Source of the DNA: Rubrobacter taiwanensis
GTDB lineage: Bacteria > Actinomycetota > Rubrobacteria > Rubrobacterales > Rubrobacteraceae
DNA length: 64,000 nt
Assembly (NCBI RefSeq): GCF_004337705.1
Contig: NZ_SKBU01000014.1
Span: 62,001 to 126,000, forward strand
Reading direction: 5' to 3'
Shown: positions 1-64,000 of the stretch, in pieces
Layout: every line of letters begins with the position of its first letter
Position numbering within the stretch: position 1 is the stretch's first letter
The notes under the pieces: generated by a model
Told to the model about the DNA's origin: nothing
Seen by the model: only the letters and a program-made list of their open reading frames with translations
Databases searched by the model: none
Made by a program: the position numbers and the translations under genes

Positions 1-307
1 CCGTGTGTCCGAAGGGTGTGTGCCCCAGGTCGTGACCCAGCGCTATCGCTTCGGTGAGGTCTTCGTTGAGTCCGAGAGAGCGGGCGATGGTGCGTGAGAT
101 CTGCATCATCTCCAGGGTGTGTGTCAGCCGGGTCCGGAAGTGGTCCCCGTCCGGGGCTATAAACACCTGCGTCTTGTGCATGAGCCGGCGGAAGGCCTTG
201 GCATGGATTATCCGGTCGCGGTCGCGCTGGAACTCGTTCCTCAAACCGTCGGGCGGTTCCGGACGCAGCCTCCCGGCACTCTCCACGCAAGCCCGGCCGG
301 ACCTCAC
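1..307 (-). CDS. dgt: dGTP triphosphohydrolase-like HD hydrolase, N-terminal part (cut by window edge)
   Basis: The minus strand from a GTG at 307 stays open to the window edge, about 102 codons. It reads as the N-terminus of a deoxyguanosinetriphosphate triphosphohydrolase-like protein: an early [20 protein letters not shown] stretch, then KTQVF, a [10 protein letters not shown] histidine motif and [13 protein letters not shown], the metal-binding HD region. Such enzymes hydrolyse dNTPs to deoxynucleoside and triphosphate. A GGAGGA ribosome-binding site lies 6 nt before the GTG, just after the recO stop at 320, so the gene looks co-transcribed with recO. The C-terminal part is outside the window, so completeness cannot be judged. 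Confidence 0.88.
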
Positions 308-319
308 CCCGGATCCTCC

Positions 320-1054
320 CTAGCCCGTCATCCGCTGCGCTACCGTACCGGCGGGAGCGTGCGCCAACGCATGTTCCTGCACCACCCGCCGCGCACTCTC
401 TATGAGACCGAACTCCAGCCGGGCCTCGGCCACCGGACGCCGCATCAGGCCCATCAGGGCCTCCCTCAGGCCCGGCGGTACGGGGAAAGCTCCGCCCGGG
501 ACGGTCTGGCACTCACTACAGAGCATGCCCCCCGCCTCCGGAGCGAAGCGCACGCCCGGCAGCCCTTCCGCAAACCCCCTCCGGCAGCTGACGCAGCGCC
601 CCAGCTCCGGAGCGTAGCCGGCGAGCGCGGAGAGCTTCATCACGAAGGCCACCTCGACCGCCGCGTACTCTCCGGTCCGCCCCTCCAAAGCCTCCAACCC
701 CCTGAAAAGCAGGTTGAAGACCCGCCGGTCGGCCTCATCCCCACCGCAGAACGCCCGCACGGCCCGGACCATGCCCCCGGCCGCCTCCAGGCGCCGCAGA
801 TCCTCCCTGACCCTCCGGAAGCTCCTCAAGACCTCTGCCTGAGTCACCGTGTCCAGGGTGCGCCCCTCATAGGCGACGAACTCCACGCACGAGAGAGGCT
901 CCATCCGGGCCCCGAACCGGGAACCGACGCGCCTCACCCCCTTTACTATTGCGGAGATCAGCCCCCGGTCCAGAGTGTAGATATCCGTTATCCGATCGGC
1001 CTCGCCGTAGCGAATCGAGCGCAGGACTATGCCCCTACTCTTGTAGACCGCCAT
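320..1054 (-). CDS. recO: DNA repair protein RecO
   Basis: RecO helps RecR and RecF load RecA onto SSB-coated single-stranded DNA. The 244-residue product starts MAVYKSRGIVLRS and has the N-terminal OB-fold pattern (RGIVLRSIRYGEADRI). Its C-terminal half carries a zinc-site pattern, CVSC near residue 157 then CSEC about 20 residues later. An upstream in-frame start would add 20 poorly RecO-like residues, so I chose the ATG at 1054, which overlaps the end of deoC by 20 nt. The gene sits between deoC and dgt in a minus-strand operon with era, a common actinobacterial arrangement. Confidence 0.93.
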   Translation of the reverse strand: MAVYKSRGIVLRSIRYGEADRITDIYTLDRGLISAIVKGVRRVGSRFGARMEPLSCVEFVAYEGRTLDTVTQAEVLRSFRRVREDLRRLEAAGGMVRAVRAFCGGDEADRRVFNLLFRGLEALEGRTGEYAAVEVAFVMKLSALAGYAPELGRCVSCRRGFAEGLPGVRFAPEAGGMLCSECQTVPGGAFPVPPGLREALMGLMRRPVAEARLEFGLIESARRVVQEHALAHAPAGTVAQRMTG

Positions 1055-1742
1055 TCTCGGCCTCCTGCATGATGGCCACGCTCCTGCTGGCCCCGATTCT
1101 AGAGGCTCCGGCATCCAGCATGGCGAGCGCGTCCTCCAGAGTGCCGATCCCGCCGGACGCCTTGATCGCCAGCGCGTCCGGAGCCTCCTCTCTCAGGAGC
1201 GCAACGTCCTCGGCGGTAGCCCCTGCCGGACCGAAGCCCGTCGAGGTCTTGATGAAGTCCGCCCCGCTGTCGGCCACCATCTGAACCGCCAGCCGCTTCA
1301 TCTCGTTCGTGAGGTAGGCCGTCTCCACGATCACCTTCACTATGATATCGCCCAGCCCGTTGCTTATGGCAAGCGCACTCACCTCCTGAATCAGGCTGGT
1401 GAGCTCGTCCGCCACGTAAGAGAAATCGCCGGACAGAAAGCGGGAGATGTTCATCACCACATCCAGCTCCGAAGCCCCCGCCGCGACCGCCTCCCTCACC
1501 GCCGCCACCTTGACGCCCGTGACGTCGTTTCCGAACGGGAAGGAGACTACCGTGCACACCTTAACATCCACCCCGCGCAGCTCCTCCGCAGCCAGCCGCA
1601 CGTAGCAGGGAGGAACGCATACCGAAGCGAAATGATAGTGGCTGGCCTCCTCGCACAGGCGGCGAATGTCCCCCTCAGAGGCGTCGGGCTTCAGGAGCGT
1701 GTGATCCACCATCTTCGCAAACTCCCGAACCCTTAGCGCCAT
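1035..1742 (-). CDS. deoC: Deoxyribose-phosphate aldolase
   Basis: DeoC cleaves 2-deoxyribose-5-phosphate to glyceraldehyde-3-phosphate and acetaldehyde in deoxynucleoside breakdown. The 235-residue class I aldolase shows DHTLLKPD at 13-20, the ELDVVMNI segment with Asp94, FIKTSTGFG with the Schiff-base lysine (K165) and IKASGGIG with the second catalytic lysine (K194). The length fits the family. It lies between era and recO; with cdd just upstream, the cluster has two genes of pyrimidine-deoxynucleoside salvage inside a GTPase/repair operon. Confidence 0.95.
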   Translation of the reverse strand: MALRVREFAKMVDHTLLKPDASEGDIRRLCEEASHYHFASVCVPPCYVRLAAEELRGVDVKVCTVVSFPFGNDVTGVKVAAVREAVAAGASELDVVMNISRFLSGDFSYVADELTSLIQEVSALAISNGLGDIIVKVIVETAYLTNEMKRLAVQMVADSGADFIKTSTGFGPAGATAEDVALLREEAPDALAIKASGGIGTLEDALAMLDAGASRIGASRSVAIMQEAENGGLQE

Positions 1743-1785
1743 CTCTCCACCGCCTCCTCCAGCAACGCCACAGAACCCGCCGCCA

Positions 1786-2679
1786 TTATAAACCCAGACG
1801 TTCGAGAAATTTCTCGTCCCGCCGCCACCTGGGCGTCACTTTGACGGTGAGGTTTAAGTATATCCTCGTCCCGAGCAGGCGCTCGACCTCTTTCCGGGCT
1901 TGGGTACCGATGGTTTTGATGGTGCGGCCGTCTTTACCGAGCACTATCATGCGCTGGGTCGGGCGTTCCACATGGATGATGGCGTAGATGACCGTCACCT
2001 CTCCCTTACGCTCGACCTCTTCCACCTCGACGGCGATGGCGTGTGGGACCTCTTCCCGCAGTATGTTCAGGGCCTTCTCCCGGATATACTCCGCCAGGAT
2101 GAAGGCCTCCGGGAAGTCCGTTACCGTACCTTCGGGGAAGTACCGGGGACCTTCCGGAAGCAGGGAGACCAGGCGGTCGAGCATGGTCTCGGTATTCTCG
2201 CCGCTTACGGCGCTGACGGGGAAGACATCCTCCCACTCCCCGAGTTCGGCCACCCGCTCCAGAACGGGCAGCAGCTGCGAGCGGTCTCTGAGGAGGTCCA
2301 CCTTGTTGACCGCGGCCACGGTCGGGGTCCCGGCGCGGGAGATCAGCTGAGCGATATAAGTGTCGCCCTTACCTATGGGCTGGGAGGCATCGAGCACGAA
2401 GAGCAGGACGTCGGATTCCTTCATGCTCTCCACGACGCGCTCCTGCATACGCCGCCTGAGCGCGTCGCGGGGCTTCTGGGAACCCGGGGTATCCACGAAG
2501 ACCGCCTGGTAGCCCGGACCGTTGCGCACCCCCCGGATCGTGGTCCGGGTAGTCTGGGGTTTGGGGGATGTGATCGCCACCTTCGCCCCTACCAGCCGGT
2601 TCATCAGGGTGGACTTACCGACGTTCGGCCGTCCGACGACGGAGATGAACCCGCTCTTGAAGCCTCCCCCTGCGGTCAC
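1786..2679 (-). CDS. era: GTPase Era, 30S ribosome assembly factor
   Basis: Era is a GTPase that binds 16S rRNA near its 3' end and helps mature the small subunit. From a GTG at 2679 the product is 297 residues, the usual Era length. G1 GRPNVGKS is at 16-23, the G3 motif is DTPG, and G4 is NKVD. The C-terminal part ends in a type-2 KH domain (ARKEVERLLGTRIYLNLTVKV). The GTG overlaps the cdd stop (GTGA) and follows a GGAGG, so I prefer it to a longer open frame that runs into cdd without Era similarity. Confidence 0.95.
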   Translation of the reverse strand: MTAGGGFKSGFISVVGRPNVGKSTLMNRLVGAKVAITSPKPQTTRTTIRGVRNGPGYQAVFVDTPGSQKPRDALRRRMQERVVESMKESDVLLFVLDASQPIGKGDTYIAQLISRAGTPTVAAVNKVDLLRDRSQLLPVLERVAELGEWEDVFPVSAVSGENTETMLDRLVSLLPEGPRYFPEGTVTDFPEAFILAEYIREKALNILREEVPHAIAVEVEEVERKGEVTVIYAIIHVERPTQRMIVLGKDGRTIKTIGTQARKEVERLLGTRIYLNLTVKVTPRWRRDEKFLERLGL

Positions 2680-3056
2680 AGATCCTCCGGCCCGAAGGCG
2701 TGCGGAAGTATCTCCCGAAACGGGTAGCTTACGGCCCCGTTCTCCGAGCGCACGACGACCTCCTCGCACCCGAACTCGTGCAGCACCTGCCGGCAGGCCC
2801 CGCAGGGGAAGGTTCGCTCTCCATCCGGGCTCACGACGGCGATGGTCTTCACCTTGCGCTCTCCGGAGTTGACCATGGCGGCCGCCGCGTTGCGCTCGGC
2901 GCAGATGGTCATCCCGAAAGAAGCGTTCTCAACATTGCAGCCTGTATACACCCGCCCGCTCCCGGAGCGTATCGCGGCCCCTACCCGGAAGCCGCTGTAC
3001 GGAGCGTATGCTCTACGGGCGGCTTCCTCCGCGGCCCGTACCAGATCTTCCCGCAA
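2676..3056 (-). CDS. cdd: Cytidine deaminase
   Basis: This enzyme deaminates cytidine and deoxycytidine to the uridine forms in pyrimidine salvage. The 126-residue product matches the small homotetrameric class. It has the N-terminal YAPYSGFRVGAA motif, TGCNVENASFG for substrate binding, CAER (Cys52, catalytic Glu54) and PCGACRQ (Cys85, Cys88), completing the zinc site. The start is a TTG at 3056 with GGAGG about 8 nt upstream. The open frame continues further upstream, but that stretch lies over the PAP2 gene and has no deaminase similarity. Coupled to era by a GTGA overlap. Confidence 0.94.
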   Translation of the reverse strand: MREDLVRAAEEAARRAYAPYSGFRVGAAIRSGSGRVYTGCNVENASFGMTICAERNAAAAMVNSGERKVKTIAVVSPDGERTFPCGACRQVLHEFGCEEVVVRSENGAVSYPFREILPHAFGPEDL

Positions 3057-3069
3057 AAGAGCCCCTCCT

Positions 3070-3801
3070 TCATCCCGCCAGCTGGAAGACGGCCATGGAC
3101 ACCAGTATTCCCAGCACGGCCCCAACGACCACCTGATAGATGGAGTGTATACCGGCCTCGACCCGACTCTGACAGACCAGCAGCGCCATCAGCAGCGCCA
3201 TTATGGAGATCAGACCACCGTAGCGCGCTTCGGCGGCAAGGAAGCTCACTACCACCCACGCAGCGAACGCGGCCGCCGCATGCCCGGAGGGCATCCCGCC
3301 CAGGAAAGAGTTGGGTGAACGCGTGAGCGCCTTCCCGATGATTACCAGCAGGCTCACCAGCACCAGCGCCACCAGCGTCAGGTGTCCGGGCCAGCTGCGA
3401 ACCTCCTGCAGCGTCTGCATCGAGAACGGTCCCAGCTTGTCCGCCAGGACCAGATAGCCCACCGCCACCGCCGAGACGCTGGCGACCAGCACCGCCCCGG
3501 CCGCCACATCCTTCGCCAGCTTGGCGAGCGGATGATACTCGCGGGTCACCAGGTCCACCGCGAACTCCATGGCCGTATTGAACATCTCGGTCACAAATAC
3601 GGCCATGATCACGATCACCAGCACCGCCAGCTCCAGCCGACTGACGTTCAACAGCAAGCTCAGCACCAGCACCATCAGCGCGGCGACCGCGTGAAAGCGC
3701 ATGTTGCGCTGGGTCCGGATGACGTAGATGATGCCCTGATAGGCGTGGTTGAGGCTGCGCGCTACGTTCTGCTGCTTCTTCCCGGTCTTATCCCCGCTCA
3801 C
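3070..3801 (-). CDS. Diacylglycerol kinase (DgkA)-PAP2 phosphatase fusion, membrane protein
   Basis: This 243-residue membrane protein joins two lipid-modifying domains. Residues about 10-120 are a DgkA/undecaprenol-kinase-type domain: three hydrophobic helices, EMFNTAMEFAVD with catalytic-type Glu72, and KDVAAGAV with Asp98. Residues about 130-243 are a PAP2 phosphatase domain: PSGH at 171-174 and SRVEAGIH at 212-219. The usual Asp four residues after that His is Gln223, and I see no clean KxxxxxxRP first motif. Kinase and phosphatase could act on the same lipid (undecaprenol or diacylglycerol). It overlaps the end of ybeY by 14 nt and precedes cdd by 13 nt. Confidence 0.85.
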   Translation of the reverse strand: MSGDKTGKKQQNVARSLNHAYQGIIYVIRTQRNMRFHAVAALMVLVLSLLLNVSRLELAVLVIVIMAVFVTEMFNTAMEFAVDLVTREYHPLAKLAKDVAAGAVLVASVSAVAVGYLVLADKLGPFSMQTLQEVRSWPGHLTLVALVLVSLLVIIGKALTRSPNSFLGGMPSGHAAAAFAAWVVVSFLAAEARYGGLISIMALLMALLVCQSRVEAGIHSIYQVVVGAVLGILVSMAVFQLAG

Positions 3802-4207
3802 GCAGCTCCCTTAAAACCGCCTCCTGAACCCGGAACATCTCACTCCCCTCGAACTCCTCCCCGTGATCCATGCCGCTCATGTGCAGCGCACCGTGCACTA
3901 CGAGCTCCTCAACCGCGGATGCCTCGCCTCCCACGTACCCGGGGGCTATCACTATCTCACCGGCCATCTCGCCGTACATGCCATCTATGGTAAAGGTCAG
4001 CACATCGGTCGGGGAATCGATTCCCCTATACTTCAGGTTCAGATTGCGGATGGTCGGCAGATCGACCAGCGCCACGGACACCTCGCCCAACCGGTCCAGT
4101 TCCAGTCCCCGGGCTGCGAAGGTCTGGGCGCAGATGCGGGTGGCCTCCTCCCGGGAGAGGAGACCGTATCCTGCCTCGTCCACTACCTCAACGGAGAAGG
4201 TCATCAT
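3788..4207 (-). CDS. ybeY: Endoribonuclease YbeY (16S rRNA maturation)
   Basis: YbeY is a single-strand endoribonuclease needed for 16S rRNA 3'-end processing and ribosome quality control. The 139-residue protein has the signature zinc triad HGALHMSGMDH (His105, His109, His115). It also has the conserved central segment with YRGIDSPTDVLTF and GEIVIAP. Its ATG overlaps the stop of the 7TM-HD gene (ATGA), and its 3' end overlaps the DgkA-PAP2 gene. PhoH, YbeY and Era in one operon is a widely conserved RNA-metabolism grouping. Confidence 0.95.
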   Translation of the reverse strand: MMTFSVEVVDEAGYGLLSREEATRICAQTFAARGLELDRLGEVSVALVDLPTIRNLNLKYRGIDSPTDVLTFTIDGMYGEMAGEIVIAPGYVGGEASAVEELVVHGALHMSGMDHGEEFEGSEMFRVQEAVLRELRERG

Positions 4208-6429
4208 CCGGTAGAGGGGTTCTGGGCGGGCACGCGCGGTTTCTTCTGGTCCTGAGGTTCGGGGTAGGTGATGCGGGGGCCGAGGAAGCCGATGAGCGCA
4301 TCACGGATAGCCTCACCGGCCTCGCGGATATCCTTGATGGTCAGCTCACACTCATCGAACTGGCCGTCGTCCAGTTTCTGGCGGATTACCTGATCCACGA
4401 CGTCCTGAATGCGCTTGGGCGTGGGCTTCTCCATCGCCTTGACGGCCGCCTCGATGGAGTCGGCGAGCATGAGGATCCCCGCCTCCTTGCTCCGCGGGCG
4501 GCCGCCCACGTGCCGGAAATCGGCTTCGGAGATGTTGGTTCCCGGAGGCGACTCCTTGAGTGCCTTCCTGTAGAAGTACTCCACGCGGGTGGTGCCGTGA
4601 TGCTGGGCTATTATATCCAGCACCTCCTGCGGCAGGTTCCACGCCCGGCCGATATCCAGCCCGTCTTTGACGTGTCGCTGGATGACCCGGACCGAGAGCG
4701 CCGGGGTGAGCGCCTGATGGGGGTTGGAGCGTGCGATCTGATTCTCTATGAAGTACGAGGGGTGCTCCATCTTGCCGATGTCGTGATAGTAAGCCCCGAC
4801 GCGCGCGAGCAGGGTGTCGGCCCCGATCCTCTCGGCGGCGGCCTCGGCCAGATTCCCGACCTGCATGGCGTGGCTGAAGGTTCCCGGGGCCTCCCTCAGC
4901 AGCTTCTGCAGGAGCGGGTTGCTGGGGTCTGAGAGCTCCAGAAGGCGCATCGGCGTGAGGATGTTAAACGCGCTCTCGAAGATCGGCAGGAGCACCATCG
5001 CCAGCATGAGCGAGAGCAGCCCGTTGCCCAGTCCCCAGAGCCCTTGCTCCGCGGCGACCCGCAGCCCGCCCCCTCCGATAAGGCTCATGGCGAACGCTAT
5101 CCCGGCCATGACCCCGGCAACAATGAGCCCGGCCCGCAGCAATTCCTTCCTGGACCGGGTCCGGACGACCGTGTAGATCGCAAATCCGGAAGAGAGCAGG
5201 AGCGCCGCGGTCAGATAGAAGTCGTTGTCGGCGATGATCCCGACGTTAATGCTGGTTATGACCACCATCAGGAAGGTTAGGCGCGGACCCAGCAGGATCG
5301 TCCCCAGCATGCCCAGCCCGGCTAGCGGCGTGAGGTACGGGTTGAAACCCGCCAGAGCGAAGATCTGGGCCAGCGCCGTGAACAGGATGGCCAGCAGCGC
5401 CGCCAGCACCAGCTTGGTGTGCAGATTGTTCCGGATCAGGCGCCGACCGAAACGATCCATCAGATACCAGGCTATCCCCAGCTCCGCGGCTACGATCAAC
5501 CCCACTCCCAGAAACACCGTCCACGGGTTGTAGGTGCGCACCAGCCCCAGAGCCTCCAGCTTGGCGAGCGCCTCCCGGTCTATGACCTCGCCCCGGGCAA
5601 CGACCCGCTCGCCCTGCAGCACGGTACCGGTCACCGGCTCGACGCTCATGGCCGCCTGCTCCCGCGCCTCCCGTGTGGCCGCCCGGTCGACCACGTAGTT
5701 GGGCTCCAGAAAGCCCCGGCTCAGGGCCTCGACCACGTTCGCAAGCTCGCCCGAGGCGTCCAGCCGGGCCGCATCCGAGAGGCGCGCCCGCCCTTCGGAG
5801 AGCGAGATCACGGTGGCGGGAGATTCAGAGACCGCGTCATCGGCGATGGCCGTTGCGCCGTAGAGCTCTTCGAGGTTCTCGATAACGTACTCCTCGGCCT
5901 CCCTCAGTTCGCCGTCCTCCAGGAAGATCAGCGCGCGGGCTACATCCTCCGGCAGATAGAACGGCGCCACCCCGAGCACCCGGGAGACCTGCTCCTCGGG
6001 AGGCGCCCCGCTCTGCCGGATCTCCTGGATCTGCGCGAAGAAGGCTCTGACCCTGTCGGTCACCTCGCCGGGCACCGAGTCGTCCTGAACGTATATCGGG
6101 GGCACCTGACTTGCGGCCTCGCTGCGCGCGGCCTCTGTGGCCACGGGATCCTCGTAGGAAACGCTGCGGGGAGCGTATACGTCCTCCTCGGCCACGTCGC
6201 CGAGATCGTAAGCCCGCGGCCCCTCCGCGATGCCCAGCGAAACCAGTGGCCTGAAGTCTACCGCTATGAGAGCCGAGAGCGCGAAGAAGGTAAAGAGGGT
6301 GAGCCCGATGTAGAAGACGCGGTGCGGAAGCCGCTCCAGACGGTCTCTCAGGCGTTCCAGACGCCCGGGCGGTCGGTGCAGCTCGGCCTTGAGCTCTCTG
6401 CGAGACGCAGCTTCCCGGTTATCTTCCAT
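4204..6429 (-). CDS. 7TM-HD family membrane phosphodiesterase (PgpH/YqfF type)
   Basis: This 741-residue protein has the PgpH architecture: a short cytoplasmic N-terminus, one membrane segment near residues 40-60, a large extracytoplasmic 7TMR-HDED region to about 300, about seven membrane helices (310-490) and a cytoplasmic HD domain. The HD domain has YYHDIGK (His-Asp at about 549-550), SNPHQAL and AQHHGT metal-binding motifs. Characterised homologues hydrolyse c-di-AMP, so that is the inferred substrate. It overlaps phoH by 11 nt and ybeY by 4 nt. Confidence 0.92.
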   Translation of the reverse strand: MEDNREAASRRELKAELHRPPGRLERLRDRLERLPHRVFYIGLTLFTFFALSALIAVDFRPLVSLGIAEGPRAYDLGDVAEEDVYAPRSVSYEDPVATEAARSEAASQVPPIYVQDDSVPGEVTDRVRAFFAQIQEIRQSGAPPEEQVSRVLGVAPFYLPEDVARALIFLEDGELREAEEYVIENLEELYGATAIADDAVSESPATVISLSEGRARLSDAARLDASGELANVVEALSRGFLEPNYVVDRAATREAREQAAMSVEPVTGTVLQGERVVARGEVIDREALAKLEALGLVRTYNPWTVFLGVGLIVAAELGIAWYLMDRFGRRLIRNNLHTKLVLAALLAILFTALAQIFALAGFNPYLTPLAGLGMLGTILLGPRLTFLMVVITSINVGIIADNDFYLTAALLLSSGFAIYTVVRTRSRKELLRAGLIVAGVMAGIAFAMSLIGGGGLRVAAEQGLWGLGNGLLSLMLAMVLLPIFESAFNILTPMRLLELSDPSNPLLQKLLREAPGTFSHAMQVGNLAEAAAERIGADTLLARVGAYYHDIGKMEHPSYFIENQIARSNPHQALTPALSVRVIQRHVKDGLDIGRAWNLPQEVLDIIAQHHGTTRVEYFYRKALKESPPGTNISEADFRHVGGRPRSKEAGILMLADSIEAAVKAMEKPTPKRIQDVVDQVIRQKLDDGQFDECELTIKDIREAGEAIRDALIGFLGPRITYPEPQDQKKPRVPAQNPSTG

Positions 6430-7426
6430 CTCCAGTCTCTTCCCGACCGGACCTATGGCTCCGCTCGTAGGCGTTGACGATCCTCATCACGATATCCGCC
6501 CGCACGATGTCGGAGCGGTCCAGCCGGACGAACTCCACGCCTTCCACACCGCCCAGTATACCCTCCACCTCCGCGAGACCGCTGCGCTTGCCGCCCGGAA
6601 GATCCACCTGAGTGATATCCCCCGTAACGACCATCCTGGAACCGAACCCCATCCTGGTAAGGAACATCTTCATCTGCTGCGGCGTGGTGTTCTGCGCCTC
6701 GTCCAGTATGATGAAGGCGTCGTTCAAGGTCCGACCCCTCATGTACGCCAGCGGAGCTACCTCGATTATACCCCGCTCCAGATAGATCTGGACTTTGTCC
6801 GGATCCATCATCTCGTACAACGCGTCATAGAGAGGCCGGAAGTACGGATCCACCTTCGCCATTACGTCGCCGGGGAGGAAACCGAGCGACTCACCCGCCT
6901 CAACGGCCGGACGGGTGAGGATGATCCTGCTAACCTCCCCGCGGTTCAAAGCGTCGACCGCCAGAGCAACGGCGAGATACGTCTTCCCGGTCCCGGCCGG
7001 CCCTATGCCGAAGACAACCTCGTTCCTCCGAATGGCGTCTATGTACGCCTTCTGATTGCGGGTCTTGGGCGCTACCCGCCGCCCGCGGTGCGTCAGGATT
7101 ACGTCCCCGAGCACCTCCTCGGCCCGCCCCCGGCCATCACCGCCCATCCGGTGCAGCCGCTCGGCGGTCTCCGGCGTCGGATGCTGCCCCCGCTGTACCA
7201 GCCGCGAGAGCCCGTGGAAGATCCGCTCCGCCTCCTCCACCTCAGGCTCCCCGCCCCGTAGCGTCACCTCGTTGCCCCGGACGTAGATCTCACAGTCCAC
7301 CAGCTCCTCTACGCGACGTAACACCGCATCCCGCTCCCCGAAGATGCCGAGTACGTCACCCGGTGGAACGGTCAGGTTTACCTCAACCTGATTCTCTGGT
7401 ATAGAGTTCGTGGGTCCCTCCTTCAC
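6419..7426 (-). CDS. phoH: PhoH-family ATPase
   Basis: PhoH proteins are cytoplasmic P-loop ATPases related to helicase domains and linked to RNA metabolism. The 335-residue product has an N-terminal KH-like segment (about 15-70), Walker A GPAGTGKT at 142-149, Walker B ILDEAQN with DEAQ at 242-245, and the downstream GDITQVDLP motif. The start is a GTG with a GAGGG a few bases upstream. An AAGGAGGG inside codons 2-4 could also direct a later start, but no canonical codon sits at proper spacing. It leads the phoH / 7TM-HD / ybeY cluster. Confidence 0.92.
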   Translation of the reverse strand: MKEGPTNSIPENQVEVNLTVPPGDVLGIFGERDAVLRRVEELVDCEIYVRGNEVTLRGGEPEVEEAERIFHGLSRLVQRGQHPTPETAERLHRMGGDGRGRAEEVLGDVILTHRGRRVAPKTRNQKAYIDAIRRNEVVFGIGPAGTGKTYLAVALAVDALNRGEVSRIILTRPAVEAGESLGFLPGDVMAKVDPYFRPLYDALYEMMDPDKVQIYLERGIIEVAPLAYMRGRTLNDAFIILDEAQNTTPQQMKMFLTRMGFGSRMVVTGDITQVDLPGGKRSGLAEVEGILGGVEGVEFVRLDRSDIVRADIVMRIVNAYERSHRSGREETGDGR

Positions 7427-7432
7427 TGGCCC

Positions 7433-7885
7433 TCAACTGCTCCTCTGAAGACACTCCTTTACCGCCTCTGAGAGTTCCCGGCCGGAGGCGCGTTCGCCGG
7501 CCAGCTCCATAGCGCGCCTCATAGCCGCGCCCATGTCCCTCATGCTCTCGGCGCCGGATTCTTGAACGGCCTGATCCGCAACCCGCTCCAGCTCCTCGCG
7601 CGAGAGCGGCGCGGGGAGATAGCTGCGGATGACCTCCGCCTCCGCCCCCTCCGCTGCGGCCCGATCCTCCCGGCCGGCTCTCCTGAACGCCTCCGCGGAC
7701 TCCTCCCGCTGCTTGAGCTGCTTCCTCAAAACCGCCAGCTCCTCTCCTTCGCCAAGCTCGCGTCCGAGCTCTATCCGGCGGTTCTCGAGCGCCGCGCTCA
7801 GCATCCGCAGCGCACTCACCCGGTCCCTGTCCCGGGCCTTCAACGCCTCCTTGGTGTCCCTCTGTATCCGGTCCAGTAGGCTCAC
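7433..7885 (-). CDS. yqeY: GatB/YqeY domain protein
   Basis: This 150-residue all-helical protein matches the stand-alone YqeY family, related to the tail domain of GatB, the amidotransferase subunit that binds tRNA. Family features are the N-terminal LLDRIQRDTKEALKARD, ALRMLSAAL, and the central EEVIRSYLP-like segment (AEVIRSYLPAPLSREEL). The precise function is unknown; it is thought to bind tRNA or the aminoacylation machinery. It lies between rsmE and phoH on the same strand, 6 nt from phoH. Confidence 0.88.
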   Translation of the reverse strand: MSLLDRIQRDTKEALKARDRDRVSALRMLSAALENRRIELGRELGEGEELAVLRKQLKQREESAEAFRRAGREDRAAAEGAEAEVIRSYLPAPLSREELERVADQAVQESGAESMRDMGAAMRRAMELAGERASGRELSEAVKECLQRSS

Positions 7886-7913
7886 GTCAGCTCTCTCTAC
7901 CCTCCACTATGTA

Positions 7914-8693
7914 TCATGTGTGATCTGCACCGTCTATCCCCGGCCGGGGGCACTCCGTGCGGTAAGCCTCCCCTTCATAACCGCCGAGGAGCACCTTCGC
8001 CCGGCTCACCGCCGCGATCCCGGCCGTCTCACTGCGCAACCTGTAAGGGCCCAGATGAGCTACGCTCAGACCCGCCTCCCCGGCCCGGGACAGCTCCCGC
8101 TCGCTCCAGCCGCCCTCAGGGCCGACGAAGACCGCAGCCGGCGACCGTAGATCCATCCCCTCCAGCGGAGGAGCGGCCGGATCGTTGTGAAGCAAGACCC
8201 CGCCGTCTTCTGCCTCCTCGACGGCCTCCCCGAAGCTCATGACCTCGCTGACCTCGGGCACCTTCAGCCGGAGCGCCTGCCGGGCGGCGGACTCCGCTAT
8301 CCTGCGCCAGCGCCCGACCTTCGAGCTCCCGACCCCCGACCGCACCACGCCCCGATCTGATGAGAGCGGGACTATGCGCTCCACCCCGAGCTCGGTGGCT
8401 TTCTCCATTACGAGATCCATGCGCCTCCCCTTGGGCACCGCCTGATAGAGAACGACGCACGCCCCACCGTCATCCCCCCCAGCAGACACCTCGCTCAACA
8501 CCCGCGCCCGATCCCCCTCCAAAAGCTCCGCAACGAAGAGCCTCCGGGAGACATCTACCAGCTCTATCCGCTCCCCGTCTCCAGCCCGCAAAACCCTCCG
8601 GATATGGTGCGTCTCACCCGGCGATAGACGAACCTCGCCCCCAACCTCGGTCTCGTCCCGCAGGAAGACGCGCGTGATCGGCCCGAAACCTAT
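7914..8693 (-). CDS. rsmE: 16S rRNA m3U1498 methyltransferase RsmE, apparent ATA start
   Basis: RsmE methylates N3 of U1498 in 16S rRNA. The protein has the N-terminal PUA-like domain (THHIRRVLR at about 28-36), the SPOUT core with [13 protein letters not shown], and the knot motif [12 protein letters not shown] followed by LRSETAG. The first ATG/GTG/TTG in frame is a TTG at 8591, inside the conserved RVLR motif, which would remove most of the PUA domain. The frame is open upstream, without a canonical start, to a TGA. An ATA at 8693 overlaps the dnaJ stop and follows AAGGAG by 9 nt, giving 259 residues, a normal length. The start is therefore inferred; the gene identity is solid. Confidence 0.85.
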
Positions 8694-9820
8694 CGGAAGA
8701 CACTCCTTAAACGGTCGAAGAACGAGCTGCCGCCCGTCCCGTTGTAGTTCTCCTCACCGCTGATGTTCTCGAACCTCCTCAACAGCTCCCGCTGCTCCTC
8801 AGTCAGATTCGTCGGTACCAGAACGTCCACCATTACCTTCAGATCACCACGCCCCGACCGGCGCAGCCGCGGCATCCCCTCAGCCTTGAGCCGGATGGTC
8901 GAACCCGGTTGCGTCCCCGGCTCTATCCTTACCTTCCGCTCGCCGTTCAACGTCTTTACCGGCTTCTCCGCCCCGAGCGCAGCCTCCGCAAACGTAACCT
9001 TCAAACGGTAGACGAGGTCGTCCCGGTCGCGGATGAGGTCGGGATCTTCCTTAACCTTCACCTTTACGTACATATCGCCTGAGCCGGCGCCGTAATCTCC
9101 GGCGTGTCCTGCTCCGGAGAGCCGGATCTGCATCCCGTCCTCGATGCCGGGCGGAATCTTGACCGTGCGCCTGATGCGTTCGGAGACGCGGCCCCCTCCC
9201 CCACAGTTCTCGCAGGTCTCCTCCACCATGCGCCCGCTGCCACCACACGTGGAACAGGTCTGGGTGCTCATGATCTGCCCCAGTAGCGTCTCCCGGACCG
9301 TGCGAATGATGCCGCTCCCCCCGCATCCCGGACAGGCCCGTAGCCGCTCGCCGCCAAGCCCGTTGCAGACCGGACAGACTCCTATAACATCAACCTCTAC
9401 TTCACGCTCAGTTCCAAAAGCAGCCTCGCGCAGGTCTATCTCCACCTCAGCCTCGACGTCGCCTCCGCGCCGCGCTTGCTGCCGGCGGGCGCCGCCGAAG
9501 AAGGAGTCTCCGAACCCTTCGCCGAAGAAGGCTTCGAAGATATCCTGGAAGCCGCCGCCGAACGGGTCGCCGGCACCGGCGCGTCCGGTACCGCGCGGGA
9601 CCTGGTGGCCGTATCTATCGTATGCCCGGCGGGCTTCCGGGTTAGAGAGCACCTCGTAGGCTTCGGTCAGTTCTTTGAAGCGCTCTTCGGCCTCGGGGTC
9701 TCCGGGGTTAGCGTCCGGGTGATGCTTGCGCGCCAGTCTGCGGTAAGCCTTCTTTATCTCCTGCTCCGAGGCTCCGCGGCTAACGCCCAGAACCTCGTAA
9801 TAATCGCGCTTGGCAGGCAT
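8690..9820 (-). CDS. dnaJ: Chaperone DnaJ
   Basis: DnaJ is the Hsp40 co-chaperone that stimulates DnaK. The 376-residue type I protein has the J domain (1-70, HPD at 34-36), a Gly/Phe-rich linker and four CxxCxGxG-type zinc repeats between about 149 and 215 (CPVC, CPGC, CSTC, CENC). A C-terminal substrate-binding region follows. Its ATG overlaps the hrcA stop (TAATG). dnaK and grpE are not in this window, so this is a dnaJ copy grouped with hrcA rather than a complete dnaK operon. Confidence 0.96.
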
Positions 9821-10842
9821 TAAAATCCGGTGCTGAGCCTATCTGTCAGGGTCTCTGCTGCGGAACGCACGGTAGAGATCGCCGAATCGTAATCCATCCG
9901 CTTCGGTCCGATGAGGCTCACCACGCCGTACGGGCGGTCGTTTACCTGGTAGGCGGCCGCCACGAGGCTGGTGTTGGAGAGCTTGTAGAAGCCGCTCTCC
10001 GAGCCGATGGCGACCACGACGTCGGTGCAACTGTTCGAGCGTTCCAGTGCTCGCTCCAGGACGTGCAGGAGCCACCGCCGCCGCTCGAAGATCTCGACTA
10101 TGGCCGCGAGGCTGGCGGAGTCCAGGTCGTCGAGCCGGGCCAGGAGGGCCGAGGCTCCCCTGACGAACAGGCCCCGGTCTTCGGAGCGCGCCAGCGCCTC
10201 TATAGTACCCATAACGGCCTGCACGACATCGGGATTGTAATCGGAGAGCAGTCGGCGGGCGGCCAGATCCAGCTCCAGATCCGGGTCCAGATACCGTCCT
10301 CCGATCCAGCCGTTCAGGGCCTGCACGATCTCGCGCAGCTCTTCGTCCCGGACCCGTTCCGGCAGTGTGACGACCGAGCTGGACACAACACCGCTCTCCA
10401 TCGAGATGATGAGCAGCACCGTGTTGGGCCGGAGCACCACGCAGTCCACGGAGGTAACCGTGTCGCCCAGCATTCCGGGGCCTGCGACCACCGCAAGAAG
10501 GCGGGTGACCCGGGACATGTCCTCCGAGATGCCGCGCAGCAGCTCGTCTAGATTGCCGTAGCTGTCCGCGGAGGTCTCGAACAGCCCGTCCCGCGGCCGC
10601 TCCCCGGTCATGAGGGTGTTGACGTAGTAGCGGTACCCCGCATCCGTGGGCACCCGACCGGCGGAGGTGTGCGGGTGGGTGAGCAGCCCCAGGCTCTCGA
10701 GCTGGTTCAGCTCGGCCCTGATGGTTGAGCTGCTCGCGTCCACGCTCTCCGTCAGAGCTCCGCTGCTGACCGGAGAGCCGGTCGCTATGTACAGTTCCAC
10801 CGTCTTTATGAGTATCCTGCGCTGCCTGCTGGAGAGCTCCAT
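9820..10842 (-). CDS. hrcA: Heat-inducible transcription repressor HrcA
   Basis: HrcA represses class I heat-shock genes by binding CIRCE elements. The 340-residue protein has the N-terminal winged helix ([17 protein letters not shown], then GSPVSS and [35 protein letters not shown]) and the C-terminal [15 protein letters not shown] segment typical of the family. It lies 26 nt after lepA and overlaps dnaJ by one base, a lepA-hrcA-dnaJ order common in several phyla. I see no CIRCE inverted repeat in front of it or in front of lepA. Confidence 0.95.
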
Positions 10843-10868
10843 ACCGGCAGAAATTTTATCACAGGGAC

Positions 10869-12647
10869 CTATATCCTCAGCGCTGCCAGGAAGGCCTCCT
10901 GGGGTATCTCTACCTTACCCACCTGCTTCATGCGCCGCTTGCCCGCCTTCTGCTTCTCCAGCAGCTTGCGCTTGCGGGTGATGTCGCCACCGTAACATTT
11001 GGCGGTGACGTCCTTGCGGTAGGGGCGAACGTTCTCGCGGGCCACGATCCTCTTACCCACTGCCGCCTGCACCGGGACCTGGAACTGCTGGCGGGGTATG
11101 AGCTCCTTCAGCTTCTCCACCAGCGCCCGGCCTCGCTGCGCGGCCCGGTCTCTGGGGACTATCATCGAGAGTGCCTCCAGAGGATCCCCTGCGACCAGAA
11201 CCTCGACTTTGACCAGGTCCGCCGCCTGATATCCCCGCGGTTCGTAGTCGAAGGAGGCATACCCCCGGGTCCGGCTCTTGAGCGCGTCGAAGAAATCGGT
11301 GACCACCTCGGCCAGTGGGAGATCGTAGGTGAGTTGAACCCGCATGCTGGAGATATACTCCATCCCCACAGAGATGCCGCGCCGCTCGTGACAGAGCCCC
11401 ATCACCGCCCCCACATGCTCCTGGGGGCAGATGATAGTGGCTCGCACCACGGGCTCCCGGATCTCCTCGAAGAGGTCCGGGAGCTCGCTCGGGTTGGTGA
11501 TCTCCCGCTCTTCACCGTCCACTCTCACCTTGTACTTCACGTTCGGTATGGTGGCGATCAGCTCCAGCCCGAACTCGCGCTCCAGCCTCTCCTGAACGAT
11601 CTCCATGTGCAGCAGCCCGAGAAATCCGCATCTGAAACCGAATCCGAGCTGGGTATTCTCGGGCTCGAAGTGCAGGGCGGCGTCGTTCAGCTGCAGCCGG
11701 GCCAGAGCGTTGCGCAGTCGCTCGAAGTCGTCCGGATCCGTCGGGTAGAGGCCGCAGAAGACGGTGGGCGGGACCCGGGTGTACCCGGGCAGCGGCTCTT
11801 CGGCCGGGTCGTCGGCCCGGGTCACGGTATCGCCGACGCGCAGCGCCTCTATGTCTTTGAGACCCGCGACGATATATCCGACCTCGCCCGGCCGCAGCTC
11901 TTCCAGCGAGGTGGGTCTGGGCGAGTAGCAGCCGACCTCCAGCACCTCGAACCTCTCGTCGCTCCCGAACGCCCGGACCTCGTCGCCCTTGCGCAGCGCG
12001 CCGTCGAAGAGGCGCACCAGGGCGACGACGCCCCGGTAGGGGTCGTAGTAGGAGTCGAAGACGAGCGCGCGTGTCTTCTCTCCCGCGGCCTGCGGCGCCG
12101 GGATGCGGTCTACGATGGCGTTCAGGACCTCCCGGACGCCCTCGCCGGTCTTGGCAGAGATCTTGAGTATCTCGTCCTCTTCGACGCCGAGGAGCTCGGT
12201 GATCTCTTCGGTGACTGCTGCCACGTCGGCTATCGGGAGGTCTATCTTGTTTATGACGGGTATGATCTCCAGATCGTGCTCCATGGCGAGGTAGAGGTTC
12301 GCCAGCGTCTGGGCCTGGATGCCCTGGCTCGCGTCTATGACGAGCAGGGCGCCCTCGCAGGCGGCTATGGCGCGGGAGACCTCGTAGGCGAAGTCCACAT
12401 GCCCCGGGGTGTCTATGAGGTTGAGGGTCCACTCGCCGTCGGGGCGGTTGTAGAGGACCCGCACGGCCTGGGCCTTGATGGTTATCCCCCGCTCGCGCTC
12501 CAGATCCATCGTATCCAGGATCTGCTCCACCCGCTCCCGCTCCGGGACTGCATCGGTTATGTCCAGCAGGCGGTCCGCGAGGGTGCTCTTGCCGTGGTCT
12601 ATATGCGCGATTATGCAGAAGTTTCGTATGCGTTCCATCCCGGACAC
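10869..12647 (-). CDS. lepA: Elongation factor 4 (LepA)
   Basis: LepA is a ribosome-associated translational GTPase linked to 30S biogenesis and elongation under stress. The 592-residue product has [17 protein letters not shown] and NKIDLP in the G domain, followed by EF-G-like domains. It also has the LepA-specific C-terminal domain with [26 protein letters not shown]. The start may be the GTG at 12647 or the ATG three codons later ([14 protein letters not shown]). It diverges from rpsT and heads the hrcA-dnaJ-rsmE run. Confidence 0.97.
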
Positions 12648-12694
12648 GGCAGAGATTTTACCATCGCGGGCGGTCCGAGCGGCGCGCCGCGAGA

Positions 12695-12723
12695 TTGCCT
12701 CTCCTCTCCCCGTATGCTTAAAT
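12695..12723 (+). promoter_or_regulatory. Candidate promoter for rpsT
   Basis: TTGCCT (-35) is followed after 17 nt by TTAAAT (-10), giving a leader of about 38 nt to the rpsT GTG. Each hexamer matches the sigma-70-type consensus at about four of six positions. A second pair, TTGTGC with TATAGA near 12748, would start transcription inside the ribosome-binding site, so I prefer the upstream one. Tentative. Confidence 0.4.
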
Positions 12724-12768
12724 TTGTGCCCGGTTGTGCGGAAGTGATATAGAAGAAGGGAGTTTTAG

Positions 12769-13026
12769 GTGCCAGCACCATCTAAGCGAGACAAGCAGAG
12801 CCGCAAGAGGTACGAGCGCAACCGGGCGGTGCAATCCCGGCTGAGAAACATCTCCAAGAACTTCTACCGGGCTCTTGAGAGCGGGGACGAGGAGCGGGCC
12901 CGGAAGCTCAGGGAGGAATCGCAGAAGCTCTTCGACAAGGCGGCCTCCAAGGGCATCATTCATCCCAACAAGGCTGCGCGCAAGGTCAGCCGCCTTACGC
13001 GAGCCCTCAGCCGGAGAGCTTCATAA
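12769..13026 (+). CDS. rpsT: 30S ribosomal protein S20
   Basis: S20 is a primary 16S rRNA-binding protein of the small subunit. The 85-residue basic, helical product begins PAPSKRDKQSRKRYERN and contains the conserved SKGIIHPNKAARKVSRLTR region. The start is a GTG with a GAAGGGAG ribosome-binding site 6 nt upstream. It is the only plus-strand gene in the first 34 kb. Its last 20 nt overlap the convergent holA gene. Confidence 0.96.
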   Translation: MPAPSKRDKQSRKRYERNRAVQSRLRNISKNFYRALESGDEERARKLREESQKLFDKAASKGIIHPNKAARKVSRLTRALSRRAS

Positions 13027-13927
13027 CGGCCAGCTCCACCTGTAGTTCGGGCCGGAGGGCGCTGGCGCCTTTGAGCCCCCGCTCGAGCTCCAAAACCACC
13101 GTCAGGGATTCCTCCAGCTTCTCTTCGCCGATCTTTTGAGACTGCTCCTCGAGCTTGCGGGCCACGAACGGCGGTACTCCGAGCCTCCGGGCGACTTCCT
13201 GCCGGGGTGTGCCCCGGGCGTAGAGCGCCTTTGCCCGGGCGAGCAGATCGAACTGCCGCCGCACCATGAAGGTGAGGCGCAGCGGCGGCTCCCCCGCCGA
13301 AAAGAGGCGTTCCAGAAGGCTTAAGAGCGTGTGCCGGTCGCCAGAGGCCAGCGCATCCACAAACGAGAAGATGTCGGCTTCGAGGTTCGGGGCGCAAAGA
13401 GCCTCCACGTCCTCCAACGTGGCCTCCCCGGCCTCCCGGTAGAGGGCCAGCTTCTCTATCTCGCGCGCGAGCCGGAGCTTGTCCTCCGAGCAGCGGGCGG
13501 CGAGCTCCCGGGCGACCTCCTGCGACAACCGGATCCCCTGCTCCCGCGCGTACCTCACGACCCACTTCAGAAGCTCTTTCCCGGCAGGCCGGGAGAGGGT
13601 GTGCACCTCTCCGGCACGCTTCGCGGCGGCCAGCAGGCGCTCCCGGGACCCGAGCCTCTCTCCGAGCAAGACGAGATCTGTGTCCGGTGCAGGGTTTTCG
13701 AGGTAGCCTGCCAGCAGGGCCTTCTGGTGCGCGCTCCAGGCATCAAGTCTCCGAACGACGACGAAGTTTCCCTCCCCGAAGAGGTTGCCCGAGTTGCAGG
13801 CCGAGATCACCTCCTCCGGACCGGTCTCGGAGGCGTCCACGCTCCGGACCGCGCGTCCTCGACTCAGCTTCTCTACGCTGCGGGCCTTGCGCTCCTCGTC
13901 GTCGCCCAGCAGAAGGTATACGGCCAT
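13007..13927 (-). CDS. holA: DNA polymerase III subunit delta
   Basis: HolA is the clamp-loader delta subunit that opens the beta clamp. The 306-residue protein starts MAVYLLLGDDEERK and shows the family's degenerate AAA+ fold, for example TDLVLLGERL and KELLKWVVRYAREQGIRL. The C-terminal helical collar domain carries the LTFMVRRQFDLLARAKAL segment. The neighbouring comEC/comEA upstream is a very common gene order. Its 3' end overlaps rpsT tail to tail by 20 nt. Confidence 0.92.
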   Translation of the reverse strand: MAVYLLLGDDEERKARSVEKLSRGRAVRSVDASETGPEEVISACNSGNLFGEGNFVVVRRLDAWSAHQKALLAGYLENPAPDTDLVLLGERLGSRERLLAAAKRAGEVHTLSRPAGKELLKWVVRYAREQGIRLSQEVARELAARCSEDKLRLAREIEKLALYREAGEATLEDVEALCAPNLEADIFSFVDALASGDRHTLLSLLERLFSAGEPPLRLTFMVRRQFDLLARAKALYARGTPRQEVARRLGVPPFVARKLEEQSQKIGEEKLEESLTVVLELERGLKGASALRPELQVELAVMKLSG

Positions 13928-13945
13928 AAGATGTATTCTAATCGC

Positions 13946-15535
13946 TCAGAGGACCGCCATCGCCAGCCAGAGCGCAGCCCAGAAGACCAGAAGCCCGCCG
14001 ATAGCCGGCCAGCGCTCCTCGGGCAGCGCGCTCGCGGCGGCTGCCGCGGGCGCGCAAGCCACGTAGAAGAGAACGGCGAGCGCAAGGTCGGCGTTTGCGG
14101 TCTCCACGGCGGCGAACGGCAGCGAGGCGAGAAGCTCGGCGGTCCGCCACATCACGCTCACGAGGAATCCGTTCGCGGAGTTCACCGGGTATGCGAGCGC
14201 GGGCAGCAGATTGCCGGTCAAGACCCCGCACAGCCCGAGCGTCAGGATCGGGGCGGCGAGCGGCACGGCGACGAGGTTGGTGATCACACCGACCACCGGC
14301 ACCTCGCCGAAACTGGTGGCGATTATGGGGGCGGTCGCTATCTGGGCGGCGAGCGAGATGGACATCAGCCGGGAGAGCGGCTCCTGCCCGGCCGGAAGCG
14401 GCCGCAGGACCGTGCGCTTGAGGAACGCTTGCAGGGGTTTTCGCAGGAGCAGGATGCCGAACACCGCCGCTACGGAGAGCTGAAACCCGGTGCTGTAGAT
14501 GAGCATCGGATTCCAGGCCAGAACCAGTGCCAGCATGCACGTCATGAAGTGCAGCGGTGAGATCCCGCGCTTCAGGAGCGGTGCCAGCAGCACGAAGCTC
14601 GCGATCACGCCGGCCCGGATGGCCGACGGCGGCGCGCCGGCTACCACGACGTAGACCCACACCAACGCCAGAGTTGCGGCGTTGCGCGTAGCGAGGGGCA
14701 GCGCGAGCGCCCGGAGGGCGAAGTAAGAAGCGGTCGCCAGCACGGCGACGTGCATGCCAGAGATGGCCAGTATGTGCGCTATTCCGGAACGCCGGAATGC
14801 GTCCTGCATCTCATCCGGGATGCGGCTGCGGTCCCCGATGAGTATTCCCCGCACCATGGAGGCCTCTTCGGACCGCATTCCGTGGCTGAGCGCGGCGTCG
14901 GTACGGCGGTGCACCTGCCCGATCCAACCCCGCCCCTCGTCCACCGGCCAGACGCCGGAGGCCCGTATCTCGGCCGAGACTCCCCGGGTGCGCAGGTGGC
15001 GAGCGTAATCGAACTCGCCGCCCGAATCCGGGACAACGATCTCTCCATCCACCCTCACCCGGTCGCCCACGCCCGCCCGCAGGTCGAAGGCTCTGATCTG
15101 CACCTTACCGCCCCGGACCAGCTCCCGATCCCCCAGCCACAGATGTTCCACCCGCAGCTCGGCTCTGTTGCCCGCTCCCGAAGGAACGGGCGGTGAGGCT
15201 ACGGTCCCGACCGCGACGACCTCTCCCGGTTCCAGGGCGGCGAGCTCGGCCAGCGGATCCCGCGCCGCCGCATGTAGATAGGCTATACCGGCTCCGGCGG
15301 CGACGAAGAGCGGACAGAGCAGCCCCATGAGCCGCCATCCACGGGGCAGCAGCGAGCTCCAGATTGCCGAGCCCGCGCAGATCAGCAGCGAGCCCAGCAC
15401 CAGCGCAGAGGCGAACGGAGGAACCACCGTCCCGGCGACGATCCCGGATGCGAGCGCCACAGCCCAGAGGTCCAGCCGGATCGGCGGGGAGAGATCCAGA
15501 TCGAGCCGGACGCGCCGGCTCTCAGAGGTCCGCAT
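13946..15535 (-). CDS. comEC: ComEC-family DNA-uptake channel protein, without beta-lactamase-like domain
   Basis: ComEC forms the inner-membrane channel for single-stranded DNA during transformation. The 529-residue product has N-terminal membrane segments (25-75), a soluble OB-fold region (about 85-190) and the competence domain with the hallmark ILIGDRSRIPDEMQDAF and HILAISGMHVAVL. About ten further membrane helices follow. It stops right after the last membrane helices, so the C-terminal metallo-beta-lactamase-like nuclease domain of full-length ComEC (usually about 750 residues in total) is absent. The start overlaps comEA by 14 nt. Confidence 0.92.
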   Translation of the reverse strand: MRTSESRRVRLDLDLSPPIRLDLWAVALASGIVAGTVVPPFASALVLGSLLICAGSAIWSSLLPRGWRLMGLLCPLFVAAGAGIAYLHAAARDPLAELAALEPGEVVAVGTVASPPVPSGAGNRAELRVEHLWLGDRELVRGGKVQIRAFDLRAGVGDRVRVDGEIVVPDSGGEFDYARHLRTRGVSAEIRASGVWPVDEGRGWIGQVHRRTDAALSHGMRSEEASMVRGILIGDRSRIPDEMQDAFRRSGIAHILAISGMHVAVLATASYFALRALALPLATRNAATLALVWVYVVVAGAPPSAIRAGVIASFVLLAPLLKRGISPLHFMTCMLALVLAWNPMLIYSTGFQLSVAAVFGILLLRKPLQAFLKRTVLRPLPAGQEPLSRLMSISLAAQIATAPIIATSFGEVPVVGVITNLVAVPLAAPILTLGLCGVLTGNLLPALAYPVNSANGFLVSVMWRTAELLASLPFAAVETANADLALAVLFYVACAPAAAAASALPEERWPAIGGLLVFWAALWLAMAVL

Positions 15536-15938
15536 ACGGCCGGATCTTCTCCAGCGTCTTGGGACCGATCCCGGAGACGTTCTCCAGCTCCTCCAGCGAA
15601 CGGAACGCGCCGTGGGTCTGGCGGTACTCGATTATGCGCTCGGCGAGCGCCGGGCCGATCCCCGGCAGTTCCTGCAGCTCTTCCGAGGTGGCGGTGTTTA
15701 TGCGGACTATGACCGGAGGCTGAGCGTCCGCCGCGACCTCCTGCAGCGGAGCGTTGTAGACCGTCTTCGGTGCGCTCCCGGAGATGTGGGAAGCGTAGAA
15801 GGCCCCGCCGAGCAGCACGCTCACCACCGCGAGCGCCACGAGCACCTGCGGCCGGTTGCGCCGCAGGTATCCCGCAGCGCCGGCCCCTTCTTTCTCTCCG
15901 CGCCGGGTTGTAAGGGACTCGAATCTGTTGCGGTACAT
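15522..15938 (-). CDS. comEA: ComEA-type helix-hairpin-helix DNA receptor
   Basis: ComEA is the membrane-anchored DNA-binding receptor that passes DNA to ComEC. The 138-residue protein has a basic N-terminus, one membrane anchor (about 32-50), a linker, and a C-terminal helix-hairpin-helix domain. That domain carries VRINTATSEELQELPGIGP and a second hairpin, ENVSGIGPKTLEKI. The SLBB domain found in some ComEA proteins is absent or very short. It is cotranscribed with comEC; together with type IV pilus genes elsewhere it would support natural competence. Confidence 0.93.
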   Translation of the reverse strand: MYRNRFESLTTRRGEKEGAGAAGYLRRNRPQVLVALAVVSVLLGGAFYASHISGSAPKTVYNAPLQEVAADAQPPVIVRINTATSEELQELPGIGPALAERIIEYRQTHGAFRSLEELENVSGIGPKTLEKIRPYADL

Positions 15939-15978
15939 TCCGCAACAGGTATCGGAAGGAAGACGGGGAAACTTTAGT

Positions 15979-15991
15979 TCCGGCAGCCGGA
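15979..15991 (-). terminator. Weak hairpin after tRNA-Ala
   Basis: TCCGG-CTG-CCGGA forms a 5-bp stem with a 3-nt loop about 10 nt beyond the tRNA 3' end on the minus strand, followed by ACTAAAGTTT. It could end or process the tRNA transcript before comEA. The stem is short and the T-tract poor. Confidence 0.3.
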
Positions 15992-16001
15992 GGGTGTGCA
16001 G

Positions 16002-16074
16002 TGGAGCCGACGGGACTCGAACCCGTGACCTCCACGCTGCCAGCGTGGCGCTCTCCCAACTGAGCTACGGCCCC
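16002..16074 (-). tRNA. tRNA-Ala (anticodon GGC)
   Basis: The 73-nt sequence folds as a cloverleaf: acceptor GGGGCCG pairs with CGGCTCC, including the G3-U70 wobble that is the identity element of alanine tRNA. The D arm is TAGCTCAGTTGGGAGAGC. The anticodon stem CCACG/CGTGG carries loop CTGGCAG (anticodon GGC), and the T arm contains GGGTTCGAGTCCC. The discriminator base is A and CCA is not encoded. It reads GCC/GCU alanine codons, GCC being prominent in this GC-rich genome. Confidence 0.96.
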
Positions 16075-16091
16075 TCTCGGGCGCTCGCAAG

Positions 16092-16120
16092 AGTATATTA
16101 ACTGGGCGGCAGAGTGTCAA
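16092..16120 (-). promoter_or_regulatory. Promoter of tRNA-Ala(GGC)
   Basis: A consensus TTGACA (-35) overlaps the rsfS stop codon. It is followed by a 17-nt spacer and TATACT (-10), placing the transcript start about 12 nt before the tRNA 5' end. One of the best sigma-70-type promoters in the window. Confidence 0.8.
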
Positions 16121-16518
16121 CGCGCCCGGGCTTCACCGCTCCAGCGCTCCTGAGGGGCGCTCTTCCAGAGCGACTCCAGCCGGTAGTAGTCCCGGGCCTC
16201 GTCGGTGAAGATATGCACCACCACGTCCAGAAAGTCCAGGCTGGTCCAGCTCGTTCCCTCGGGAATCCGCCGCGACGCGGGCCGGTAGCCCTCGCCGCTC
16301 ATGCGCTCCAGAACCTCCTCCACGATCCGCCGCGTCTGCCGCTCGGTCTCGGCGCTGGCGATCACGAAATAGTCCGTATAGGAGGCGAACTCCCGCATGT
16401 CGATGATCACAACGTCGTTGGCGAACATATCGCTCGCCGCCTGAGCCGCCGTGACGGCCATATGGTAGGTAAGCTCTTCCGCTTCCCGGTTATTGGTGGC
16501 GAACTCGTCGCGGGTCAA
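16117..16518 (-). CDS. rsfS: Ribosomal silencing factor RsfS
   Basis: RsfS binds L14 on the 50S subunit and blocks 30S joining when nutrients fall. The 133-residue product has the family core: DVVIIDMREFASYTDYFVIASAETERQ near 35-61, then SWTSLDFLDVVVHIFTDEARDYYRLESLW. The TTG start at 16518 overlaps the nadD stop (TTGA) and has AGGAG 9 nt upstream. nadD-rsfS is a widespread pairing. Confidence 0.95.
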   Translation of the reverse strand: MTRDEFATNNREAEELTYHMAVTAAQAASDMFANDVVIIDMREFASYTDYFVIASAETERQTRRIVEEVLERMSGEGYRPASRRIPEGTSWTSLDFLDVVVHIFTDEARDYYRLESLWKSAPQERWSGEARAR

Positions 16519-17162
16519 GGTATCTGACTCCTGTTCAAGCTCTCGCTCCTTTCAACACGCTCCTCCAGGCTGTATATTCCCCGTTTCTCGATGATCCTGT
16601 ACACGGGCTCGGGGACCATGTACCGGATGCTCCTTCCCCGTGCCCGCCGGGAGCGGATCTCGGTCGAGGATATGTCTATCCGCGAACACTCCACGGGGAG
16701 TATGCGGTGGAAGTTCCGCAGCTCCTCGGCCAGGTGGTTCAGGGCCGAGAGGTCGTAGCCGGGCCGGGTCGCGGCGACCATGACGGCCTCTTCAAGCAGC
16801 CGGTCCGGATCTTTCCAGGTCAGCAGGTCGCACACCGCATCGGCCCCGCTGATGAAATACCACTCTCCGTCCCCGTATTTCTCCTTGAGAGCGATCGTGG
16901 TGTCCACGCTGTACATGGGCCCGCCGGCCTCCACCTCCAGGCTCTCGACCACGAACCGGGGATTGCCACGAACGGCCTCCCGCACCATCTCCAGCCGGTC
17001 CCAGGCGCCGGCCTGAACGCTCTCGGCCGCCTTGTGCGGAGGCATGCCGCTCGGCACGAAGAGCACCCGCTCAAGTCCCAGAGCGTCGGACACCTGCTCG
17101 GCTATGATCAGATGCCCGACGTGGACGGGATCGAACGTACCGCCGAAGATCCCGACCCTCAC
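16515..17162 (-). CDS. nadD: Nicotinate-nucleotide adenylyltransferase
   Basis: NadD adenylylates nicotinate mononucleotide in NAD synthesis. The 215-residue product begins VGIFGGTFDPVHVGHLIIAE with the nucleotidyltransferase HxGH motif (HVGH). It also has PSGMPPHK and the C-terminal ISSTEIRSRRARGRSIRYMVP signature. The GTG start overlaps the obgE stop (GTGA), so obgE-nadD-rsfS are translationally coupled. Confidence 0.96.
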   Translation of the reverse strand: MRVGIFGGTFDPVHVGHLIIAEQVSDALGLERVLFVPSGMPPHKAAESVQAGAWDRLEMVREAVRGNPRFVVESLEVEAGGPMYSVDTTIALKEKYGDGEWYFISGADAVCDLLTWKDPDRLLEEAVMVAATRPGYDLSALNHLAEELRNFHRILPVECSRIDISSTEIRSRRARGRSIRYMVPEPVYRIIEKRGIYSLEERVERSESLNRSQIP

Positions 17163-18391
17163 CGGAGATCGAACACCCGGTCGCCGATCTGCACTTCGTC
17201 CCCGGGCTGCGCCCCGGCCCTCCTGAGGGCGGCGAGGATGCCCCGATTCCGCAGCTCACGCTGGAAGTGCTCCACCGCCTCCGGGTTCTCCCAGTCGGTC
17301 TTGAGCACCAGCCGCTCGGCCAGCTCTCCGGAGACCCGGTAACCGCCGTTTACCGCCTCCACCCGCACCCCCTTCCAAGTCGGCCGGAAGGTCCGGTGTG
17401 TCTTCCGGTCCCCTCCGGACACGGACTCCAGCTCTTCCAGACGCTCTTTCAGCAGATCCGCAAGTTCCTCTACCCCCTCGCCGGTCGCAGCGGAGATCTG
17501 CGGAGAGTCCGGAAACACCTGTCCGAGATACTCCCGCAGCTCCTCATCCAGCAGATCCACCTTGTTGAGCACCACGATCGCAGGCTTCCCCGCAAGTCCG
17601 GCGGCCCCGAGCTCGGCCCGGAGCACGGCCTCCGCCCCCTCGGGGTCCCCGCTGGCGTCCAGCAATAGCACCAGGAGCCGCGAGCGTGCGACGTGGCGCA
17701 GGAAGCGGTTTCCGAGACCGCGCCCCTCGCTGGCCCCCTCGATGAGCCCCGGGATGTCCGCTACCACGAAGGGCTCGCGGTAGGCGCGGCGGTCCACGAC
17801 GCCCAGCCGGGGAGTGAGCGTGGTGAAGGGGTAGTCTCCCACCTTTGGCCGCGCCGCACTCAGAGCCGCGAGCAGGGAAGACTTGCCGGCGTTCGGCAGC
17901 CCCACCAGCCCCACATCGGAGAGCACGCGGAGCTCGAGCCGGATCTCACGCCGCTCGCCCGGAAGGCCTTTCTCGGCGAACGCCGGAGCCTGCCGGGTGG
18001 AGGTTGCAAAAGACTCGTTTCCCCTCCCTCCGGCCCCGCCCCGGGCCACCGTTACCCGATCTCCGGGCTTCTCAAGATCCGCCACCAGCTCGCCGTCGGA
18101 GTAGACGAGCGTGCCGACCGGAACCTCCAGGATCACGTCCTCTCCGCGCTCGCCGGCCCGGTTGCTCCCCTGCCCGTGCCGGCCGCGCCCGGCTTTCACC
18201 TCATGCCGGTAGGCGTAGGGCTCCAGCGTGGAGAGATCCTCGGTAGCAACCACTATAACCGAGCCGCCATCACCCCCGCGGCCGCCGTCAGGACCGCCGC
18301 GGGGACGGTACTTCTCACGGTTGAAGGAGACGCACCCGTCTCCGCCCCTTCCTCCCTGGACCAAGAGACGGGCTTCGTCTATGAACTGCAC
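17159..18391 (-). CDS. obgE: GTPase ObgE (CgtA)
   Basis: Obg is an essential GTPase in 50S assembly and stress signalling. The 410-residue protein has the glycine-rich Obg fold (1-158: FIDEARLLVQGGRGGDGCVSF, RGGPDGGRGGDGG). The G domain has GLPNAGKSS, DIPGLIEGASEGRGLG and NKVDLLD, and a C-terminal OCT domain covers about 325-410. The rplU-rpmA-obgE-nadD-rsfS order is the common bacterial one. Confidence 0.97.
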   Translation of the reverse strand: MQFIDEARLLVQGGRGGDGCVSFNREKYRPRGGPDGGRGGDGGSVIVVATEDLSTLEPYAYRHEVKAGRGRHGQGSNRAGERGEDVILEVPVGTLVYSDGELVADLEKPGDRVTVARGGAGGRGNESFATSTRQAPAFAEKGLPGERREIRLELRVLSDVGLVGLPNAGKSSLLAALSAARPKVGDYPFTTLTPRLGVVDRRAYREPFVVADIPGLIEGASEGRGLGNRFLRHVARSRLLVLLLDASGDPEGAEAVLRAELGAAGLAGKPAIVVLNKVDLLDEELREYLGQVFPDSPQISAATGEGVEELADLLKERLEELESVSGGDRKTHRTFRPTWKGVRVEAVNGGYRVSGELAERLVLKTDWENPEAVEHFQRELRNRGILAALRRAGAQPGDEVQIGDRVFDLR

Positions 18392-18419
18392 CGGGGTCAG
18401 AGCCCTCCGGTAGAGCCGG

Positions 18420-18680
18420 TCAGACCGTTCCCTCCTGCAGGACGCTCACCACGCTCCTGCCGCGCGACCTGCTGAACTTGACGAACCCGTCCACCGTGGC
18501 GAAGAGGGTGTCATCCCCGCCACGGCCGACGTTCAGGCCGGGGTGCACCTTCGTGCCGCGCTGCCGGACGATGATGCTCCCGGCGCTCACAAACTGGCCC
18601 CCGAAGGCCTTAACCCCCAGCCGCTTGCTCTCCGAGTCCCGGCCGTTCCGCGAGGAACCGCCGCCCTTCTTGTGAGCCAT
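18420..18680 (-). CDS. rpmA: 50S ribosomal protein L27
   Basis: L27 reaches into the peptidyl-transferase centre with its N-terminal tail. The 86-residue product starts [23 protein letters not shown] and continues [22 protein letters not shown], both family signatures. The mature-type AHKK start means no N-terminal propeptide of the Firmicutes kind. It lies 2 nt after rplU. Confidence 0.98.
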
Positions 18681-18682
18681 CT

Positions 18683-18973
18683 CTATGAAACCTCCAGTAC
18701 TTTGATCCGGGTCAGCTCCTGCCGGTGGCCCTTCTTCCTGCGGTAGCCCTTCTTGGGCTTGTACTTGTAGATGTGCAGCTTGCCTCCCCGCAGGTGCTCC
18801 AGAACCTCGACCTGGGCGGACTTCTCCTCGAGCTCGAAGTTCTCGCCGTCACCCGTAAAGCTGACCGGCAGCGAGAGCTTCTCGCCCACGCCGGCGTTCA
18901 GGCGGTTCACGACGAGCTCGTCACCCACGTTCACCCGGTACTGCCGACCACCGGTTTTCACGATTGCGAACAT
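18683..18973 (-). CDS. rplU: 50S ribosomal protein L21
   Basis: L21 binds 23S rRNA in the large subunit. The 96-residue product begins [20 protein letters not shown] and ends with the basic [22 protein letters not shown] signature. It is first in the rplU-rpmA-obgE run. The 89 nt upstream hold a small hairpin and a possible -10 (TAGAAT near 18991-18996 on the minus strand), but I see no convincing -35. Confidence 0.97.
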
Positions 18974-19033
18974 ACGCGATCTCCCGTAATTCTAACTGCT
19001 ATTCCAGAGAGTACCAGCGCACTATCTTACAAC

Positions 19034-19049
19034 CCGGCCGCCGGGCCGG
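19034..19049 (-). terminator. Hairpin between rodA and rplU
   Basis: CCGGCC and GGCCGG pair around a 4-nt loop 13 nt after the rodA stop, followed on the minus strand by GTTGTAAG. This is a possible weak terminator separating the rod-shape genes from the ribosomal genes. The T-tract is poor. Confidence 0.35.
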
Positions 19050-19062
19050 CAACGTCGTGCGG

Positions 19063-20217
19063 TCAGAGATCGGAGTGCCTGGCACCCCCGGCCTTCGAGC
19101 GCATGGCGATGCTCAAGAGCAACCCGATGGACATGACGCTCATGATCAGGCTGCTGCGGCCGTAGCTGACGAGCGGGAGCGGCAGACCGGTCACCGGCAT
19201 CATCCCCAGCGCCATCCCGATGTTCACGAAGACCTGAAAGACGAACATCGTGGAGACACCGACCGCCACCAGCACGCCGAACTTGTCCCGGGCTACCGTG
19301 CCGATGCGCAGGATGCGCCAGATCAGGATGAAGAACAGCGCCAGCACGATCATGCTCCCCACGAATCCGGTGCGCTCCGCGAGGTTGGAGAAGATGAAGT
19401 CCGTGTGATCCTCGGGGAGGAAGCCCAGGTTGGCGAGCGTGTTCGCCTCCAGTCCCTTGCCCAGGAGCCCTCCGGAGCCCACGGCTATCTTGGACTGCAG
19501 CACCTGATAGCTGAGGTCTGTAGAGAGCTCCGGTTGCAGGAAAGCGGTGAGGCGCTGGATCTGGTACTCGTGCAGAATGTTGAACTTGAGCGCCACGACG
19601 AAGGCCGCGATACCCGCCCCGAAGAGCGTCCCCAGATGCCAGAGCCGGGCCCCGCCGACGAAGACCATGGCGACGAAGACCGCGCCGAAGACCAACGCCG
19701 TGCCCAGATCCGGCTGCGTGAAGACGAGCAGGGTGGGGAGCATCATGATCCCCAGCGCCTTCAGGAAGGTTCCCCAGCTATCGGGGGGATTGTCCGAGAG
19801 GTACTTCGCCAGCACGACTATCATCAGCAGCTTGGCGAACTCCGAGGGCTGAACCTGAAACGGCCCGAGCTCGATCCAGCTCTTCGCTCCGTTGATGGTC
19901 GTGCCGAAGAAGGCCACGGCGAGCAGCATGGCGATGGCCGCCCCGAAGAGCCACTCGGCGAAGCCCTTCAAACGCCGGTAGTCCATCAGGGCCAGCGGCA
20001 CGGCCAGGGCTACGCCGGCCACGAGTCCGGCGGCCTGATTGGTAGCGTAGTAGGGGCCGTTCTCCACCCCAGAGGTGTAGACGGCGAAGATCCCGAACCC
20101 CGTAAGGGCCAGCGCCGCGGCTATGAGCACCGGATCCAAACCCCGGAATCTGCCGCGTCCCGGAAGCTTCACCCCGGCCTGCGGCGTGGTCGTAGTCGTG
20201 CTGCGGGTTATGCTCAT
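19063..20217 (-). CDS. rodA: Rod shape protein RodA, SEDS peptidoglycan glycosyltransferase
   Basis: RodA polymerises glycan strands from lipid II for cell elongation with a class B PBP. The 384-residue protein has about ten membrane helices and SEDS motifs: GAKSWIELGPFQVQPSEFAKL, TQPDLGTAL with the catalytic-type Asp, FLPEDHTDFIFS, and the C-terminal TGLPLPLVSYGRSS. It sits with mreB, mreC and mreD. The partner PBP2 is not in the block but about 27 kb away at 47490-49487. Confidence 0.96.
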   Translation of the reverse strand: MSITRSTTTTTPQAGVKLPGRGRFRGLDPVLIAAALALTGFGIFAVYTSGVENGPYYATNQAAGLVAGVALAVPLALMDYRRLKGFAEWLFGAAIAMLLAVAFFGTTINGAKSWIELGPFQVQPSEFAKLLMIVVLAKYLSDNPPDSWGTFLKALGIMMLPTLLVFTQPDLGTALVFGAVFVAMVFVGGARLWHLGTLFGAGIAAFVVALKFNILHEYQIQRLTAFLQPELSTDLSYQVLQSKIAVGSGGLLGKGLEANTLANLGFLPEDHTDFIFSNLAERTGFVGSMIVLALFFILIWRILRIGTVARDKFGVLVAVGVSTMFVFQVFVNIGMALGMMPVTGLPLPLVSYGRSSLIMSVMSIGLLLSIAMRSKAGGARHSDL

Positions 20218-20223
20218 CTCAGA

Positions 20224-20721
20224 TCACCCGATCAGGCCGAACCTCTCCATTACCCTGCAGAACAGATACGCCAGCAGACCGTTGAGCAACACGTCCGGCA
20301 TCACGCCCACGACCATAAACCGCCCAACCGGCACGCTCCCGTACCCTGAGAGATTTAACGCCGTAATCCCTATGATGTCAAATGCCGCGACCGCGAGCAT
20401 CACCACGAAAACGAGGGTAAGGCGCGTGTTGTACTTCCTGAACCCAACCCCGGAGCGCACCGCCAGGAACGCAGCCACCAGCCCCGCCAGCGCGTGCGTC
20501 CCGAAAAGCCCGCCGCCCAGCGCGTCCGTGAGCACGCCGCCGAAGAATCCCACCAGTATCCCCTGCAGATCCCGCAGCCCCGCAGCGGCGAAGACTATCC
20601 CGATGATCATGAACCGGGGAGCGGCATAGCCCAGGGTGAGATACGGAGCGACGGCGACCTCCAGAACGGCGGCGAAAGCGACCAGGAGAGCGGCCCACGG
20701 GGTAGGGAGCAGCCTCACCAA
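20224..20721 (-). CDS. mreD: Rod shape-determining protein MreD
   Basis: MreD is a small integral membrane component of the elongasome. The 165-residue protein has about five hydrophobic helices, with the family-like VGFFGGVLTDALGGGLFGTHAL. Starts at TTG 20721 or the adjacent GTG 20718 overlap the mreC stop. Identification rests on length, topology and position between mreC and rodA. Confidence 0.88.
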   Translation of the reverse strand: MVRLLPTPWAALLVAFAAVLEVAVAPYLTLGYAAPRFMIIGIVFAAAGLRDLQGILVGFFGGVLTDALGGGLFGTHALAGLVAAFLAVRSGVGFRKYNTRLTLVFVVMLAVAAFDIIGITALNLSGYGSVPVGRFMVVGVMPDVLLNGLLAYLFCRVMERFGLIG

Positions 20722-21617
20722 TCAATAATCACCCTCACTTCCCGTAGAGCATCGGGGTTTACCGCGGGTGAGACCACGATCTTCTTGTACTGATCCAGGT
20801 CCTGGGAGCTGACCGACGCCACCGTACCGACGAAGAGCCCCGGCGGGAAGAGCAGCTCGCGCTCCCCGGCCCGGCCGCTCGTGATCACGTAGTCGTCCTT
20901 CTCCACCCGGTCACTGAGCTCTACGTAGTCTATCCCGAGCGATCCCTCCCAGCTCGTCTGGAGCAGTCCCTCCCCGTAGACCACCCCCTCATCCTCGGGA
21001 GGCTGCACCTCACCGGTGCTCCGGTCGAAACTCGCCGGGGGCACGGTCGTCACCCCGGCGGCGAACGCCTGATCGGTTATGAGCATCACCTCGGCCGTGT
21101 TCGGCGTCACCCTCTCGGTGGTGCGCCCGACGAGCGTGTTGTTCCCGACCACCACGGGCTGCTCGGGCTTCACCCCGTCCTCGGACCCGACGTTGATCAC
21201 GATCCGGTTTGCGAACTGCCCGCCCACCGGAGCGATCACCCGCGCCAGCGGCGAGTACTCGTAACCGGCGCGCTGACCGTCCAGCATCTCGCGCAGCCGC
21301 TGGTTCTCCTGCACCAGCCGGGCGTTCTCCGCGGCCTGCTCCCTGTAGCGCATGAGCTCCTCTTCCAGCTGTGCCTCGCGCTCGGCCGCGCCGAAGGCGC
21401 CCTGAACGTAGCCCCCGACCGTCTGGAACGGCCAGGCGAGCGCTCCCACCACACCGTGCACGGGCCGCAAAACCTCCATCGCCCCGAGCTGCACGGTGTG
21501 CAGCGGCCCGGAGTCCGGATCCTCCTTCACGTATACGGTGAACAGGATCAGACACACGACCGCGAGTATGGCGAAGGCCGCAAGCCCCCCTGGGCTACTA
21601 GTCTTGCGCCGCCCCAT
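20715..21617 (-). CDS. mreC: Rod shape-determining protein MreC
   Basis: MreC links cytoplasmic MreB to the periplasmic cell-wall synthases. The 300-residue protein has an N-terminal membrane anchor (about 12-30), a coiled coil (about 75-115, AEREAQLEEELMRYREQAAENARL as part of it) and a beta-rich domain. That domain includes the typical NVGSEDGVKPEQPVV and VITSGRAGERELLFPPGLFVGTV. The gene is 3 nt after mreB and overlaps mreD. Confidence 0.94.
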   Translation of the reverse strand: MGRRKTSSPGGLAAFAILAVVCLILFTVYVKEDPDSGPLHTVQLGAMEVLRPVHGVVGALAWPFQTVGGYVQGAFGAAEREAQLEEELMRYREQAAENARLVQENQRLREMLDGQRAGYEYSPLARVIAPVGGQFANRIVINVGSEDGVKPEQPVVVGNNTLVGRTTERVTPNTAEVMLITDQAFAAGVTTVPPASFDRSTGEVQPPEDEGVVYGEGLLQTSWEGSLGIDYVELSDRVEKDDYVITSGRAGERELLFPPGLFVGTVASVSSQDLDQYKKIVVSPAVNPDALREVRVIIDW

Positions 21618-21620
21618 AGA

Positions 21621-22649
21621 TCAGTTGGAAGAGAGCGCGCTCTGGTAGTACTCCATCTCCTCCAGCGAGCGGCCGGATCCGATCGCCACGCACATCAGCG
21701 GATCATCAGCCACATGCACCGGAATCCCGGTCTCCCGCCGCAACCGTTCGTCCAGGAGCCGCAGCAGCGCTCCACCGCCGGCGAGCACCATCCCCCGGTC
21801 CATAATATCCGAGGCCAGCTCGGGCGGCGTGCGGTCGAGCGTGTCCTTCACCGCCGCCACGATGGCGTCCACCTGCACGCTCACGGCCTCCCGGATCTCC
21901 TCGCTCGTAATGACCACCGTTTTGGGCAACCCGGTCACCAGATCCCGGCCCCTGATCTCGGCCGACTCCTCCTCCGGCAGCGGGAAGGCGCTGCCCAGCT
22001 CGATCTTGAGCTGTTCCGCCGTCTGAGTCCCGATGGCGAGCTTGTACTCCCGCTGAATATAGGTGGCGATGGCGTCGTCTATCTCGTCGCCGGCGATGCG
22101 GATGGAGGACTTGGTTACGATCCCTCCGAGCGAGATCACGGCCACCTCGCTCGTCCCGCCGCCAATATCTATTATCATGGAGCCCTGCGCCTCGTTCACC
22201 GGCAGTCCGGCTCCGATGGCGGCGGCCATCGGCTCCTCGATGGTGAACGCCTGGCGCGCTCCGGCCGACTCGGTCGCCTCCTTGACCGCCCTCAGCTCCA
22301 CCCCCGTCACCCCCGAGGGCACGCACACCACGACCCGGGGCCCGATCAGGGACGGCAGCAGCGGCCGGTTGGGCTGCACCTTGCGGATGAAGTAGGAGAG
22401 CATCTTCTCCGTGACCTCGAAATCCGCGATAACCCCATCCTTGAGCGGCCGCATCGCCACGATGTTGCCCGGCGTGCGCCCCAGCATCCGCTTGGCCGCC
22501 GCCCCCACGGCCAGAACCTTCTCCGTCTTGGTGTCTATGGCCACGACCGAGGGCTCCGAGAGCACGATGCCCTGTCCCTTTACGAAGACAAGCGTGTTCG
22601 CCGTACCCAGATCTATAGCTACGTCTCTCCCGAACAGTCCTCCGAACAT
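21621..22649 (-). CDS. mreB: Rod shape-determining protein MreB
   Basis: MreB is the bacterial actin homologue guiding lateral wall synthesis. The 342-residue product has the actin-fold motifs [34 protein letters not shown] and the C-terminal [15 protein letters not shown]. The ATG at 22649 ([15 protein letters not shown]) is the natural start; an in-frame upstream extension lacks similarity. With mreC, mreD and rodA it implies a rod-shaped or elongating cell. Confidence 0.97.
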
Positions 22650-22692
22650 CCTGCCCCTGCCTGTCGAGTCTGAGCTCCGCCCCTGCGTGAAG

Positions 22693-23382
22693 CTAGAGCA
22701 TCTTGTTCTCTCGCATCGAGAAGAACCCGTCACCTATTATGACGTGGTCCAGCAAGTCTATTCCCAGTATTCCGGAAGCCTCGACGAGCCGGCGGGTCAC
22801 CTCCCGGTCCTGACGGCTCGGCTCAACCCTCCCGGTCGGGTGGTTGTGCGCCAGGATCACGCTCGCGGCGCTGGCCCGAACCGCCGGCTTGAAGACCTCC
22901 CGGGGATGGACGAGGGCTTCGGAGACGGTGCCAACCGAGATGACCGGGCTCCCGATCACTTCATTCTTCGTGTTGAGCAGCACGGCGATGAAGTTCTCCC
23001 GGTCCGCGTTGGCTATCCTGCCTCTCAAAAGCTCGTCTACGTCCGCTGGCGATGATACCACGGGGCGTTCGGGGTTGCGAACCCGGGCGACCCGCTTGCC
23101 GAGTTCGACCGCGGCCAGGATTATGCACGCCTTGGCCTCCCCGATGCCGTTGACCTGCATCAGCTCGTGCGCCGAAACACCGTAGAGACCGTGCAACCCG
23201 CCGCTGTCGGAGATGACCTGCTGCGCCAGCTCTACCGCGGTCTTCTCCCGGCTCCCGATGCCGAAGAGCAGTCCCAGCAGCTCCGCGCTGGAGAGCGCCT
23301 CCGGCCCCTCAGCCAGGAGCCTCTCCCGCGGCCGCAGCTCGGGCGGCAGCTCTTTTATCGTGTAGCGGCGCTGCCGTACCAA
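22693..23382 (-). CDS. radC: RadC-family JAB-domain protein
   Basis: The 229-residue protein has an N-terminal helix-hairpin-helix region (about 1-100, with [13 protein letters not shown]) and a C-terminal JAB/MPN+ metalloprotease-like domain. [14 protein letters not shown] supplies the His-x-His...Asp zinc ligands. The name comes from an old repair assignment; the real role is not settled. A TTG start at 23382 overlaps maf by 28 nt. Confidence 0.93.
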
Positions 23383-23936
23383 CGCACCCCGTAACCCTTG
23401 AGCAACCGGCTTGCGAGCACCAGCGGCAGTCCCACCACATTGGTGTAGTCGCCCCGGATCTCCTCCACGAAGAGGGCAGCCCTCCCCTGTATCGCGTAGC
23501 CCCCGGCCTTTCCGACACCTTCTCCGAGAGCCACGTACGCCTCGAACTCTTCCTCCTCCAGCTCCCGCATCTTCACCCGGGTCCCGAGATACCCGACCCT
23601 GACGTCCTCCCCCCGGGCCACGGCGACCCCAGAGTACACCTCGTGCCAGCGCCCCCGCAACATTCCCAGCATCCTGCGGACGTCCCGCTCACCGGTAGCC
23701 TGCCCGAGCACCCGCTCTCCGGGAATATACACGACCGTGTCGGCTCCGAGCACCACCCGTCCGGGATGCGCAAGGGCTACCTTGCGGGCCTTGCCCAGAG
23801 CGTTCGAACGCACCGTCCCGACCGGATCTTCGAGCAAGACCTCCGGATAGCCGCTCTTCTGTACCTCGAAATCGAACCCCGCCTGGCGGAGGAGGTCCAC
23901 CCGGCGGGGCGACTCCGAAGCGAGTATGAACCGCAA
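23355..23936 (-). CDS. maf: Maf-family nucleotide pyrophosphatase
   Basis: Maf proteins hydrolyse non-canonical or modified nucleoside triphosphates and affect septation. The 193-residue product begins [19 protein letters not shown] and has GADTVVYI and the [26 protein letters not shown] signature. It lies between ndk and radC; maf beside radC and mreBCD is a frequent gene order. Confidence 0.95.
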
Positions 23937-23944
23937 GGCCTGCT

Positions 23945-24346
23945 CTACTCGCCGAAGAAGAGCCGGATCTCGCGCTCGGCGTTCTCGGGAGAGTCGGAGC
24001 CGTGAACCAGGTTGTCCGGCATGCTCAGAGCCAGGTCGCCCCGGATGGTCCCCGGAGCCGCCTCGGCCGGGTTGGTGGCTCCCATGAGGTTGCGCACGGC
24101 CTTGACCGCTCCGTCCCCGCCGACCCGCATCGCCACAACGGGCGTGGAGGTGATGAACTCCACCAGCTCCTCGAAGAAGGGCTTCTCCCGGTGCTCGGCG
24201 TAGTGCTCCTCGGCGAGCTCGCGGCTCACGCTCATCATCCTGAGGTCCCGGATGTAGAGCCCCTTATCCTCTATGCGACGGATGATCTCCCCGATCAGCC
24301 GCCGCTTCACACCATCGCCCTTGACCAACACCAGAGTCTCTTCCAA
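23945..24346 (-). CDS. ndk: Nucleoside diphosphate kinase
   Basis: Ndk equilibrates nucleoside tri- and diphosphates through a phospho-histidine. The 133-residue protein has [21 protein letters not shown] at the start and the [17 protein letters not shown] active site, where the His before GSDS is phosphorylated. The start is the TTG at 24346 with AAGGAG 5 nt upstream; the frame is open far upstream but without kinase similarity. Confidence 0.96.
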
Positions 24347-24348
24347 AC

Positions 24349-24864
24349 CTACTCCTTCTCGTACGGTCGGTTCTCCAGCTGTACGCGGCGGGTGTTGCGC
24401 CCCCGCTGCTCCCGGGCGCAGTAGGGACAGACCTCCCACTCGAGGTTGATCGCCCGGGAGCAGTTGATACACGGCTTCTTGAGCTGCCGGCCGCACTCGG
24501 GACAGATCAAAAAATCCCGCTCCACCATAGCCCGGCAGCTCGGGCAGACCTGTATCTGATGCCTCAGCTCCCGCTCCAGCACGGCCAGCTCCAGCTCGCG
24601 CTCCCGGGAGTCCAGAAGGTACTCCGGCGGCCGAACGATGAGGTAGATGAGGGTGCCGACGAATGGGAAGATGAGCGCGATCAGGGCCCAATATATCTTC
24701 ACCGCCCCCCGGCGCGAGGCGTCCACATACGTCCAGTAGACGAGCGAGAGCCAGAGCACGACGATGAACAGCCCCATGAGCTGCAGGAAGAGCCGCAGCA
24801 GCGGGCTGCCTAGAATATCGCCGATGAGCTGGAAGGGGTCGGTGTCCTGCTGCAGGAACGCCAA
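24349..24864 (-). CDS. Membrane protein with C-terminal double zinc ribbon
   Basis: The function is unknown. The 171-residue protein has two membrane helices (about 24-46 and 58-76) followed by a charged helix and two zinc-ribbon units: CPSC/CPEC near 108-126 and CINC/CPYC near 133-150. The N-terminal part resembles the phospholipase D-nuclease N-terminal type membrane segment ([27 protein letters not shown]). Its stop is 2 nt before the ndk start. Confidence 0.75.
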
Positions 24865-24870
24865 ACCCGA

Positions 24871-24972
24871 CTACCCCATCGCAGCCCTGACGAAGGCGTA
24901 GCCGAAAACGAAGGACAAACCGGCTACTGCCAGCAGCAACACGGCGAACTTGCGGTTCAGCACCTCTCTCAC
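24871..24972 (-). CDS. Small single-helix membrane protein, 33 residues
   Basis: A GTG at 24972 overlaps the folC stop (GTGA) and opens a 33-codon frame ending in TAG. The peptide has a charged N-terminus (REVLNRK), one hydrophobic helix ([20 protein letters not shown]) and a short tail. A GGAGG sits just upstream, somewhat close. Coupling to folC and the clear membrane-helix composition support it; it is too short for homology to help. Confidence 0.5.
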
Positions 24973-26186
24973 AACACCTCCCGGGCCCGCGCGCAAGTGT
25001 ACAAAGATCCCGTAACCAGCACAACCCCCCCGCTCACCTGCGCCTCGGACACGGCCGATCTAAGAGCCGCCGCCACATCCCGCTCTATCCGTCCGGGGCG
25101 GCCCGCCGAGTCCCGGGGATCGAAGGTCCGGCCGACCCACTCCGGATCGGCGGCGCGCTCGCTCGGGGGCTCCACGAGATAGAGCGAATCCGCACCCTCC
25201 CGCAGGGGATCGAGCATACTCGCTATGTCTTTGTCCTGCAGCACGCCGAAGACGACCGTCAGGGGCCGCCCACAGAACCGCTCCCGTACGGCCGCGAGGG
25301 CGGCCCGGATGCCGGCCGGGTTGTGTCCTCCGTCGACAACAACCGGCACGCCGCCGCACCGGCGCACCTCGAAGCGCGCCGGAAGCAGCCGCACCACCCG
25401 GATCGCCCGCGCCCGCTCGTCCGGAGCGAGCTTTCGGCCCAGCGCGAGCTCGGCGGCCCGGAGGCCAAGCGCAGCCGAGCGCCGCTGGTAGCCGGCGAGC
25501 TCCTCCGGCCCCGCGCTCTCCGCACACACCCCCGCAAGCTCCGCTCCGGTGCGCTCGCAGAGCTCGCGCGCGATCCTCACCACCCGCCCGTCGGCGGTCC
25601 CGAGCAGGAGCACCATACCCTTCGTCAGCGGAGCCAACTTCTCCCGGGCGATCTCCTCCACGGTCTCTCCGAGCTGCTGGGTGTGGTCCAGACTCACGTT
25701 CGTGAGCACCAGCAGCTCAGACTCGCCGGCAGAGGTGGCGTCGTAGCGGGCCCCGAGCCCGGCCTCCAGCACGGCCCACTCCAGACCCCGGTCGGCGAAG
25801 AGCTTCATCGCCCCGGCGGTGAGCAGTTCGAACTGCGACGCCGGGATCCCGTGGCGATCGGCCAGCCGGATAACCTCACCCACACCCTGGGCGAACTCCT
25901 CCTCGGAGATGAAACCGTCGCCCAGCAGGACGCGCTCGGTGTACGAGTTCACGTGCGGAGAGAGATATGCCCCGGCGACCACCCCCGTGGCCTCCAGCGC
26001 CCCGGCTGCCACGACCGCCGCGGTCCCCTTGCCGTTGGTGCCGACGACCTGGATGCTCCTGAACCTCCGCTGCGGATCTCCCAGCAGCCTCAGCAGCCGC
26101 CGGGTGCGGTCCAGTCCCATGGTGATGAACCGTCTGCGGTCCAGCTCCCCGCAGACGGCCTCGTAGCTGCAAGCTCCCGTGAACAA
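24969..26186 (-). CDS. folC: Folylpolyglutamate synthase / dihydrofolate synthase
   Basis: FolC ligates glutamate to dihydropteroate and folates. The 405-residue Mur-ligase-family protein has [16 protein letters not shown] (ATP loop), the [13 protein letters not shown] signature and ELLTAGAM. It also has a C-terminal domain with [16 protein letters not shown]. The TTG start at 26186 follows the valS stop by a few bases. The valS-folC pair is common. Confidence 0.94.
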
Positions 26187-26189
26187 AGG

Positions 26190-28753
26190 CTACCGGTACT
26201 CTCCAAGCCGGGAGCGCAGCTTCTCCAGAAGCCCGGCGTTGCTCGCCAGTTTCTCCCGCTCGGCAGCGACCACCCCGGCCGGGGCCCGCTCGACGAACTT
26301 CTCGTTCGCCAGCTTCTTCTGCGAACGGGCCACCTCGCCCTCAAGGCGCGAGATCTCCTTCTCAAGACGCCGCGTCTCGCTGCGGACCAGATCTTCCGGG
26401 AGTGCCAGCTCGACGACCACGTCTCCGGCGTTCAGCGTGGCGGTGGCCGCGCCCGCCGGACGCTCGGAGAGGCGCACGCCACTCAGAGACTCGAACACCG
26501 CGCGCTCTACGGCGGCCCCGCCGGCAATACGCCCCTCCAGCTCGCCCCCGGCGTTCGCCTCTGAGCGGAACGAGCGCACCGCCCGCACGGCGTTCCGGGT
26601 CCGGGACATGATCTCGACCGCCTCCTCGTCTTCCAGAGCCGGATCGTAGGCCGGGAACTCCTGCCGCACCAGCAGTCCGTCGCCGCCCAGCCGGTCGTTC
26701 ATCTCCTCGGTCGCGAAAGGCATCATCGGGTGCAGCAGCCGCAGAACGCCGGAGAAGACCGCGCGCAGGATGCCGGGAGTGCGCGGCGTCGGGGCGACCT
26801 TGGCTATCTCCACGTACCAGTCGGCGAACTCGTGCCAGGCAAAGCCGTAGATGAGCCGGGCGGCCTCCGAGAACTCGCACTCCTCCAGCAGCTCATCGTA
26901 CTCCCGCGCCACCCGGTTGAACTCGGCCAGGATCCAGCGGTCGGCGCAGGAGGGCTCGGCACCCTCGTCTTCCCCCGGCCCCTCGTAGCTCAGGATGAAG
27001 CGCATAATGTTCCAGAGCTTGGTGATGAAGCTGCGCCCCATCTCGGCCCGCTCGTAAGAGTAGGCGAAGTCCTGGGTCGAGGACTGGTGCAGAAGCCCGA
27101 ACCTGACGGCGTCCGTACCGTACCGGTCGAAGAGGTCCAGCGGGTTTATGACGTTCCCCTTGGACTTGCTCATCTTCGTGCCGTCCTCGGCCAGCACGAT
27201 GGAGTGCACGTTCACCTTCTCGAACGGCACCTCGCCCCGGAAGCGCAACCCCAGCATGATCATGCGTGCCACCCAGAGGTACATGATCTCGCGCGCCGTG
27301 GACAGAAGCTGCGTCGGATAGAAGTACCGGAGATCCTCCGTCTCCTCCGGCCAGCCCAAAGTGGCGAAGGGCCACAGCCCGCTGGAGAACCAGGTGTCCA
27401 GGATGTCCGGGTCCTGCTCGAAGCCCTCGCCGGGAGCCTCCCGGGCGGCCACCACCTCGCCGCCGGGGCCGTACCAGACGGGTATGCGGTGCCCCCACCA
27501 GAGCTGGCGGCTGATGTTCCAGTCGTGAATGTTCTCCAGCCACCGGATCGTCTCCTGCCGCCAGGTGTCGGGATAGACCTTTATCTTTCCCGACTTTAGC
27601 GCCTCTATGGCCGGCTCCGCGAGCGGCTTCATGGAGACCCACCACTGCTCGGTAAGCCATGGCTCGATGACCGTGCCGCACCGATCGCAGGTTCCGACGC
27701 GGAAGGTGTAGTCCCGCACCTCCCCGAGCAGCCCCCGCTCTTCGAGCCGCTCCACGACCGCCCGGCGGGCTTCCTCCCGGCTCATATCCGCGAACGGCCC
27801 GCCGTTCTCGTTGATGGTGCCGTCCGGGTTCAGAATGTTCACCGGCTCCAGGCCGATCCTGCCCGCGATCTCGAAGTCGTTGGGATCATGTGCCGGAGTA
27901 ACCTTCAGCACGCCCGTGCCGAACCCGGGGTCTACATGCTCGTCGGCGTAGATCCCGATCTCCCGCTCGACGAACGGGACCGTGACCCGCCGCCCCACGA
28001 GGTCTCCGTAGCGCTCATCCTCCGGATGTACGACCAGCGCCACGTCGCCCAGCATCGTCTCCGGCCGGGTCGAGAAGACCTCCGCATAGCTCTTGCCGTC
28101 CGGCCCGGGCCCCTTACCGTCCGCGAACGGGTAGCGGATGCCGTATAGCTTCCCCCGATGCTCCTCGTAGTTGACCTCCAGGTCGCTGATGGCGGAGCGG
28201 TCGCGCGGGCACCAGTTGGTTATGCGGTTGCCGCGGTAGACGAGACCCGCATCGTACAGCTCGATGAACGTCGTGAGCACCGCGTCCACGTACCGTTCAT
28301 CCATGGTGTAGCGCAGCCGGCGCCAGTCCACCGACGCCCCGAGCCGCTTGAGCTGCCCCAGTATCTGGGAGCGCGACTCCTCGGCGAACTCCCGGCACCG
28401 CTCCACGAACTCCTCGCGTCCCAGATCCCAGCGGCTCTTGCCCTCCTCGCGCACCAGCTTGCGCTCGACGACGTTCTGAACCGCGATGGAGGCGTGATCC
28501 ACACCGGGCAGCCACAGAGCCTCGTAGCCCTTCATACGCGCCCGCCGGATGAGGGTGTCCTGAATGGTCATGTTGAGGGCGTGCCCCATGTGCAGCGCAC
28601 CCGTGACGTTGGGCGGCGGCATGACGATAGTGTAGGGCTTCCGCTCAGGCCTGACCTCGGCCTCAAACGCGCCGCTGCGCTCCCACTCCCCGTACCAGCG
28701 CTCCTCGGCCTCCCGCGGATCGTAGACCTTGGGTATGTCCGGAACCGATCCGC

Positions 28754-28757
<4 letters not shown>
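26190..28757 (-). CDS. valS: Valyl-tRNA synthetase
   Basis: ValS charges tRNA-Val. The 855-residue class I synthetase has [16 protein letters not shown] (HIGH-type motif), the KMSKS loop ([13 protein letters not shown]) and an anticodon-binding domain. A C-terminal coiled coil (about 790-850) ends the protein. The GTG at 28757 overlaps the clpX stop (GTGA), so translation looks coupled to the clp genes. No T-box leader or private promoter is visible, which is unusual for regulated synthetase genes but fits read-through from clpX. Confidence 0.97.
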
Positions 28758-30013
<1,256 letters not shown>

Positions 30014-30065
30014 CACGGCCTCCCTGCCTCAGCTTTCGCGTCCAACGCTCTCTCTTTCCCCTCCT

Positions 30066-30668
30066 CTAGTGACTCCGGACGATGTTGTCTATAACACCGT
30101 ACTCAATGGCCTCCTCGGGGCCCATGATGTAGTCGCGGTCGGTGTCGCGCTCGATCTTCTCGTAGGGCTGGCCGGTGTGCTCGGCCAGGATCTGGTTGAG
30201 CCGCTTCTTGGTCGCGATGAGCTCCCGGGCGTGGATCTCCACATCGGAGGCCTGTCCGGCGATACCGCCCACGTGCGGCTGGTGCAGCAGTATCCTCGTG
30301 TTCGGCAGCGCGTTGCGCTTGCCCTTCGTGCCGGCGGCGAGCAGGAACGCCCCCATCGAGGCGGCCATGCCCAGCGCCGTCGTCACGATGTCGGGCCTGA
30401 CGAACTGCATCGTGTCGTAGATCGCAAGCCCCGCGTGCACACTGCCGCCCGGAGAGTTGATGTAGATGTTGATGTCCTGCTCGGGGTCCTCGCTCTCCAG
30501 GTGCAACAGCTGCGCCATGACCGAGTTGGCCACCTGGTCGTCTATGGGCGTGCCGAGGAAGATGATCCGGTCCTTCAGCAGCCGGGAGTAGATGTCCATG
30601 GCCCGCTCGCCGCGCGGGCTCTGCTCGATGACGTAGGGGATGACCCCCAGGGGATCGTAGTGGCTCAC
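30066..30668 (-). CDS. clpP: ATP-dependent Clp protease, proteolytic subunit ClpP
   Basis: ClpP is the tetradecameric serine protease chamber. The 200-residue protein has the catalytic Ser104 in [11 protein letters not shown], His129 in LLHQPHVGG, and the [11 protein letters not shown] segment. The GTG start overlaps the tig stop (GTGA). Only one clpP is in this window; a second copy elsewhere cannot be excluded. A ClgR-like regulator lies 6 kb away at 36537-36827. Confidence 0.97.
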
Positions 30669-32029
30669 CGCTCCTGCTCCTCTCCGCTCTCGGCCGCCTC
30701 AGCTTCTGCCTCTTCGGCCTCCTCTTCCTCTAACTCCGTCGGGATGGCGTTCTCGGCCAGAAAGTCCAGCGCTTTGCGCCGGGCGATCTCCTCTTCCAGC
30801 AGCTGGAAGGTCCCGTTCTTCTTCATGCTCTCGACAAGCTCGTTCACATCGCGCCCGGAGTCCTCGGCCAGATGCTCTATCTCGTGCACAACCTCTGACT
30901 CCTCGACCCGGATGTCCTCCGCCCGGACCACCGCGTCCAGCACGAGCTCCTTCCGAACCACGTCCTCGGCGTCCGGCCGGGCCTGCCGGGCGACCTCCTC
31001 GCGGGTGGTCTGCGCGATCTGGTAGTACTGCTCGGGCTTTATGCCCTGCGCCTGCACGTTGCGCTCGAAGCTCTCGACCATCTCCCGCACCCGGTCTTCC
31101 ACCATTACCTCGGGCACCTCGACCTCGGCGTTCGCCGCCACCACGTCCAGCACCCGGGCGCGGAACTCGCCCTCGGCCTGCCTCCGCGCAGCTTCCTCCA
31201 GCTGCTCCCGGATGGCGCCCCGAAACTCCTCCAGAGTGTCGAACTCGCTCGCCTCCATGGCGAACTCGTCGTCGAGCGGCGGCAGGTCGCGCTCCTTGAT
31301 CTCCTTGACGTGCACCCTGAAGAGCACCGACTGCCCGCGCAGCGACTCGTCCCGGTAATCCATCGGGAAGGTGACGCCGAACTGCTTGCGCTCCCCGGCG
31401 TTCATCCCGACAAGATTCTTCTCGAACTCCTCTAGAAACTCGCCCCGGCCAACCTCCAGCATGTAGTCCTCGGCCTCGGCCCCCTCTACAGGACCTCCGG
31501 CCATCCGCTCACCCTTGAAGTCCAGGATGACGAAGTCGCCCTCCCGCACGGGCCGGTCCTCGACCGCCGCCAGAGTCGCAAACTGGTTCCGGAACTCCTC
31601 CAGCTGCCGGTCCACGTCCTCATCGGAGACCTCGACCTTCCGCCTGGGAACCTCCACGCCCTTGTACTCGCCGAGGCGGGCCTCGGGCCGCACCTCGACG
31701 GTCGCCGAGAACTTGAAGCTCTTACCCTCCTCCGGCGGACTGTCGAAGGAGATCTCCGGCCGGTCTATCGGGCGCAGCCGGCTCTTCAGCACCGCATCCG
31801 AATACCAGTTCGGCAGACTGTCCTGAAGAGCCTCCATGAAGATGTAGTCCCGCCCGAGATGACTCTCGATGACGCGGCGCGGAGCCTTGCCCGGACGAAA
31901 GCCGGGAACCCGGATCTTCCTGGCAAGCTCCCGGACCTTGGCCTCCACGCCCTTCTGAACCTGCTCAGGCGCGACCTCCACGTCCATCCTGACCTTGTTG
32001 TCTTCGAGCTTCGTAACGTTGACCGACAT
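30665..32029 (-). CDS. tig: Trigger factor
   Basis: Trigger factor is the ribosome-bound chaperone and peptidyl-prolyl isomerase. The product is 454 residues from the ATG at 32029. It has the ribosome-binding signature [15 protein letters not shown] near 40-55, a central FKBP-like domain ([11 protein letters not shown] to VTFPMDY) and the helical C-terminal domain. It ends in a strongly acidic Glu/Ala-rich tail. tig-clpP-clpX is a classic order and here is linked to valS and folC. Confidence 0.96.
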
Positions 32030-32069
32030 ATACTCCAACTCTTCTCGAACTTACCCGACCCGCTTGAGT

Positions 32070-32151
32070 GCGAGAGGCGGGATTTGAACCCGCACGCCAC
32101 AAAGGGCACTAGATCCTAAATCTAGCGTGTCTACCATTCCACCACTCTCGC
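32070..32151 (-). tRNA. tRNA-Leu (anticodon TAG)
   Basis: The 82-nt class II cloverleaf has acceptor GCGAGAG pairing with CTCTCGC and discriminator A. The anticodon stem CTAGA/TCTAG carries loop TTTAGGA (anticodon TAG). A long variable arm (TGCCCTTTGTGGCG) and T arm GGGTTCAAATCCC follow. It decodes CUA and related leucine codons. CCA is not encoded. It ends 40 nt before the trigger factor start, so it may be processed from the same transcript. Confidence 0.96.
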
Positions 32152-32168
32152 ATGCAACGGCTAGAGGG

Positions 32169-32174
32169 ATTATA
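32169..32174 (-). promoter_or_regulatory. -10 element for tRNA-Leu
   Basis: A perfect TATAAT lies 17 nt upstream of the tRNA-Leu 5' end on the minus strand, at the right distance for a start about 10 nt before the mature tRNA. No recognisable -35 hexamer is present 16-18 nt further upstream. Confidence 0.5.
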
Positions 32175-32201
32175 GCAGCAGACGGTCGGGGCCCGGGGCG
32201 G

Positions 32202-32963
32202 TTACGCTACAGGCGCAACACCGCCGCTCCGGGTCGCCTTACGGGTCTTCCGGTACTCCTCCCTCACCGCAACGAGCCTCTCCGGCACGTTAGTGCAGAT
32301 CCCGTCCGGCTCGTACTCCAGGAGCCGCTCCAGCACCCTCCGGCGGTCTTCCTGCCACAGGATGACCCCCATACCAGACCGCCGCGCCGCTTCGACAAGG
32401 CCCTGCCCTAGCAGCCGGTGCGGTTCGGGATGCGCCCTCTCCCAGCAGAGGTGCACGTAGTTTGCGCCCAGCCGCTCTCCGAGGCGCAGAACCTGCCCCG
32501 GGTCCGTATGCGCCGAGAGCACTGAGGTGGGGAGGCCGGAATCCAGCTCCCGCACCCGGGCCACCTCCGACGGATGGAAGGAGCCGATGAGTACCTGATC
32601 CTGCATCTCCAGCTCGCTCACCAGCCGCACGACCGAGCTTGCAACACCCGTCGCCTTCAGCTCCAGATAGGTCTCTATCCGGCTCCGGGCCCAGCAGAGC
32701 ACCTCCTCAAGCTCCGGGATCCGGGGCTCCGGCCGGCGAGCGGATATCTCCTCGCACGAGAGCTCGGAGACGGAAGCTCTTCCGGCCCCGCTGCCGAGAC
32801 CGGCGTCGTGAACCACGACCGGCACCCCGTCCCGGCTCACCCGCACATCCAGCTCGATGAGATCCGCACCCGCCGCATCAGCGGCCCTAAAGGCGCGCAT
32901 GGTGTTCTCCGGCTCCGCCGCCGAAGAGCCCCGGTGCGCGATCACGGCTGTCGAGCCGGGCAT
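32202..32963 (-). CDS. Glycerophosphodiester phosphodiesterase
   Basis: The enzyme hydrolyses glycerophosphodiesters to glycerol-3-phosphate and an alcohol. The 253-residue protein shows the GDPD barrel motifs VIAHRGSSAAEPENT (catalytic HRG and EN), LIELDVRVSRDGVPVVVHDA (metal-binding Glu/Asp and second His) and ETYLELKA. There is no signal peptide, so it is cytoplasmic. The second of two adjacent ATGs is used because it has AGGAGG 5 nt upstream. Confidence 0.92.
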   Translation of the reverse strand: MPGSTAVIAHRGSSAAEPENTMRAFRAADAAGADLIELDVRVSRDGVPVVVHDAGLGSGAGRASVSELSCEEISARRPEPRIPELEEVLCWARSRIETYLELKATGVASSVVRLVSELEMQDQVLIGSFHPSEVARVRELDSGLPTSVLSAHTDPGQVLRLGERLGANYVHLCWERAHPEPHRLLGQGLVEAARRSGMGVILWQEDRRRVLERLLEYEPDGICTNVPERLVAVREEYRKTRKATRSGGVAPVA

Positions 32964-33001
32964 CATCCCCTCCTCGCGCTGAGCTTGACACAACCCGCAA
33001 T

Positions 33002-33030
33002 GGTGTAAACTACACCGCCCGCCGTGTCAA
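33002..33030 (-). promoter_or_regulatory. Candidate promoter with overlapping inverted repeat, upstream of the phosphodiesterase
   Basis: A perfect TTGACA (33025-33030) is followed after 17 nt by TACACC on the minus strand. The -10 lies inside a perfect inverted repeat GGTGTA-AAC-TACACC at 33002-33016. A repressor could bind there, but no regulator for it is obvious nearby. The -10 match is poor, so the promoter is tentative. Confidence 0.45.
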
Positions 33031-33048
33031 ACGGAGCGCTCCGAAAGC

Positions 33049-34455
33049 TCACCGCGCGGCGTTGACCCGGCCGTGACCGTAGTAGGGATCCCTGCCCGGC
33101 TCGCCCAGATCGTCGGCGGACCGCCGCAGAGCGGTTTCGACCTGCGAGGGGTGCATCTGGCCGCCGTTCCGGGCGATAACGATCGCCGCAACGCCCGAGG
33201 CATGCGGAGCGGCCATGCTGGTCCCGGCCGCCCAGCCCCAACCGCCGGAGATGGCGCTGTACACCAGATCGAAACGCCAGCACTCATCGGTCACCCCGGC
33301 GACGGTGCAGACCCGCCCAGACTCCCGCAGGTTGGAATCGACGTTGCCGCCGGGAGCGGCGAGGTCTATCGCCGAACGGCCGTAGTTGGTGTAGAAGGCC
33401 GGCAGATCGAGGTCCGTATCCGGATCGAGCGCCCAGCCGTTAGGACCGGTAGCGGAGATGCTAATGACGTTCGGCAGGTCCGCGGGCAGCACGGTCTGAG
33501 ACCCGTCCCGGTCACGGTCGAAAGAGCTGTTGCCGGCCGAGGCGATGATCGTCGTGCCCTCCCGGTAAGCGTAGCCGGTGGCGCGCTTCATCAGGTTGAC
33601 GAGCTCGGAGATCTCACGCGCGCTCACGCAGTCGCCCTCGACGCAGTACCCCCCGCGCGAGGGCAACACACCCCCGAGGCTCATGTTGATGATATCGGAG
33701 TCTATGTTGGCGGCGTAGACGATGCCCTGCGCCACACCGGAGAAGGTGCCGCTGCCGGTAAACTCGGAGAGCACCTTCACGGCCACTATCTCGGCCTCCG
33801 GCGCCACACCTATCACCCCCTCGCCGTTCTCGGCCGCAGCGAGGGTCCCGGCCACGTGCGTGCCGTGGTTGAAGTACACACCGGGCCGCACATAGTAATC
33901 CTCGCCGGGAACGAAGGAGGCACTGAGCTCCTCGTTGAGATTGGGGGCGAGATCGGGGTGCTGCCGGTCTATCCCGGAATCGAGCACCGCTACCCGCACC
34001 CCGGCCCCGCGCCCGCCAGCGGCCCAGGCCCGGACGGCATCGACCGCAGCGTGACCCCACTGCAGATCGAAGTACGGGTCTTCGGCCCCGCTGGCCGGCG
34101 GGTCGCCGATCCGGGCAGCCACTCCCCGATGCTCGGGCTCTATCCACCGGATCTCGATGTCCGGGACCACCGCCCGGACGCCCCGGATCCCCGAAGCCCT
34201 CTCGGCGAAGCCCGCGTCTCCGGAGCGCACGACCGCAGCCCCTATCTCCGGTATGGCATCAACCACCGTGCCGCCGGCCTCCTCGACCCTCTGCTGCAGA
34301 CCGGGCGGCAGGGATTCCTCGCGCGCGATGAGTACGTACTCCCGCTCCCCCGAATCCGCACCCGCAGATGCAGCAAGGAACGCTGCAACAAGCATCGCGG
34401 CAGACGAAATGATCAACGCGAGCAAGCCCCGTGAGACAGAACTCATCTTCCCCAT
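33049..34455 (-). CDS. Secreted subtilisin-like serine protease (S8)
   Basis: This is an extracellular peptidase of the subtilase family. The 468-residue precursor has a signal peptide (about 5-33, ending near ASAGA) and an inhibitor-type propeptide (about 38-105). The catalytic domain has Asp159 in LDSGID, His197 in HGTHVAGT, the oxyanion Asn in SAGNSS and Ser413 in GTSMAAPHASG. There is no sortase signal or C-terminal anchor. The start may instead be the ATG three codons later, which has better spacing (9 nt) from GGAGGG. Confidence 0.93.
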   Translation of the reverse strand: MGKMSSVSRGLLALIISSAAMLVAAFLAASAGADSGEREYVLIAREESLPPGLQQRVEEAGGTVVDAIPEIGAAVVRSGDAGFAERASGIRGVRAVVPDIEIRWIEPEHRGVAARIGDPPASGAEDPYFDLQWGHAAVDAVRAWAAGGRGAGVRVAVLDSGIDRQHPDLAPNLNEELSASFVPGEDYYVRPGVYFNHGTHVAGTLAAAENGEGVIGVAPEAEIVAVKVLSEFTGSGTFSGVAQGIVYAANIDSDIINMSLGGVLPSRGGYCVEGDCVSAREISELVNLMKRATGYAYREGTTIIASAGNSSFDRDRDGSQTVLPADLPNVISISATGPNGWALDPDTDLDLPAFYTNYGRSAIDLAAPGGNVDSNLRESGRVCTVAGVTDECWRFDLVYSAISGGWGWAAGTSMAAPHASGVAAIVIARNGGQMHPSQVETALRRSADDLGEPGRDPYYGHGRVNAAR

Positions 34456-34683
34456 CCCTCCATGTAACCGCTCTTAAAGGACGTACGGATTCTATAGCAT
34501 CCTCACACCTCATGCCAGAGCGAGCCCCACCTCTCCGCCAGAGAGCGGATATTCTAAAAGCGTAGAAGCGCACAGATGCAAAATATCGCGGTTTCTTACA
34601 AAAATAGCAAAAACTCTGGATCGTTGGTGTAATCTGTAGGTTAGGAAAACGATGCGAAGAGAGATCAGGGGGTAACGGAGCCC

Positions 34684-35031
34684 ATGGAGCCCAGAAGAGT
34701 AGCCCTCAAACCGCATACCTCCAAGATTCGGCGCTGGGTCAATGAGGGACGCTCTGACGAGTGGATCGCCAAGGAGCTGAACACGACGCCTTCGAGCGTG
34801 CAGAGCTTCCGGTCGCGCAATTCCATCTACCGCCGGGATCCCGTCCGGCGCGGGGAGATCTCGGAGCACAAGGTCGTACTGGACGAGAACGAAACGGGGC
34901 TCGTACTCATGACCGAGGCTGCGGAGTCGGAGGTCTTCCGGCGGGCCTGGAAGGACTATCTGCGGCGGCCGCCGGGAGATCTCCAGCTGGTGGTGACTCA
35001 GGAGCGGATCTACGTCGAGAAGGTGAGGTAG
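34684..35031 (+). CDS. Unknown 115-residue protein with N-terminal HTH-like segment
   Basis: I do not recognise a family. Residues about 8-45 look like a homeodomain-type helix-turn-helix (KIRRWVNEGRSDEWIAKELNTT as its core, then SVQSFRSRNSIYRRD). That pattern suits proteins scanning DNA or RNA by residue-specific readout. The rest is mixed and acidic in the middle (DENETGLVLMTEAAESE). A GGGGG precedes the ATG. The 228-nt divergent region before it, shared with the protease gene, is AT-richer than its surroundings, but I see no confident promoter. Confidence 0.65.
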   Translation: MEPRRVALKPHTSKIRRWVNEGRSDEWIAKELNTTPSSVQSFRSRNSIYRRDPVRRGEISEHKVVLDENETGLVLMTEAAESEVFRRAWKDYLRRPPGDLQLVVTQERIYVEKVR

Positions 35032-35056
35032 CATCGGCGGTTCGGACCACATCCGC

Positions 35057-35326
35057 TTGGATCTCTCCGTAGAAGAGGCTTCGGTCCTGCATGAAGCTCT
35101 TGAGCAGCTGCTGGAGAGCCAGAGCTTCCCGCGGCTGGAGCGCGTGCATCGGCTCCTGAGCTGGCGCCTTGCGGCCGCGAGCGACGAGACGGCCTCAGGT
35201 CTGACCGCCGAGCTCGCCCGCCTCGCGCGCGAAGCCTCGACGCTGGAGGAGTACGAAGCTGCGCGGGACCGCGTGCTAGGTCCCATACTGGAGCGGCTGG
35301 AGAGCCCCGAGAACCGAGACCCGTGA
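35057..35326 (+). CDS. Unknown 89-residue helical protein
   Basis: Not recognised. The product is almost entirely predicted helix, with leucine-rich heptads (VEEASVLHEALEQLLES, LERVHRLLSWRL, ELARLAREA, LGPILERLES). This suggests a small coiled-coil or helical-bundle partner protein. The TTG start lies 25 nt after the preceding gene, with no clear ribosome-binding site, so the true start is uncertain. A terminator-like hairpin follows at 35429, implying a two-gene unit with the HTH-like gene. Confidence 0.55.
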   Translation: MDLSVEEASVLHEALEQLLESQSFPRLERVHRLLSWRLAAASDETASGLTAELARLAREASTLEEYEAARDRVLGPILERLESPENRDP

Positions 35327-35428
35327 TACCGTTGCTGAATCGTTATCCCGTCTTGTCCGGCATGTAATCCGGACCGCCTATACTTCCCCCTACCGGGCAC
35401 CCCCCTCCAAACGCCCGCTGAAGACGCA

Positions 35429-35470
35429 CCCGGCCCCGACCACGCAAAACCGTTCGCGGGCCGGGTTTTC
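35429..35470 (+). terminator. Rho-independent terminator after the two small unknown genes
   Basis: An 8-bp perfect stem, CCCGGCCC with GGGCCGGG, encloses a 21-nt loop and is followed by TTTTC on the plus strand. It lies about 100 nt after the 89-residue gene and 55 nt before the CPBP gene. The large loop lowers confidence. Confidence 0.5.
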
Positions 35471-35524
35471 TCGTTGTGCTAACCTTTCGGGCGTGAACGG
35501 CGAAACCCCCACCGGAGAGAACTG

Positions 35525-36526
35525 ATGGGAGCGGGAGCGACGATCTTCCTGACCACCCTGGTGGTCATCCTCGCTCTCATCGCCCATCAGGGGAAGCGCA
35601 GCCGCCGGGCTCAGGCGAGCCTGGCGATGATCCTGCTCTTCCTCTCCCTGATGGTCGCCGGCGTTGGGGTGCTGCTCTTCTTCACGCTGAGACTTGAGGG
35701 CGGCGCCGGGATCTCTACCGCCGCGGCCGGCGCCATGGCGGCCATCCTGGCTCTGGCGGGCCTCGCCGGGATGGCGCTCTGCCTCTGGCCGCTGCGCCGC
35801 CTCACCGGACGCCGGGTGAAGCGGGCGAAGCTGGCGGAGCCCACGATCTTCCTCGGCGTCTGGCTCTTCATCATGGTGCTCGCCAACAACCTGATCGGAT
35901 TCATAGCCTTCATGGCGGTCCCGGACGTCACCGAGCTGCTGCCGGGCGGCGGGGATCTGCTCTCTCCGGCCGAGATCCTGACCACCGCCCTGCCGCTCGT
36001 CGTGGTGGCGCTCTTCGGCGTCGGGTTCCTGATCCGCCGCAACGTGCGCCAGACCGCGCGGCGGCTGGGGTACGGAGGCATCTCGGCTCCCGAGCTGGGC
36101 ATCGTCGGCCTCTTCGTGCTGGGTAGCCTCGGGCTGGCGTTCGCGGCGGATGCGGCGTTCGAGTACCTGCAGCCCGAGCTCTACCGGGAGGTCGGAGACA
36201 TCTCGGAGGGGCTCTTCGTGCCCGCCGGAAGACCTCCGCTCGAAGCGGCGCTCTTCGCCCTGCTGATCGGGATCAGCGCGGGTTTCAGTGAGGAGACGCT
36301 CTTCCGGGGCGCCGTTCAGCCCGCGCTGGGCATCTTCGCCACCTCCGTGCTCTTCACCTCCATGCACATCCAGTACGGCCCCTCGGTAGTGCTGATTCAG
36401 ATCTTCATCTGGTCTCTGGCCGTAGGGATTCTGCGCAGGAAGATAAACACCACCGCCGCGTTCCTGGCGCACGCGGCGTACAACTTCCTGGTCGTGATGC
36501 TGGCCTACGCGGGCTTTGGAATCTGA
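35525..36526 (+). CDS. CPBP-family intramembrane metalloprotease (Rce1/Abi type)
   Basis: This is a membrane-embedded glutamic-type protease. The 333-residue protein has about eight hydrophobic helices. The CPBP motifs are in the C-terminal third: SEETLFRG (Glu-Glu...Arg), FTSMHIQYGP (second motif His) and HAAYNFLVV (third motif His/Asn). The N-terminal half is extra membrane domain of unknown role. Homologues process prenylated proteins, toxins or signalling substrates; no substrate is evident here. A second, shorter CPBP gene is at 50771-51307. Confidence 0.88.
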   Translation: MGAGATIFLTTLVVILALIAHQGKRSRRAQASLAMILLFLSLMVAGVGVLLFFTLRLEGGAGISTAAAGAMAAILALAGLAGMALCLWPLRRLTGRRVKRAKLAEPTIFLGVWLFIMVLANNLIGFIAFMAVPDVTELLPGGGDLLSPAEILTTALPLVVVALFGVGFLIRRNVRQTARRLGYGGISAPELGIVGLFVLGSLGLAFAADAAFEYLQPELYREVGDISEGLFVPAGRPPLEAALFALLIGISAGFSEETLFRGAVQPALGIFATSVLFTSMHIQYGPSVVLIQIFIWSLAVGILRRKINTTAAFLAHAAYNFLVVMLAYAGFGI

Positions 36527-36536
36527 TTACCCGGAA

Positions 36537-36827
36537 TCAGGCCGCCATGGATTCGGCGGCTGCGGGCGGTTCGAGCTCGTCCGCAATATGCCGCAGAAGC
36601 TCGCCGACGCCGATACCGAGCCCGCGGGCGATGCTCTCCAGAACGCGGGAGGACGGGTCCTTCTCACCGCGCTCTATCTCGGCCAGGTAAGAGACGGAGA
36701 TGTGAGCCCCCTCGGCGACCTCCCGCAGGGTGAGGCGGCGCGCGGTGCGTATCGCTCGCAGCGTGCTGCCGACGGTGCTCAAAAGATCTTTCCTGATCGG
36801 GGGTGCCCCTACGTTGACCGCCTCCAT
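36537..36827 (-). CDS. XRE-family regulator resembling ClgR
   Basis: The 96-residue protein has a central HTH (about 22-75: LRAIRTARRLTLREVAEGAHISVSYLAEIERGEKDPSS). This follows the pattern of ClgR, the actinobacterial activator of clp and stress genes. It ends in Met-Ala-Ala; in studied actinobacteria a C-terminal Ala-Ala on ClgR is a Clp degron. It lies 10 nt after nfo on the same strand and within 6 kb of clpP/clpX. A generic XRE regulator is the alternative. Confidence 0.75.
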   Translation of the reverse strand: MEAVNVGAPPIRKDLLSTVGSTLRAIRTARRLTLREVAEGAHISVSYLAEIERGEKDPSSRVLESIARGLGIGVGELLRHIADELEPPAAAESMAA

Positions 36828-36837
36828 GCGTTAGATT

Positions 36838-37674
36838 CTATACGCGCGCCGCAACGATTGGCAAGCCGCCCGCAAGCTCTTTGACGAGCCGGATCTGCCG
36901 GATGTTGACCTCCGGGGTCGAGTACGGCGTCTCCATCACCAGCGGAACGCCCGGCAGCGCAGCGAAGAGCTCGCGCCAGGATCCGAGCGGTATCCGTCCC
37001 TCCCCGATCCTTCTGTGCCCGTCCCGGCGACTCCCGGCCGGATTCTTCGCGTCGTTCAGATGCAGCAACGCCACCCGCTTTAGCCCCACGTTCTCCTCCA
37101 GCTCCTCCATAAACGCCGGAACATTCTCCGGCACGGAGAGGTCGTAGCCCGCGACGTGAGCGTGAGCGGTGTCCACGCAGACCCGTAGCCCGGACTTCCG
37201 GGCGAGCTCTCCCAGAGAGGCGAAGTCCGCGCACAGCTGCGTCCCGGCTCCGGCAGAGTTCTCTATGACGAGCTCGGTCTCTACCCCTCCGGCCAGCTCC
37301 AGCACCCGGGCGACGCCCCGGGCGGCCCGCTCCAAAGCCCCCGCTCCGCCGCTCGCCCCGGCGCTGCCGGGGTGAAAGACCACAAAATCCGCTCCAAGGC
37401 TCGCCGCCAGCCGGACCTCGGCCGCCAGCGCCTCGGCGGACTTCTGCCAGTGGTCCTCCCGGCGGGTGGCGAGGTTGATGAGGTACTTGGCGTGCACCAC
37501 GACCGGGCAGAGCCCCGCAGCACCCTCCCTGAAGGCTGCCGCATCCGGGCGGCTTCCGGGCACGGCCCAGCCCTGCGGGTTGGAGACGAAGATCTGCACC
37601 GCCTCACAACCCCACTCTTCTGCTATCTTCAGCGTCTTTCTAAGCCCGCCGGAGGTCGGCAGGTGCCGCCCCAC
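36838..37674 (-). CDS. nfo: Endonuclease IV, apurinic/apyrimidinic endonuclease
   Basis: Nfo incises DNA 5' to abasic sites using a trinuclear zinc centre. The 278-residue TIM-barrel protein has VGRHLPTSGGLR at the start, VHAKYLINLA, VFHPGS, IENSAG, CVDTAHAH, LLHLND, DGHRRIGEG and METPY. Together these supply the family His/Glu/Asp ligands. The GTG at 37674 has GGAGG 9 nt upstream and matches the normal N-terminus; a GTG 21 nt earlier lacks a ribosome-binding site. Confidence 0.95.
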   Translation of the reverse strand: MGRHLPTSGGLRKTLKIAEEWGCEAVQIFVSNPQGWAVPGSRPDAAAFREGAAGLCPVVVHAKYLINLATRREDHWQKSAEALAAEVRLAASLGADFVVFHPGSAGASGGAGALERAARGVARVLELAGGVETELVIENSAGAGTQLCADFASLGELARKSGLRVCVDTAHAHVAGYDLSVPENVPAFMEELEENVGLKRVALLHLNDAKNPAGSRRDGHRRIGEGRIPLGSWRELFAALPGVPLVMETPYSTPEVNIRQIRLVKELAGGLPIVAARV

Positions 37675-37714
37675 GCGGCTGGTCCTCCCGGTCACGCAGG
37701 AGATTGTAGCCTGT

Positions 37715-37745
37715 TTGCAACTCCCCCGCCCGCAGAGCGTATAAT
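37715..37745 (+). promoter_or_regulatory. Promoter upstream of the FlgT-C-like gene
   Basis: TTGCAA (-35) and a perfect TATAAT (-10, 37740-37745) are separated by 19 nt. The start would give a leader of about 26 nt containing AGGAAGGAG. The spacer is slightly long. Confidence 0.5.
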
Positions 37746-37777
37746 CTCTACGAGAACCCAGGAAGGAGTTTCATATC

Positions 37778-38227
37778 GTGACCGTCGAGGGCAAGGTAGC
37801 GAAGATCCTGAGCCACCGCGAGATCGTAATAAACCGCGGGAAGCAGTCCGGGGTGAAGAAGGGCATGCGCTTCGAGATCTTCGACCCGGAAGGCGAGGAG
37901 GTCTGGGACCCGGACACGGGCGAAACCCTGGGCCGCGTCGAAGACATCAAAGCCCGGGCCGAGGTCACCGAGGTTAGAGACCGCTTCTCGGTGGCCCGTA
38001 TCTACACCTCGCAGGCCCCGTTCTCGGGCTTCGAGGAGATGCAGGAGAACCTGCAGCGCGTCTTCCAGCAGCTCTTTGGCGAGGGCGCACAGGTGCAGGG
38101 CTTCGGGTTCCCCCAGCAGGACTCGGGCGCGGCCCCGGAGGATCTGGAGGAGATGTTCGGCGGACCGCTGGAAGACGCCTCGAAGATCCAAGTCGGCGAC
38201 GCCGCTAGAGAGATCAAGGGCCGCTGA
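37778..38227 (+). CDS. Unknown protein with FlgT-C-terminal-like beta domain
   Basis: The 149-residue cytoplasmic-looking protein has a first half (VEGKVAKILSHREIVINRG, GVKKGMRFEIFDP, DPDTGETLGRVEDIKARAEVTEV). It resembles the small beta-barrel found at the C-terminus of FlgT and related surface proteins. The second half is an acidic, Gln/Phe/Gly-rich tail ending DAAREIKGR. No signal peptide is visible. The GTG has AGGAAGGAG 9 nt upstream. Its stop overlaps the presumed CTG start of the rhomboid gene. Function unknown. Confidence 0.7.
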   Translation: MTVEGKVAKILSHREIVINRGKQSGVKKGMRFEIFDPEGEEVWDPDTGETLGRVEDIKARAEVTEVRDRFSVARIYTSQAPFSGFEEMQENLQRVFQQLFGEGAQVQGFGFPQQDSGAAPEDLEEMFGGPLEDASKIQVGDAAREIKGR

Positions 38228-38913
38228 AAGAGCTGCTCCGCACCCCGGTAACCTCCGCCCTCATACTCGCCTGCGTCGCGGTCTACGTCGGCGTCGCGGC
38301 ACTGAGCGCTCTGGCCGGTGCCTCATTCGTCGGCGCGCTCGTCAGCCCGCCGCTCGGAGCGCTGGTCTTCGCCGGCGCCGTAGCCCCGGTGCTGGTCGCC
38401 GACGGCGAAGTCTGGCGGCTCGGCAGCAGCATGCTGCTGCACGGCAGCTTCGCCCACCTGGCGGTGAACATGATCGCGCTCTTCTTCCTCGGCACCTTCG
38501 CCGAGAGCGTGCTGGGCCGCGCGAAGTTCCTGGCGCTCTTTCTGGTGAGCGGCCTCTCCGGAGGCATAGCGCTGCTCTACTTCGGCAGCTTCGACACCCC
38601 GGCCGTCGGAGCCTCGGGAGCCATCTTCGGCCTCGTCGGCGGCATCCTGGGACTGGCGCTGCGCCAGGGCACCTTCTCCTGGCAGAACCCCATCATCCGC
38701 CAGCTCCTGATCCTGACGGTCATAAACCTCTTCATCGGAGCGTCCATCCCCCAGGTCAGCAACACGGCTCACGTCGGCGGTCTCGTCGGCGGCGCGCTGT
38801 TCGGTTGGCTGGTCTCCGATGCCGCCTTCCAGCGCCGCAGCGCCTTGCCCCCAACCCTCATCTTCCTCGGCCTCGAAGCCGCCCTGATAGCCTTCTGGCT
38901 GCTCACCCTCTAG
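38224..38913 (+). CDS. Rhomboid-family intramembrane serine protease, apparent CTG start
   Basis: Rhomboids cleave membrane helices with a Ser-His dyad. The protein has the first helix ([21 protein letters not shown]), [20 protein letters not shown], the catalytic GASGAIFG serine in helix 4, and the helix 6 His in [15 protein letters not shown]. The first canonical start, GTG 38389, lies after the first helix and would delete it. The frame is open back to 38209 with no ATG, GTG or TTG. A CTG at 38224 overlaps the previous stop (CTGA), giving 229 residues. The start is inferred. The 3' end overlaps the convergent Fur gene by 11 nt. Confidence 0.82.
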
Positions 38914-39289
38914 CACAGGCCGGACACCGCCCGTACAGAGTCAGATGGTGCTCCTCGACCGTGTAGCCACCCGGCAAACGGGTGCCCCGAGGCACCCCAA
39001 CCGGACATACCTCCAGATCAAACACCCCCCCGCACCCCGAACACCGGAAGTGGTGGTGGTGCCCGATCCCGGCCGCCTCATAGCGCCGCTCCTCCCCCGG
39101 CAGACTTACCACCACCACCTTCCCCTCCTCCAGCAAAAGATTCAGCGCCCGGTAAACGGTAGCTATCCCTAACCCCGGCAACTCATCCGAAGCCCGCTCG
39201 TGTATCTGCCCGACCGCCAGCGGCCCCTCGGCGCTGAGGATGGTATTGAGAATTGCCTCTCTCTGTTTCGTCCGCCGTACCCGGCTCAT
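38903..39289 (-). CDS. Fur-family metalloregulator
   Basis: This is a metal- or peroxide-sensing repressor. The 128-residue protein has the winged helix ([15 protein letters not shown] to [19 protein letters not shown]), the [14 protein letters not shown] metal motif and two CxxC pairs (CSGC, CPAC) for the structural zinc. The ATG at 39289 follows GGAGG; an upstream extension lacks Fur similarity. Whether it senses Fe, Mn/peroxide or another metal cannot be told. It is divergent from the DsrE/FeoB-like cassette, with a palindrome between them. It is distinct from the Zur at 46181-46576. Confidence 0.9.
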
Positions 39290-39354
39290 CTTCCTCCCTG
39301 CCTCGCTATCCGCCCCCTCACAGCAATCTCTACGCGATATTTTTACCCCTCCCA

Positions 39355-39383
39355 TTGACAACCGCAAAGTCTCGCCCTTTAAT
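39355..39383 (+). promoter_or_regulatory. Promoter of the DsrE/FeoB-like cassette
   Basis: A perfect TTGACA (39355-39360), a 17-nt spacer and TTTAAT (39378-39383) form a near-consensus sigma-70-type promoter. The start point would fall near 39390, inside the inverted repeat, leaving a leader of about 47 nt. Confidence 0.75.
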
Positions 39384-39400
39384 GATAACAATTTATCATT
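39381..39400. promoter_or_regulatory. Candidate Fur-family operator, perfect 8-4-8 inverted repeat
   Basis: AATGATAA-CAAT-TTATCATT is a perfect inverted repeat that overlaps the -10 and start point of the cassette promoter. The TGATAA/TTATCA half-sites resemble Fur boxes, but the symmetry differs from the classical odd-length 7-1-7 box. The nearest regulator gene is the Fur homologue 91 nt away, so autoregulation and repression of the cassette are both inferred. Confidence 0.65.
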
Positions 39401-39436
39401 TATATCGAGCGCTATGGGCTACGAGGAGGTAGATCG

Positions 39437-39802
39437 GTGAAGGTTGCGTACATCTTCAGCACTTCGGGGCACACGGCGAGCTACAAGCTGGGGCGCATGA
39501 TTCTGCCGCAGCTGGAGGAGGGTAGTCACGGGGCCGAGGTGGTTGGGATGTTCTTCTTCGACGACAACACGTACATTCTGCGTGCTGGAGATCCGCTAGG
39601 CGAGCGGCTGGCGAGTGTGGCGGCCGAGCGGGGCATTCTGCTCATGCTCTGTGACCGGTGTGCGTTGGAGCGTGGTCTCGCCGAGGGTGAGCCCCTCGAT
39701 GCCCGGCCTGTGGGGACCGTCAGAGGGGTCAGGGTGGGGTGTTTCCCGGATCTCTACGGTGCCCTCTCCGATGACCCGCCCCAGCAGGTGATTACTCTCT
39801 GA
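39437..39802 (+). CDS. DsrE-like protein with CxxC motif
   Basis: The 121-residue product begins VAYIFSTSGHTASYKLGRMILPQLEEG and has a CDRC motif at 72-75 and Cys102 in VGCFPDLY. This suits the DsrE/DsrF fold of small sulfur-carrier-type proteins. The details recall a DsrE-related family I remember as SaoD, predicted from comparative genomics to belong to organometal-handling clusters; I cannot verify this. The GTG start has GAGGAGG upstream. First gene of the cassette. The role may be thiol or metal transfer in the cytoplasm. Confidence 0.7.
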   Translation: MKVAYIFSTSGHTASYKLGRMILPQLEEGSHGAEVVGMFFFDDNTYILRAGDPLGERLASVAAERGILLMLCDRCALERGLAEGEPLDARPVGTVRGVRVGCFPDLYGALSDDPPQQVITL

Positions 39803-39811
39803 GAGGGTGGG

Positions 39812-40006
39812 GTGAAGGGGAAGCTCAAGAGCGCGCCGCCCGACGCCGCTGGGATGCGGCGGCGTGTGGAGGAGGCCCTGCTTAAAGAGGCGCTGGGCCT
39901 GGAGCTCACCGGGCGGGAGCGCAGGATCGTGCAGTGGGTCCGCAACGGCAACGGTTGTGTGGCCTGCGCGATGATCTCCCGGGAGATTGCGGGACGGAGG
40001 ACATAG
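39812..40006 (+). CDS. Unknown 64-residue CxxC protein
   Basis: Not recognised. The basic, helical peptide has a CVAC motif at 49-52 near its C-terminus (GNGCVACAMISREIAG), the only cysteines in it. The GTG start has GAGGGTGGG just upstream, 9 nt after the DsrE-like stop. The frame, spacing and cysteine pair suggest a small redox or metal-binding partner of its neighbours. Confidence 0.6.
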   Translation: MKGKLKSAPPDAAGMRRRVEEALLKEALGLELTGRERRIVQWVRNGNGCVACAMISREIAGRRT

Positions 40007-40580
40007 AAAGACCCGGCAGCTATCGCGGCTGGAGATCCCGGGCGGGGTTCGGAAGATGGGTCGGGCGTTGCTGGACCAGCAGCTCTGGTGCTGGGGCCGG
40101 GATATAGTCCGTCCGCAGGGGAACGTTCTGCTGCGGTACGGCTTCTCCCGCTCGCGGCCGCCGGAGGGCAGGTTCGGAAGCAGCGCCTACACCCTGCGCC
40201 CGGACCCGCGCATCAGGATCACGCTCTGGGGCTTCGGAGTCTTCTACGGGAGCGCCGGCTCCGGCGGGCTCTTTCTCAAGCGCCGGTCCTTCAGCCCGCT
40301 GCTCACCCCGCAACCGGACCCCGGAGGCGCCTGGAGCCAGGCCGATCTGCCTCCGGTGCACTCCCCGGCGAGCCGGGAGGAGTGCCGGACCGCCCGCCGC
40401 CTCTTGTGCGACGTTCTGGGCTGGATAGCGGAGTACGAACGCTGGGTGCGCACCGAACTCGGGCCGGACCACCGGCGGCTCTGCGTCGCCGAGTGGCCGA
40501 AGGCCGCGCTCCCGGCGGATGAGATGGCCGAGGGCTGGCTGAAGCTGGCCCGCTTCTTCGAGGAGGAAGAGAGTGCGTGA
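39987..40580 (+). CDS. Unknown protein of about 175-197 residues, cassette gene 3
   Basis: I do not recognise a family. Conserved-looking aromatic segments are LLDQQLWCWGRDI, LLRYGFSRSRPPEG, ITLWGFGVFYG and GGLFLKRRSF. An arginine/tryptophan-rich helical end follows (WIAEYERWV). No membrane helix or signal peptide. It may start at TTG 39987, overlapping the previous gene by 20 nt, or at ATG 40056 (GRALLDQQLWCWG). It overlaps the next gene by 8 nt, implying tight coupling in the cassette. Confidence 0.6.
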   Translation: MRDGGHRKTRQLSRLEIPGGVRKMGRALLDQQLWCWGRDIVRPQGNVLLRYGFSRSRPPEGRFGSSAYTLRPDPRIRITLWGFGVFYGSAGSGGLFLKRRSFSPLLTPQPDPGGAWSQADLPPVHSPASREECRTARRLLCDVLGWIAEYERWVRTELGPDHRRLCVAEWPKAALPADEMAEGWLKLARFFEEEESA

Positions 40581-41685
40581 GCTGGACGTGGCCGTAGTCG
40601 GGGCCGGAGCCGCTGGCATCGGCTGCGGGGTGGTGCTGGATGACCTGGAGCTGGACTTCGAGATCCTGGAACGCTACGAGATCGGAAGCTCCTTCGAGCG
40701 CTGGCCGGAGGAGATGCGCTTCATAACCCCCTCGTTCACCGGCAACGCGTTCGGCGCGATGGACCTGAACGCGATCGCTCCCGGCACCTCGCCGGCCTAC
40801 ACGCTGGGCTGCGAGCACCCCACCGGCCGGGAGTACGCCCGCTACCTGCGCGGGGTCGCCGACTACTTCGAGCTGCCCGTCCGGACCGGGGTGGAGGTCC
40901 ACGACGTGCAGCCGCTGCCGGAGGGAGGCTTCGAGCTCGATACCTCCCGGGGGGAGCTGCGCAGCCGCTTCGTGGTGTGGGCCGCCGGCGAGTTCCAGTA
41001 CCCGGACCTGACTCCGTTCCCCGGCGCGGAGCAGCTCTGCCGCCACAGCTCGCTCGTGCGCTCCTGGCGCGCGGTGGAGGGCGACGAGATCTTGGTCATC
41101 GGCGGCTACGAGAGCGGGCTGGACGCCGCGATCCACCTCAGCGCGAGCGGCCGGCGCGTGCGCGTGCTGGACGCCGCGGCGAGCTGGGACGCCGACGACA
41201 GCGACCCGAGCCTCACGCTCTCTCCCTACACCCGGGAGCGGCTGGAGGCTGCCGCAGCTACGGGCCGCATCGAGCTCGTCGGCGACGCCCGGGTGGAGTC
41301 GGTGGAGCGTGCGGACTCCTCCGGCTACGCCGTACACGCCGCCGGCGGCCGGAAGTGGAGCACGGCCGCTCCACCCATCCTGGCCACAGGTTTCGCCGGG
41401 AGTCTGCGCCGGATCTCCGCGCTCTTCGAGTGGGAGAACGGCCACGCGGTGCTCACCGGAGAGGACGAGTCCACCGTTGTCCCGGGGCTCTTCGTGGTCG
41501 GGCCCGAGGTGCGGCATGGAGCTGCGATCTTCTGCTTCATCTACAAGTTCCGTCAGCGGTTCGCCGTGGTCGCCCGCGCTATCGCCGAGCGTCTCGGGGC
41601 GGATACCTCGATCCTGGACCTCTACCGGCAGCACGGTCTCCTGCTGGACGACCTCTCCTGCTGCGAAGACGAGTGCGTCTGCTAG
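40573..41685 (+). CDS. FAD/NAD(P)-dependent oxidoreductase with four-cysteine C-terminal tail
   Basis: The 370-residue flavoprotein has an FAD Rossmann motif GAGAAG at 10-15, a second NAD(P) site GGYESG at 177-182, and an ATGF segment near 275. The family is that of YpdA/CzcO-like reductases and monooxygenases. The last ten residues end CCEDECVC (Cys363, 364, 368, 370). This recalls the C-terminal vicinal cysteines that mercuric reductase uses to deliver metal, though the overall sequence is not MerA-like. It overlaps the preceding gene by 8 nt and abuts the FeoB-like gene. The substrate is unknown; a thiol-bound metal or a low-molecular-weight disulfide is plausible. Confidence 0.8.
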   Translation: MRELDVAVVGAGAAGIGCGVVLDDLELDFEILERYEIGSSFERWPEEMRFITPSFTGNAFGAMDLNAIAPGTSPAYTLGCEHPTGREYARYLRGVADYFELPVRTGVEVHDVQPLPEGGFELDTSRGELRSRFVVWAAGEFQYPDLTPFPGAEQLCRHSSLVRSWRAVEGDEILVIGGYESGLDAAIHLSASGRRVRVLDAAASWDADDSDPSLTLSPYTRERLEAAAATGRIELVGDARVESVERADSSGYAVHAAGGRKWSTAAPPILATGFAGSLRRISALFEWENGHAVLTGEDESTVVPGLFVVGPEVRHGAAIFCFIYKFRQRFAVVARAIAERLGADTSILDLYRQHGLLLDDLSCCEDECVC

Positions 41686-43311
41686 ATGCGCGCGCCGGTC
41701 ACGACCAGGACGGTGGTAGCCGTCGGCAAGGAGAGCGCCGGCAAGTCGCGCCTCATCTCCTCGCTGACCGGCCGCAGCGCCCGAAGCTCCAACTTCCGCG
41801 GCACGACCGTGGCCTGCGAAGAGTACAGGTGCGGGGAGTACACCTTCGTGGACACACCGGGGATCTCGCGCGAGAGCGACGGGGCGGCCGTCTGCGAAGC
41901 TCTGGAACGCCTGGGCCCCGGAGACCCCGTCCTGCTGGTCGTCCCGGCCACGCATCTCGACGAGGACCTGCGGGACCTACTGCCTCTCGTCGAGGGCCGC
42001 CGGGGAGCCGTGGTAATCACGCACCGGGACCGGGTAAGCGCCGCCCCGGAGGCGCTGGAGCGCCTGAGGCGCGAATCGGGGCTGCGTTTCATCCCCGTAG
42101 ACGCCCGCCACCTGGGACCCCGGGAGCGGGAGGAGGTCCTGGCGGCCCTGGGCGAGCCGGCCCGCTTCCCCGGTAGCGTCCGCCAGCGGGTGGGATGGCG
42201 CATAGAGCCCCGCGCGACGGTGCTGGAGCGACCCCGGCTGGGGCCGCTCCTCGCGCTACTCCTGCTCCTGGCTCCGGCCGTACTCTCCGTGTGGATCGCC
42301 AACACCTTCGCCGGCCTGGTGGAGCCGGCGGCCGAAACGCTGACCGCTCCCCCGGCCGCTGCCGCCGGCAACCTGCCGGAGCCGCTGCGGGAGGTCCTGG
42401 CCGGAGACTACGGGCTGCTGACCATGGGGCCGCTGCTCTTCGTGTGGGCCGTACCCACCGTGCTCGCCTTCGCCCTCTTCCTCGGCGCGTACAAGGCCAG
42501 CGGCCTCCTGGACCGCACCACCTCCGCCGTGCACCCCCTGCTGCGGCCCTTCGGGCTCGGCGGCCGGGACCTGGCGCGCGTGGTGATGGGCTTCGGCTGC
42601 AACGTGCCGGCCATGATCAACGCTCGCTCCTGTTCCGGCTGCTCGCGCGGCACTTGCGTCTCGGCCATAGCCTTCGGCTCCGCCTGCTCCTACCAGCTCG
42701 GAGCTACACTCGGGGTCCTGGCCGCCGCCGGCCTCCCCCACCTCGCGCTCCCCTATCTGCTCTACCTGGGCCTTACCACCCTCGTGTACACCCGGCTCAC
42801 CTCCCCGCCCGAGGCGCGCTCCCCCCTGGACCTCCTGCCCACCGGCCGCCGCATCTTCCTGCAGCCTCCGGCACCCGCCGCCGTGTGGAGCGAAGCGCGA
42901 AACACCCTGAACATGTTCTTCCGGCAGGCGGTCCCGGTCTTCCTCGCCATAACCGCCGCAGCCTCAGTACTCAACTGGCTCGGCGCGGTCCCGGCCGCAG
43001 CCCGCCTGCTCTCCCCGGCCATGAGCCTCTTCAACCTGCCGGCGGAGGCCGCCCTGCCCGTGGTTCTGGCCTCGATCCGCAAGGACGGCATCCTGCTCCT
43101 CGCCGAAGGCTCCCTGCTGGAGAGCCTGACCCCGCTCCAGGTCCTCACCGGCGTGTACCTGGCGGGCGTGCTGCTCCCCTGCCTGGTGACCGCCCTCACC
43201 ATAGCGCGCGAGCACTCCCGGACCTTCGCCCTGAAGCTGCTCGCGCGCCAGGCCCTCTTCGCAGCGGCCTTCGCCGCGATCCTGGGCTGGGCCGGCCGGC
43301 CGTTTCTCTAA
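41686..43311 (+). CDS. FeoB-like permease with cysteine-rich gate and degenerate GTPase
   Basis: The 541-residue protein has an N-terminal G domain: P-loop GKESAGKS at 14-21, GTT near 39-41, DTPG at 56-59. The G4 position reads THRD (112-115) instead of NKxD. A membrane part with two nucleoside-recognition/Gate units follows. The first, MGFGCNVPAMINARS at 301-315, matches FeoB's gate motif, but it continues CSGCSRGTC (Cys316, 319, 324) plus Cys334. Canonical FeoB lacks these extra cysteines. No FeoA is adjacent. The start follows the previous stop directly. It is probably a transporter for a thiophilic metal or metalloid rather than plain ferrous iron; the direction is unknown. Confidence 0.8.
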   Translation: MRAPVTTRTVVAVGKESAGKSRLISSLTGRSARSSNFRGTTVACEEYRCGEYTFVDTPGISRESDGAAVCEALERLGPGDPVLLVVPATHLDEDLRDLLPLVEGRRGAVVITHRDRVSAAPEALERLRRESGLRFIPVDARHLGPREREEVLAALGEPARFPGSVRQRVGWRIEPRATVLERPRLGPLLALLLLLAPAVLSVWIANTFAGLVEPAAETLTAPPAAAAGNLPEPLREVLAGDYGLLTMGPLLFVWAVPTVLAFALFLGAYKASGLLDRTTSAVHPLLRPFGLGGRDLARVVMGFGCNVPAMINARSCSGCSRGTCVSAIAFGSACSYQLGATLGVLAAAGLPHLALPYLLYLGLTTLVYTRLTSPPEARSPLDLLPTGRRIFLQPPAPAAVWSEARNTLNMFFRQAVPVFLAITAAASVLNWLGAVPAAARLLSPAMSLFNLPAEAALPVVLASIRKDGILLLAEGSLLESLTPLQVLTGVYLAGVLLPCLVTALTIAREHSRTFALKLLARQALFAAAFAAILGWAGRPFL

Positions 43312-43314
43312 GCT

Positions 43315-43336
43315 CCGGCAACCCCGCCGGTTTAAA
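43315..43336. terminator. Terminator hairpin between the cassette and the znu genes
   Basis: CCGGC-AACCCC-GCCGG forms a 5-bp stem with a 6-nt loop, 3 nt after the FeoB-like stop, followed by TTTAAA on the plus strand. It lies between convergent genes and could act on both strands. Confidence 0.5.
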
Positions 43337-43388
43337 CGATCTCCACCGGCCCGTGATCGTCGCAGTGGCCGCGGCGCTCATAGTGCAT
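43332..43388 (-). CDS. Possible 18-residue His/Cys-rich microprotein downstream of znuB
   Basis: An ATG opens an 18-codon frame, MHYERRGHCDDHGPVEIV, ending in TAA. It is preceded by AAGGAGGAG about 10-12 nt upstream, the strongest ribosome-binding site in the 168-nt gap after znuB. Three His, one Cys and two Asp in 12 residues suit metal binding, and the position at the end of the zinc operon fits. Chance cannot be excluded at this length. Confidence 0.35.
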   Translation of the reverse strand: MHYERRGHCDDHGPVEIV

Positions 43389-43479
43389 GTGCCCGTAACT
43401 CCTCCTTATAAACCCGGTGACTCATCATCCACCCGCCTCTCTCAACCGCTCGCAAAACATGATGCCCCGGGACCAGAAC

Positions 43480-44325
43480 TCAGTGCGAGGGGCCGGGGAT
43501 GGAGGCGGCCTTCCGGACGCGCCCGGTAACAGCCAGGGTGACGAGGAAGATGGCCGTGGCGACCAGGATAATGGAGGCTCCGGAGGCGGCAGCCGCGTAG
43601 TAAGAGAGATAGATGCCCAAAACGGCCGAGAGGCTCCCGATGGCGCAGCTCGCCAGGATCATGTGGTGAAACCGGCGGGTAATGAGATAGGCCGTGGCCG
43701 CGGGGGTGACCAGCAGCGCCACGACCATCACGATGCCGACTGCCTGTATGGAAGTCACTATGGTGACGCCCAGCAGCCCTAGAAGCAGGTAGTTGAGCGC
43801 CCCGGCCGGGAGCCCGGAGGCGGCTGCGACCGTCGGATCGAAGGCCACGAAGAGCAGCTGGCGGTAGAAGGCGAACACGACCAGCAGTACCAGAGCCCCC
43901 AGAATACCTATCGTCCAGAGGTCACCCGCGGTTATGGAGAGCACGTCTCCGAAGAGGTACCCGAAGAGGTCCACCGTGTACGCCTCCACCCGGCTGATGA
44001 CCAGGATTCCGAAGGCAAACGTTCCGGAGAAGAGGACCCCTATGGCGGTGTCGAAGCGGATCCGGCCGCGACGGCTTATGGCCCCGATCCCGAGCGCCGT
44101 ACCCATGGCGAAGATGAACGCGCCGAGGTAGACGTTAGCCCCCAGCACGAAGGCGAGCGCTACCCCGCCGAAGCTGGCGTGCGCCAGCCCGTCCCCGATG
44201 AACGCCAGACCTTTGAGCACCACAAAGCTGCCCAGAATGCCGCAGGCGATGGCGACCAGCACCGCAGCTATGAGTCCCCGCTGCATGAACCCGAACTCCA
44301 GCGGCTCCAGCAGGTACCCGGCCAC
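43480..44325 (-). CDS. znuB: Zinc ABC transporter, permease
   Basis: This ABC-3-family permease moves zinc (possibly manganese) across the membrane. The 281-residue protein has about eight helices and family motifs LKGLAFIGDGLAHASFGGVAL and VVALLVTPAATAYLI. The GTG start lies 2 nt after znuC. The Zur boxes upstream of the operon argue for zinc as the substrate. Confidence 0.93.
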   Translation of the reverse strand: MAGYLLEPLEFGFMQRGLIAAVLVAIACGILGSFVVLKGLAFIGDGLAHASFGGVALAFVLGANVYLGAFIFAMGTALGIGAISRRGRIRFDTAIGVLFSGTFAFGILVISRVEAYTVDLFGYLFGDVLSITAGDLWTIGILGALVLLVVFAFYRQLLFVAFDPTVAAASGLPAGALNYLLLGLLGVTIVTSIQAVGIVMVVALLVTPAATAYLITRRFHHMILASCAIGSLSAVLGIYLSYYAAAASGASIILVATAIFLVTLAVTGRVRKAASIPGPSH

Positions 44326-44327
44326 CG

Positions 44328-45092
44328 TCAGCCCTCCTCTATCGCCACCGTGCGGCCGCCGACGTCGATGATCCTGAGGTGGCTCCCGTACGCCGCGTTG
44401 AGCAGCTCCGGCGTGAACACCTCATCGGGCGGACCGTAAGCAACGACGCGCCGGTTGAGCAGGAGCGCCGCGTTGAAGCGTTCGGTCACGCAGGTGAGAT
44501 CGTGCGTGGTGACAAGCACCGTCTTCCCCCGGTCCTGCAGCCGGCGCAGTAGGTCGAAGATCTCGTGCTGCGCCAGCGCGTCCACCCCGGAGACCGGCTC
44601 GTCCAGGAGCAGGATCTCAGCCTCCTGAGCCAGCGCGCGCGCCAGGAAGACCCGCTGCTGCTGGCCGCCGGAGAGCTCGCCGATCCTGGCCTCCGCGTGG
44701 TCCGCCATCCCGACCGTCTCCAGCGCACCCGTGACGAGCTCGCGGTCACGCCGGGAGGGCTGGCGCAAAAGCCCCAGCGCGGGCACCCGCCCCATCATCA
44801 CCACGTCGAAGACGCTGACCGGGAAGTTCCAATCCACCTCTTCCCGCTGCGGCACGTAGCCCACCAGCCGCCGCACGCGCCGGCGCGGTTTGCGGCCCAG
44901 AATCTCGACCTCGCCCGCCTCATAGGGCACCAGACCCAGAAGGGCTTTGACGAGCGTGGACTTCCCGCCGCCGTTGGGCCCGATGACCCCGACCATCGAG
45001 CCCCGGGCGACCTCCAGCGTGACGCCTTCCAGAGCCCGCCGCCCGTTGTACGCGACGCTCAGGTTGCGGACGGAGAAGGCCGAATCGTCCAA
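44328..45092 (-). CDS. znuC: Zinc ABC transporter, ATP-binding protein
   Basis: The 254-residue ATPase powers the transporter. It has Walker A GPNGGGKST near 36-44, the Q-loop YVPQREEVDW, the signature LSGGQQQRV and Walker B EILLLDEP with VSGVDALAQ, then the His switch THDL. The TTG start follows the znuA stop almost directly. Confidence 0.95.
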   Translation of the reverse strand: MDDSAFSVRNLSVAYNGRRALEGVTLEVARGSMVGVIGPNGGGKSTLVKALLGLVPYEAGEVEILGRKPRRRVRRLVGYVPQREEVDWNFPVSVFDVVMMGRVPALGLLRQPSRRDRELVTGALETVGMADHAEARIGELSGGQQQRVFLARALAQEAEILLLDEPVSGVDALAQHEIFDLLRRLQDRGKTVLVTTHDLTCVTERFNAALLLNRRVVAYGPPDEVFTPELLNAAYGSHLRIIDVGGRTVAIEEG

Positions 45093-45093
45093 C

Positions 45094-46134
45094 TCAGGTC
45101 AGCCCCTCGACCATGCGGTCTATGTTCGTGCGCATCATGCTCAAGTAGGTGTCGGCGCTCTCGTCGTCTATGAGCGTATCGGTGTACACCTCGTAGACCT
45201 CAACGCCCGCCTCCTCGGCCACGGCGTCCGCGGCGGAGCCGGAGAACTGAGGCTCGGTGAAGATGGCCCCGACCCCCTGCTCCCGGATCTGCCGCGAGAG
45301 CTCGGCGAGCTCCCGGGCGCTCGGCTCAGCCTCGGGATTCGGGAGCACCACACCGACCTCTTCGAACCCGTACCGCTCGGCCCAATACCCGAATGCCTCA
45401 TGGAAGGTGACGAGCTTGCGGTCCTCCTCGGGGATGGTCTGCGCCCGCTCCATTATGTAGGCGTCGAGCTCCTCAAGCTCCCGCAGATAAGCTTCGGCGT
45501 TCCGCTCATAGGTCCCGGCCCCCTCGGGATCCACCTCCGAAAGCGCATCCCGGATGACCTCCACGTAGTGCATGGCGTAGGTCACGTCCAGCCAGAAGTG
45601 CGGATCGCCCTCGGAGTGATCGTGCCCGTGCTCGTGGGAGTGCTCGCCTCCATGGTCATGCCCGTGCTCGTCTCCGTGGTCGTGACCATGCTCTTCTTCG
45701 TGCCCGTGGGAATGCTCGCCCTCGTGGCCGTGACCATGCTCATCCCCATGGTCGTGTGCGTGCTCCAGCGGCTCCAGGCCCTCCGAGAGCTCCACGACGC
45801 GCAGCTCGCCGCCCCCGGCGCTCTGAATGAGGCCGTCGATCCAGTCGTCCAGCCCGAGACCGTTCTTGAAGACCACCTCCGATTCCGCAATCCTGCGCGC
45901 GTCCTGCGGCGTAGCCTGGAAGGTGTGCGGGTCGCCGCCCCTCGGTACTATGCTGAACGATTCTACCCGCTCCCCACCGACCTCCCGCACGAAGTCCTCC
46001 AGAATGGGGATGGTCGCCGCAACCTGTATCCTCTCCGTCCCGGCCTCCCGGGGCTCGGCATCCCCGGCAGCGCCGCACCCCGCCGCCACAAAGATTAACA
46101 GAACCGGCAGCAGCCACACCCTCACGCTCTTCAC
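45094..46134 (-). CDS. znuA: Zinc ABC transporter, substrate-binding lipoprotein
   Basis: ZnuA captures zinc outside the membrane. The 346-residue cluster A-I binding protein has a lipoprotein signal with the lipobox VAAGC (Cys20) and a long His/Asp/Glu-rich loop (about 125-172) of HGHDH-type repeats, typical of zinc rather than manganese binders. DPHFWLDV and TFHEAFGYWAERYG carry further ligand His residues. The GTG start has AAGGAGG upstream; a Zur box lies 13 nt upstream of the start. Confidence 0.95.
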   Translation of the reverse strand: MKSVRVWLLPVLLIFVAAGCGAAGDAEPREAGTERIQVAATIPILEDFVREVGGERVESFSIVPRGGDPHTFQATPQDARRIAESEVVFKNGLGLDDWIDGLIQSAGGGELRVVELSEGLEPLEHAHDHGDEHGHGHEGEHSHGHEEEHGHDHGDEHGHDHGGEHSHEHGHDHSEGDPHFWLDVTYAMHYVEVIRDALSEVDPEGAGTYERNAEAYLRELEELDAYIMERAQTIPEEDRKLVTFHEAFGYWAERYGFEEVGVVLPNPEAEPSARELAELSRQIREQGVGAIFTEPQFSGSAADAVAEEAGVEVYEVYTDTLIDDESADTYLSMMRTNIDRMVEGLT

Positions 46135-46147
46135 AACCCTCCTTCTA

Positions 46148-46166
46148 ATTGAAACGGTTTTTCAAT
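46148..46166. promoter_or_regulatory. Zur box upstream of znuA
   Basis: ATTGAAA-CGGTT-TTTCAAT is a perfect 7-5-7 inverted repeat between the zur stop and the znuA start. Its core TGAAA-N5-TTTCA matches the actinobacterial Zur box (TGAAAAT-N-ATTTTCA type). The same core recurs before zur at 46594. Zinc-loaded Zur bound here would block znuA transcription. Confidence 0.8.
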
Positions 46167-46180
46167 AGCGGATAAAATTT

Positions 46181-46576
46181 TTACCCCCGGCATCCTCCGC
46201 AGAGTCCGTAAACCTCCAGCCGGTGGAAGCTGACCTCGAAGTCGGAGGCCTCCCGTGGCAGCCGCTCTTCCAGCGGGCAGTCTTCGAACTCGCTGATGGC
46301 CCCGCAGGACTGACAGATGAGGTGGTGGTGATGATCTTCGGCGAGCTCGTATCGCGGCTTGCCGTCCCCGAGGTCCAGCCTGCGCGCCAGGCCGGAGCCG
46401 CAGAGCAGGTCGAGCGTGCGGTAGATCGTGACGATCCCCACGCCCGGGCAGCGGGCCTGGATCTCGTCCACGCTCTGGTGCCGGCCGGAGGCCAGCGCCT
46501 CAATCACAGCCAGACGCTGGGGCGTGGCCCTGTACCCCAGACCGCGAATCTTGCCCACCGTGGTTCGAAAACTCAG
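46181..46576 (-). CDS. zur: Zinc uptake regulator Zur, Fur family, probable CTG start
   Basis: Zur represses zinc uptake genes when zinc is plentiful. The protein has the winged helix (RATPQRLAVIEALASGRH, GIVTIYRTLDLLCGSGLARRL), DHHHHLICQSCG and a C-terminal CGGC, giving regulatory and structural zinc sites. The nearest canonical start is GTG 46558, which has no ribosome-binding site at normal spacing. A CTG at 46576, giving LSFRTTVGKIRGLGY and 131 residues, has AGGAGG exactly 7 nt upstream, so I place the start there. Zur boxes flank it on both sides, implying autoregulation. Confidence 0.88.
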   Translation of the reverse strand: MSFRTTVGKIRGLGYRATPQRLAVIEALASGRHQSVDEIQARCPGVGIVTIYRTLDLLCGSGLARRLDLGDGKPRYELAEDHHHHLICQSCGAISEFEDCPLEERLPREASDFEVSFHRLEVYGLCGGCRG

Positions 46577-46593
46577 TCCGAATCCTCCTCTGA

Positions 46594-46610
46594 TTGAAAA
46601 AATCTTTCAA
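46594..46610. promoter_or_regulatory. Zur box upstream of zur
   Basis: TTGAAA-AAATC-TTTCAA is a perfect 6-5-6 inverted repeat with the same TGAAA-N5-TTTCA core as the znuA box. It lies at the predicted start point of the zur promoter and 17 nt before the CTG start. Confidence 0.75.
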
Positions 46611-46616
46611 CTGGAG

Positions 46617-46645
46617 ACGGTATCAGGCCCTGCTGGCGGCGTCAA
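46617..46645 (-). promoter_or_regulatory. Promoter of zur
   Basis: TTGACG (-35) is followed after 17 nt by TACCGT (-10) on the minus strand. The start would fall near 46610, the edge of the Zur box. The -10 is a weak match, but the geometry with the operator is good. Confidence 0.5.
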
Positions 46646-46649
46646 GGGG

Positions 46650-47471
46650 TCAGGCTCCGGCCGGGCGGCAGCCCTTGGGGCGCGAGTGGCGCAGGAAGAG
46701 GATCAGGGCGAATGTGAGCGCCAGGATGCTGGAAACGAACAGGTTGCCGCGGAAATCTCCGATCATGAACGCCGGGTCTATGCGCAGCATCTCCACGAAG
46801 AAGCGGCCCACGGAGTATAGGGAGACGTAGAGCAAGAAGATGTCGCCGTCTTTGAGCCGGAAGGCGAATCTGCGGGCCACCCAGAGCAGCAGGAGGCCGA
46901 CGAGCAGGTTCCAGACCGATTCGTAGAAGAAGGTGGGGTGGAAGACTGCTGCGTCCTCGAAGCCGGGCGGGCGGTTCTCGGGGGCTATGCGGATGCCCCA
47001 CGGCAGGTCCGTCGGGCGGCCGAAGAGCTCCTGATTGAAGTAGTTCCCCCAGCGTCCGACGGCCTGGGCCAGGATGAGGCCGGGGGCCGCTGCATCGGCC
47101 AGCTGCAGCACGTTCACACCCCGCAGCCAGCAGAAGATCACGGCCCCGGCGAATCCTCCGGCGACCGCGCCGTAGATCCCCAGCCCCCCCTCCCAGACCC
47201 GGAAGACGCCCGCGAAGTCGTTGGAGTAGAGCTCCCAGTCGGTGATTACGTGGTAGAGCCGCGCTCCGACGAACCCCAGAGGGATCACGAAGAAGAGTGC
47301 ATCGAGCGCCAGTGCCGGGTCGTGGCCCTTGCGCCGGAGCTCCCGGGATGCGACCCAGGTAGCCAGCGCTATGCCGAGCGCGATGAAGAGGCCGTAGTAG
47401 CGCAGGGCCAGGGGTCCGATCTCGAACACGACCGGCGAGGGTGGACTGGGCAGTGAGAGCAGCGCGTTCAA
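46650..47471 (-). CDS. lgt: Prolipoprotein diacylglyceryl transferase
   Basis: Lgt transfers diacylglyceryl from phosphatidylglycerol to the lipobox cysteine of lipoproteins such as ZnuA. The 273-residue membrane protein has about seven helices and the signature GRWGNYFNQELFGRPTDLPWGIRI, with the essential Arg and His region. The TTG start is 18 nt after the PBP2 gene. Confidence 0.95.
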   Translation of the reverse strand: MNALLSLPSPPSPVVFEIGPLALRYYGLFIALGIALATWVASRELRRKGHDPALALDALFFVIPLGFVGARLYHVITDWELYSNDFAGVFRVWEGGLGIYGAVAGGFAGAVIFCWLRGVNVLQLADAAAPGLILAQAVGRWGNYFNQELFGRPTDLPWGIRIAPENRPPGFEDAAVFHPTFFYESVWNLLVGLLLLWVARRFAFRLKDGDIFLLYVSLYSVGRFFVEMLRIDPAFMIGDFRGNLFVSSILALTFALILFLRHSRPKGCRPAGA

Positions 47472-47489
47472 CCTCGGGCTCCTCCGTTC

Positions 47490-49487
47490 CTAATCTTCGT
47501 CCTCGGCGGCGAAGATATCCTCCGGCGACTGCTCGACCCCGTAGTAAGCTTCGAGCACGTGCCGCACCACCGGGGCCGCGGCGATCTCGCTATGGCCGCC
47601 TTCTTCGATCATGGCCACGACCACCAGGGGGTTCTCCTGGTTCCGGGCCCAGCCCGCAAACCAGGTAACGGGGTCTTTGGGCTGCATCTCGCCCGTCCCG
47701 GACTTACCGACTATATCCAGCTCGGAGCCTTCAAAAGCGGGACCGGCCGTTCCGTCCGGTCCGGTCACCAGCTCCAGCCCCCGGATGGTCGCCTCGAAGT
47801 ATCTCTCGGGGAGGTCCACCCGGCCCGCAGGCTCCGGCTCGAACCGCTTGACGAGCCGTCCGCTCTGGTCCCGGACCTCCAGCCCGACGTGCGGCGTGAC
47901 GAGCGTACCGCCGTTCTGGATGGCGGCGTAGCCGCGCGCGATCTGCAGCGGCGTCACCAGCAGATCCCCCTGCCCGATCGAGAGGTTCACCCAGCGCCCG
48001 ACGCTCCAGAGCTGATCGTCGGGCGTCGTCCCCCATTCCTCCTGCCATTCCCGGGTGGGGACCCGCCCCGGAGACTCGCCCGGCAGATCGAAACCGGTGT
48101 AGTCTCCGAACCCGAACTTCATGTAGTACTCGGGGAGCAGGTTCTCGTTATCGGTGCGCTGCCACATCCAGTCGGCGACCTGGTAGAAGAAGATGTTATT
48201 GGAGTCCATCAGGGCCTCGGCGTAGTTCTGGGTGCCGTGCGTGGTCCCCGTGCCATAGTTCTCCCGCCAGCTGCGCCAGCAGCCACCGACCGAGCCCGCG
48301 GGTCTCCAGCAGCCGCCGTCGTCGGTGACGGTGGTGGAGGGTGTAATCACGCCGGAGTCCAGGCCGGCTATCCCGGTGAACACCTTGAAGGTGGAACCGG
48401 CCGGGTAGTTGCCGGCGATGGCCCGGTTGGTGAAGGGGGAGTTGGCCTCCTCGGAGGTCAGGTACTCGTACTGCTCCATCTCTTCCTCGCCCGTGATGCC
48501 ACCCACGAAGAGCGAGGGGTCGAAGGTCGGCCAGCTGGCCATGGCGAGTATCTCTCCGTTGCGGGGATCCAGCGCCACCACCGCCCCGCCGCTCCCGTTG
48601 TACCCCTCCTGCCGGGCGCGCTGCATGGCGGCCTGCAGCTCCTGTTCCGCCACCCGCTGCAGATCCATGTCCAGGGTCAGGTAGAGGTTGTTGCCGGGCT
48701 GCGGGTCGGTGATCCGGCTCGGCGCGTTCACACCACCCGGGCCCTGATTCACGATACGCCCCAGCGCGTCCACCTGGTACTCCTGGCTGCCCGGCTCGCC
48801 CCGCAGATACTCCTCGTAGGCCAGCTCGACGCCGCTGCGACCTACGATGGAGTCCTGCGGGAGCCCCCGGAAGAGCGGGGTCTGAAGGTCCTCCTGGGTT
48901 ATAGCCCCGGTGTAGCCCAGCACGTGCGCTGCCAGCTCGCCCTCCGGATAGCTGCGCACCCAGTTGTTGCTGACCTGCACGCCGGGGAACTCCACGGAGC
49001 GCTCGCTGACGTAGGTGACGTCCTCCTTCTCGGCGTTCTCCTTGACCAGGATCGGGGCGTAGGCCGTGCTCGGTCCGCCTTCGATCGCGGCGTCGTAGCG
49101 CTCCAGCACCGCCTCGGGGTTCGCCTCCAGAACATTCGCCAGCCGCTCCACCTGCTCCCGCTCTATGGAGGCGGGTATCACCGAGACGTTAAGTCCGGGC
49201 CTGTTGGTCGCCAGCACGTCCTCGTTCCGGTCGTAGATCACACCCCGCTGCGCCGGGATGGTCACCGAGCGCGTCTGCGTGGCCTGAGCATCCGAGGAGT
49301 AGGACTCTCCGGAGAGGATCTGCAGATGCCAGAGCCTGAAGGAGAGGATGACGAAGATCAGGGCCACCACGACGGCCAGGACGACCACCCGCACCTGCAT
49401 CTTTCCCTTGGTCACCCCGGCAGCCTGCGAGGAGCGGCGGTTGATCTTCTCCGCCTTCAGCTCCTTCGGTGTGGGCCACTTTATCAC
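47490..49487 (-). CDS. mrdA: Penicillin-binding protein 2 (class B transpeptidase)
   Basis: PBP2 cross-links peptidoglycan during elongation as RodA's partner. The 665-residue protein has one N-terminal anchor (about 32-55), a dimerisation domain beginning at RGVIYDRNEDVLATN, and the transpeptidase domain. Active-site motifs are STFK (365-368), SNN (429-431) and KSG in place of KTG near residue 600. In many bacteria this gene sits between mreD and rodA; here it is separate, beside lgt. Confidence 0.93.
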   Translation of the reverse strand: MIKWPTPKELKAEKINRRSSQAAGVTKGKMQVRVVVLAVVVALIFVILSFRLWHLQILSGESYSSDAQATQTRSVTIPAQRGVIYDRNEDVLATNRPGLNVSVIPASIEREQVERLANVLEANPEAVLERYDAAIEGGPSTAYAPILVKENAEKEDVTYVSERSVEFPGVQVSNNWVRSYPEGELAAHVLGYTGAITQEDLQTPLFRGLPQDSIVGRSGVELAYEEYLRGEPGSQEYQVDALGRIVNQGPGGVNAPSRITDPQPGNNLYLTLDMDLQRVAEQELQAAMQRARQEGYNGSGGAVVALDPRNGEILAMASWPTFDPSLFVGGITGEEEMEQYEYLTSEEANSPFTNRAIAGNYPAGSTFKVFTGIAGLDSGVITPSTTVTDDGGCWRPAGSVGGCWRSWRENYGTGTTHGTQNYAEALMDSNNIFFYQVADWMWQRTDNENLLPEYYMKFGFGDYTGFDLPGESPGRVPTREWQEEWGTTPDDQLWSVGRWVNLSIGQGDLLVTPLQIARGYAAIQNGGTLVTPHVGLEVRDQSGRLVKRFEPEPAGRVDLPERYFEATIRGLELVTGPDGTAGPAFEGSELDIVGKSGTGEMQPKDPVTWFAGWARNQENPLVVVAMIEEGGHSEIAAAPVVRHVLEAYYGVEQSPEDIFAAEDED

Positions 49488-49561
49488 AGGCTGCGCCGCC
49501 TCCCCCTTCTTCCAGCGGGTGTCCGGGTTCTTATTCTTCTTGTGTGATCAGTCTAACCGCT

Positions 49562-50185
49562 CTAACTGACGTCCACCAGCTCGCCCCGCACGATCATACG
49601 CTGCGAGTAGTCCGGGAGGGTGCAGGTCTGGAGCGTGACGATGTTCTTGCCCGGCACGGGCTCGACCACGTGCACATCGGTCGGTCCGACGACCATCTCC
49701 TCGTAGACCTCGTAGGTGTACCGGCGGCCTTCGGCGTCGGTGAGGATTATCTGATCCCCCTTCTCCAGCTTGTCCAGGTCGTAGAAGGCCAGGAAGCTGT
49801 TGGTGTTGGGGTATCCGAGCCGGTGGCCGGCTATGTAGACGTTGGCCTCTTCCTCCCAAGGCCAGCCGGTGCCCTTCAGATGAATGGCGTGGTAGTCCCG
49901 GAGGGCCTGCTCGTCGTTGCCCGCGGCATCGGGAACGGTGACGCCGTTTATGCGGTCCATCTTGGGGACGGTGAGCTTTAGCGTGGTGTCCTCGGGGGCG
50001 TTGGCCGCCTGCTGCGGCTGCTCCTCCTCCGCGACGGTGGGGACGTTGAAGCCGGCTCCGGGATCCTCGCCCGTCCCGTTGCTGGCCACGTTCTGCTGAC
50101 CGAAGAAAAACATTACCACCAGCGCAACCCCGGCTCCGACGAGGATGAGGCTGGCGATGCTCAGTATGACGCTCTTGAAACGCAA
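49562..50185 (-). CDS. Sortase (class E-like)
   Basis: Sortases attach surface proteins to the cell wall by transpeptidation at an LPxTG/LAxTG signal. The 207-residue protein has an N-terminal anchor (about 8-32), a disordered linker and the sortase barrel. IAGHRLGYP carries the catalytic His, VTLQTCTLPD the nucleophilic Cys, and SQRMIVRGEL the Arg. The TTG start at 50185 has GGAGGG 8 nt upstream. No substrate with a sorting signal is recognisable in the window. Confidence 0.9.
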   Translation of the reverse strand: MRFKSVILSIASLILVGAGVALVVMFFFGQQNVASNGTGEDPGAGFNVPTVAEEEQPQQAANAPEDTTLKLTVPKMDRINGVTVPDAAGNDEQALRDYHAIHLKGTGWPWEEEANVYIAGHRLGYPNTNSFLAFYDLDKLEKGDQIILTDAEGRRYTYEVYEEMVVGPTDVHVVEPVPGKNIVTLQTCTLPDYSQRMIVRGELVDVS

Positions 50186-50264
50186 GTAGGCAACCCTCCC
50201 GATGCTGTCTCCTGAACTCCTGCGATTACGGCCGCGAATATTGTATCGAAAAAACCCCGCCCTA

Positions 50265-50774
50265 CTAGCCCCCCACCTCGAACCACCGGCGGGCCACCTC
50301 CTCCTCTCCCCGGTACACGGAGAGGGTGTACCGTCCCTCCGGCAGCCTCCCGCCGCTCTCGGGAACCACCGCGAACCGCAGCAGCCCGGAGACGCCTTCC
50401 CGGCTCCGGATGAGCCGGTCGCCCGCTTCATCCACGACCCGGATGCCACCGAGCGGCCACGGCCTGAAGCCCTCTCGCCGGACCCGGGCTTCCAACCCGC
50501 CGCCGGCGTCCATCTCCCGGACGGTCAGGTACACGTAAACGGCCCGAGGCCGCCCCTCGAAACGCCGCACGTCCTCCTCCGGAGGATACCCGGCCCGCTG
50601 CGTGCTCAGCCGGAGATCTGCCACACCGCCGGTCATAAATTCGTCCCGGGAGCCGGTATCCCGGCCCGGCAAAAGCAGCGCGGCCGGGACGGCCAGGATC
50701 AGGACTATCACCGCCCCCGCGAGCAGGGGCAGGCCCCGCCGCTTCCCGGAGGTGGTGGTGTCCGGCAGCCTCAC
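50265..50774 (-). CDS. Membrane-anchored protein with beta-sandwich-like exterior
   Basis: Not recognised. The 169-residue protein has one N-terminal helix (RGLPLLAGAVIVLILAVPAA) and an extracytoplasmic part. That part has regularly spaced strands ending in PEGRYTLSVYRGEEEVARRWFEVG, which looks like an immunoglobulin-like or transglutaminase-associated accessory fold. The GTG overlaps the CPBP stop (GTGA), so the two are translated together. Confidence 0.65.
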   Translation of the reverse strand: MRLPDTTTSGKRRGLPLLAGAVIVLILAVPAALLLPGRDTGSRDEFMTGGVADLRLSTQRAGYPPEEDVRRFEGRPRAVYVYLTVREMDAGGGLEARVRREGFRPWPLGGIRVVDEAGDRLIRSREGVSGLLRFAVVPESGGRLPEGRYTLSVYRGEEEVARRWFEVGG

Positions 50775-51307
50775 TTCCGGCTCCGCCGACGCTTCCAGAG
50801 AAGCAGCGTGGCGGCGTTGTGCAGGGTGTGCGCGAGCATGGGAGCCAGCAGACCTCCCGTCCACTCGTAGAGGAAGCCGAAAAGAAAACCGGCGGCCAGC
50901 GCCCACGCCGTCCAGATCAGGTACCGCCGGTCCGGACCGATGTGCACAAGCCCGAAAGCCACCGCCGCCACCACCAGCCCGAACTCCGGCTGCACCGCGC
51001 CACGGAAGAACGCCTCCTCCCCCACACCGCTGTAGACGGAGACCAGCACGAGGCCGAGCGGGCTGGCGCGGTCCACTATCTGGGGCGCGAGCTCGTCGGC
51101 CAGCCGCCGCAGGAGGGGGACCGCCCGGTAGAGCAGGAGCCCAAGCGCTACGGTCCCGGCGGCGGTGAGCGTTCCGGCCAGCAGGCTCAGCGCCGGGTCG
51201 TCCCCGATCCAGAGCATCTCCCGGCCGCGCAGGGCGTTCCAGGCCGCCGCGGCCACCACCAGCAGCCCGTAGAAGACCGCGGCGAGCTTTAAGAAGCGCG
51301 GGCTCAT
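50771..51307 (-). CDS. CPBP-family intramembrane metalloprotease, short form
   Basis: The 178-residue membrane protein has about five helices and the CPBP motifs GEEAFFRG, FGLVHIG and HTLHNA, so the catalytic Glu/His set is intact. It is about half the length of the CPBP protein at 35525-36526. Coupling to the downstream anchored protein suggests that protein as partner or substrate. Confidence 0.88.
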   Translation of the reverse strand: MSPRFLKLAAVFYGLLVVAAAAWNALRGREMLWIGDDPALSLLAGTLTAAGTVALGLLLYRAVPLLRRLADELAPQIVDRASPLGLVLVSVYSGVGEEAFFRGAVQPEFGLVVAAVAFGLVHIGPDRRYLIWTAWALAAGFLFGFLYEWTGGLLAPMLAHTLHNAATLLLWKRRRSRK

Positions 51308-51396
51308 CGTCTACACTACAATCCCTCAGCAGGCGGCCGCATAAAGCGTTATTGTACTTGGTGCAGTCGAGAGAGAATCCGGAGGCCGGCAAGCGT

Positions 51397-52749
51397 ATGG
51401 TTGACGAGACGATCTTCAAAGCCTACGACATCCGCGGCATCTACCCCGACACGCTTAACGAGGAGATCGCCCGGGACATCGGACGGGCCTTCGTCCACTC
51501 CTTAGGGCTTGCGGGCTCCCGGATCGTGGTCGGGCGGGACATGCGCATCAGCGGCGAGGCGTTGAGCCGGGCCTTCATCCGGGGGGTCACCGAGTCCGGG
51601 GCCGATGTGCTGGACCTCGGGCTCGTCTCCACCGATGCGCTGTACTTCGCCGTGGGGCACCTGGAGGAGCCGGGCGGGGCCATGATCACGGCCTCCCACA
51701 ACCCCAAAGAGTACAACGGCTTCAAGCTGTGCCGGGAGAACGCGATCGCGCTCTCCGGCGAGGAGGGGATCTTCCGGATCCGGGACCTCATCCTCTCCGG
51801 CAAGCTGCCGCCTCCCTCCGACCACCCCGGCTCGGTGGAGACGGGCGACATCGCCGAGCCCTACGCCGAGCACTGCCTGACGTTCATAGACACCGAGGGG
51901 CTGCGGCCGCTGAAGATCGTCGTAGACGCCGGCAACGGCATGGCGGGCAAGATGCTGCCGCCCATCTTCGAGCGTCTGCCGTTCGAGTACGAGCCGATGT
52001 ACTTCGAGCCGGACGGCACCTTCCCCAACCACCCGCCGAACCCCATCGAGCTGGAGAACATCGCCGAGCTGCGGCGGCGCGTGGTCGAGGTCGGCGCGGA
52101 CTTCGGGGCCGCCTTCGACGGCGACGCAGACCGGGTCTTCATCGTGGATGAGAAGGGCGATCCGATCTCGGGCGACATGATCGTGGCCCTGGTCGCCAAG
52201 AACATCCTGGAGAAGGAGCCGGGCGCAACCATCCTGTACAACGCCGTCTGCTCCAAGGCGGTACCGGACCTGATCGAGCGCGAGGGCGGTGTCGGGATCC
52301 GCACGCGGGTCGGACACTCCATCATCAAGCCGCAGATGCGCGAGCACAACGCGGCCTTCGGCGGCGAGCACTCCGGCCACTACTACTTCCGCGACAACTA
52401 CTTCGCGGACTCCGGGATCGTGGCGATGCTCACGGTGGCCGAGCTCGTAGCCCGGCAGGACGGCCCCATCTCAGAGCTTCTCGCCCCGATAGACCCCTAC
52501 GTGCGCAGCGGGGAGATCAACAGCGAGGTGGCGGACCAGCAGGCAAAACTGAAGGAGATCGAGGAATACTTCGCCGCCAGAGGAGCGAAGATAGACCACC
52601 TGGACGGGCTCACCGTGGATATGGGGAGCTGGTGGTTCAACCTCCGCCCCTCGAACACCGAGCCGCTGCTGCGCCTGAACGTGGAGGCCGAGAACCGCGA
52701 GACGCTGGAGCGCGAGCGCGACCGCCTGCTGGAGATGATCCGGAGCTAG
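51397..52749 (+). CDS. manB: Phosphomannomutase / phosphoglucomutase
   Basis: This alpha-D-phosphohexomutase interconverts hexose 6- and 1-phosphates for polysaccharide or glycan precursors. The 450-residue protein has FKAYDIRGIYPDTL at the start and TASHNP with the phosphoserine Ser100. The metal loop is DGDADR, the sugar-binding loop GGEHSGH, and the phosphate-binding loop RPSNTEPLLRL. I use the ATG at 51397, 11 nt after GGAGG. It converges on the BON-domain gene, sharing a CTAG. Confidence 0.93.
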   Translation: MVDETIFKAYDIRGIYPDTLNEEIARDIGRAFVHSLGLAGSRIVVGRDMRISGEALSRAFIRGVTESGADVLDLGLVSTDALYFAVGHLEEPGGAMITASHNPKEYNGFKLCRENAIALSGEEGIFRIRDLILSGKLPPPSDHPGSVETGDIAEPYAEHCLTFIDTEGLRPLKIVVDAGNGMAGKMLPPIFERLPFEYEPMYFEPDGTFPNHPPNPIELENIAELRRRVVEVGADFGAAFDGDADRVFIVDEKGDPISGDMIVALVAKNILEKEPGATILYNAVCSKAVPDLIEREGGVGIRTRVGHSIIKPQMREHNAAFGGEHSGHYYFRDNYFADSGIVAMLTVAELVARQDGPISELLAPIDPYVRSGEINSEVADQQAKLKEIEEYFAARGAKIDHLDGLTVDMGSWWFNLRPSNTEPLLRLNVEAENRETLERERDRLLEMIRS

Positions 52750-53456
52750 CCGTCCTCCCCACCGGCCCGCCGCTCTCTGGTCGGGCCCTCGGGGTTCACG
52801 GTGAGGAGGTTGCGGACCTCGCGGACGCCCTCGGTGTTGCGGGCGATCTCTTCGGCCGCCCGCCGGGCCTCCTCGGAGGGTGCCTCGCCCCGCAGCTCGG
52901 CAACCCCGTCATTGACCTGGACGTTTATCCGGGGCATCGAGGTCGTGCGGGGGTCGGTGCCGATCTCACTCCGGATGCGCTGCTCGACCTCCTCCGGCTG
53001 CTCCGGCACGCCGGCCACCTCTCTGCGGTGCTCCTCGCCGATCAGCGGCCCGGCCGAGGGGTCGGAGAAGCCGCGCTCGGCTCCCGTTACGTTCTCCTCC
53101 CCGGGCTCCTGATGCTCTTCGGAGTCCCCCGTATCAGAGGTCGTGCTGGAGCTCTCCTCCTCCTGGCGGACTCCGGCGGCAAAGCCCTCCTCACCGAAGG
53201 CCCCCTCACGGGCGCCCTGCGCTCCCAGCCGACCGAGGAGAACCCCGCCCAGGAAACCGAGGAGGGCCGCCGCGCCGTACTTCGACCAGCGCACCCCCGC
53301 GGGCTCGCGGGAGCTGAGCGCGCGCCTGAGTAGCCTGCCTTCGGCCCGGGCGGCCTTCTTCGCCCCCCACAAACCGGTCTTGGCGGCCTTGCCTCCACCC
53401 CATGCAAGCCACGGGGCCGGCTTCGCAGCCGCTCTGGTCTTCCTGAAGTACGCCAT
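52746..53456 (-). CDS. BON-domain protein with membrane segment
   Basis: The 236-residue protein has a basic, Ala-rich N-terminus, one hydrophobic segment (about 60-78, AAALLGFLGGVLLG) and an acidic low-complexity linker (about 85-150). A C-terminal BON domain follows (about 155-225: VEQRIRSEIGTD to NTEGVREVRNLLTVNPEG). BON domains bind phospholipids or surface polymers and occur in envelope-stress proteins. Function inferred only at that level. Confidence 0.8.
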   Translation of the reverse strand: MAYFRKTRAAAKPAPWLAWGGGKAAKTGLWGAKKAARAEGRLLRRALSSREPAGVRWSKYGAAALLGFLGGVLLGRLGAQGAREGAFGEEGFAAGVRQEEESSSTTSDTGDSEEHQEPGEENVTGAERGFSDPSAGPLIGEEHRREVAGVPEQPEEVEQRIRSEIGTDPRTTSMPRINVQVNDGVAELRGEAPSEEARRAAEEIARNTEGVREVRNLLTVNPEGPTRERRAGGEDG

Positions 53457-53535
53457 GCTCCGACACCTCCGTTAGGTCTCTGATCTCTTCTATCGCTGTT
53501 ACCCGCAAGAAGGCGGAGGGAAACGTCCTGGGAGC

Positions 53536-54339
53536 TCAATCGGCCAGAGGTTCGCGCAACCGGGGAACGAGCGTCAGCGCCCGGTAGCGCAGCCTGCGCC
53601 GGTTGCCGGGCAGGCTGAACTCTCCCTCGCGCGCCGGGGGCAGCTCGCCCGCGGCCGCGGCCTCCACCAGAGCGGCCAGATCCCGGCGCTCGCTCGCCGT
53701 AAGGCCCGAGGCATCCCGCCCCTCGCGCTCGAAGAGGGTTATCTGCCGCGCGAACGAGATGAAGAGGCTGCACGGCTCGGGGCACGGAATCTCACCCTCC
53801 CCCGGCTCCATCTTCAGCGGCGTCCCGGCATCCACGCCCCAAAGAGGCCGCTTCAAGCACACTTCGTCCTCGCAGTGCGCCCGGGCTGCGGCCTGCACCC
53901 CTTCATCGGAGAGGTTCCGGACTATCTCGTAGATCCCGCTCTGCCGCCCCGCCGTCTCCCGGTAGTGCGTAACGGGCAGCCGGCCGGCGCGCTCCAGGTG
54001 CCAGTGCACGAGAGCCGCCGGATAGAGGTAGTTGAGAGCGGCAGCCAGCTCGCGCTCGTCCTCAACCCGCAACGTCCAGCCCCGGCGCAGGTTCGGCGAG
54101 GTCTTGAGCGGCCGGTGCTCACCCCCTTCGGTGGTCCGGGCTATCTCCCGGGCCGCGGCGGGGCCTGCGAGGGGCCGGAGATCTTCCCGGCCGGCGTCCG
54201 CTAGGTGCCGCAGCTCGTAGCCGTCTTCCGCGCGGCGGACCAGGAGCTGCCCGAAGCGCCGCCCCTCCCGGGAAGCGGCCACCCACTCCGCAAAGGCCTC
54301 CCGGGCCGCGGCGGCTACCGGCCGGTCAGCCCCGGACAA
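53536..54339 (-). CDS. DR2241-type 4Fe-4S protein, partner of CbiX
   Basis: The 267-residue protein resembles the C-terminal part of Deinococcus DR2241: a stabilising domain with CbiX and a 4Fe-4S-binding domain. Its four clustered cysteines, HCEDEVCLKRPLWG and CPEPCSLFISF (about 163-195), would hold the cluster. The ending LPGNRRRLRYRALTLVPRLR is also conserved-looking. In Deinococcus these domains are fused to CbiX in one chain; here they are separate genes overlapping by 14 nt. The likely role is in sirohaem or cobalamin metal insertion. Confidence 0.75.
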   Translation of the reverse strand: MSGADRPVAAAAREAFAEWVAASREGRRFGQLLVRRAEDGYELRHLADAGREDLRPLAGPAAAREIARTTEGGEHRPLKTSPNLRRGWTLRVEDERELAAALNYLYPAALVHWHLERAGRLPVTHYRETAGRQSGIYEIVRNLSDEGVQAAARAHCEDEVCLKRPLWGVDAGTPLKMEPGEGEIPCPEPCSLFISFARQITLFEREGRDASGLTASERRDLAALVEAAAAGELPPAREGEFSLPGNRRRLRYRALTLVPRLREPLAD

Positions 54340-55081
54340 GGGCCAGCTCCCGGGCGCGGGCGGCGATGAGATCCGCCATAGCCGGGTGCGTCCCGACCGG
54401 GGCGCCGTAGTAGATGGTCTTGTCCGGGCGGCGGGTCACCTCCCCGGTGAGCTCCAGATCCTCCGGGATGGTCTCCTTCGTGTGCCACCCCTCGGCCACG
54501 AAGACCGGGATGACGACGACGTGCCCGGCCGGGATGTTCTCTACCACGTCCACGATCTCGGGCTCCTGGTCCAGAAACCCGACCTCTACCAGGTCGTAGA
54601 CGCCACGCTCCCGGATACGGCCGGCGTTGAGGTAGATGACGCCGCTGCTGTTCTGGTTGCGGTCCGTGCCGTGCCCGAGCAGCACCAGAGCCCTCCGGCC
54701 GCCGGAGAGGTCGTGCCCGGCGGTGAGGTCCGCAGCCCGCTCCAGGATCACGTCCGCCATCAGCTCGAACGTCCCCAGCGGCCCGGCGTAATATACGGTC
54801 TTGCCATCCGGACGATGCGTCACCTCGCCCTCCAGCCCCAGCTCACGCGGGATCACCTGCTGCGTGAAGTATCCCTCGGAGATGAAAGCCGGAACGACGT
54901 ACACCTCCCCGGCCTCCACGGTATCCAGCACGTGCCGCATGGAGGGCTCCTCCTTCCAGAAGCACTCCGCTACCTCGTCGTACTCGCCGGAAGCCCGGAT
55001 GCGCTCGGCGTGCTCGTAGACCGGCAGGCTGGAGTCCGCGTTAAGGTGTGAACCGTGCCCGACTATTACCAGAGCCTTCAA
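54326..55081 (-). CDS. cbiX: Sirohydrochlorin chelatase, CbiX family (two-domain)
   Basis: CbiX inserts cobalt or iron into sirohydrochlorin. The 251-residue protein has two homologous halves. The first has GHGSHLNADS (catalytic His near 9) and PAFISEGYFTQQVIP; the second has LGHGTDRNQNS and PVFVAEGWHTKETIP. The TTG start has AAGGAGG 4 nt upstream. It overlaps the DR2241-type gene, so the two probably act together. Confidence 0.9.
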   Translation of the reverse strand: MKALVIVGHGSHLNADSSLPVYEHAERIRASGEYDEVAECFWKEEPSMRHVLDTVEAGEVYVVPAFISEGYFTQQVIPRELGLEGEVTHRPDGKTVYYAGPLGTFELMADVILERAADLTAGHDLSGGRRALVLLGHGTDRNQNSSGVIYLNAGRIRERGVYDLVEVGFLDQEPEIVDVVENIPAGHVVVIPVFVAEGWHTKETIPEDLELTGEVTRRPDKTIYYGAPVGTHPAMADLIAARARELALVRG

Positions 55082-55178
55082 GGAGCCTCCTTCGCGTATA
55101 CCACGAACCCTTGCAGAGAGATTCTAGCGCAGCCGCCGCCAAAAGCCGGGTATCCGATCATGGCCGGACCCGGAAGGC

Positions 55179-55943
55179 TCAACCTTCGTCCGAGATTCCG
55201 GCCTCGCTCGCGCGGCGTAGACGCTCCAGAGCCCGGTCCTGCTCGTCCAGCCGGCGCTCCAGCGACTCCAGTTTCCGCATGATGTCCCGGGCGGTCACCT
55301 CTTCCGGCTCCTCCTCCCAGGAGGCCCCCTCGACAAAGAACGCGGCGAGGCCGGCCGTCAGAACGCCGAAGAGGGTTATGCCGAGCACCATCAGAAAGAC
55401 AGCTATGATGCGTCCCTCGCCCGTCACCGGGCTTATGTCGCCGTAGCCGACGGTGGTTATGGTCACGAACGCCCACCACAGAGCGTCGGCGAAGTTCTCT
55501 ATCTCCGCGTTGGCCCGCCGCTCGAAGGCCAGCATCAGCAGCGCCGCCGTGAATACCGAGAGGGCCGCAACGGCAGCCACATAGGCGCCCCGGTAGCGCC
55601 CGAGCAGCCGCCGCAGGCCGCTGAGGGTCCTGAGGAAGAAGGGAAGGAGCATCAGCAGCCTCAGCGGCCGCAGGAAGGGGAGCAGGACGATCAGAACGGA
55701 GAGCCAGTTGCGGCGCAGGTACGCGAGCCGCCGCTCAGCCGCCCAGACCCGCACCGCCAGCTCCACCGCGAACACCGCGATGATGACGAGCTCCACCGTT
55801 CCCAGGCTCGCCCGGACGAATCCCGGGACCTCCGGCAGGAACCGGGCGATGATCAGCAGTAGATAAACGAACGCCAGCAGCAGCATGATGGGCTCCGTGC
55901 GGCGCTCTATCCGCTCTACCCGCCTCTCTCCCCGGTCATCCAC
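55179..55943 (-). CDS. Voltage-gated-type potassium channel
   Basis: The 254-residue protein has a six-helix channel layout: S1-S4-like helices (20-125, with an Arg-bearing segment RPLRLLMLLPFFLRTLSGLRRLLG), S5, and a pore loop with the K+ selectivity filter TTVGYGD. S6 and a C-terminal coiled coil (about 215-245, RKLESLERRLDEQDRALERLRR) follow. It would form tetramers in the membrane. No RCK/TrkA-N domain. Confidence 0.9.
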   Translation of the reverse strand: MDDRGERRVERIERRTEPIMLLLAFVYLLLIIARFLPEVPGFVRASLGTVELVIIAVFAVELAVRVWAAERRLAYLRRNWLSVLIVLLPFLRPLRLLMLLPFFLRTLSGLRRLLGRYRGAYVAAVAALSVFTAALLMLAFERRANAEIENFADALWWAFVTITTVGYGDISPVTGEGRIIAVFLMVLGITLFGVLTAGLAAFFVEGASWEEEPEEVTARDIMRKLESLERRLDEQDRALERLRRASEAGISDEG

Positions 55944-55971
55944 ATCTCCACCTACACTACCACGGCCGGAG

Positions 55972-56859
55972 CTACGGCTGCAGGGCCGGGCGCACCCGGT
56001 AGTTCAGAAACTCCGCACCGTTCTCCACGGCGGTCAGGAAGGCTGCGGCCGCAACCACCGGCTCGGTGGCCGAGGGATAGAGGCGCGGGTCGGAGCGCAG
56101 CAGGCCGTTGAGGTTGGAGATCTGCTGCACCCCTCTGCGGGAGTAAACGCCTCCGGCCTTGAGCACACCGCGCGCCATGCGCGAGACCTCCTCAGCCTCC
56201 TTGCGCCCGGCGCGGGCCTCCACGTCCAGATCCGGAACCTCGGCCAGAACCTCCAGGTACGCCTGCACCAGAGCCGAGCGGATCGCCTCGGCGCGGCCGA
56301 GAGCGCTCATCAGGGAGGGGTAGGCGAGCTGCCGCGTGACCTCGAAGCCCCGGGAGTACTCACGGGCCAGCGGGTCGCGGTTCGCCGCGAAGCGCATTGC
56401 GTCCCGGAGGGTGGCCTCCTTTCCGGCCCCGAGCGTCACTTCGATGGCACCGGCCAGCGCTCCGCCGGCTCCAGAGACCTCCAGCGCCCGCGCGAAAGCC
56501 CGCACGTCGCGGTGTGTGAGGCGCCGCAGCACGAGCCCCAGCCTCTGTCCCAGCAGCGCGCTGCGGGCCAGCGGAGCCAGAGCGCCTGCGACCCGCAGGT
56601 CCGCAGAGCCGGTCAGCCTCCGGGCCGCCGTCACCGCATCCAGCACCACCTCTCCCACGGCGCGTTCTCCCGCATACCCGAGCGCCGCGCTCAGCAGCGG
56701 AACCCCGAGCAGGCGCGTCTCGTGCGCCACGTCCCGGTCGGCGTAGCGGGAGCCGCAGCCGGGCATCGGAGCGCTGTAACAGAGCGTCAGAGCCGTGGTG
56801 GCGGCGGAGGAGACCTGCCCCGGCGAGACCCCGGGCTCCGGTTTCCGCTCCCGGTCCAT
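55972..56859 (-). CDS. CitG/MdcB-like protein (triphosphoribosyl-dephospho-CoA synthase family)
   Basis: The 295-residue all-helical protein resembles the CitG family, whose members make the triphosphoribosyl-dephospho-CoA precursor of citrate or malonate lyase prosthetic groups. The N-terminal ATTALTLCYSAPMPGCGSR replaces the usual PKPGNV-type motif, and family-like AFARALEVSGAGGALAGAIEV-type segments follow. No citrate or malonate lyase genes are nearby, so the substrate is probably different. It lies 5 nt after the peroxiredoxin gene. Confidence 0.55.
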   Translation of the reverse strand: MDRERKPEPGVSPGQVSSAATTALTLCYSAPMPGCGSRYADRDVAHETRLLGVPLLSAALGYAGERAVGEVVLDAVTAARRLTGSADLRVAGALAPLARSALLGQRLGLVLRRLTHRDVRAFARALEVSGAGGALAGAIEVTLGAGKEATLRDAMRFAANRDPLAREYSRGFEVTRQLAYPSLMSALGRAEAIRSALVQAYLEVLAEVPDLDVEARAGRKEAEEVSRMARGVLKAGGVYSRRGVQQISNLNGLLRSDPRLYPSATEPVVAAAAFLTAVENGAEFLNYRVRPALQP

Positions 56860-56864
56860 GCCCC

Positions 56865-57320
56865 CTACAGCACCGCGTCCAGATCCTGCAGGACCTGCTT
56901 CAGGTCCGGCCGGTCCTTCGGTGTCTTCTCAACGCGCCGGGCCCGCACCACGCCGGAGCGGTCCACAACGAAATACGCCCGGTCCGGGAAGCCCTGCTCA
57001 CGCAGCACCCCGTAGCTGCGCGAGACCTCCTTGTTGAAGTCCGCCAGCAGCGGGAAAGAGATGCCGCGGGCCTCCGCCCACGCCCGGTGCGACCACGGAG
57101 AATCGGTGCTCACGGCGAGCACCCGGACTCCCCGCCGCTCGAACTCGTCCAGGTGCTGCTGGATCTCGTCCAGCTGGTCGGTGCAGACGCTGGACCAGTC
57201 ACCGGGGTAGAAGAAGAGCGCGACATCTCCCTCCTTCAGGAAGTCGCCAAGCGACACCCTGCTCTCCCAGCTGTCCGCCGGCAGGGTAAACTCCGGAGCC
57301 TTGCTTCCCACCTCTACCAT
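56865..57320 (-). CDS. Peroxiredoxin (AhpC/TSA, AhpE-like)
   Basis: The 151-residue thioredoxin-fold protein reduces peroxides. The active site reads YPGDWSSVCTDQL, with the peroxidatic Cys46 in the PxxxSxxC arrangement. GSKAPEFTLPADSW opens the fold and the conserved Arg is at the FPDRAYFVVD region. No second cysteine is present, so it is a 1-Cys type that needs an external thiol. It diverges from the GCS2-type ligase gene across a 129-nt gap with no clear promoter. Confidence 0.92.
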   Translation of the reverse strand: MVEVGSKAPEFTLPADSWESRVSLGDFLKEGDVALFFYPGDWSSVCTDQLDEIQQHLDEFERRGVRVLAVSTDSPWSHRAWAEARGISFPLLADFNKEVSRSYGVLREQGFPDRAYFVVDRSGVVRARRVEKTPKDRPDLKQVLQDLDAVL

Positions 57321-57449
57321 CTCAGCCTCCTCTCTCCATCTCAGTCCGATGCAGCGGATATTCTACTGCGCCCGGAAACTCTCCCGCAGCAACAGGTAGA
57401 ATCTCTATTATTTGACGATATCTGTCGGGCATACGTGCGAGGGAGGGCT

Positions 57450-58592
57450 TTGAGCAGCTCTACGGAAGAGTTTCTGGTCCCCGAGGAAGCGTTCGAGACC
57501 GGCGCTCCGGAGGGTATGCTGGGAGTCGAGGAGGAGCTGTGGCTGGCGCACCCGGAGTCCATGAAGCTGGCCGGAGGAGCGCAGAAAATACTGAGCGGTT
57601 CGCCGGCGGGGCGCTTCTCGGGCGAACTCATCGACTGCGAGATAGAGGTCAACAGCGGCGTGCACCGCGAGCCGGCCTCCGTGGTGAGGGACGTCGCGGA
57701 CCGCCGCCGGGAGCTGCTCGGCTGGGCCGAGCGCCTGAGCCGGGTGCTGGGAACGAGCGGGACGCACCCCATCGGCGAGTGGCGGGAGCAAGAGATAATA
57801 GACACCCCACACTACCGGCGGCTGGAGGAGCGGCTGGGCTGGATCATCCGGCGCAACAACACCTTCGCCCTGCACGTCCACTACGCCGTGCAGGAGAAGG
57901 AGAAGGCGGTCTACCTCTTCAACCGGCTGCGCGAGTACGTACCCCACATGCTGGCCCTCTCGGTCAACTCCCCGTTCTGGCAGGGCGAATACACGGACAT
58001 GCTCTCCAGTCGCACCTTCGTCTTCTCCAGATCCCTCCACCGAGCCGGGCTCCCCGAGCCACTGAGGTCTTGGGACGACTACCTCAAGTACGTGGACTAC
58101 CTGCAGCGCTCAGGCACGATACTGAAACTGGGTGAGATCTGGTGGGACATCCGGCCCCATCCCGTGCTCTCGACGATCGAGCTGCGCGCCTTCGACGCCC
58201 AGACGGAGCTGTGGCGCACCGAGGCGCTCATAGCTCTGGGCGCGGCGCTCTGCGACGTGCTGCGCGGCGAGTACGAGGCGGGCGAGCTCCGGCCCGTGCG
58301 CCCGAACCGCGAGATAGAGGAGAACAAATGGAGCGCCCAACGCTACGGGATGGAGGGGGTATTGGTAGACCACGAGACGCACGAGGGCATCCCCACCCGC
58401 CGGGCGCTGGAGAGATTCCTGGAGTACCTGCAACCGGCCGGTAGGGACCTCTCCGGCGTGGAGCGCATTCTGGACGAACCCGCCGGCGCCGAGCGGCAGC
58501 TGGAGGTCTGGCGGGAGACCGGCTCCCTGGTGGAGGTGGCCCGGGACATCGCCCGCCGTACCCGGGAGTTCCCGCCCGCCGGGCGGCCCTAG
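57450..58592 (+). CDS. Glutamate-cysteine ligase family 2 (carboxylate-amine ligase, YbdK-like)
   Basis: This ATP-dependent ligase family joins glutamate to an amine such as cysteine. The 380-residue protein has GVEEELWLAHPESM, ELIDCEIEVNSGVH, TSGTHPIGEWR, NTFALHVHY, and RPHPVLSTIELRAFDAQT, all GCS2 signatures. The TTG at 57450 follows GGGAGG closely; ATG 57516 (MLGVEEEL) is an alternative. The real product may be a gamma-glutamyl thiol or another amide. A peroxiredoxin gene is divergent, but a functional link is only suggestive. Confidence 0.88.
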   Translation: MSSSTEEFLVPEEAFETGAPEGMLGVEEELWLAHPESMKLAGGAQKILSGSPAGRFSGELIDCEIEVNSGVHREPASVVRDVADRRRELLGWAERLSRVLGTSGTHPIGEWREQEIIDTPHYRRLEERLGWIIRRNNTFALHVHYAVQEKEKAVYLFNRLREYVPHMLALSVNSPFWQGEYTDMLSSRTFVFSRSLHRAGLPEPLRSWDDYLKYVDYLQRSGTILKLGEIWWDIRPHPVLSTIELRAFDAQTELWRTEALIALGAALCDVLRGEYEAGELRPVRPNREIEENKWSAQRYGMEGVLVDHETHEGIPTRRALERFLEYLQPAGRDLSGVERILDEPAGAERQLEVWRETGSLVEVARDIARRTREFPPAGRP

Positions 58593-58864
58593 CCGGACTC
58601 TATCCGGCGGGCCAGCTCGAAGTCCCTGTCGGTCAGACCTCCCTCAGAGTGCGTGGTCAGGGTAAGGGTGACCCTGTTGTACCGGATGTCTATGTCCGGA
58701 TGGTGGTTGGCCGACTCGGCCAGCTCTCCCACGCGGTTTACGAATTCCAGCGCGGCCCTGAAGTCCTCCAGCTCGTAGGTCTTGGTGATGAAGTTCTGCG
58801 AGACCTCCCAGCCGGGAAGCTCCCGCACCCGGCGCTGCGCCTCGTCGAAGGGTATCGTGGCCAA
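58589..58864 (-). CDS. Pterin-4a-carbinolamine dehydratase
   Basis: The 91-residue protein has the PCD fold and active-site motif ANHHPDIDIRYNRVTLTLTTH, with the catalytic HHPD. The enzyme recycles tetrahydrobiopterin-type cofactors by dehydrating the 4a-hydroxy form. Its stop shares a CTAG with the convergent GCS2 gene. The start is a TTG. Confidence 0.94.
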   Translation of the reverse strand: MATIPFDEAQRRVRELPGWEVSQNFITKTYELEDFRAALEFVNRVGELAESANHHPDIDIRYNRVTLTLTTHSEGGLTDRDFELARRIESG

Positions 58865-58882
58865 CCCGAGCCTCCTTCCTCT

Positions 58883-59632
58883 CTAGGTCGTGTAGTCTAT
58901 GCGGGTGTGGAAGTTGCTCCCGGCGCGCCCGCCCAGGAAGCCTCCCAGCAGAGAGACGGCCAGCACGCCGACCAGGATGCCCAGCCCCACAAATCCGGTC
59001 CCGGCCAGACCGCCGACCGCCGGAACGACGGTACCGGCCACGAACTGCTGGACGGCCCCGAAGAGCTCGCCCGGCAAGAACGCCGCCGCCGCGCCGAGCA
59101 CGATGCTGATGAGCAGCCCCCAGACGACGACCATAGCCCCGTTGCGGCCGCCGTCGAAACGGGCCATGCGCCCGGCCACATATCCCCCCGCGAAGTAGCC
59201 CGCGAAGAGCAGCACCCCGATGATTATCAGGCCCGTGATCGTGGTGGCTCCTAAGTCCTCCGCCCCGATATCCAGCGTGAACCCCAGCGGGATCAGGACC
59301 ACGCTCGCGATCAGCGAGAGAAAACCCAGAACCACCCCGGCCACGATCCAGCCGACGAAGCTGGCCAGCCAGTCCACCCCGCCGTACAGGTCCCGCAGGC
59401 GGGCGTGCCGCTCCTCGGCGGCCTCCAGATATCCCCGGGCGGAGTAGGGACGCGTGTGAGACTCCTCGTCCCCGGAGCGGATCACCCGGGTTCGCTCCTC
59501 ATCCGCATCTCCGCGCGGGATCCGCTGCGTCCGGTCCGCATCACCCTCCGGTGAAACCCGGCGCGTCGTCTCCCCGGTCTCGCCCTCGTCCAGCGGCCCG
59601 CGCCGCCGGCGCTCCTCGGGTCTTTCGTCCAT
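58883..59632 (-). CDS. Membrane protein with acidic cytoplasmic head and four to five helices
   Basis: Not recognised. The 249-residue protein begins with about 85 highly charged residues containing RTQRIPRGD- and ERTRVIRSGD-type repeats. Four to five glycine-rich hydrophobic helices follow, with GGYVAGRMARFDGGRNG between two of them. The last helices resemble glycine-zipper small-channel proteins. The ATG at 59632 has GGGGGAG 5 nt upstream; further upstream the frame has no similarity. Confidence 0.75.
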   Translation of the reverse strand: MDERPEERRRRGPLDEGETGETTRRVSPEGDADRTQRIPRGDADEERTRVIRSGDEESHTRPYSARGYLEAAEERHARLRDLYGGVDWLASFVGWIVAGVVLGFLSLIASVVLIPLGFTLDIGAEDLGATTITGLIIIGVLLFAGYFAGGYVAGRMARFDGGRNGAMVVVWGLLISIVLGAAAAFLPGELFGAVQQFVAGTVVPAVGGLAGTGFVGLGILVGVLAVSLLGGFLGGRAGSNFHTRIDYTT

Positions 59633-59842
59633 GCGCTCTCCCCCGTATCTCTGGGTCGCCAACGCTTCCGTCTCCGGCCCTACCCCGGATGCCGAGGATG
59701 CCCGTATCCCCGCCTTTTGTACATCCGGCCAAAATACCGGGGAGAAAGCCCTTCTCCGGTTATACACCGGGCCGTATCCGCCCGGGACTGCGCCCCCTAT
59801 TATATGGGATATCGCTGCACCGGTCGCAAAGGAGGAAGACTT

Positions 59843-61174
59843 TTGGCGGAGTTGAGCAGAGAAGACGTTCTCCGGCTGGCCGAGGAGAACAACGTCAAGT
59901 TCATCCGGCTGTGGTTCACGGACATTCTCGGCAACCTGAAGAGCTTCGCGATCACTGTCGGGGAGCTGGAGGACGCCCTGGACGGCGGGATGGGCTTCGA
60001 CGGCAGCTCCATCACCGGCTACAACGACATCGAGGAGTCGGACATGATCGCCATGCCGGACACCTCGACCTTCCAGCTATTCCCCTGGAGCCCGCGGGAG
60101 AACGCCGTCGCCCGCATGTTCTGTGACGTGCGCACGCCGGAGGGGGACCCGTACGTCGGCGACCCGCGGCACGTCCTGCGCCGGGCTCTGGAGCGCGCCA
60201 ACGAGATGGGCTTCGACAACTTCTATGTCGGGCCGGAGCTGGAGTTCTTCTATTTCAAGGACCCCTACGGCACCGAGCTGCTGGACTACGGCAGCTACTT
60301 CGACCACACAACGCTGGACGCTGCCACCAACCTGCGGCGCGACACGGTGCTCGCGCTGGAGAAGCTGGACATCAACGTGGAGTACTCCCACCACGAGGTC
60401 GGCAACAGCCAGCACGAGATAGACCTGCGCTACGACTCGGCGCTGGAGATGGCGGACAAAGCCATGACCTACAAGACGGTCGTGAAGGAGATCGCCCAGC
60501 GCCACGGCGTCTACGCCACCTTCATGCCCAAGCCGATCCAGGACCAGAACGGCTCCGGCATGCACACCCACCAGAGCCTCTTCTCGAACGGCAAGAACGC
60601 CTTCTTCGACCCGGACGACCAGTTCTATCTCTCGGACGTGGCCAAGGCGTTCATCGCGGGCCAGCTGCGCCACGCGCGCGAGATCTCGATCATCTTCGCC
60701 CAGTACGTAAACTCCTACAAGCGGCTCGTGCCGGGCTACGAGGCCCCGGTCTACATCGCCTGGAGCCGCCGCAACCGCTCGGCGCTGGTGCGTGTCCCGC
60801 TCTACCACCCCGGCAAGGAGCAGGCCACGCGGGCCGAGATCCGGTGCCCCGATCCCGCAGCTAACCCCTACCTGTGCTTCGCCGCCCTGCTGCACGCGGG
60901 CCTCGAGGGGATCGAGCGCGGTTATGAGCTTCCGGAACCGATGGAGCGCAACCTCTACCACCTCTCCCACGACGAGCGGCAGCGGCTCGGCATCCAGAGC
61001 CTCCCCGCCTCCCTGGGAGAGGCGATTCAGGAGGCCGAGGACTCCGAGCTGCTGCAGAAGTGCCTCGGGGAGCACATCTTCAAGCGCCTGCTGAACCTCA
61101 AGCGCGACGAGTGGGAGGAGTACCGCATACAGGTCACCCCCTTCGAGCTGAAGAAGTACCTGCCCGTCCTGTAG
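59843..61174 (+). CDS. glnA: Glutamine synthetase type I (GSI-alpha length)
   Basis: GlnA makes glutamine from glutamate and ammonia. The 443-residue product has GFDGSSITGYNDIEESDM, the metal-binding GPELEFFYF, the ATP motif MPKPIQDQNGSGMHTHQSL (part of KPxxGxNGSGMH), RNRSALVR and the catalytic-loop Glu region. The length and absence of the 25-residue insertion and adenylylation tyrosine indicate the GSI-alpha type, controlled by feedback rather than adenylylation. TTG 59843 has AAAGGAGG 7 nt upstream. Confidence 0.96.
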   Translation: MAELSREDVLRLAEENNVKFIRLWFTDILGNLKSFAITVGELEDALDGGMGFDGSSITGYNDIEESDMIAMPDTSTFQLFPWSPRENAVARMFCDVRTPEGDPYVGDPRHVLRRALERANEMGFDNFYVGPELEFFYFKDPYGTELLDYGSYFDHTTLDAATNLRRDTVLALEKLDINVEYSHHEVGNSQHEIDLRYDSALEMADKAMTYKTVVKEIAQRHGVYATFMPKPIQDQNGSGMHTHQSLFSNGKNAFFDPDDQFYLSDVAKAFIAGQLRHAREISIIFAQYVNSYKRLVPGYEAPVYIAWSRRNRSALVRVPLYHPGKEQATRAEIRCPDPAANPYLCFAALLHAGLEGIERGYELPEPMERNLYHLSHDERQRLGIQSLPASLGEAIQEAEDSELLQKCLGEHIFKRLLNLKRDEWEEYRIQVTPFELKKYLPVL

Positions 61175-61187
61175 GCACCGGATGGGA

Positions 61188-61215
61188 GGGCGCGGCCTCC
61201 GCGGAGGCCGCGCCC
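61188..61215. terminator. Perfect 28-bp palindrome after glnA
   Basis: Two 14-nt arms (GGGCGCGGCCTCCG and its exact complement) meet without a spacer 13 nt after the glnA stop, followed by TTCGCC. As RNA the centre would open to a small loop. It is probably the glnA terminator, though the T-tract is short. Confidence 0.6.
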
Positions 61216-61241
61216 TTCGCCGTCCCGGCGCTCAGTTCACG

Positions 61242-61247
61242 TATAAT
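61242..61247 (+). promoter_or_regulatory. -10 element for pepA
   Basis: A perfect TATAAT lies 47 nt upstream of the pepA ATG and just after the glnA palindrome. The only -35-like hexamer is TTCGCC 20 nt upstream, so this is a weakly supported promoter for the pepA/hydrolase/moaB run. Confidence 0.45.
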
Positions 61248-61294
61248 CAGCCGTGGTTTGAGGGCAGAATCTCTACTCTGGAGAGGGTGATCGC

Positions 61295-62761
61295 ATGGTA
61301 GAGATCGATGCGTTATCCGCCGGGCTGCGGAGCGTGGAAGCGGAGCTTCTGGCCGTCGGGGTCTTCAAGGGCGAGGACGCGCCGGAGGAGATCCGGGAGC
61401 TTGCGGGCGATGCCATATCCTCGGGAGACTTCTCCGGCAGGGAGGGCGAGACGCTCCTCATCTACAGCCGGGGAGCCATCTCCGCGCCGCGCCTTCTGCT
61501 CGTGGGGCTCGGGGAGCGGGCGAGGTTCGACCGGGAGAGGCTGCGCCGGGCCTCCGCCACCGCGGCGAAGAAGGCCCGCTCCCTGAAGCGCGAGAGCGCC
61601 GCCTTCGCCCTGGCAGTACCGGAGGGTGAGGGTACAGAAGACGCGGCGCAGGCCGCGGCCGAGGGGGCCGCGCTGGGGCTCTACCGCTTCGACCGCTACA
61701 AGACGAAGGAGGATGATGAGCCCGCAGAGCTCGCCAGCTTCACCCTCGTGGCGGACGACGCCGGAGCTGCGAACCGCGGTGCAGAGATCGGAGTGAAGGT
61801 GGCAGCGGGAGCGATGCTGGCCCGGGATCTGGCCAACGAGCCCGGGAACGTCGCAACCCCGACCTACCTTGCGGAGAGAGCGCAGGAGATCGCCGGCCGG
61901 TACGGTATGCAGACGACCGTCCTGGACCGCGCCGGGGCCGCCGAAGAGGGGCTGAGCGGGCTTCTGGCCGTGGCACGGGGCTCGGAAGAGGAGCCGCGCT
62001 TCATCGTGCTGGAGCACCGCAGGGGCGGGGAGAGCGCGCCGGTCGTGCTCGTCGGCAAGGCCGTCACCTTCGACTCCGGCGGCATCTCCCTCAAGCCGCA
62101 CAGCGGCATGGAGGAGATGAAGTACGACATGGGTGGCGGTGCAGCGGTGCTGGGCGCCATGGAGGCCGTCGGCGCTCTGGGGCTGCCGCTGAACGTCGTC
62201 GCCATCGTGCCGGCCACCGAGAACCTCCCGAGCGGTAAGGCGTACAAGCCGGGAGACGTCATCCGGCTGCACTCGGGCAAGACGGCCGAGATCGTCTCCA
62301 CCGACGCGGAGGGGCGCATGATCCTGGCCGACGCCCTCTCCTACGCCCGGCGGTACGAACCGGCGGCGGTCGTGGACTGCGCGACCCTCACCGGCGCATG
62401 CATGGTAGCGCTCGGGCACCACGCCTCCGGCCTGATGGGCAACGACGAAGACCTCATCGCCGAGGTGCAGACCGCCGGGGAAAAGAGCGGCGAGCGGGCC
62501 TGGCCGCTCCCGCTCTTCGAGGAGTACACCGAGCAGATCCGAGGCAACACCGCCGACATCAAGAACTCCGGCGGCCGCTTCGGCGGCGCGCTTACCGCCG
62601 GGGCGTTCCTGAAGGAGTTCGCGGACTACCCGTGGGCGCACCTGGACATCGCCGGCACCGCCTGGCTGGAGGAGAGGGCCAGGAACGCCTACACCCCCCG
62701 CGGTGCCACCGGGACCCCGGCACGCCTGCTGGTCGAGCTCCTGAGGGGGAGGGCGGCATGA
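61295..62761 (+). CDS. pepA: Leucyl aminopeptidase (M17)
   Basis: This hexameric two-metal aminopeptidase trims N-terminal residues from peptides. The 488-residue protein has an N-terminal macro-like domain and the catalytic half. That half has GKAVTFDSGGISLKP (catalytic Lys, metal Asp), MKYDMGGGAA and STDAEGRMILADAL (the NTDAEGR signature with Asp, Glu and Arg). Its stop overlaps the next gene's ATG. Confidence 0.96.
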   Translation: MVEIDALSAGLRSVEAELLAVGVFKGEDAPEEIRELAGDAISSGDFSGREGETLLIYSRGAISAPRLLLVGLGERARFDRERLRRASATAAKKARSLKRESAAFALAVPEGEGTEDAAQAAAEGAALGLYRFDRYKTKEDDEPAELASFTLVADDAGAANRGAEIGVKVAAGAMLARDLANEPGNVATPTYLAERAQEIAGRYGMQTTVLDRAGAAEEGLSGLLAVARGSEEEPRFIVLEHRRGGESAPVVLVGKAVTFDSGGISLKPHSGMEEMKYDMGGGAAVLGAMEAVGALGLPLNVVAIVPATENLPSGKAYKPGDVIRLHSGKTAEIVSTDAEGRMILADALSYARRYEPAAVVDCATLTGACMVALGHHASGLMGNDEDLIAEVQTAGEKSGERAWPLPLFEEYTEQIRGNTADIKNSGGRFGGALTAGAFLKEFADYPWAHLDIAGTAWLEERARNAYTPRGATGTPARLLVELLRGRAA

Positions 62762-63399
62762 TCCTGGAGTCTCTGGTGGTCGGGCTCTTCCAGGAGAACT
62801 GTTACGTCTTCGGCGACGAGGAGAGCGGGACCGGCGTGATCATAGACCCCGGCGACGAGGCGACGAGGATAGCGCTCGCCGTCGAGCAGACGGGGCTGGA
62901 GATAGAGAAGATCCTGCTCACCCACGCCCACATAGACCACATCGGAGCCGTGGCCGAGCTGGCCCAGGAGTACGCCTGCCCGGTCCTGATCCACCCCGAG
63001 GCCGAGCCGATGCTCCGGCAGGCCCCGGCCCAGGCCGTGATGATGGGCATCCGCTTCGGCAAAGCTCCGGAGGTAGACGGGTACATGCAGGAGGGCGAGC
63101 CCGTGGAGGTCGGCAACCTCTCTCTGGACCCGCTCTACACCCCGGGCCACGCGCCGGGCCACCTCTCCCTGTATTGCGCAGACGAGGGCCTCGTCTTCGC
63201 CGGGGACGCGCTCTTTGCGGGCAGCATCGGGCGCACCGACCTGCCCGGCGGGGACCACCAGACGCTGCTCGCCAGCATCCGGGAGAAGCTGCTTGCCCTG
63301 CCGGATGAGACGCGGGTCTATCCCGGCCACGGTCCGTCGACCACCATAGGAGATGAGCGCAGGAGCAACCCCTTCCTGGCAGGAGGTGCCGCATTTTGA
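62758..63399 (+). CDS. Metallo-beta-lactamase-fold hydrolase (glyoxalase II-like)
   Basis: The 213-residue protein has the full metal-site series THAHIDH (HxHxDH), TPGHAPG, FAGDALF and YPGHG, with the glyoxalase II-like spacing. Single-domain members act as hydroxyacylglutathione-type or other thioester hydrolases. Actinobacteria mostly lack glutathione, so the thiol substrate is open. ATGA overlap with pepA and TTGA overlap with moaB. Confidence 0.93.
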   Translation: MILESLVVGLFQENCYVFGDEESGTGVIIDPGDEATRIALAVEQTGLEIEKILLTHAHIDHIGAVAELAQEYACPVLIHPEAEPMLRQAPAQAVMMGIRFGKAPEVDGYMQEGEPVEVGNLSLDPLYTPGHAPGHLSLYCADEGLVFAGDALFAGSIGRTDLPGGDHQTLLASIREKLLALPDETRVYPGHGPSTTIGDERRSNPFLAGGAAF

Positions 63400-63911
63400 G
63401 CGAGAGCGTCCGGCGACACCGCGAGGCCGCCCCGGAGAGCGTGCGGGTCGCGGTGCTGACCATCAGCGACACCCGTACCCCCGAGACCGATACCGGCGGG
63501 GACACGATCCGCAGGCTCCTCCAGGAGGCCGGCCACGAGATCGCGGGCAGTGCCATCGTCAAGGATGAGGCGGAGCAGATAGAGGCACGGCTGGACGAGT
63601 TTTTGGCCGATCCCGGCGTGGACGCCGTGATCACCACCGGCGGCACCGGCATCTCCGCCCGGGACACCACCTACGAGGTGGTAAGCCGCAAGCTGGACAA
63701 GGTCCTGGACGGGTTTGGCGAGCTCTTCCGCGTCCTCTCCTACGAGGAGGTGGGCGCGGCGGCGATCCTCAGCCGGGCCACGGCCGGGTCCGCCGGCGGC
63801 AAGTTCCTCGCCTGCCTCCCCGGCTCCGCCAACGCCGTGCGGCTGGCGATGGAGAAGCTGCTCGTCCCCGAGATAGCGCACGTAGTCTTCGAACTGAAGA
63901 GGCACAGGTGA
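63396..63911 (+). CDS. moaB: Molybdenum cofactor biosynthesis protein MoaB
   Basis: MoaB/MogA proteins adenylylate molybdopterin before metal insertion. The 171-residue protein has VAVLTISDTRT, DTGGDTIRRLL, the TTGGTGISARDTT active-site loop and LPGSANAVRLAMEKLLVPEIAH, the family signature. The TTG start overlaps the preceding stop. Confidence 0.95.
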   Translation: MSESVRRHREAAPESVRVAVLTISDTRTPETDTGGDTIRRLLQEAGHEIAGSAIVKDEAEQIEARLDEFLADPGVDAVITTGGTGISARDTTYEVVSRKLDKVLDGFGELFRVLSYEEVGAAAILSRATAGSAGGKFLACLPGSANAVRLAMEKLLVPEIAHVVFELKRHR

Positions 63912-63918
63912 TACGGCA

Positions 63919-64000
63919 TGGAACGTGATCCTCTGACCCCCGAGATGGACGCCCTCTGGCGGAGGCTCTGGGAGATGTGGCAGGAGAACGACGAGTCCGA
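63919..64000 (+). CDS. Start of an unknown gene (cut by window edge)
   Basis: An ATG 8 nt after the moaB stop opens a frame to the window end (27 codons: MERDPLTPEMDALWRRLWEM and so on). The visible part is acidic and tryptophan-rich. No family can be named from this length. Confidence 0.45.

Follow-up and report, generated by a model that had tools for sequence, protein, structure and literature searches.

Which metal does a compact run of cysteine-rich proteins serve when a Fur-family gene diverges from it? This question is raised by a locus of Rubrobacter taiwanensis that lies in the 64-kb stretch of DNA analysed here (the window), and that an initial annotation had read as a metal cassette under Fur-family control. 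The open reading frames of the window bear out its anatomy: five packed genes run along the plus strand from 39437-43311, with spacings of +9, -20, -8 and 0 nt in order, and a Fur-family gene is divergent from them (Table 1). The clustered or paired cysteine motifs CDRC, CVAC, CCEDECVC and CSGCSRGTC were all found in the products, and the cassette is, as had been stated, a cysteine-only version. Since homologues exist for each cassette ORF and the key cysteines are kept across phyla, these are real genes and not chance frames. The start of ORF4 may lie downstream of 39987, since its homologues begin near its residue 15, and a fold search of ORF4 against the PDB returned no match. As for the proposed terminator, a short G+C hairpin does stand 3′ of the cassette; it is weak, its T run is poor, and a terminator scan of the cassette end gave nothing above background.

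Table 1. Coordinates of genes and operators at the locus, numbered from the first base of the window
Feature	Position	Strand	Remark
Fur1, Fur-family repressor	38903..39391	-	PF01475
Zur-type operator TAATGATAACAATTTATCATTT	39380..39401		between fur1 and dsrE; core TGATA-N6-TATCA at 39383-39398
DsrE/SaoD-family protein	39437..39802	+	NF040913
CxxC peptide	39812..40006	+	64 residues; homologue directly upstream of znuA in related genomes
ORF4, orphan protein	39987..40580	+	next after dsrE in two further lineages
CzcO-like NAD(P)/FAD-dependent oxidoreductase (flavoprotein)	40573..41685	+	homologue of PDB 3d1c
FeoB-like GTPase-Gate permease	41686..43311	+	five invariant cysteines
Metal ABC transporter, permease	43480-44325	-	whole transporter 43480..46134
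Metal ABC transporter, ATPase	44328-45092	-	
Metal ABC transporter, His-rich binding protein	45094-46134	-	
Second operator type ATTGAAACGGTTTTTCAAT	46148..46166		precedes znuA
Fur2, second Fur-family regulator	46181..46558	-	upstream of znuACB
Second operator type TTGAAAAAATCTTTCAA	46594..46610		precedes fur2

The operator ahead of dsrE is identical at 19 of 21 bases to the cg0042 Zur operator of Corynebacterium glutamicum, which was shown by EMSA (PMC2823685), with one central base inserted; its spacing is N6 in place of N5, and no classical 7-1-7 Fur/Zur box occurs in the window. In a genome-wide survey by pattern searches, this site was the sole perfect copy in the 3.04 Mb genome, and the second-best copy precedes the gene of a secreted His-rich protein. 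A further copy lies between a cysteine-free S14 gene and a SlyD-COG0523 gene; it carries two mismatches, and sites of that grade are expected to arise by chance. The operator is kept ahead of dsrE in three related genomes, and in one related genome a colinear gene run leads from the operator and dsrE through COG0523 to znuACB. With the operator in the cassette promoter, and the same operator at other zinc-sparing and zinc-uptake genes, there is a strong case, drawn from sequence, that the cassette belongs to a Zur-type zinc-starvation regulon; it is very probably switched on upon zinc depletion in the source organism.

From the operator and the regulon targets, Fur1 is assigned as the putative Zur, and an orthologue of 63-66% identity stands near DsrE in two other loci (L005 and L006). 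By their own sequences, Fur1 and Fur2 both resemble PerR/Fur, and the ABC transporter of the window scores equally with Mn and Zn models. These features, together with the FeoB-like architecture of the permease, would suit an iron or manganese cassette in which a FeoB-type Fe(II) importer is governed by an iron- or peroxide-responsive Fur. The permease is indeed FeoB-like, as first proposed: it combines a GTPase domain (Pfam MMR_HSR1/FeoB_N) with Gate in two stretches, has seven TM-like segments, and carries invariant cysteines at 305, 316, 319, 334 and 499. However, it reaches 77.5 bits with the FeoB model TIGR00437, where the cut-off is 315.65, and the cassette permease family reaches 570-850 bits where the phylum's true FeoBs reach 152-182. 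The partners of the flavoprotein and permease are, moreover, zinc-sparing paralogues, and we regard an iron or manganese role as improbable.

The flavoprotein and permease genes occur together in 7 of 296 actinobacterial genomes (single totals of 7 and 8; P about 2e-13), the permease nearly always adjoining the flavoprotein. Permease homologues were found by an alignment-based genome search; exact-peptide seeds were too strict and gave no match. Genes at each locus were called by codon-position scoring and a zinc-gene reference set, and contexts were read in Pantoea, Paenibacillus, haloarchaeal, staphylococcal and cyanobacterial records. Zinc-starvation genes stand beside the pair in nearly every locus examined, with Znu, Fur, COG0523, FolE2, DksA, CysS, HisI or S14 paralogues as neighbours in cyanobacteria, Bacillota, proteobacteria and haloarchaea, and the pair lies within zinc-starvation islands of Pantoea, Paenibacillus, Haloarcula, Haloferax, Acaryochloris, Staphylococcus and six actinobacteria; the staphylococcal Gate proteins are without the GTPase domain. 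Plasmid records with the pair number about 500 in Klebsiella and 20 in Escherichia, the Klebsiella plasmids being counted only. We found no paper in the literature that describes the pair, which is apparently unstudied and accompanies zinc-starvation genes all the way from archaea to the plasmids of enterobacteria.

The flavoprotein with its cysteine tail was likewise correctly recognized. This CzcO-type protein, which we take to be COG2072, ends in a conserved CC-x(2-4)-C-x-C and aligns with PDB 3d1c over residues 4-370 (E=8e-68), so that homology is full-length and includes the CCxxxCxC tail. The name of that entry, ‘Flavin-containing Putative Monooxygenase’, assigns no function; the cassette flavoprotein is paired with a Gate permease. 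Against the ArsO flavin monooxygenase model (NF040505) it scores 58.4 bits, under a cut-off of 425, and its AlphaFold model is poor (pLDDT 61), with no result resting on it. Among characterised structures, the nearest are the YpdA bacillithiol reductases, though it scores 82.6 bits with the YpdA bacillithiol disulfide reductase model (TIGR04018), below the cut-off of 339.9. That kinship leaves room for a different role within the same zinc-starvation regulon, in which the pair, as a reductase and its membrane partner, would repair or remodel thiols and import no zinc, the need for repair arising under zinc shortage from the oxidation of thiol sites left without their zinc. Proteins of the DsrE family handle persulfides, and the flavoprotein is found without the permease in Paracoccus and G166 and therefore has a role of its own. 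Both observations would fit thiol repair, which we nonetheless consider unlikely, as a FeoB-type Gate permease with TM-like segments is the partner and is nearly always its neighbour.

The DsrE protein bears on the reading first given to the cassette, namely a pathway that captures mercury, some other thiophilic metal or an organometal, reduces it and transports it. Its cysteines C72-x2-C75 and C102 are conserved, and it had been likened to SaoD, a member of a predicted selenocysteine-assisted organometal system (Haft and Gwadz 2023, as cited in PMC10418091). The likeness stands as that of a relative in a sister family: the protein scores 192 bits with the SaoD/DsrE ‘ELSE’ model NF040913 (cut-off 152), but 116 bits with SaoD itself (NF040732; cut-off 169), and profile scoring matched no other Sao protein within the cluster. 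Abundant clustered cysteines and the C-terminal tail of the flavoprotein would also suit a thiophilic metal; Mer- and Ars-type neighbours are, however, absent from all loci read, and the locus contexts are those of zinc starvation. A MerB search was silent, and its control equally so. On the missed SaoD cut-off and the genomic context, the organometal reading was dropped as highly improbable: the operator, its other genomic sites and the pair's neighbourhoods point to zinc starvation, and zinc, rather than mercury or an organometal, is almost certainly the metal of the cassette.

DsrE taken alone is not zinc-specific. Zinc-starvation genes lie within 6 kb of at least 12 of its 40 closest relatives and at least 1 of 40 more distant ones, these being lower bounds as many contigs are short, and DsrE also occurs in sulfur-transfer contexts elsewhere. 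The five genes, expected to co-occur in other genomes, were not found all together elsewhere, yet three subsets are each conserved: flavoprotein with permease, DsrE with ORF4, and DsrE or the CxxC peptide with Znu. The cassette is thus three modules joined in the source genome.

We judge it reasonably probable that these modules form a Zur-repressed zinc-starvation operon with a FeoB-type Zn(II) permease, thiol reduction by the flavoprotein, and DsrE and the CxxC peptide as thiol partners. Fur1 loaded with Zn(II) would bind the operator and block both fur1 and the operon, which would be expressed as zinc falls. The GTPase-Gate permease, with its extra invariant cysteines, may then import or salvage Zn(II) at the membrane, and the flavoprotein, driven by NAD(P)H, may reduce its own tail together with thiols in the permease or in DsrE, keeping them able to accept zinc and hand it on; DsrE and the CxxC peptide would be the partners in the cytosol. 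More tentatively, the pair could represent an undescribed class of zinc importer beside ZnuABC and ZIP, in which a dedicated NAD(P)H flavoprotein keeps the thiols along the cysteine-lined path of a FeoB-type permease working; this class would extend across bacteria and archaea and to plasmids of enterobacteria in their hundreds.

Withholding zinc is one of the principal defences of hosts, and in soil and water a shortage of zinc is often limiting. The conserved pair with its invariant cysteines, and a solved relative to which no function is assigned (3d1c), make a hidden zinc route directly testable, and the Klebsiella and Escherichia plasmid records lend it practical weight. Compared with the FeoB ferrous iron permease, the cassette permease shares the N-terminal GTPase, the two Gate domains and the GFGCN gate motif, but forms its own subfamily far under FeoB cut-offs, with extra invariant CSxC, SACSYQ and LPC cysteines, a TxxDK-like G4 motif, no FeoA and a zinc context. 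That context also separates the cassette DsrE from SaoD, and shows that DsrE proteins near SaoD can belong to zinc instead of organometal biology. Zur zinc-starvation regulons are known from C. glutamicum (PMC2823685), a review (PMC6103462) and a COG0523 survey (PMC2770081). In C. glutamicum, cg0795, an ‘oxidoreductase’, is a proven Zur target. The operator, Znu, COG0523, a cysteine-free ribosomal paralogue and a secreted protein target are common to those regulons and the one described here. Unlike them, the cassette adds DsrE, the CxxC peptide, ORF4 and the flavoprotein/Gate pair, and its operator core is one base longer.

The divergent promoter shared by fur1 and dsrE carries AATGATAA-CAAT-TTATCATT, which contains the sole perfect copy of TGATAAN4TTATCA that a pattern search found in the 3.04-Mb genome. 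The single one-mismatch site lies ∼76 bp upstream of a gene whose product, a secreted His-rich protein of 100 residues, has a C-terminal anchor of the LPDSG type and is possibly a surface zinc trap. Sites with two mismatches are about as frequent as expected by chance (6 in the genome, against 5 matches in all for the reversed pattern), and one of them falls in the promoter between a cysteine-free S14 and a divergent SlyD-like protein plus COG0523 GTPase, the genome's only strong COG0523. The housekeeping S14, within the L5-S14-S8 cluster, carries CQRC and CRIC and is of the zinc-ribbon type. Zur regulons characteristically include a COG0523 protein and a ribosomal paralogue lacking cysteines (PMC2770081, PMC6103462). 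One of the C. glutamicum Zur operators examined in band-shift assays, TAATGATAACGGTTATCATTT (PMC2823685), equals the window operator at 19 of 21 bases, the window operator having one extra central base. The SlyD-like protein, whose C-tail is His-rich and which is co-located with COG0523 and the Fur1 orthologue, is a candidate zinc carrier.

In two related genomes the core TGATA-N6-TATCA (≤1 mismatch) lies 38–41 bp upstream of dsrE, and in a third the distance is 147 bp, with a chance probability of ≤0.01 each against the genome's own shuffled upstream region. In a Rubrobacter relative (L006), dsrE, ORF4, COG0523, WD40, CxxC peptide, znuA, znuC and znuB form a colinear run; relatives retain the WD40 propeller gene in this position, with COG0523 on one side and the CxxC peptide/znuA on the other. 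Because the operator, its genome targets and this conserved box/znu run indicate zinc, we assign Fur1 as Zur by its regulon, an identity that its sequence alone does not show. The Fur2-type operator TTGAAAN5TTTCAA has exactly two perfect genome copies, upstream of fur2 and of znuA, and since similar half-sites also occur among C. glutamicum Zur sites (PMC2823685), Fur2 could be a zinc regulator as well.

Re-reading the window reproduced exactly the five genes, divergent Fur-family gene, gaps and four cysteine motifs of the initial annotation; the terminator it had placed after the five genes was unconvincing in a terminator scan. In domain searches, the last operon gene showed a GTPase and two Gate domains, the flavoprotein matched Pyr_redox_3, and the CxxC peptide and ORF4 gave no match. 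DsrE, earlier likened to SaoD, scored under the NF040732 (SaoD) cut-off and passed that of NF040913. Past the operon, the opposite strand encodes a metal ABC transporter whose binding protein is His-rich, then the second Fur-family gene. The source genome falls in the same family as a Rubrobacter MAG. Judging by SelB, the source organism probably makes selenocysteine, and the cassette is nevertheless cysteine-only.

Coordinates and gene content of features and loci compared
Feature or locus	Coordinates	Content or remark
ORF4	window 39987-40580	
SelB	G000:C49:137645-139447 (L160)	above curated cut-off
Secreted His-rich LPDSG-anchored protein	L123:1873-2175 (G000:C32)	preceded by second-best Zur-type box
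SlyD-like protein, source genome	L122:3186-3713	
SlyD-like protein, Rubrobacter relative	L006:4634-5113	
WD40 propeller gene	L006:10267-11298	also in L007
Staphylococcal Gate protein	L158:7041-8423	no GTPase domain
Staphylococcal Gate protein	L159:7208-8365	no GTPase domain
Pantoea soli island		hemB, dihydroorotase, thrS, carbonate dehydratase, folE2, dksA, COG0523, Fur-family repressor, cysS, flavoprotein, permease, 6-carboxytetrahydropterin synthase, ZigA
Paenibacillus		COG0523, S14, flavoprotein, permease, L33
Haloferax		COG0523, flavoprotein, S14, permease, HisI
Haloarcula		COG0523, S14, permease
Acaryochloris		ZigA, Fur genes, flavoprotein/permease pair
Staphylococcal loci		zinc ABC binding protein, flavoprotein/permease pair, COG0523
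L029, cyanobacterium-like contig		znuBCA, COG0523, FolE, HisI, DsrE, CysS; farther along flavoprotein, hexapeptide-repeat (gamma-carbonic-anhydrase-like) protein, permease

Among 296 Actinomycetota genomes the permease occurs in 7, the flavoprotein in 8 and both in 7 (P=2e-13), always adjacent, with permeases scoring >570 bits and the next class, true FeoBs, ≤182. Around the pair stand Znu, Fur, ArsR with a His-rich protein, cysteine-free S14 and COG0523; the eighth genome's flavoprotein adjoins DsrE. In plasmid records the two genes have almost identical organism distributions (Klebsiella 499 and 499, Escherichia 20 and 20; also Haloferax, Halocatena, Staphylococcus, Paenibacillus, Haloarcula and Acaryochloris), and in Pantoea soli the pair sits inside a textbook zinc-starvation island. 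Paracoccus has the flavoprotein without the permease, together with AztABCD, a Fur-family repressor, COG0523 and CysS. In L151, L153, L154 and L006, a small His-rich protein is encoded after an ArsR-family gene beside the pair or Znu. The L029 contig is labelled Gracilibacteria, yet its zinc regulon is of cyanobacterial type; the bin is probably contaminated.

Zinc-starvation genes accompany DsrE proteins of this family in Actinomycetota, Chloroflexota/Thermomicrobia, cyanobacteria, Verrucomicrobiota and Gemmatimonadota, and zinc genes lie near 12/40 close relatives versus 1/40 distant ones, the latter largely gammaproteobacterial. In haloarchaea, by contrast, DsrE keeps company with TusA, rhodanese and YeeE. 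ORF4 comes after dsrE in related Rubrobacter genomes and in two Bryobacteraceae; its structure is confidently predicted (pLDDT 88) and the model found no match in a fold search against the PDB, making it a candidate for a new fold linked to DsrE. All three related genomes encode the CxxC peptide, two of them directly upstream of znuA. Since DsrE-ORF4, CxxC-(Znu) and flavoprotein-permease occur separately in other genomes, the operon unites three modules.

Five permease cysteines (window residues 305, 316, 319, 334 and 499) are invariant in 14/14 sequences from Actinomycetota, Cyanobacteriota, Bacillota, Pseudomonadota and Halobacteria. The FeoB gate motif GFGCN contributes one of the five, CSxC two, and SACSYQ and LPCLVT one each. 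The CSGCSRGTC motif first noticed in the permease is present, its third cysteine being Thr in other actinobacteria and haloarchaea. Staphylococcal members of the family have Gate proteins without the GTPase domain. The flavoprotein tail CC-x(2-4)-C-x-C is kept in 16/16 homologues and in PDB 3d1c, a full-length homologue; DsrE conserves C72-x2-C75 and C102. In a rival, less likely reading, the pair repairs thiols without transporting zinc. Divalent metals pass through FeoB-type Gate proteins, and Zur boxes give expression when zinc is low. Anatomy, operator, conservation and co-occurrence are established directly here; in the import reading that we prefer, the permease would bring in Zn(II) along a cysteine-lined path, the flavoprotein would hold permease thiols and its own Cys tail reduced and may also carry zinc, and the metal would be handed on to DsrE and the CxxC peptide.

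The Zur-regulon papers searched (PMC10957091, PMC2770081, PMC5387054, PMC6103462, PMC12058595) mention no FeoB-like protein, DsrE or matching flavoprotein, the C. glutamicum 'oxidoreductase' cg0795 being the one candidate exception. We call the pair undescribed provisionally, on a search that covered few subscription papers. The zinc-starvation regulon itself is already known; the flavoprotein/permease pair is a new component of it, and the gene combination here is also new.
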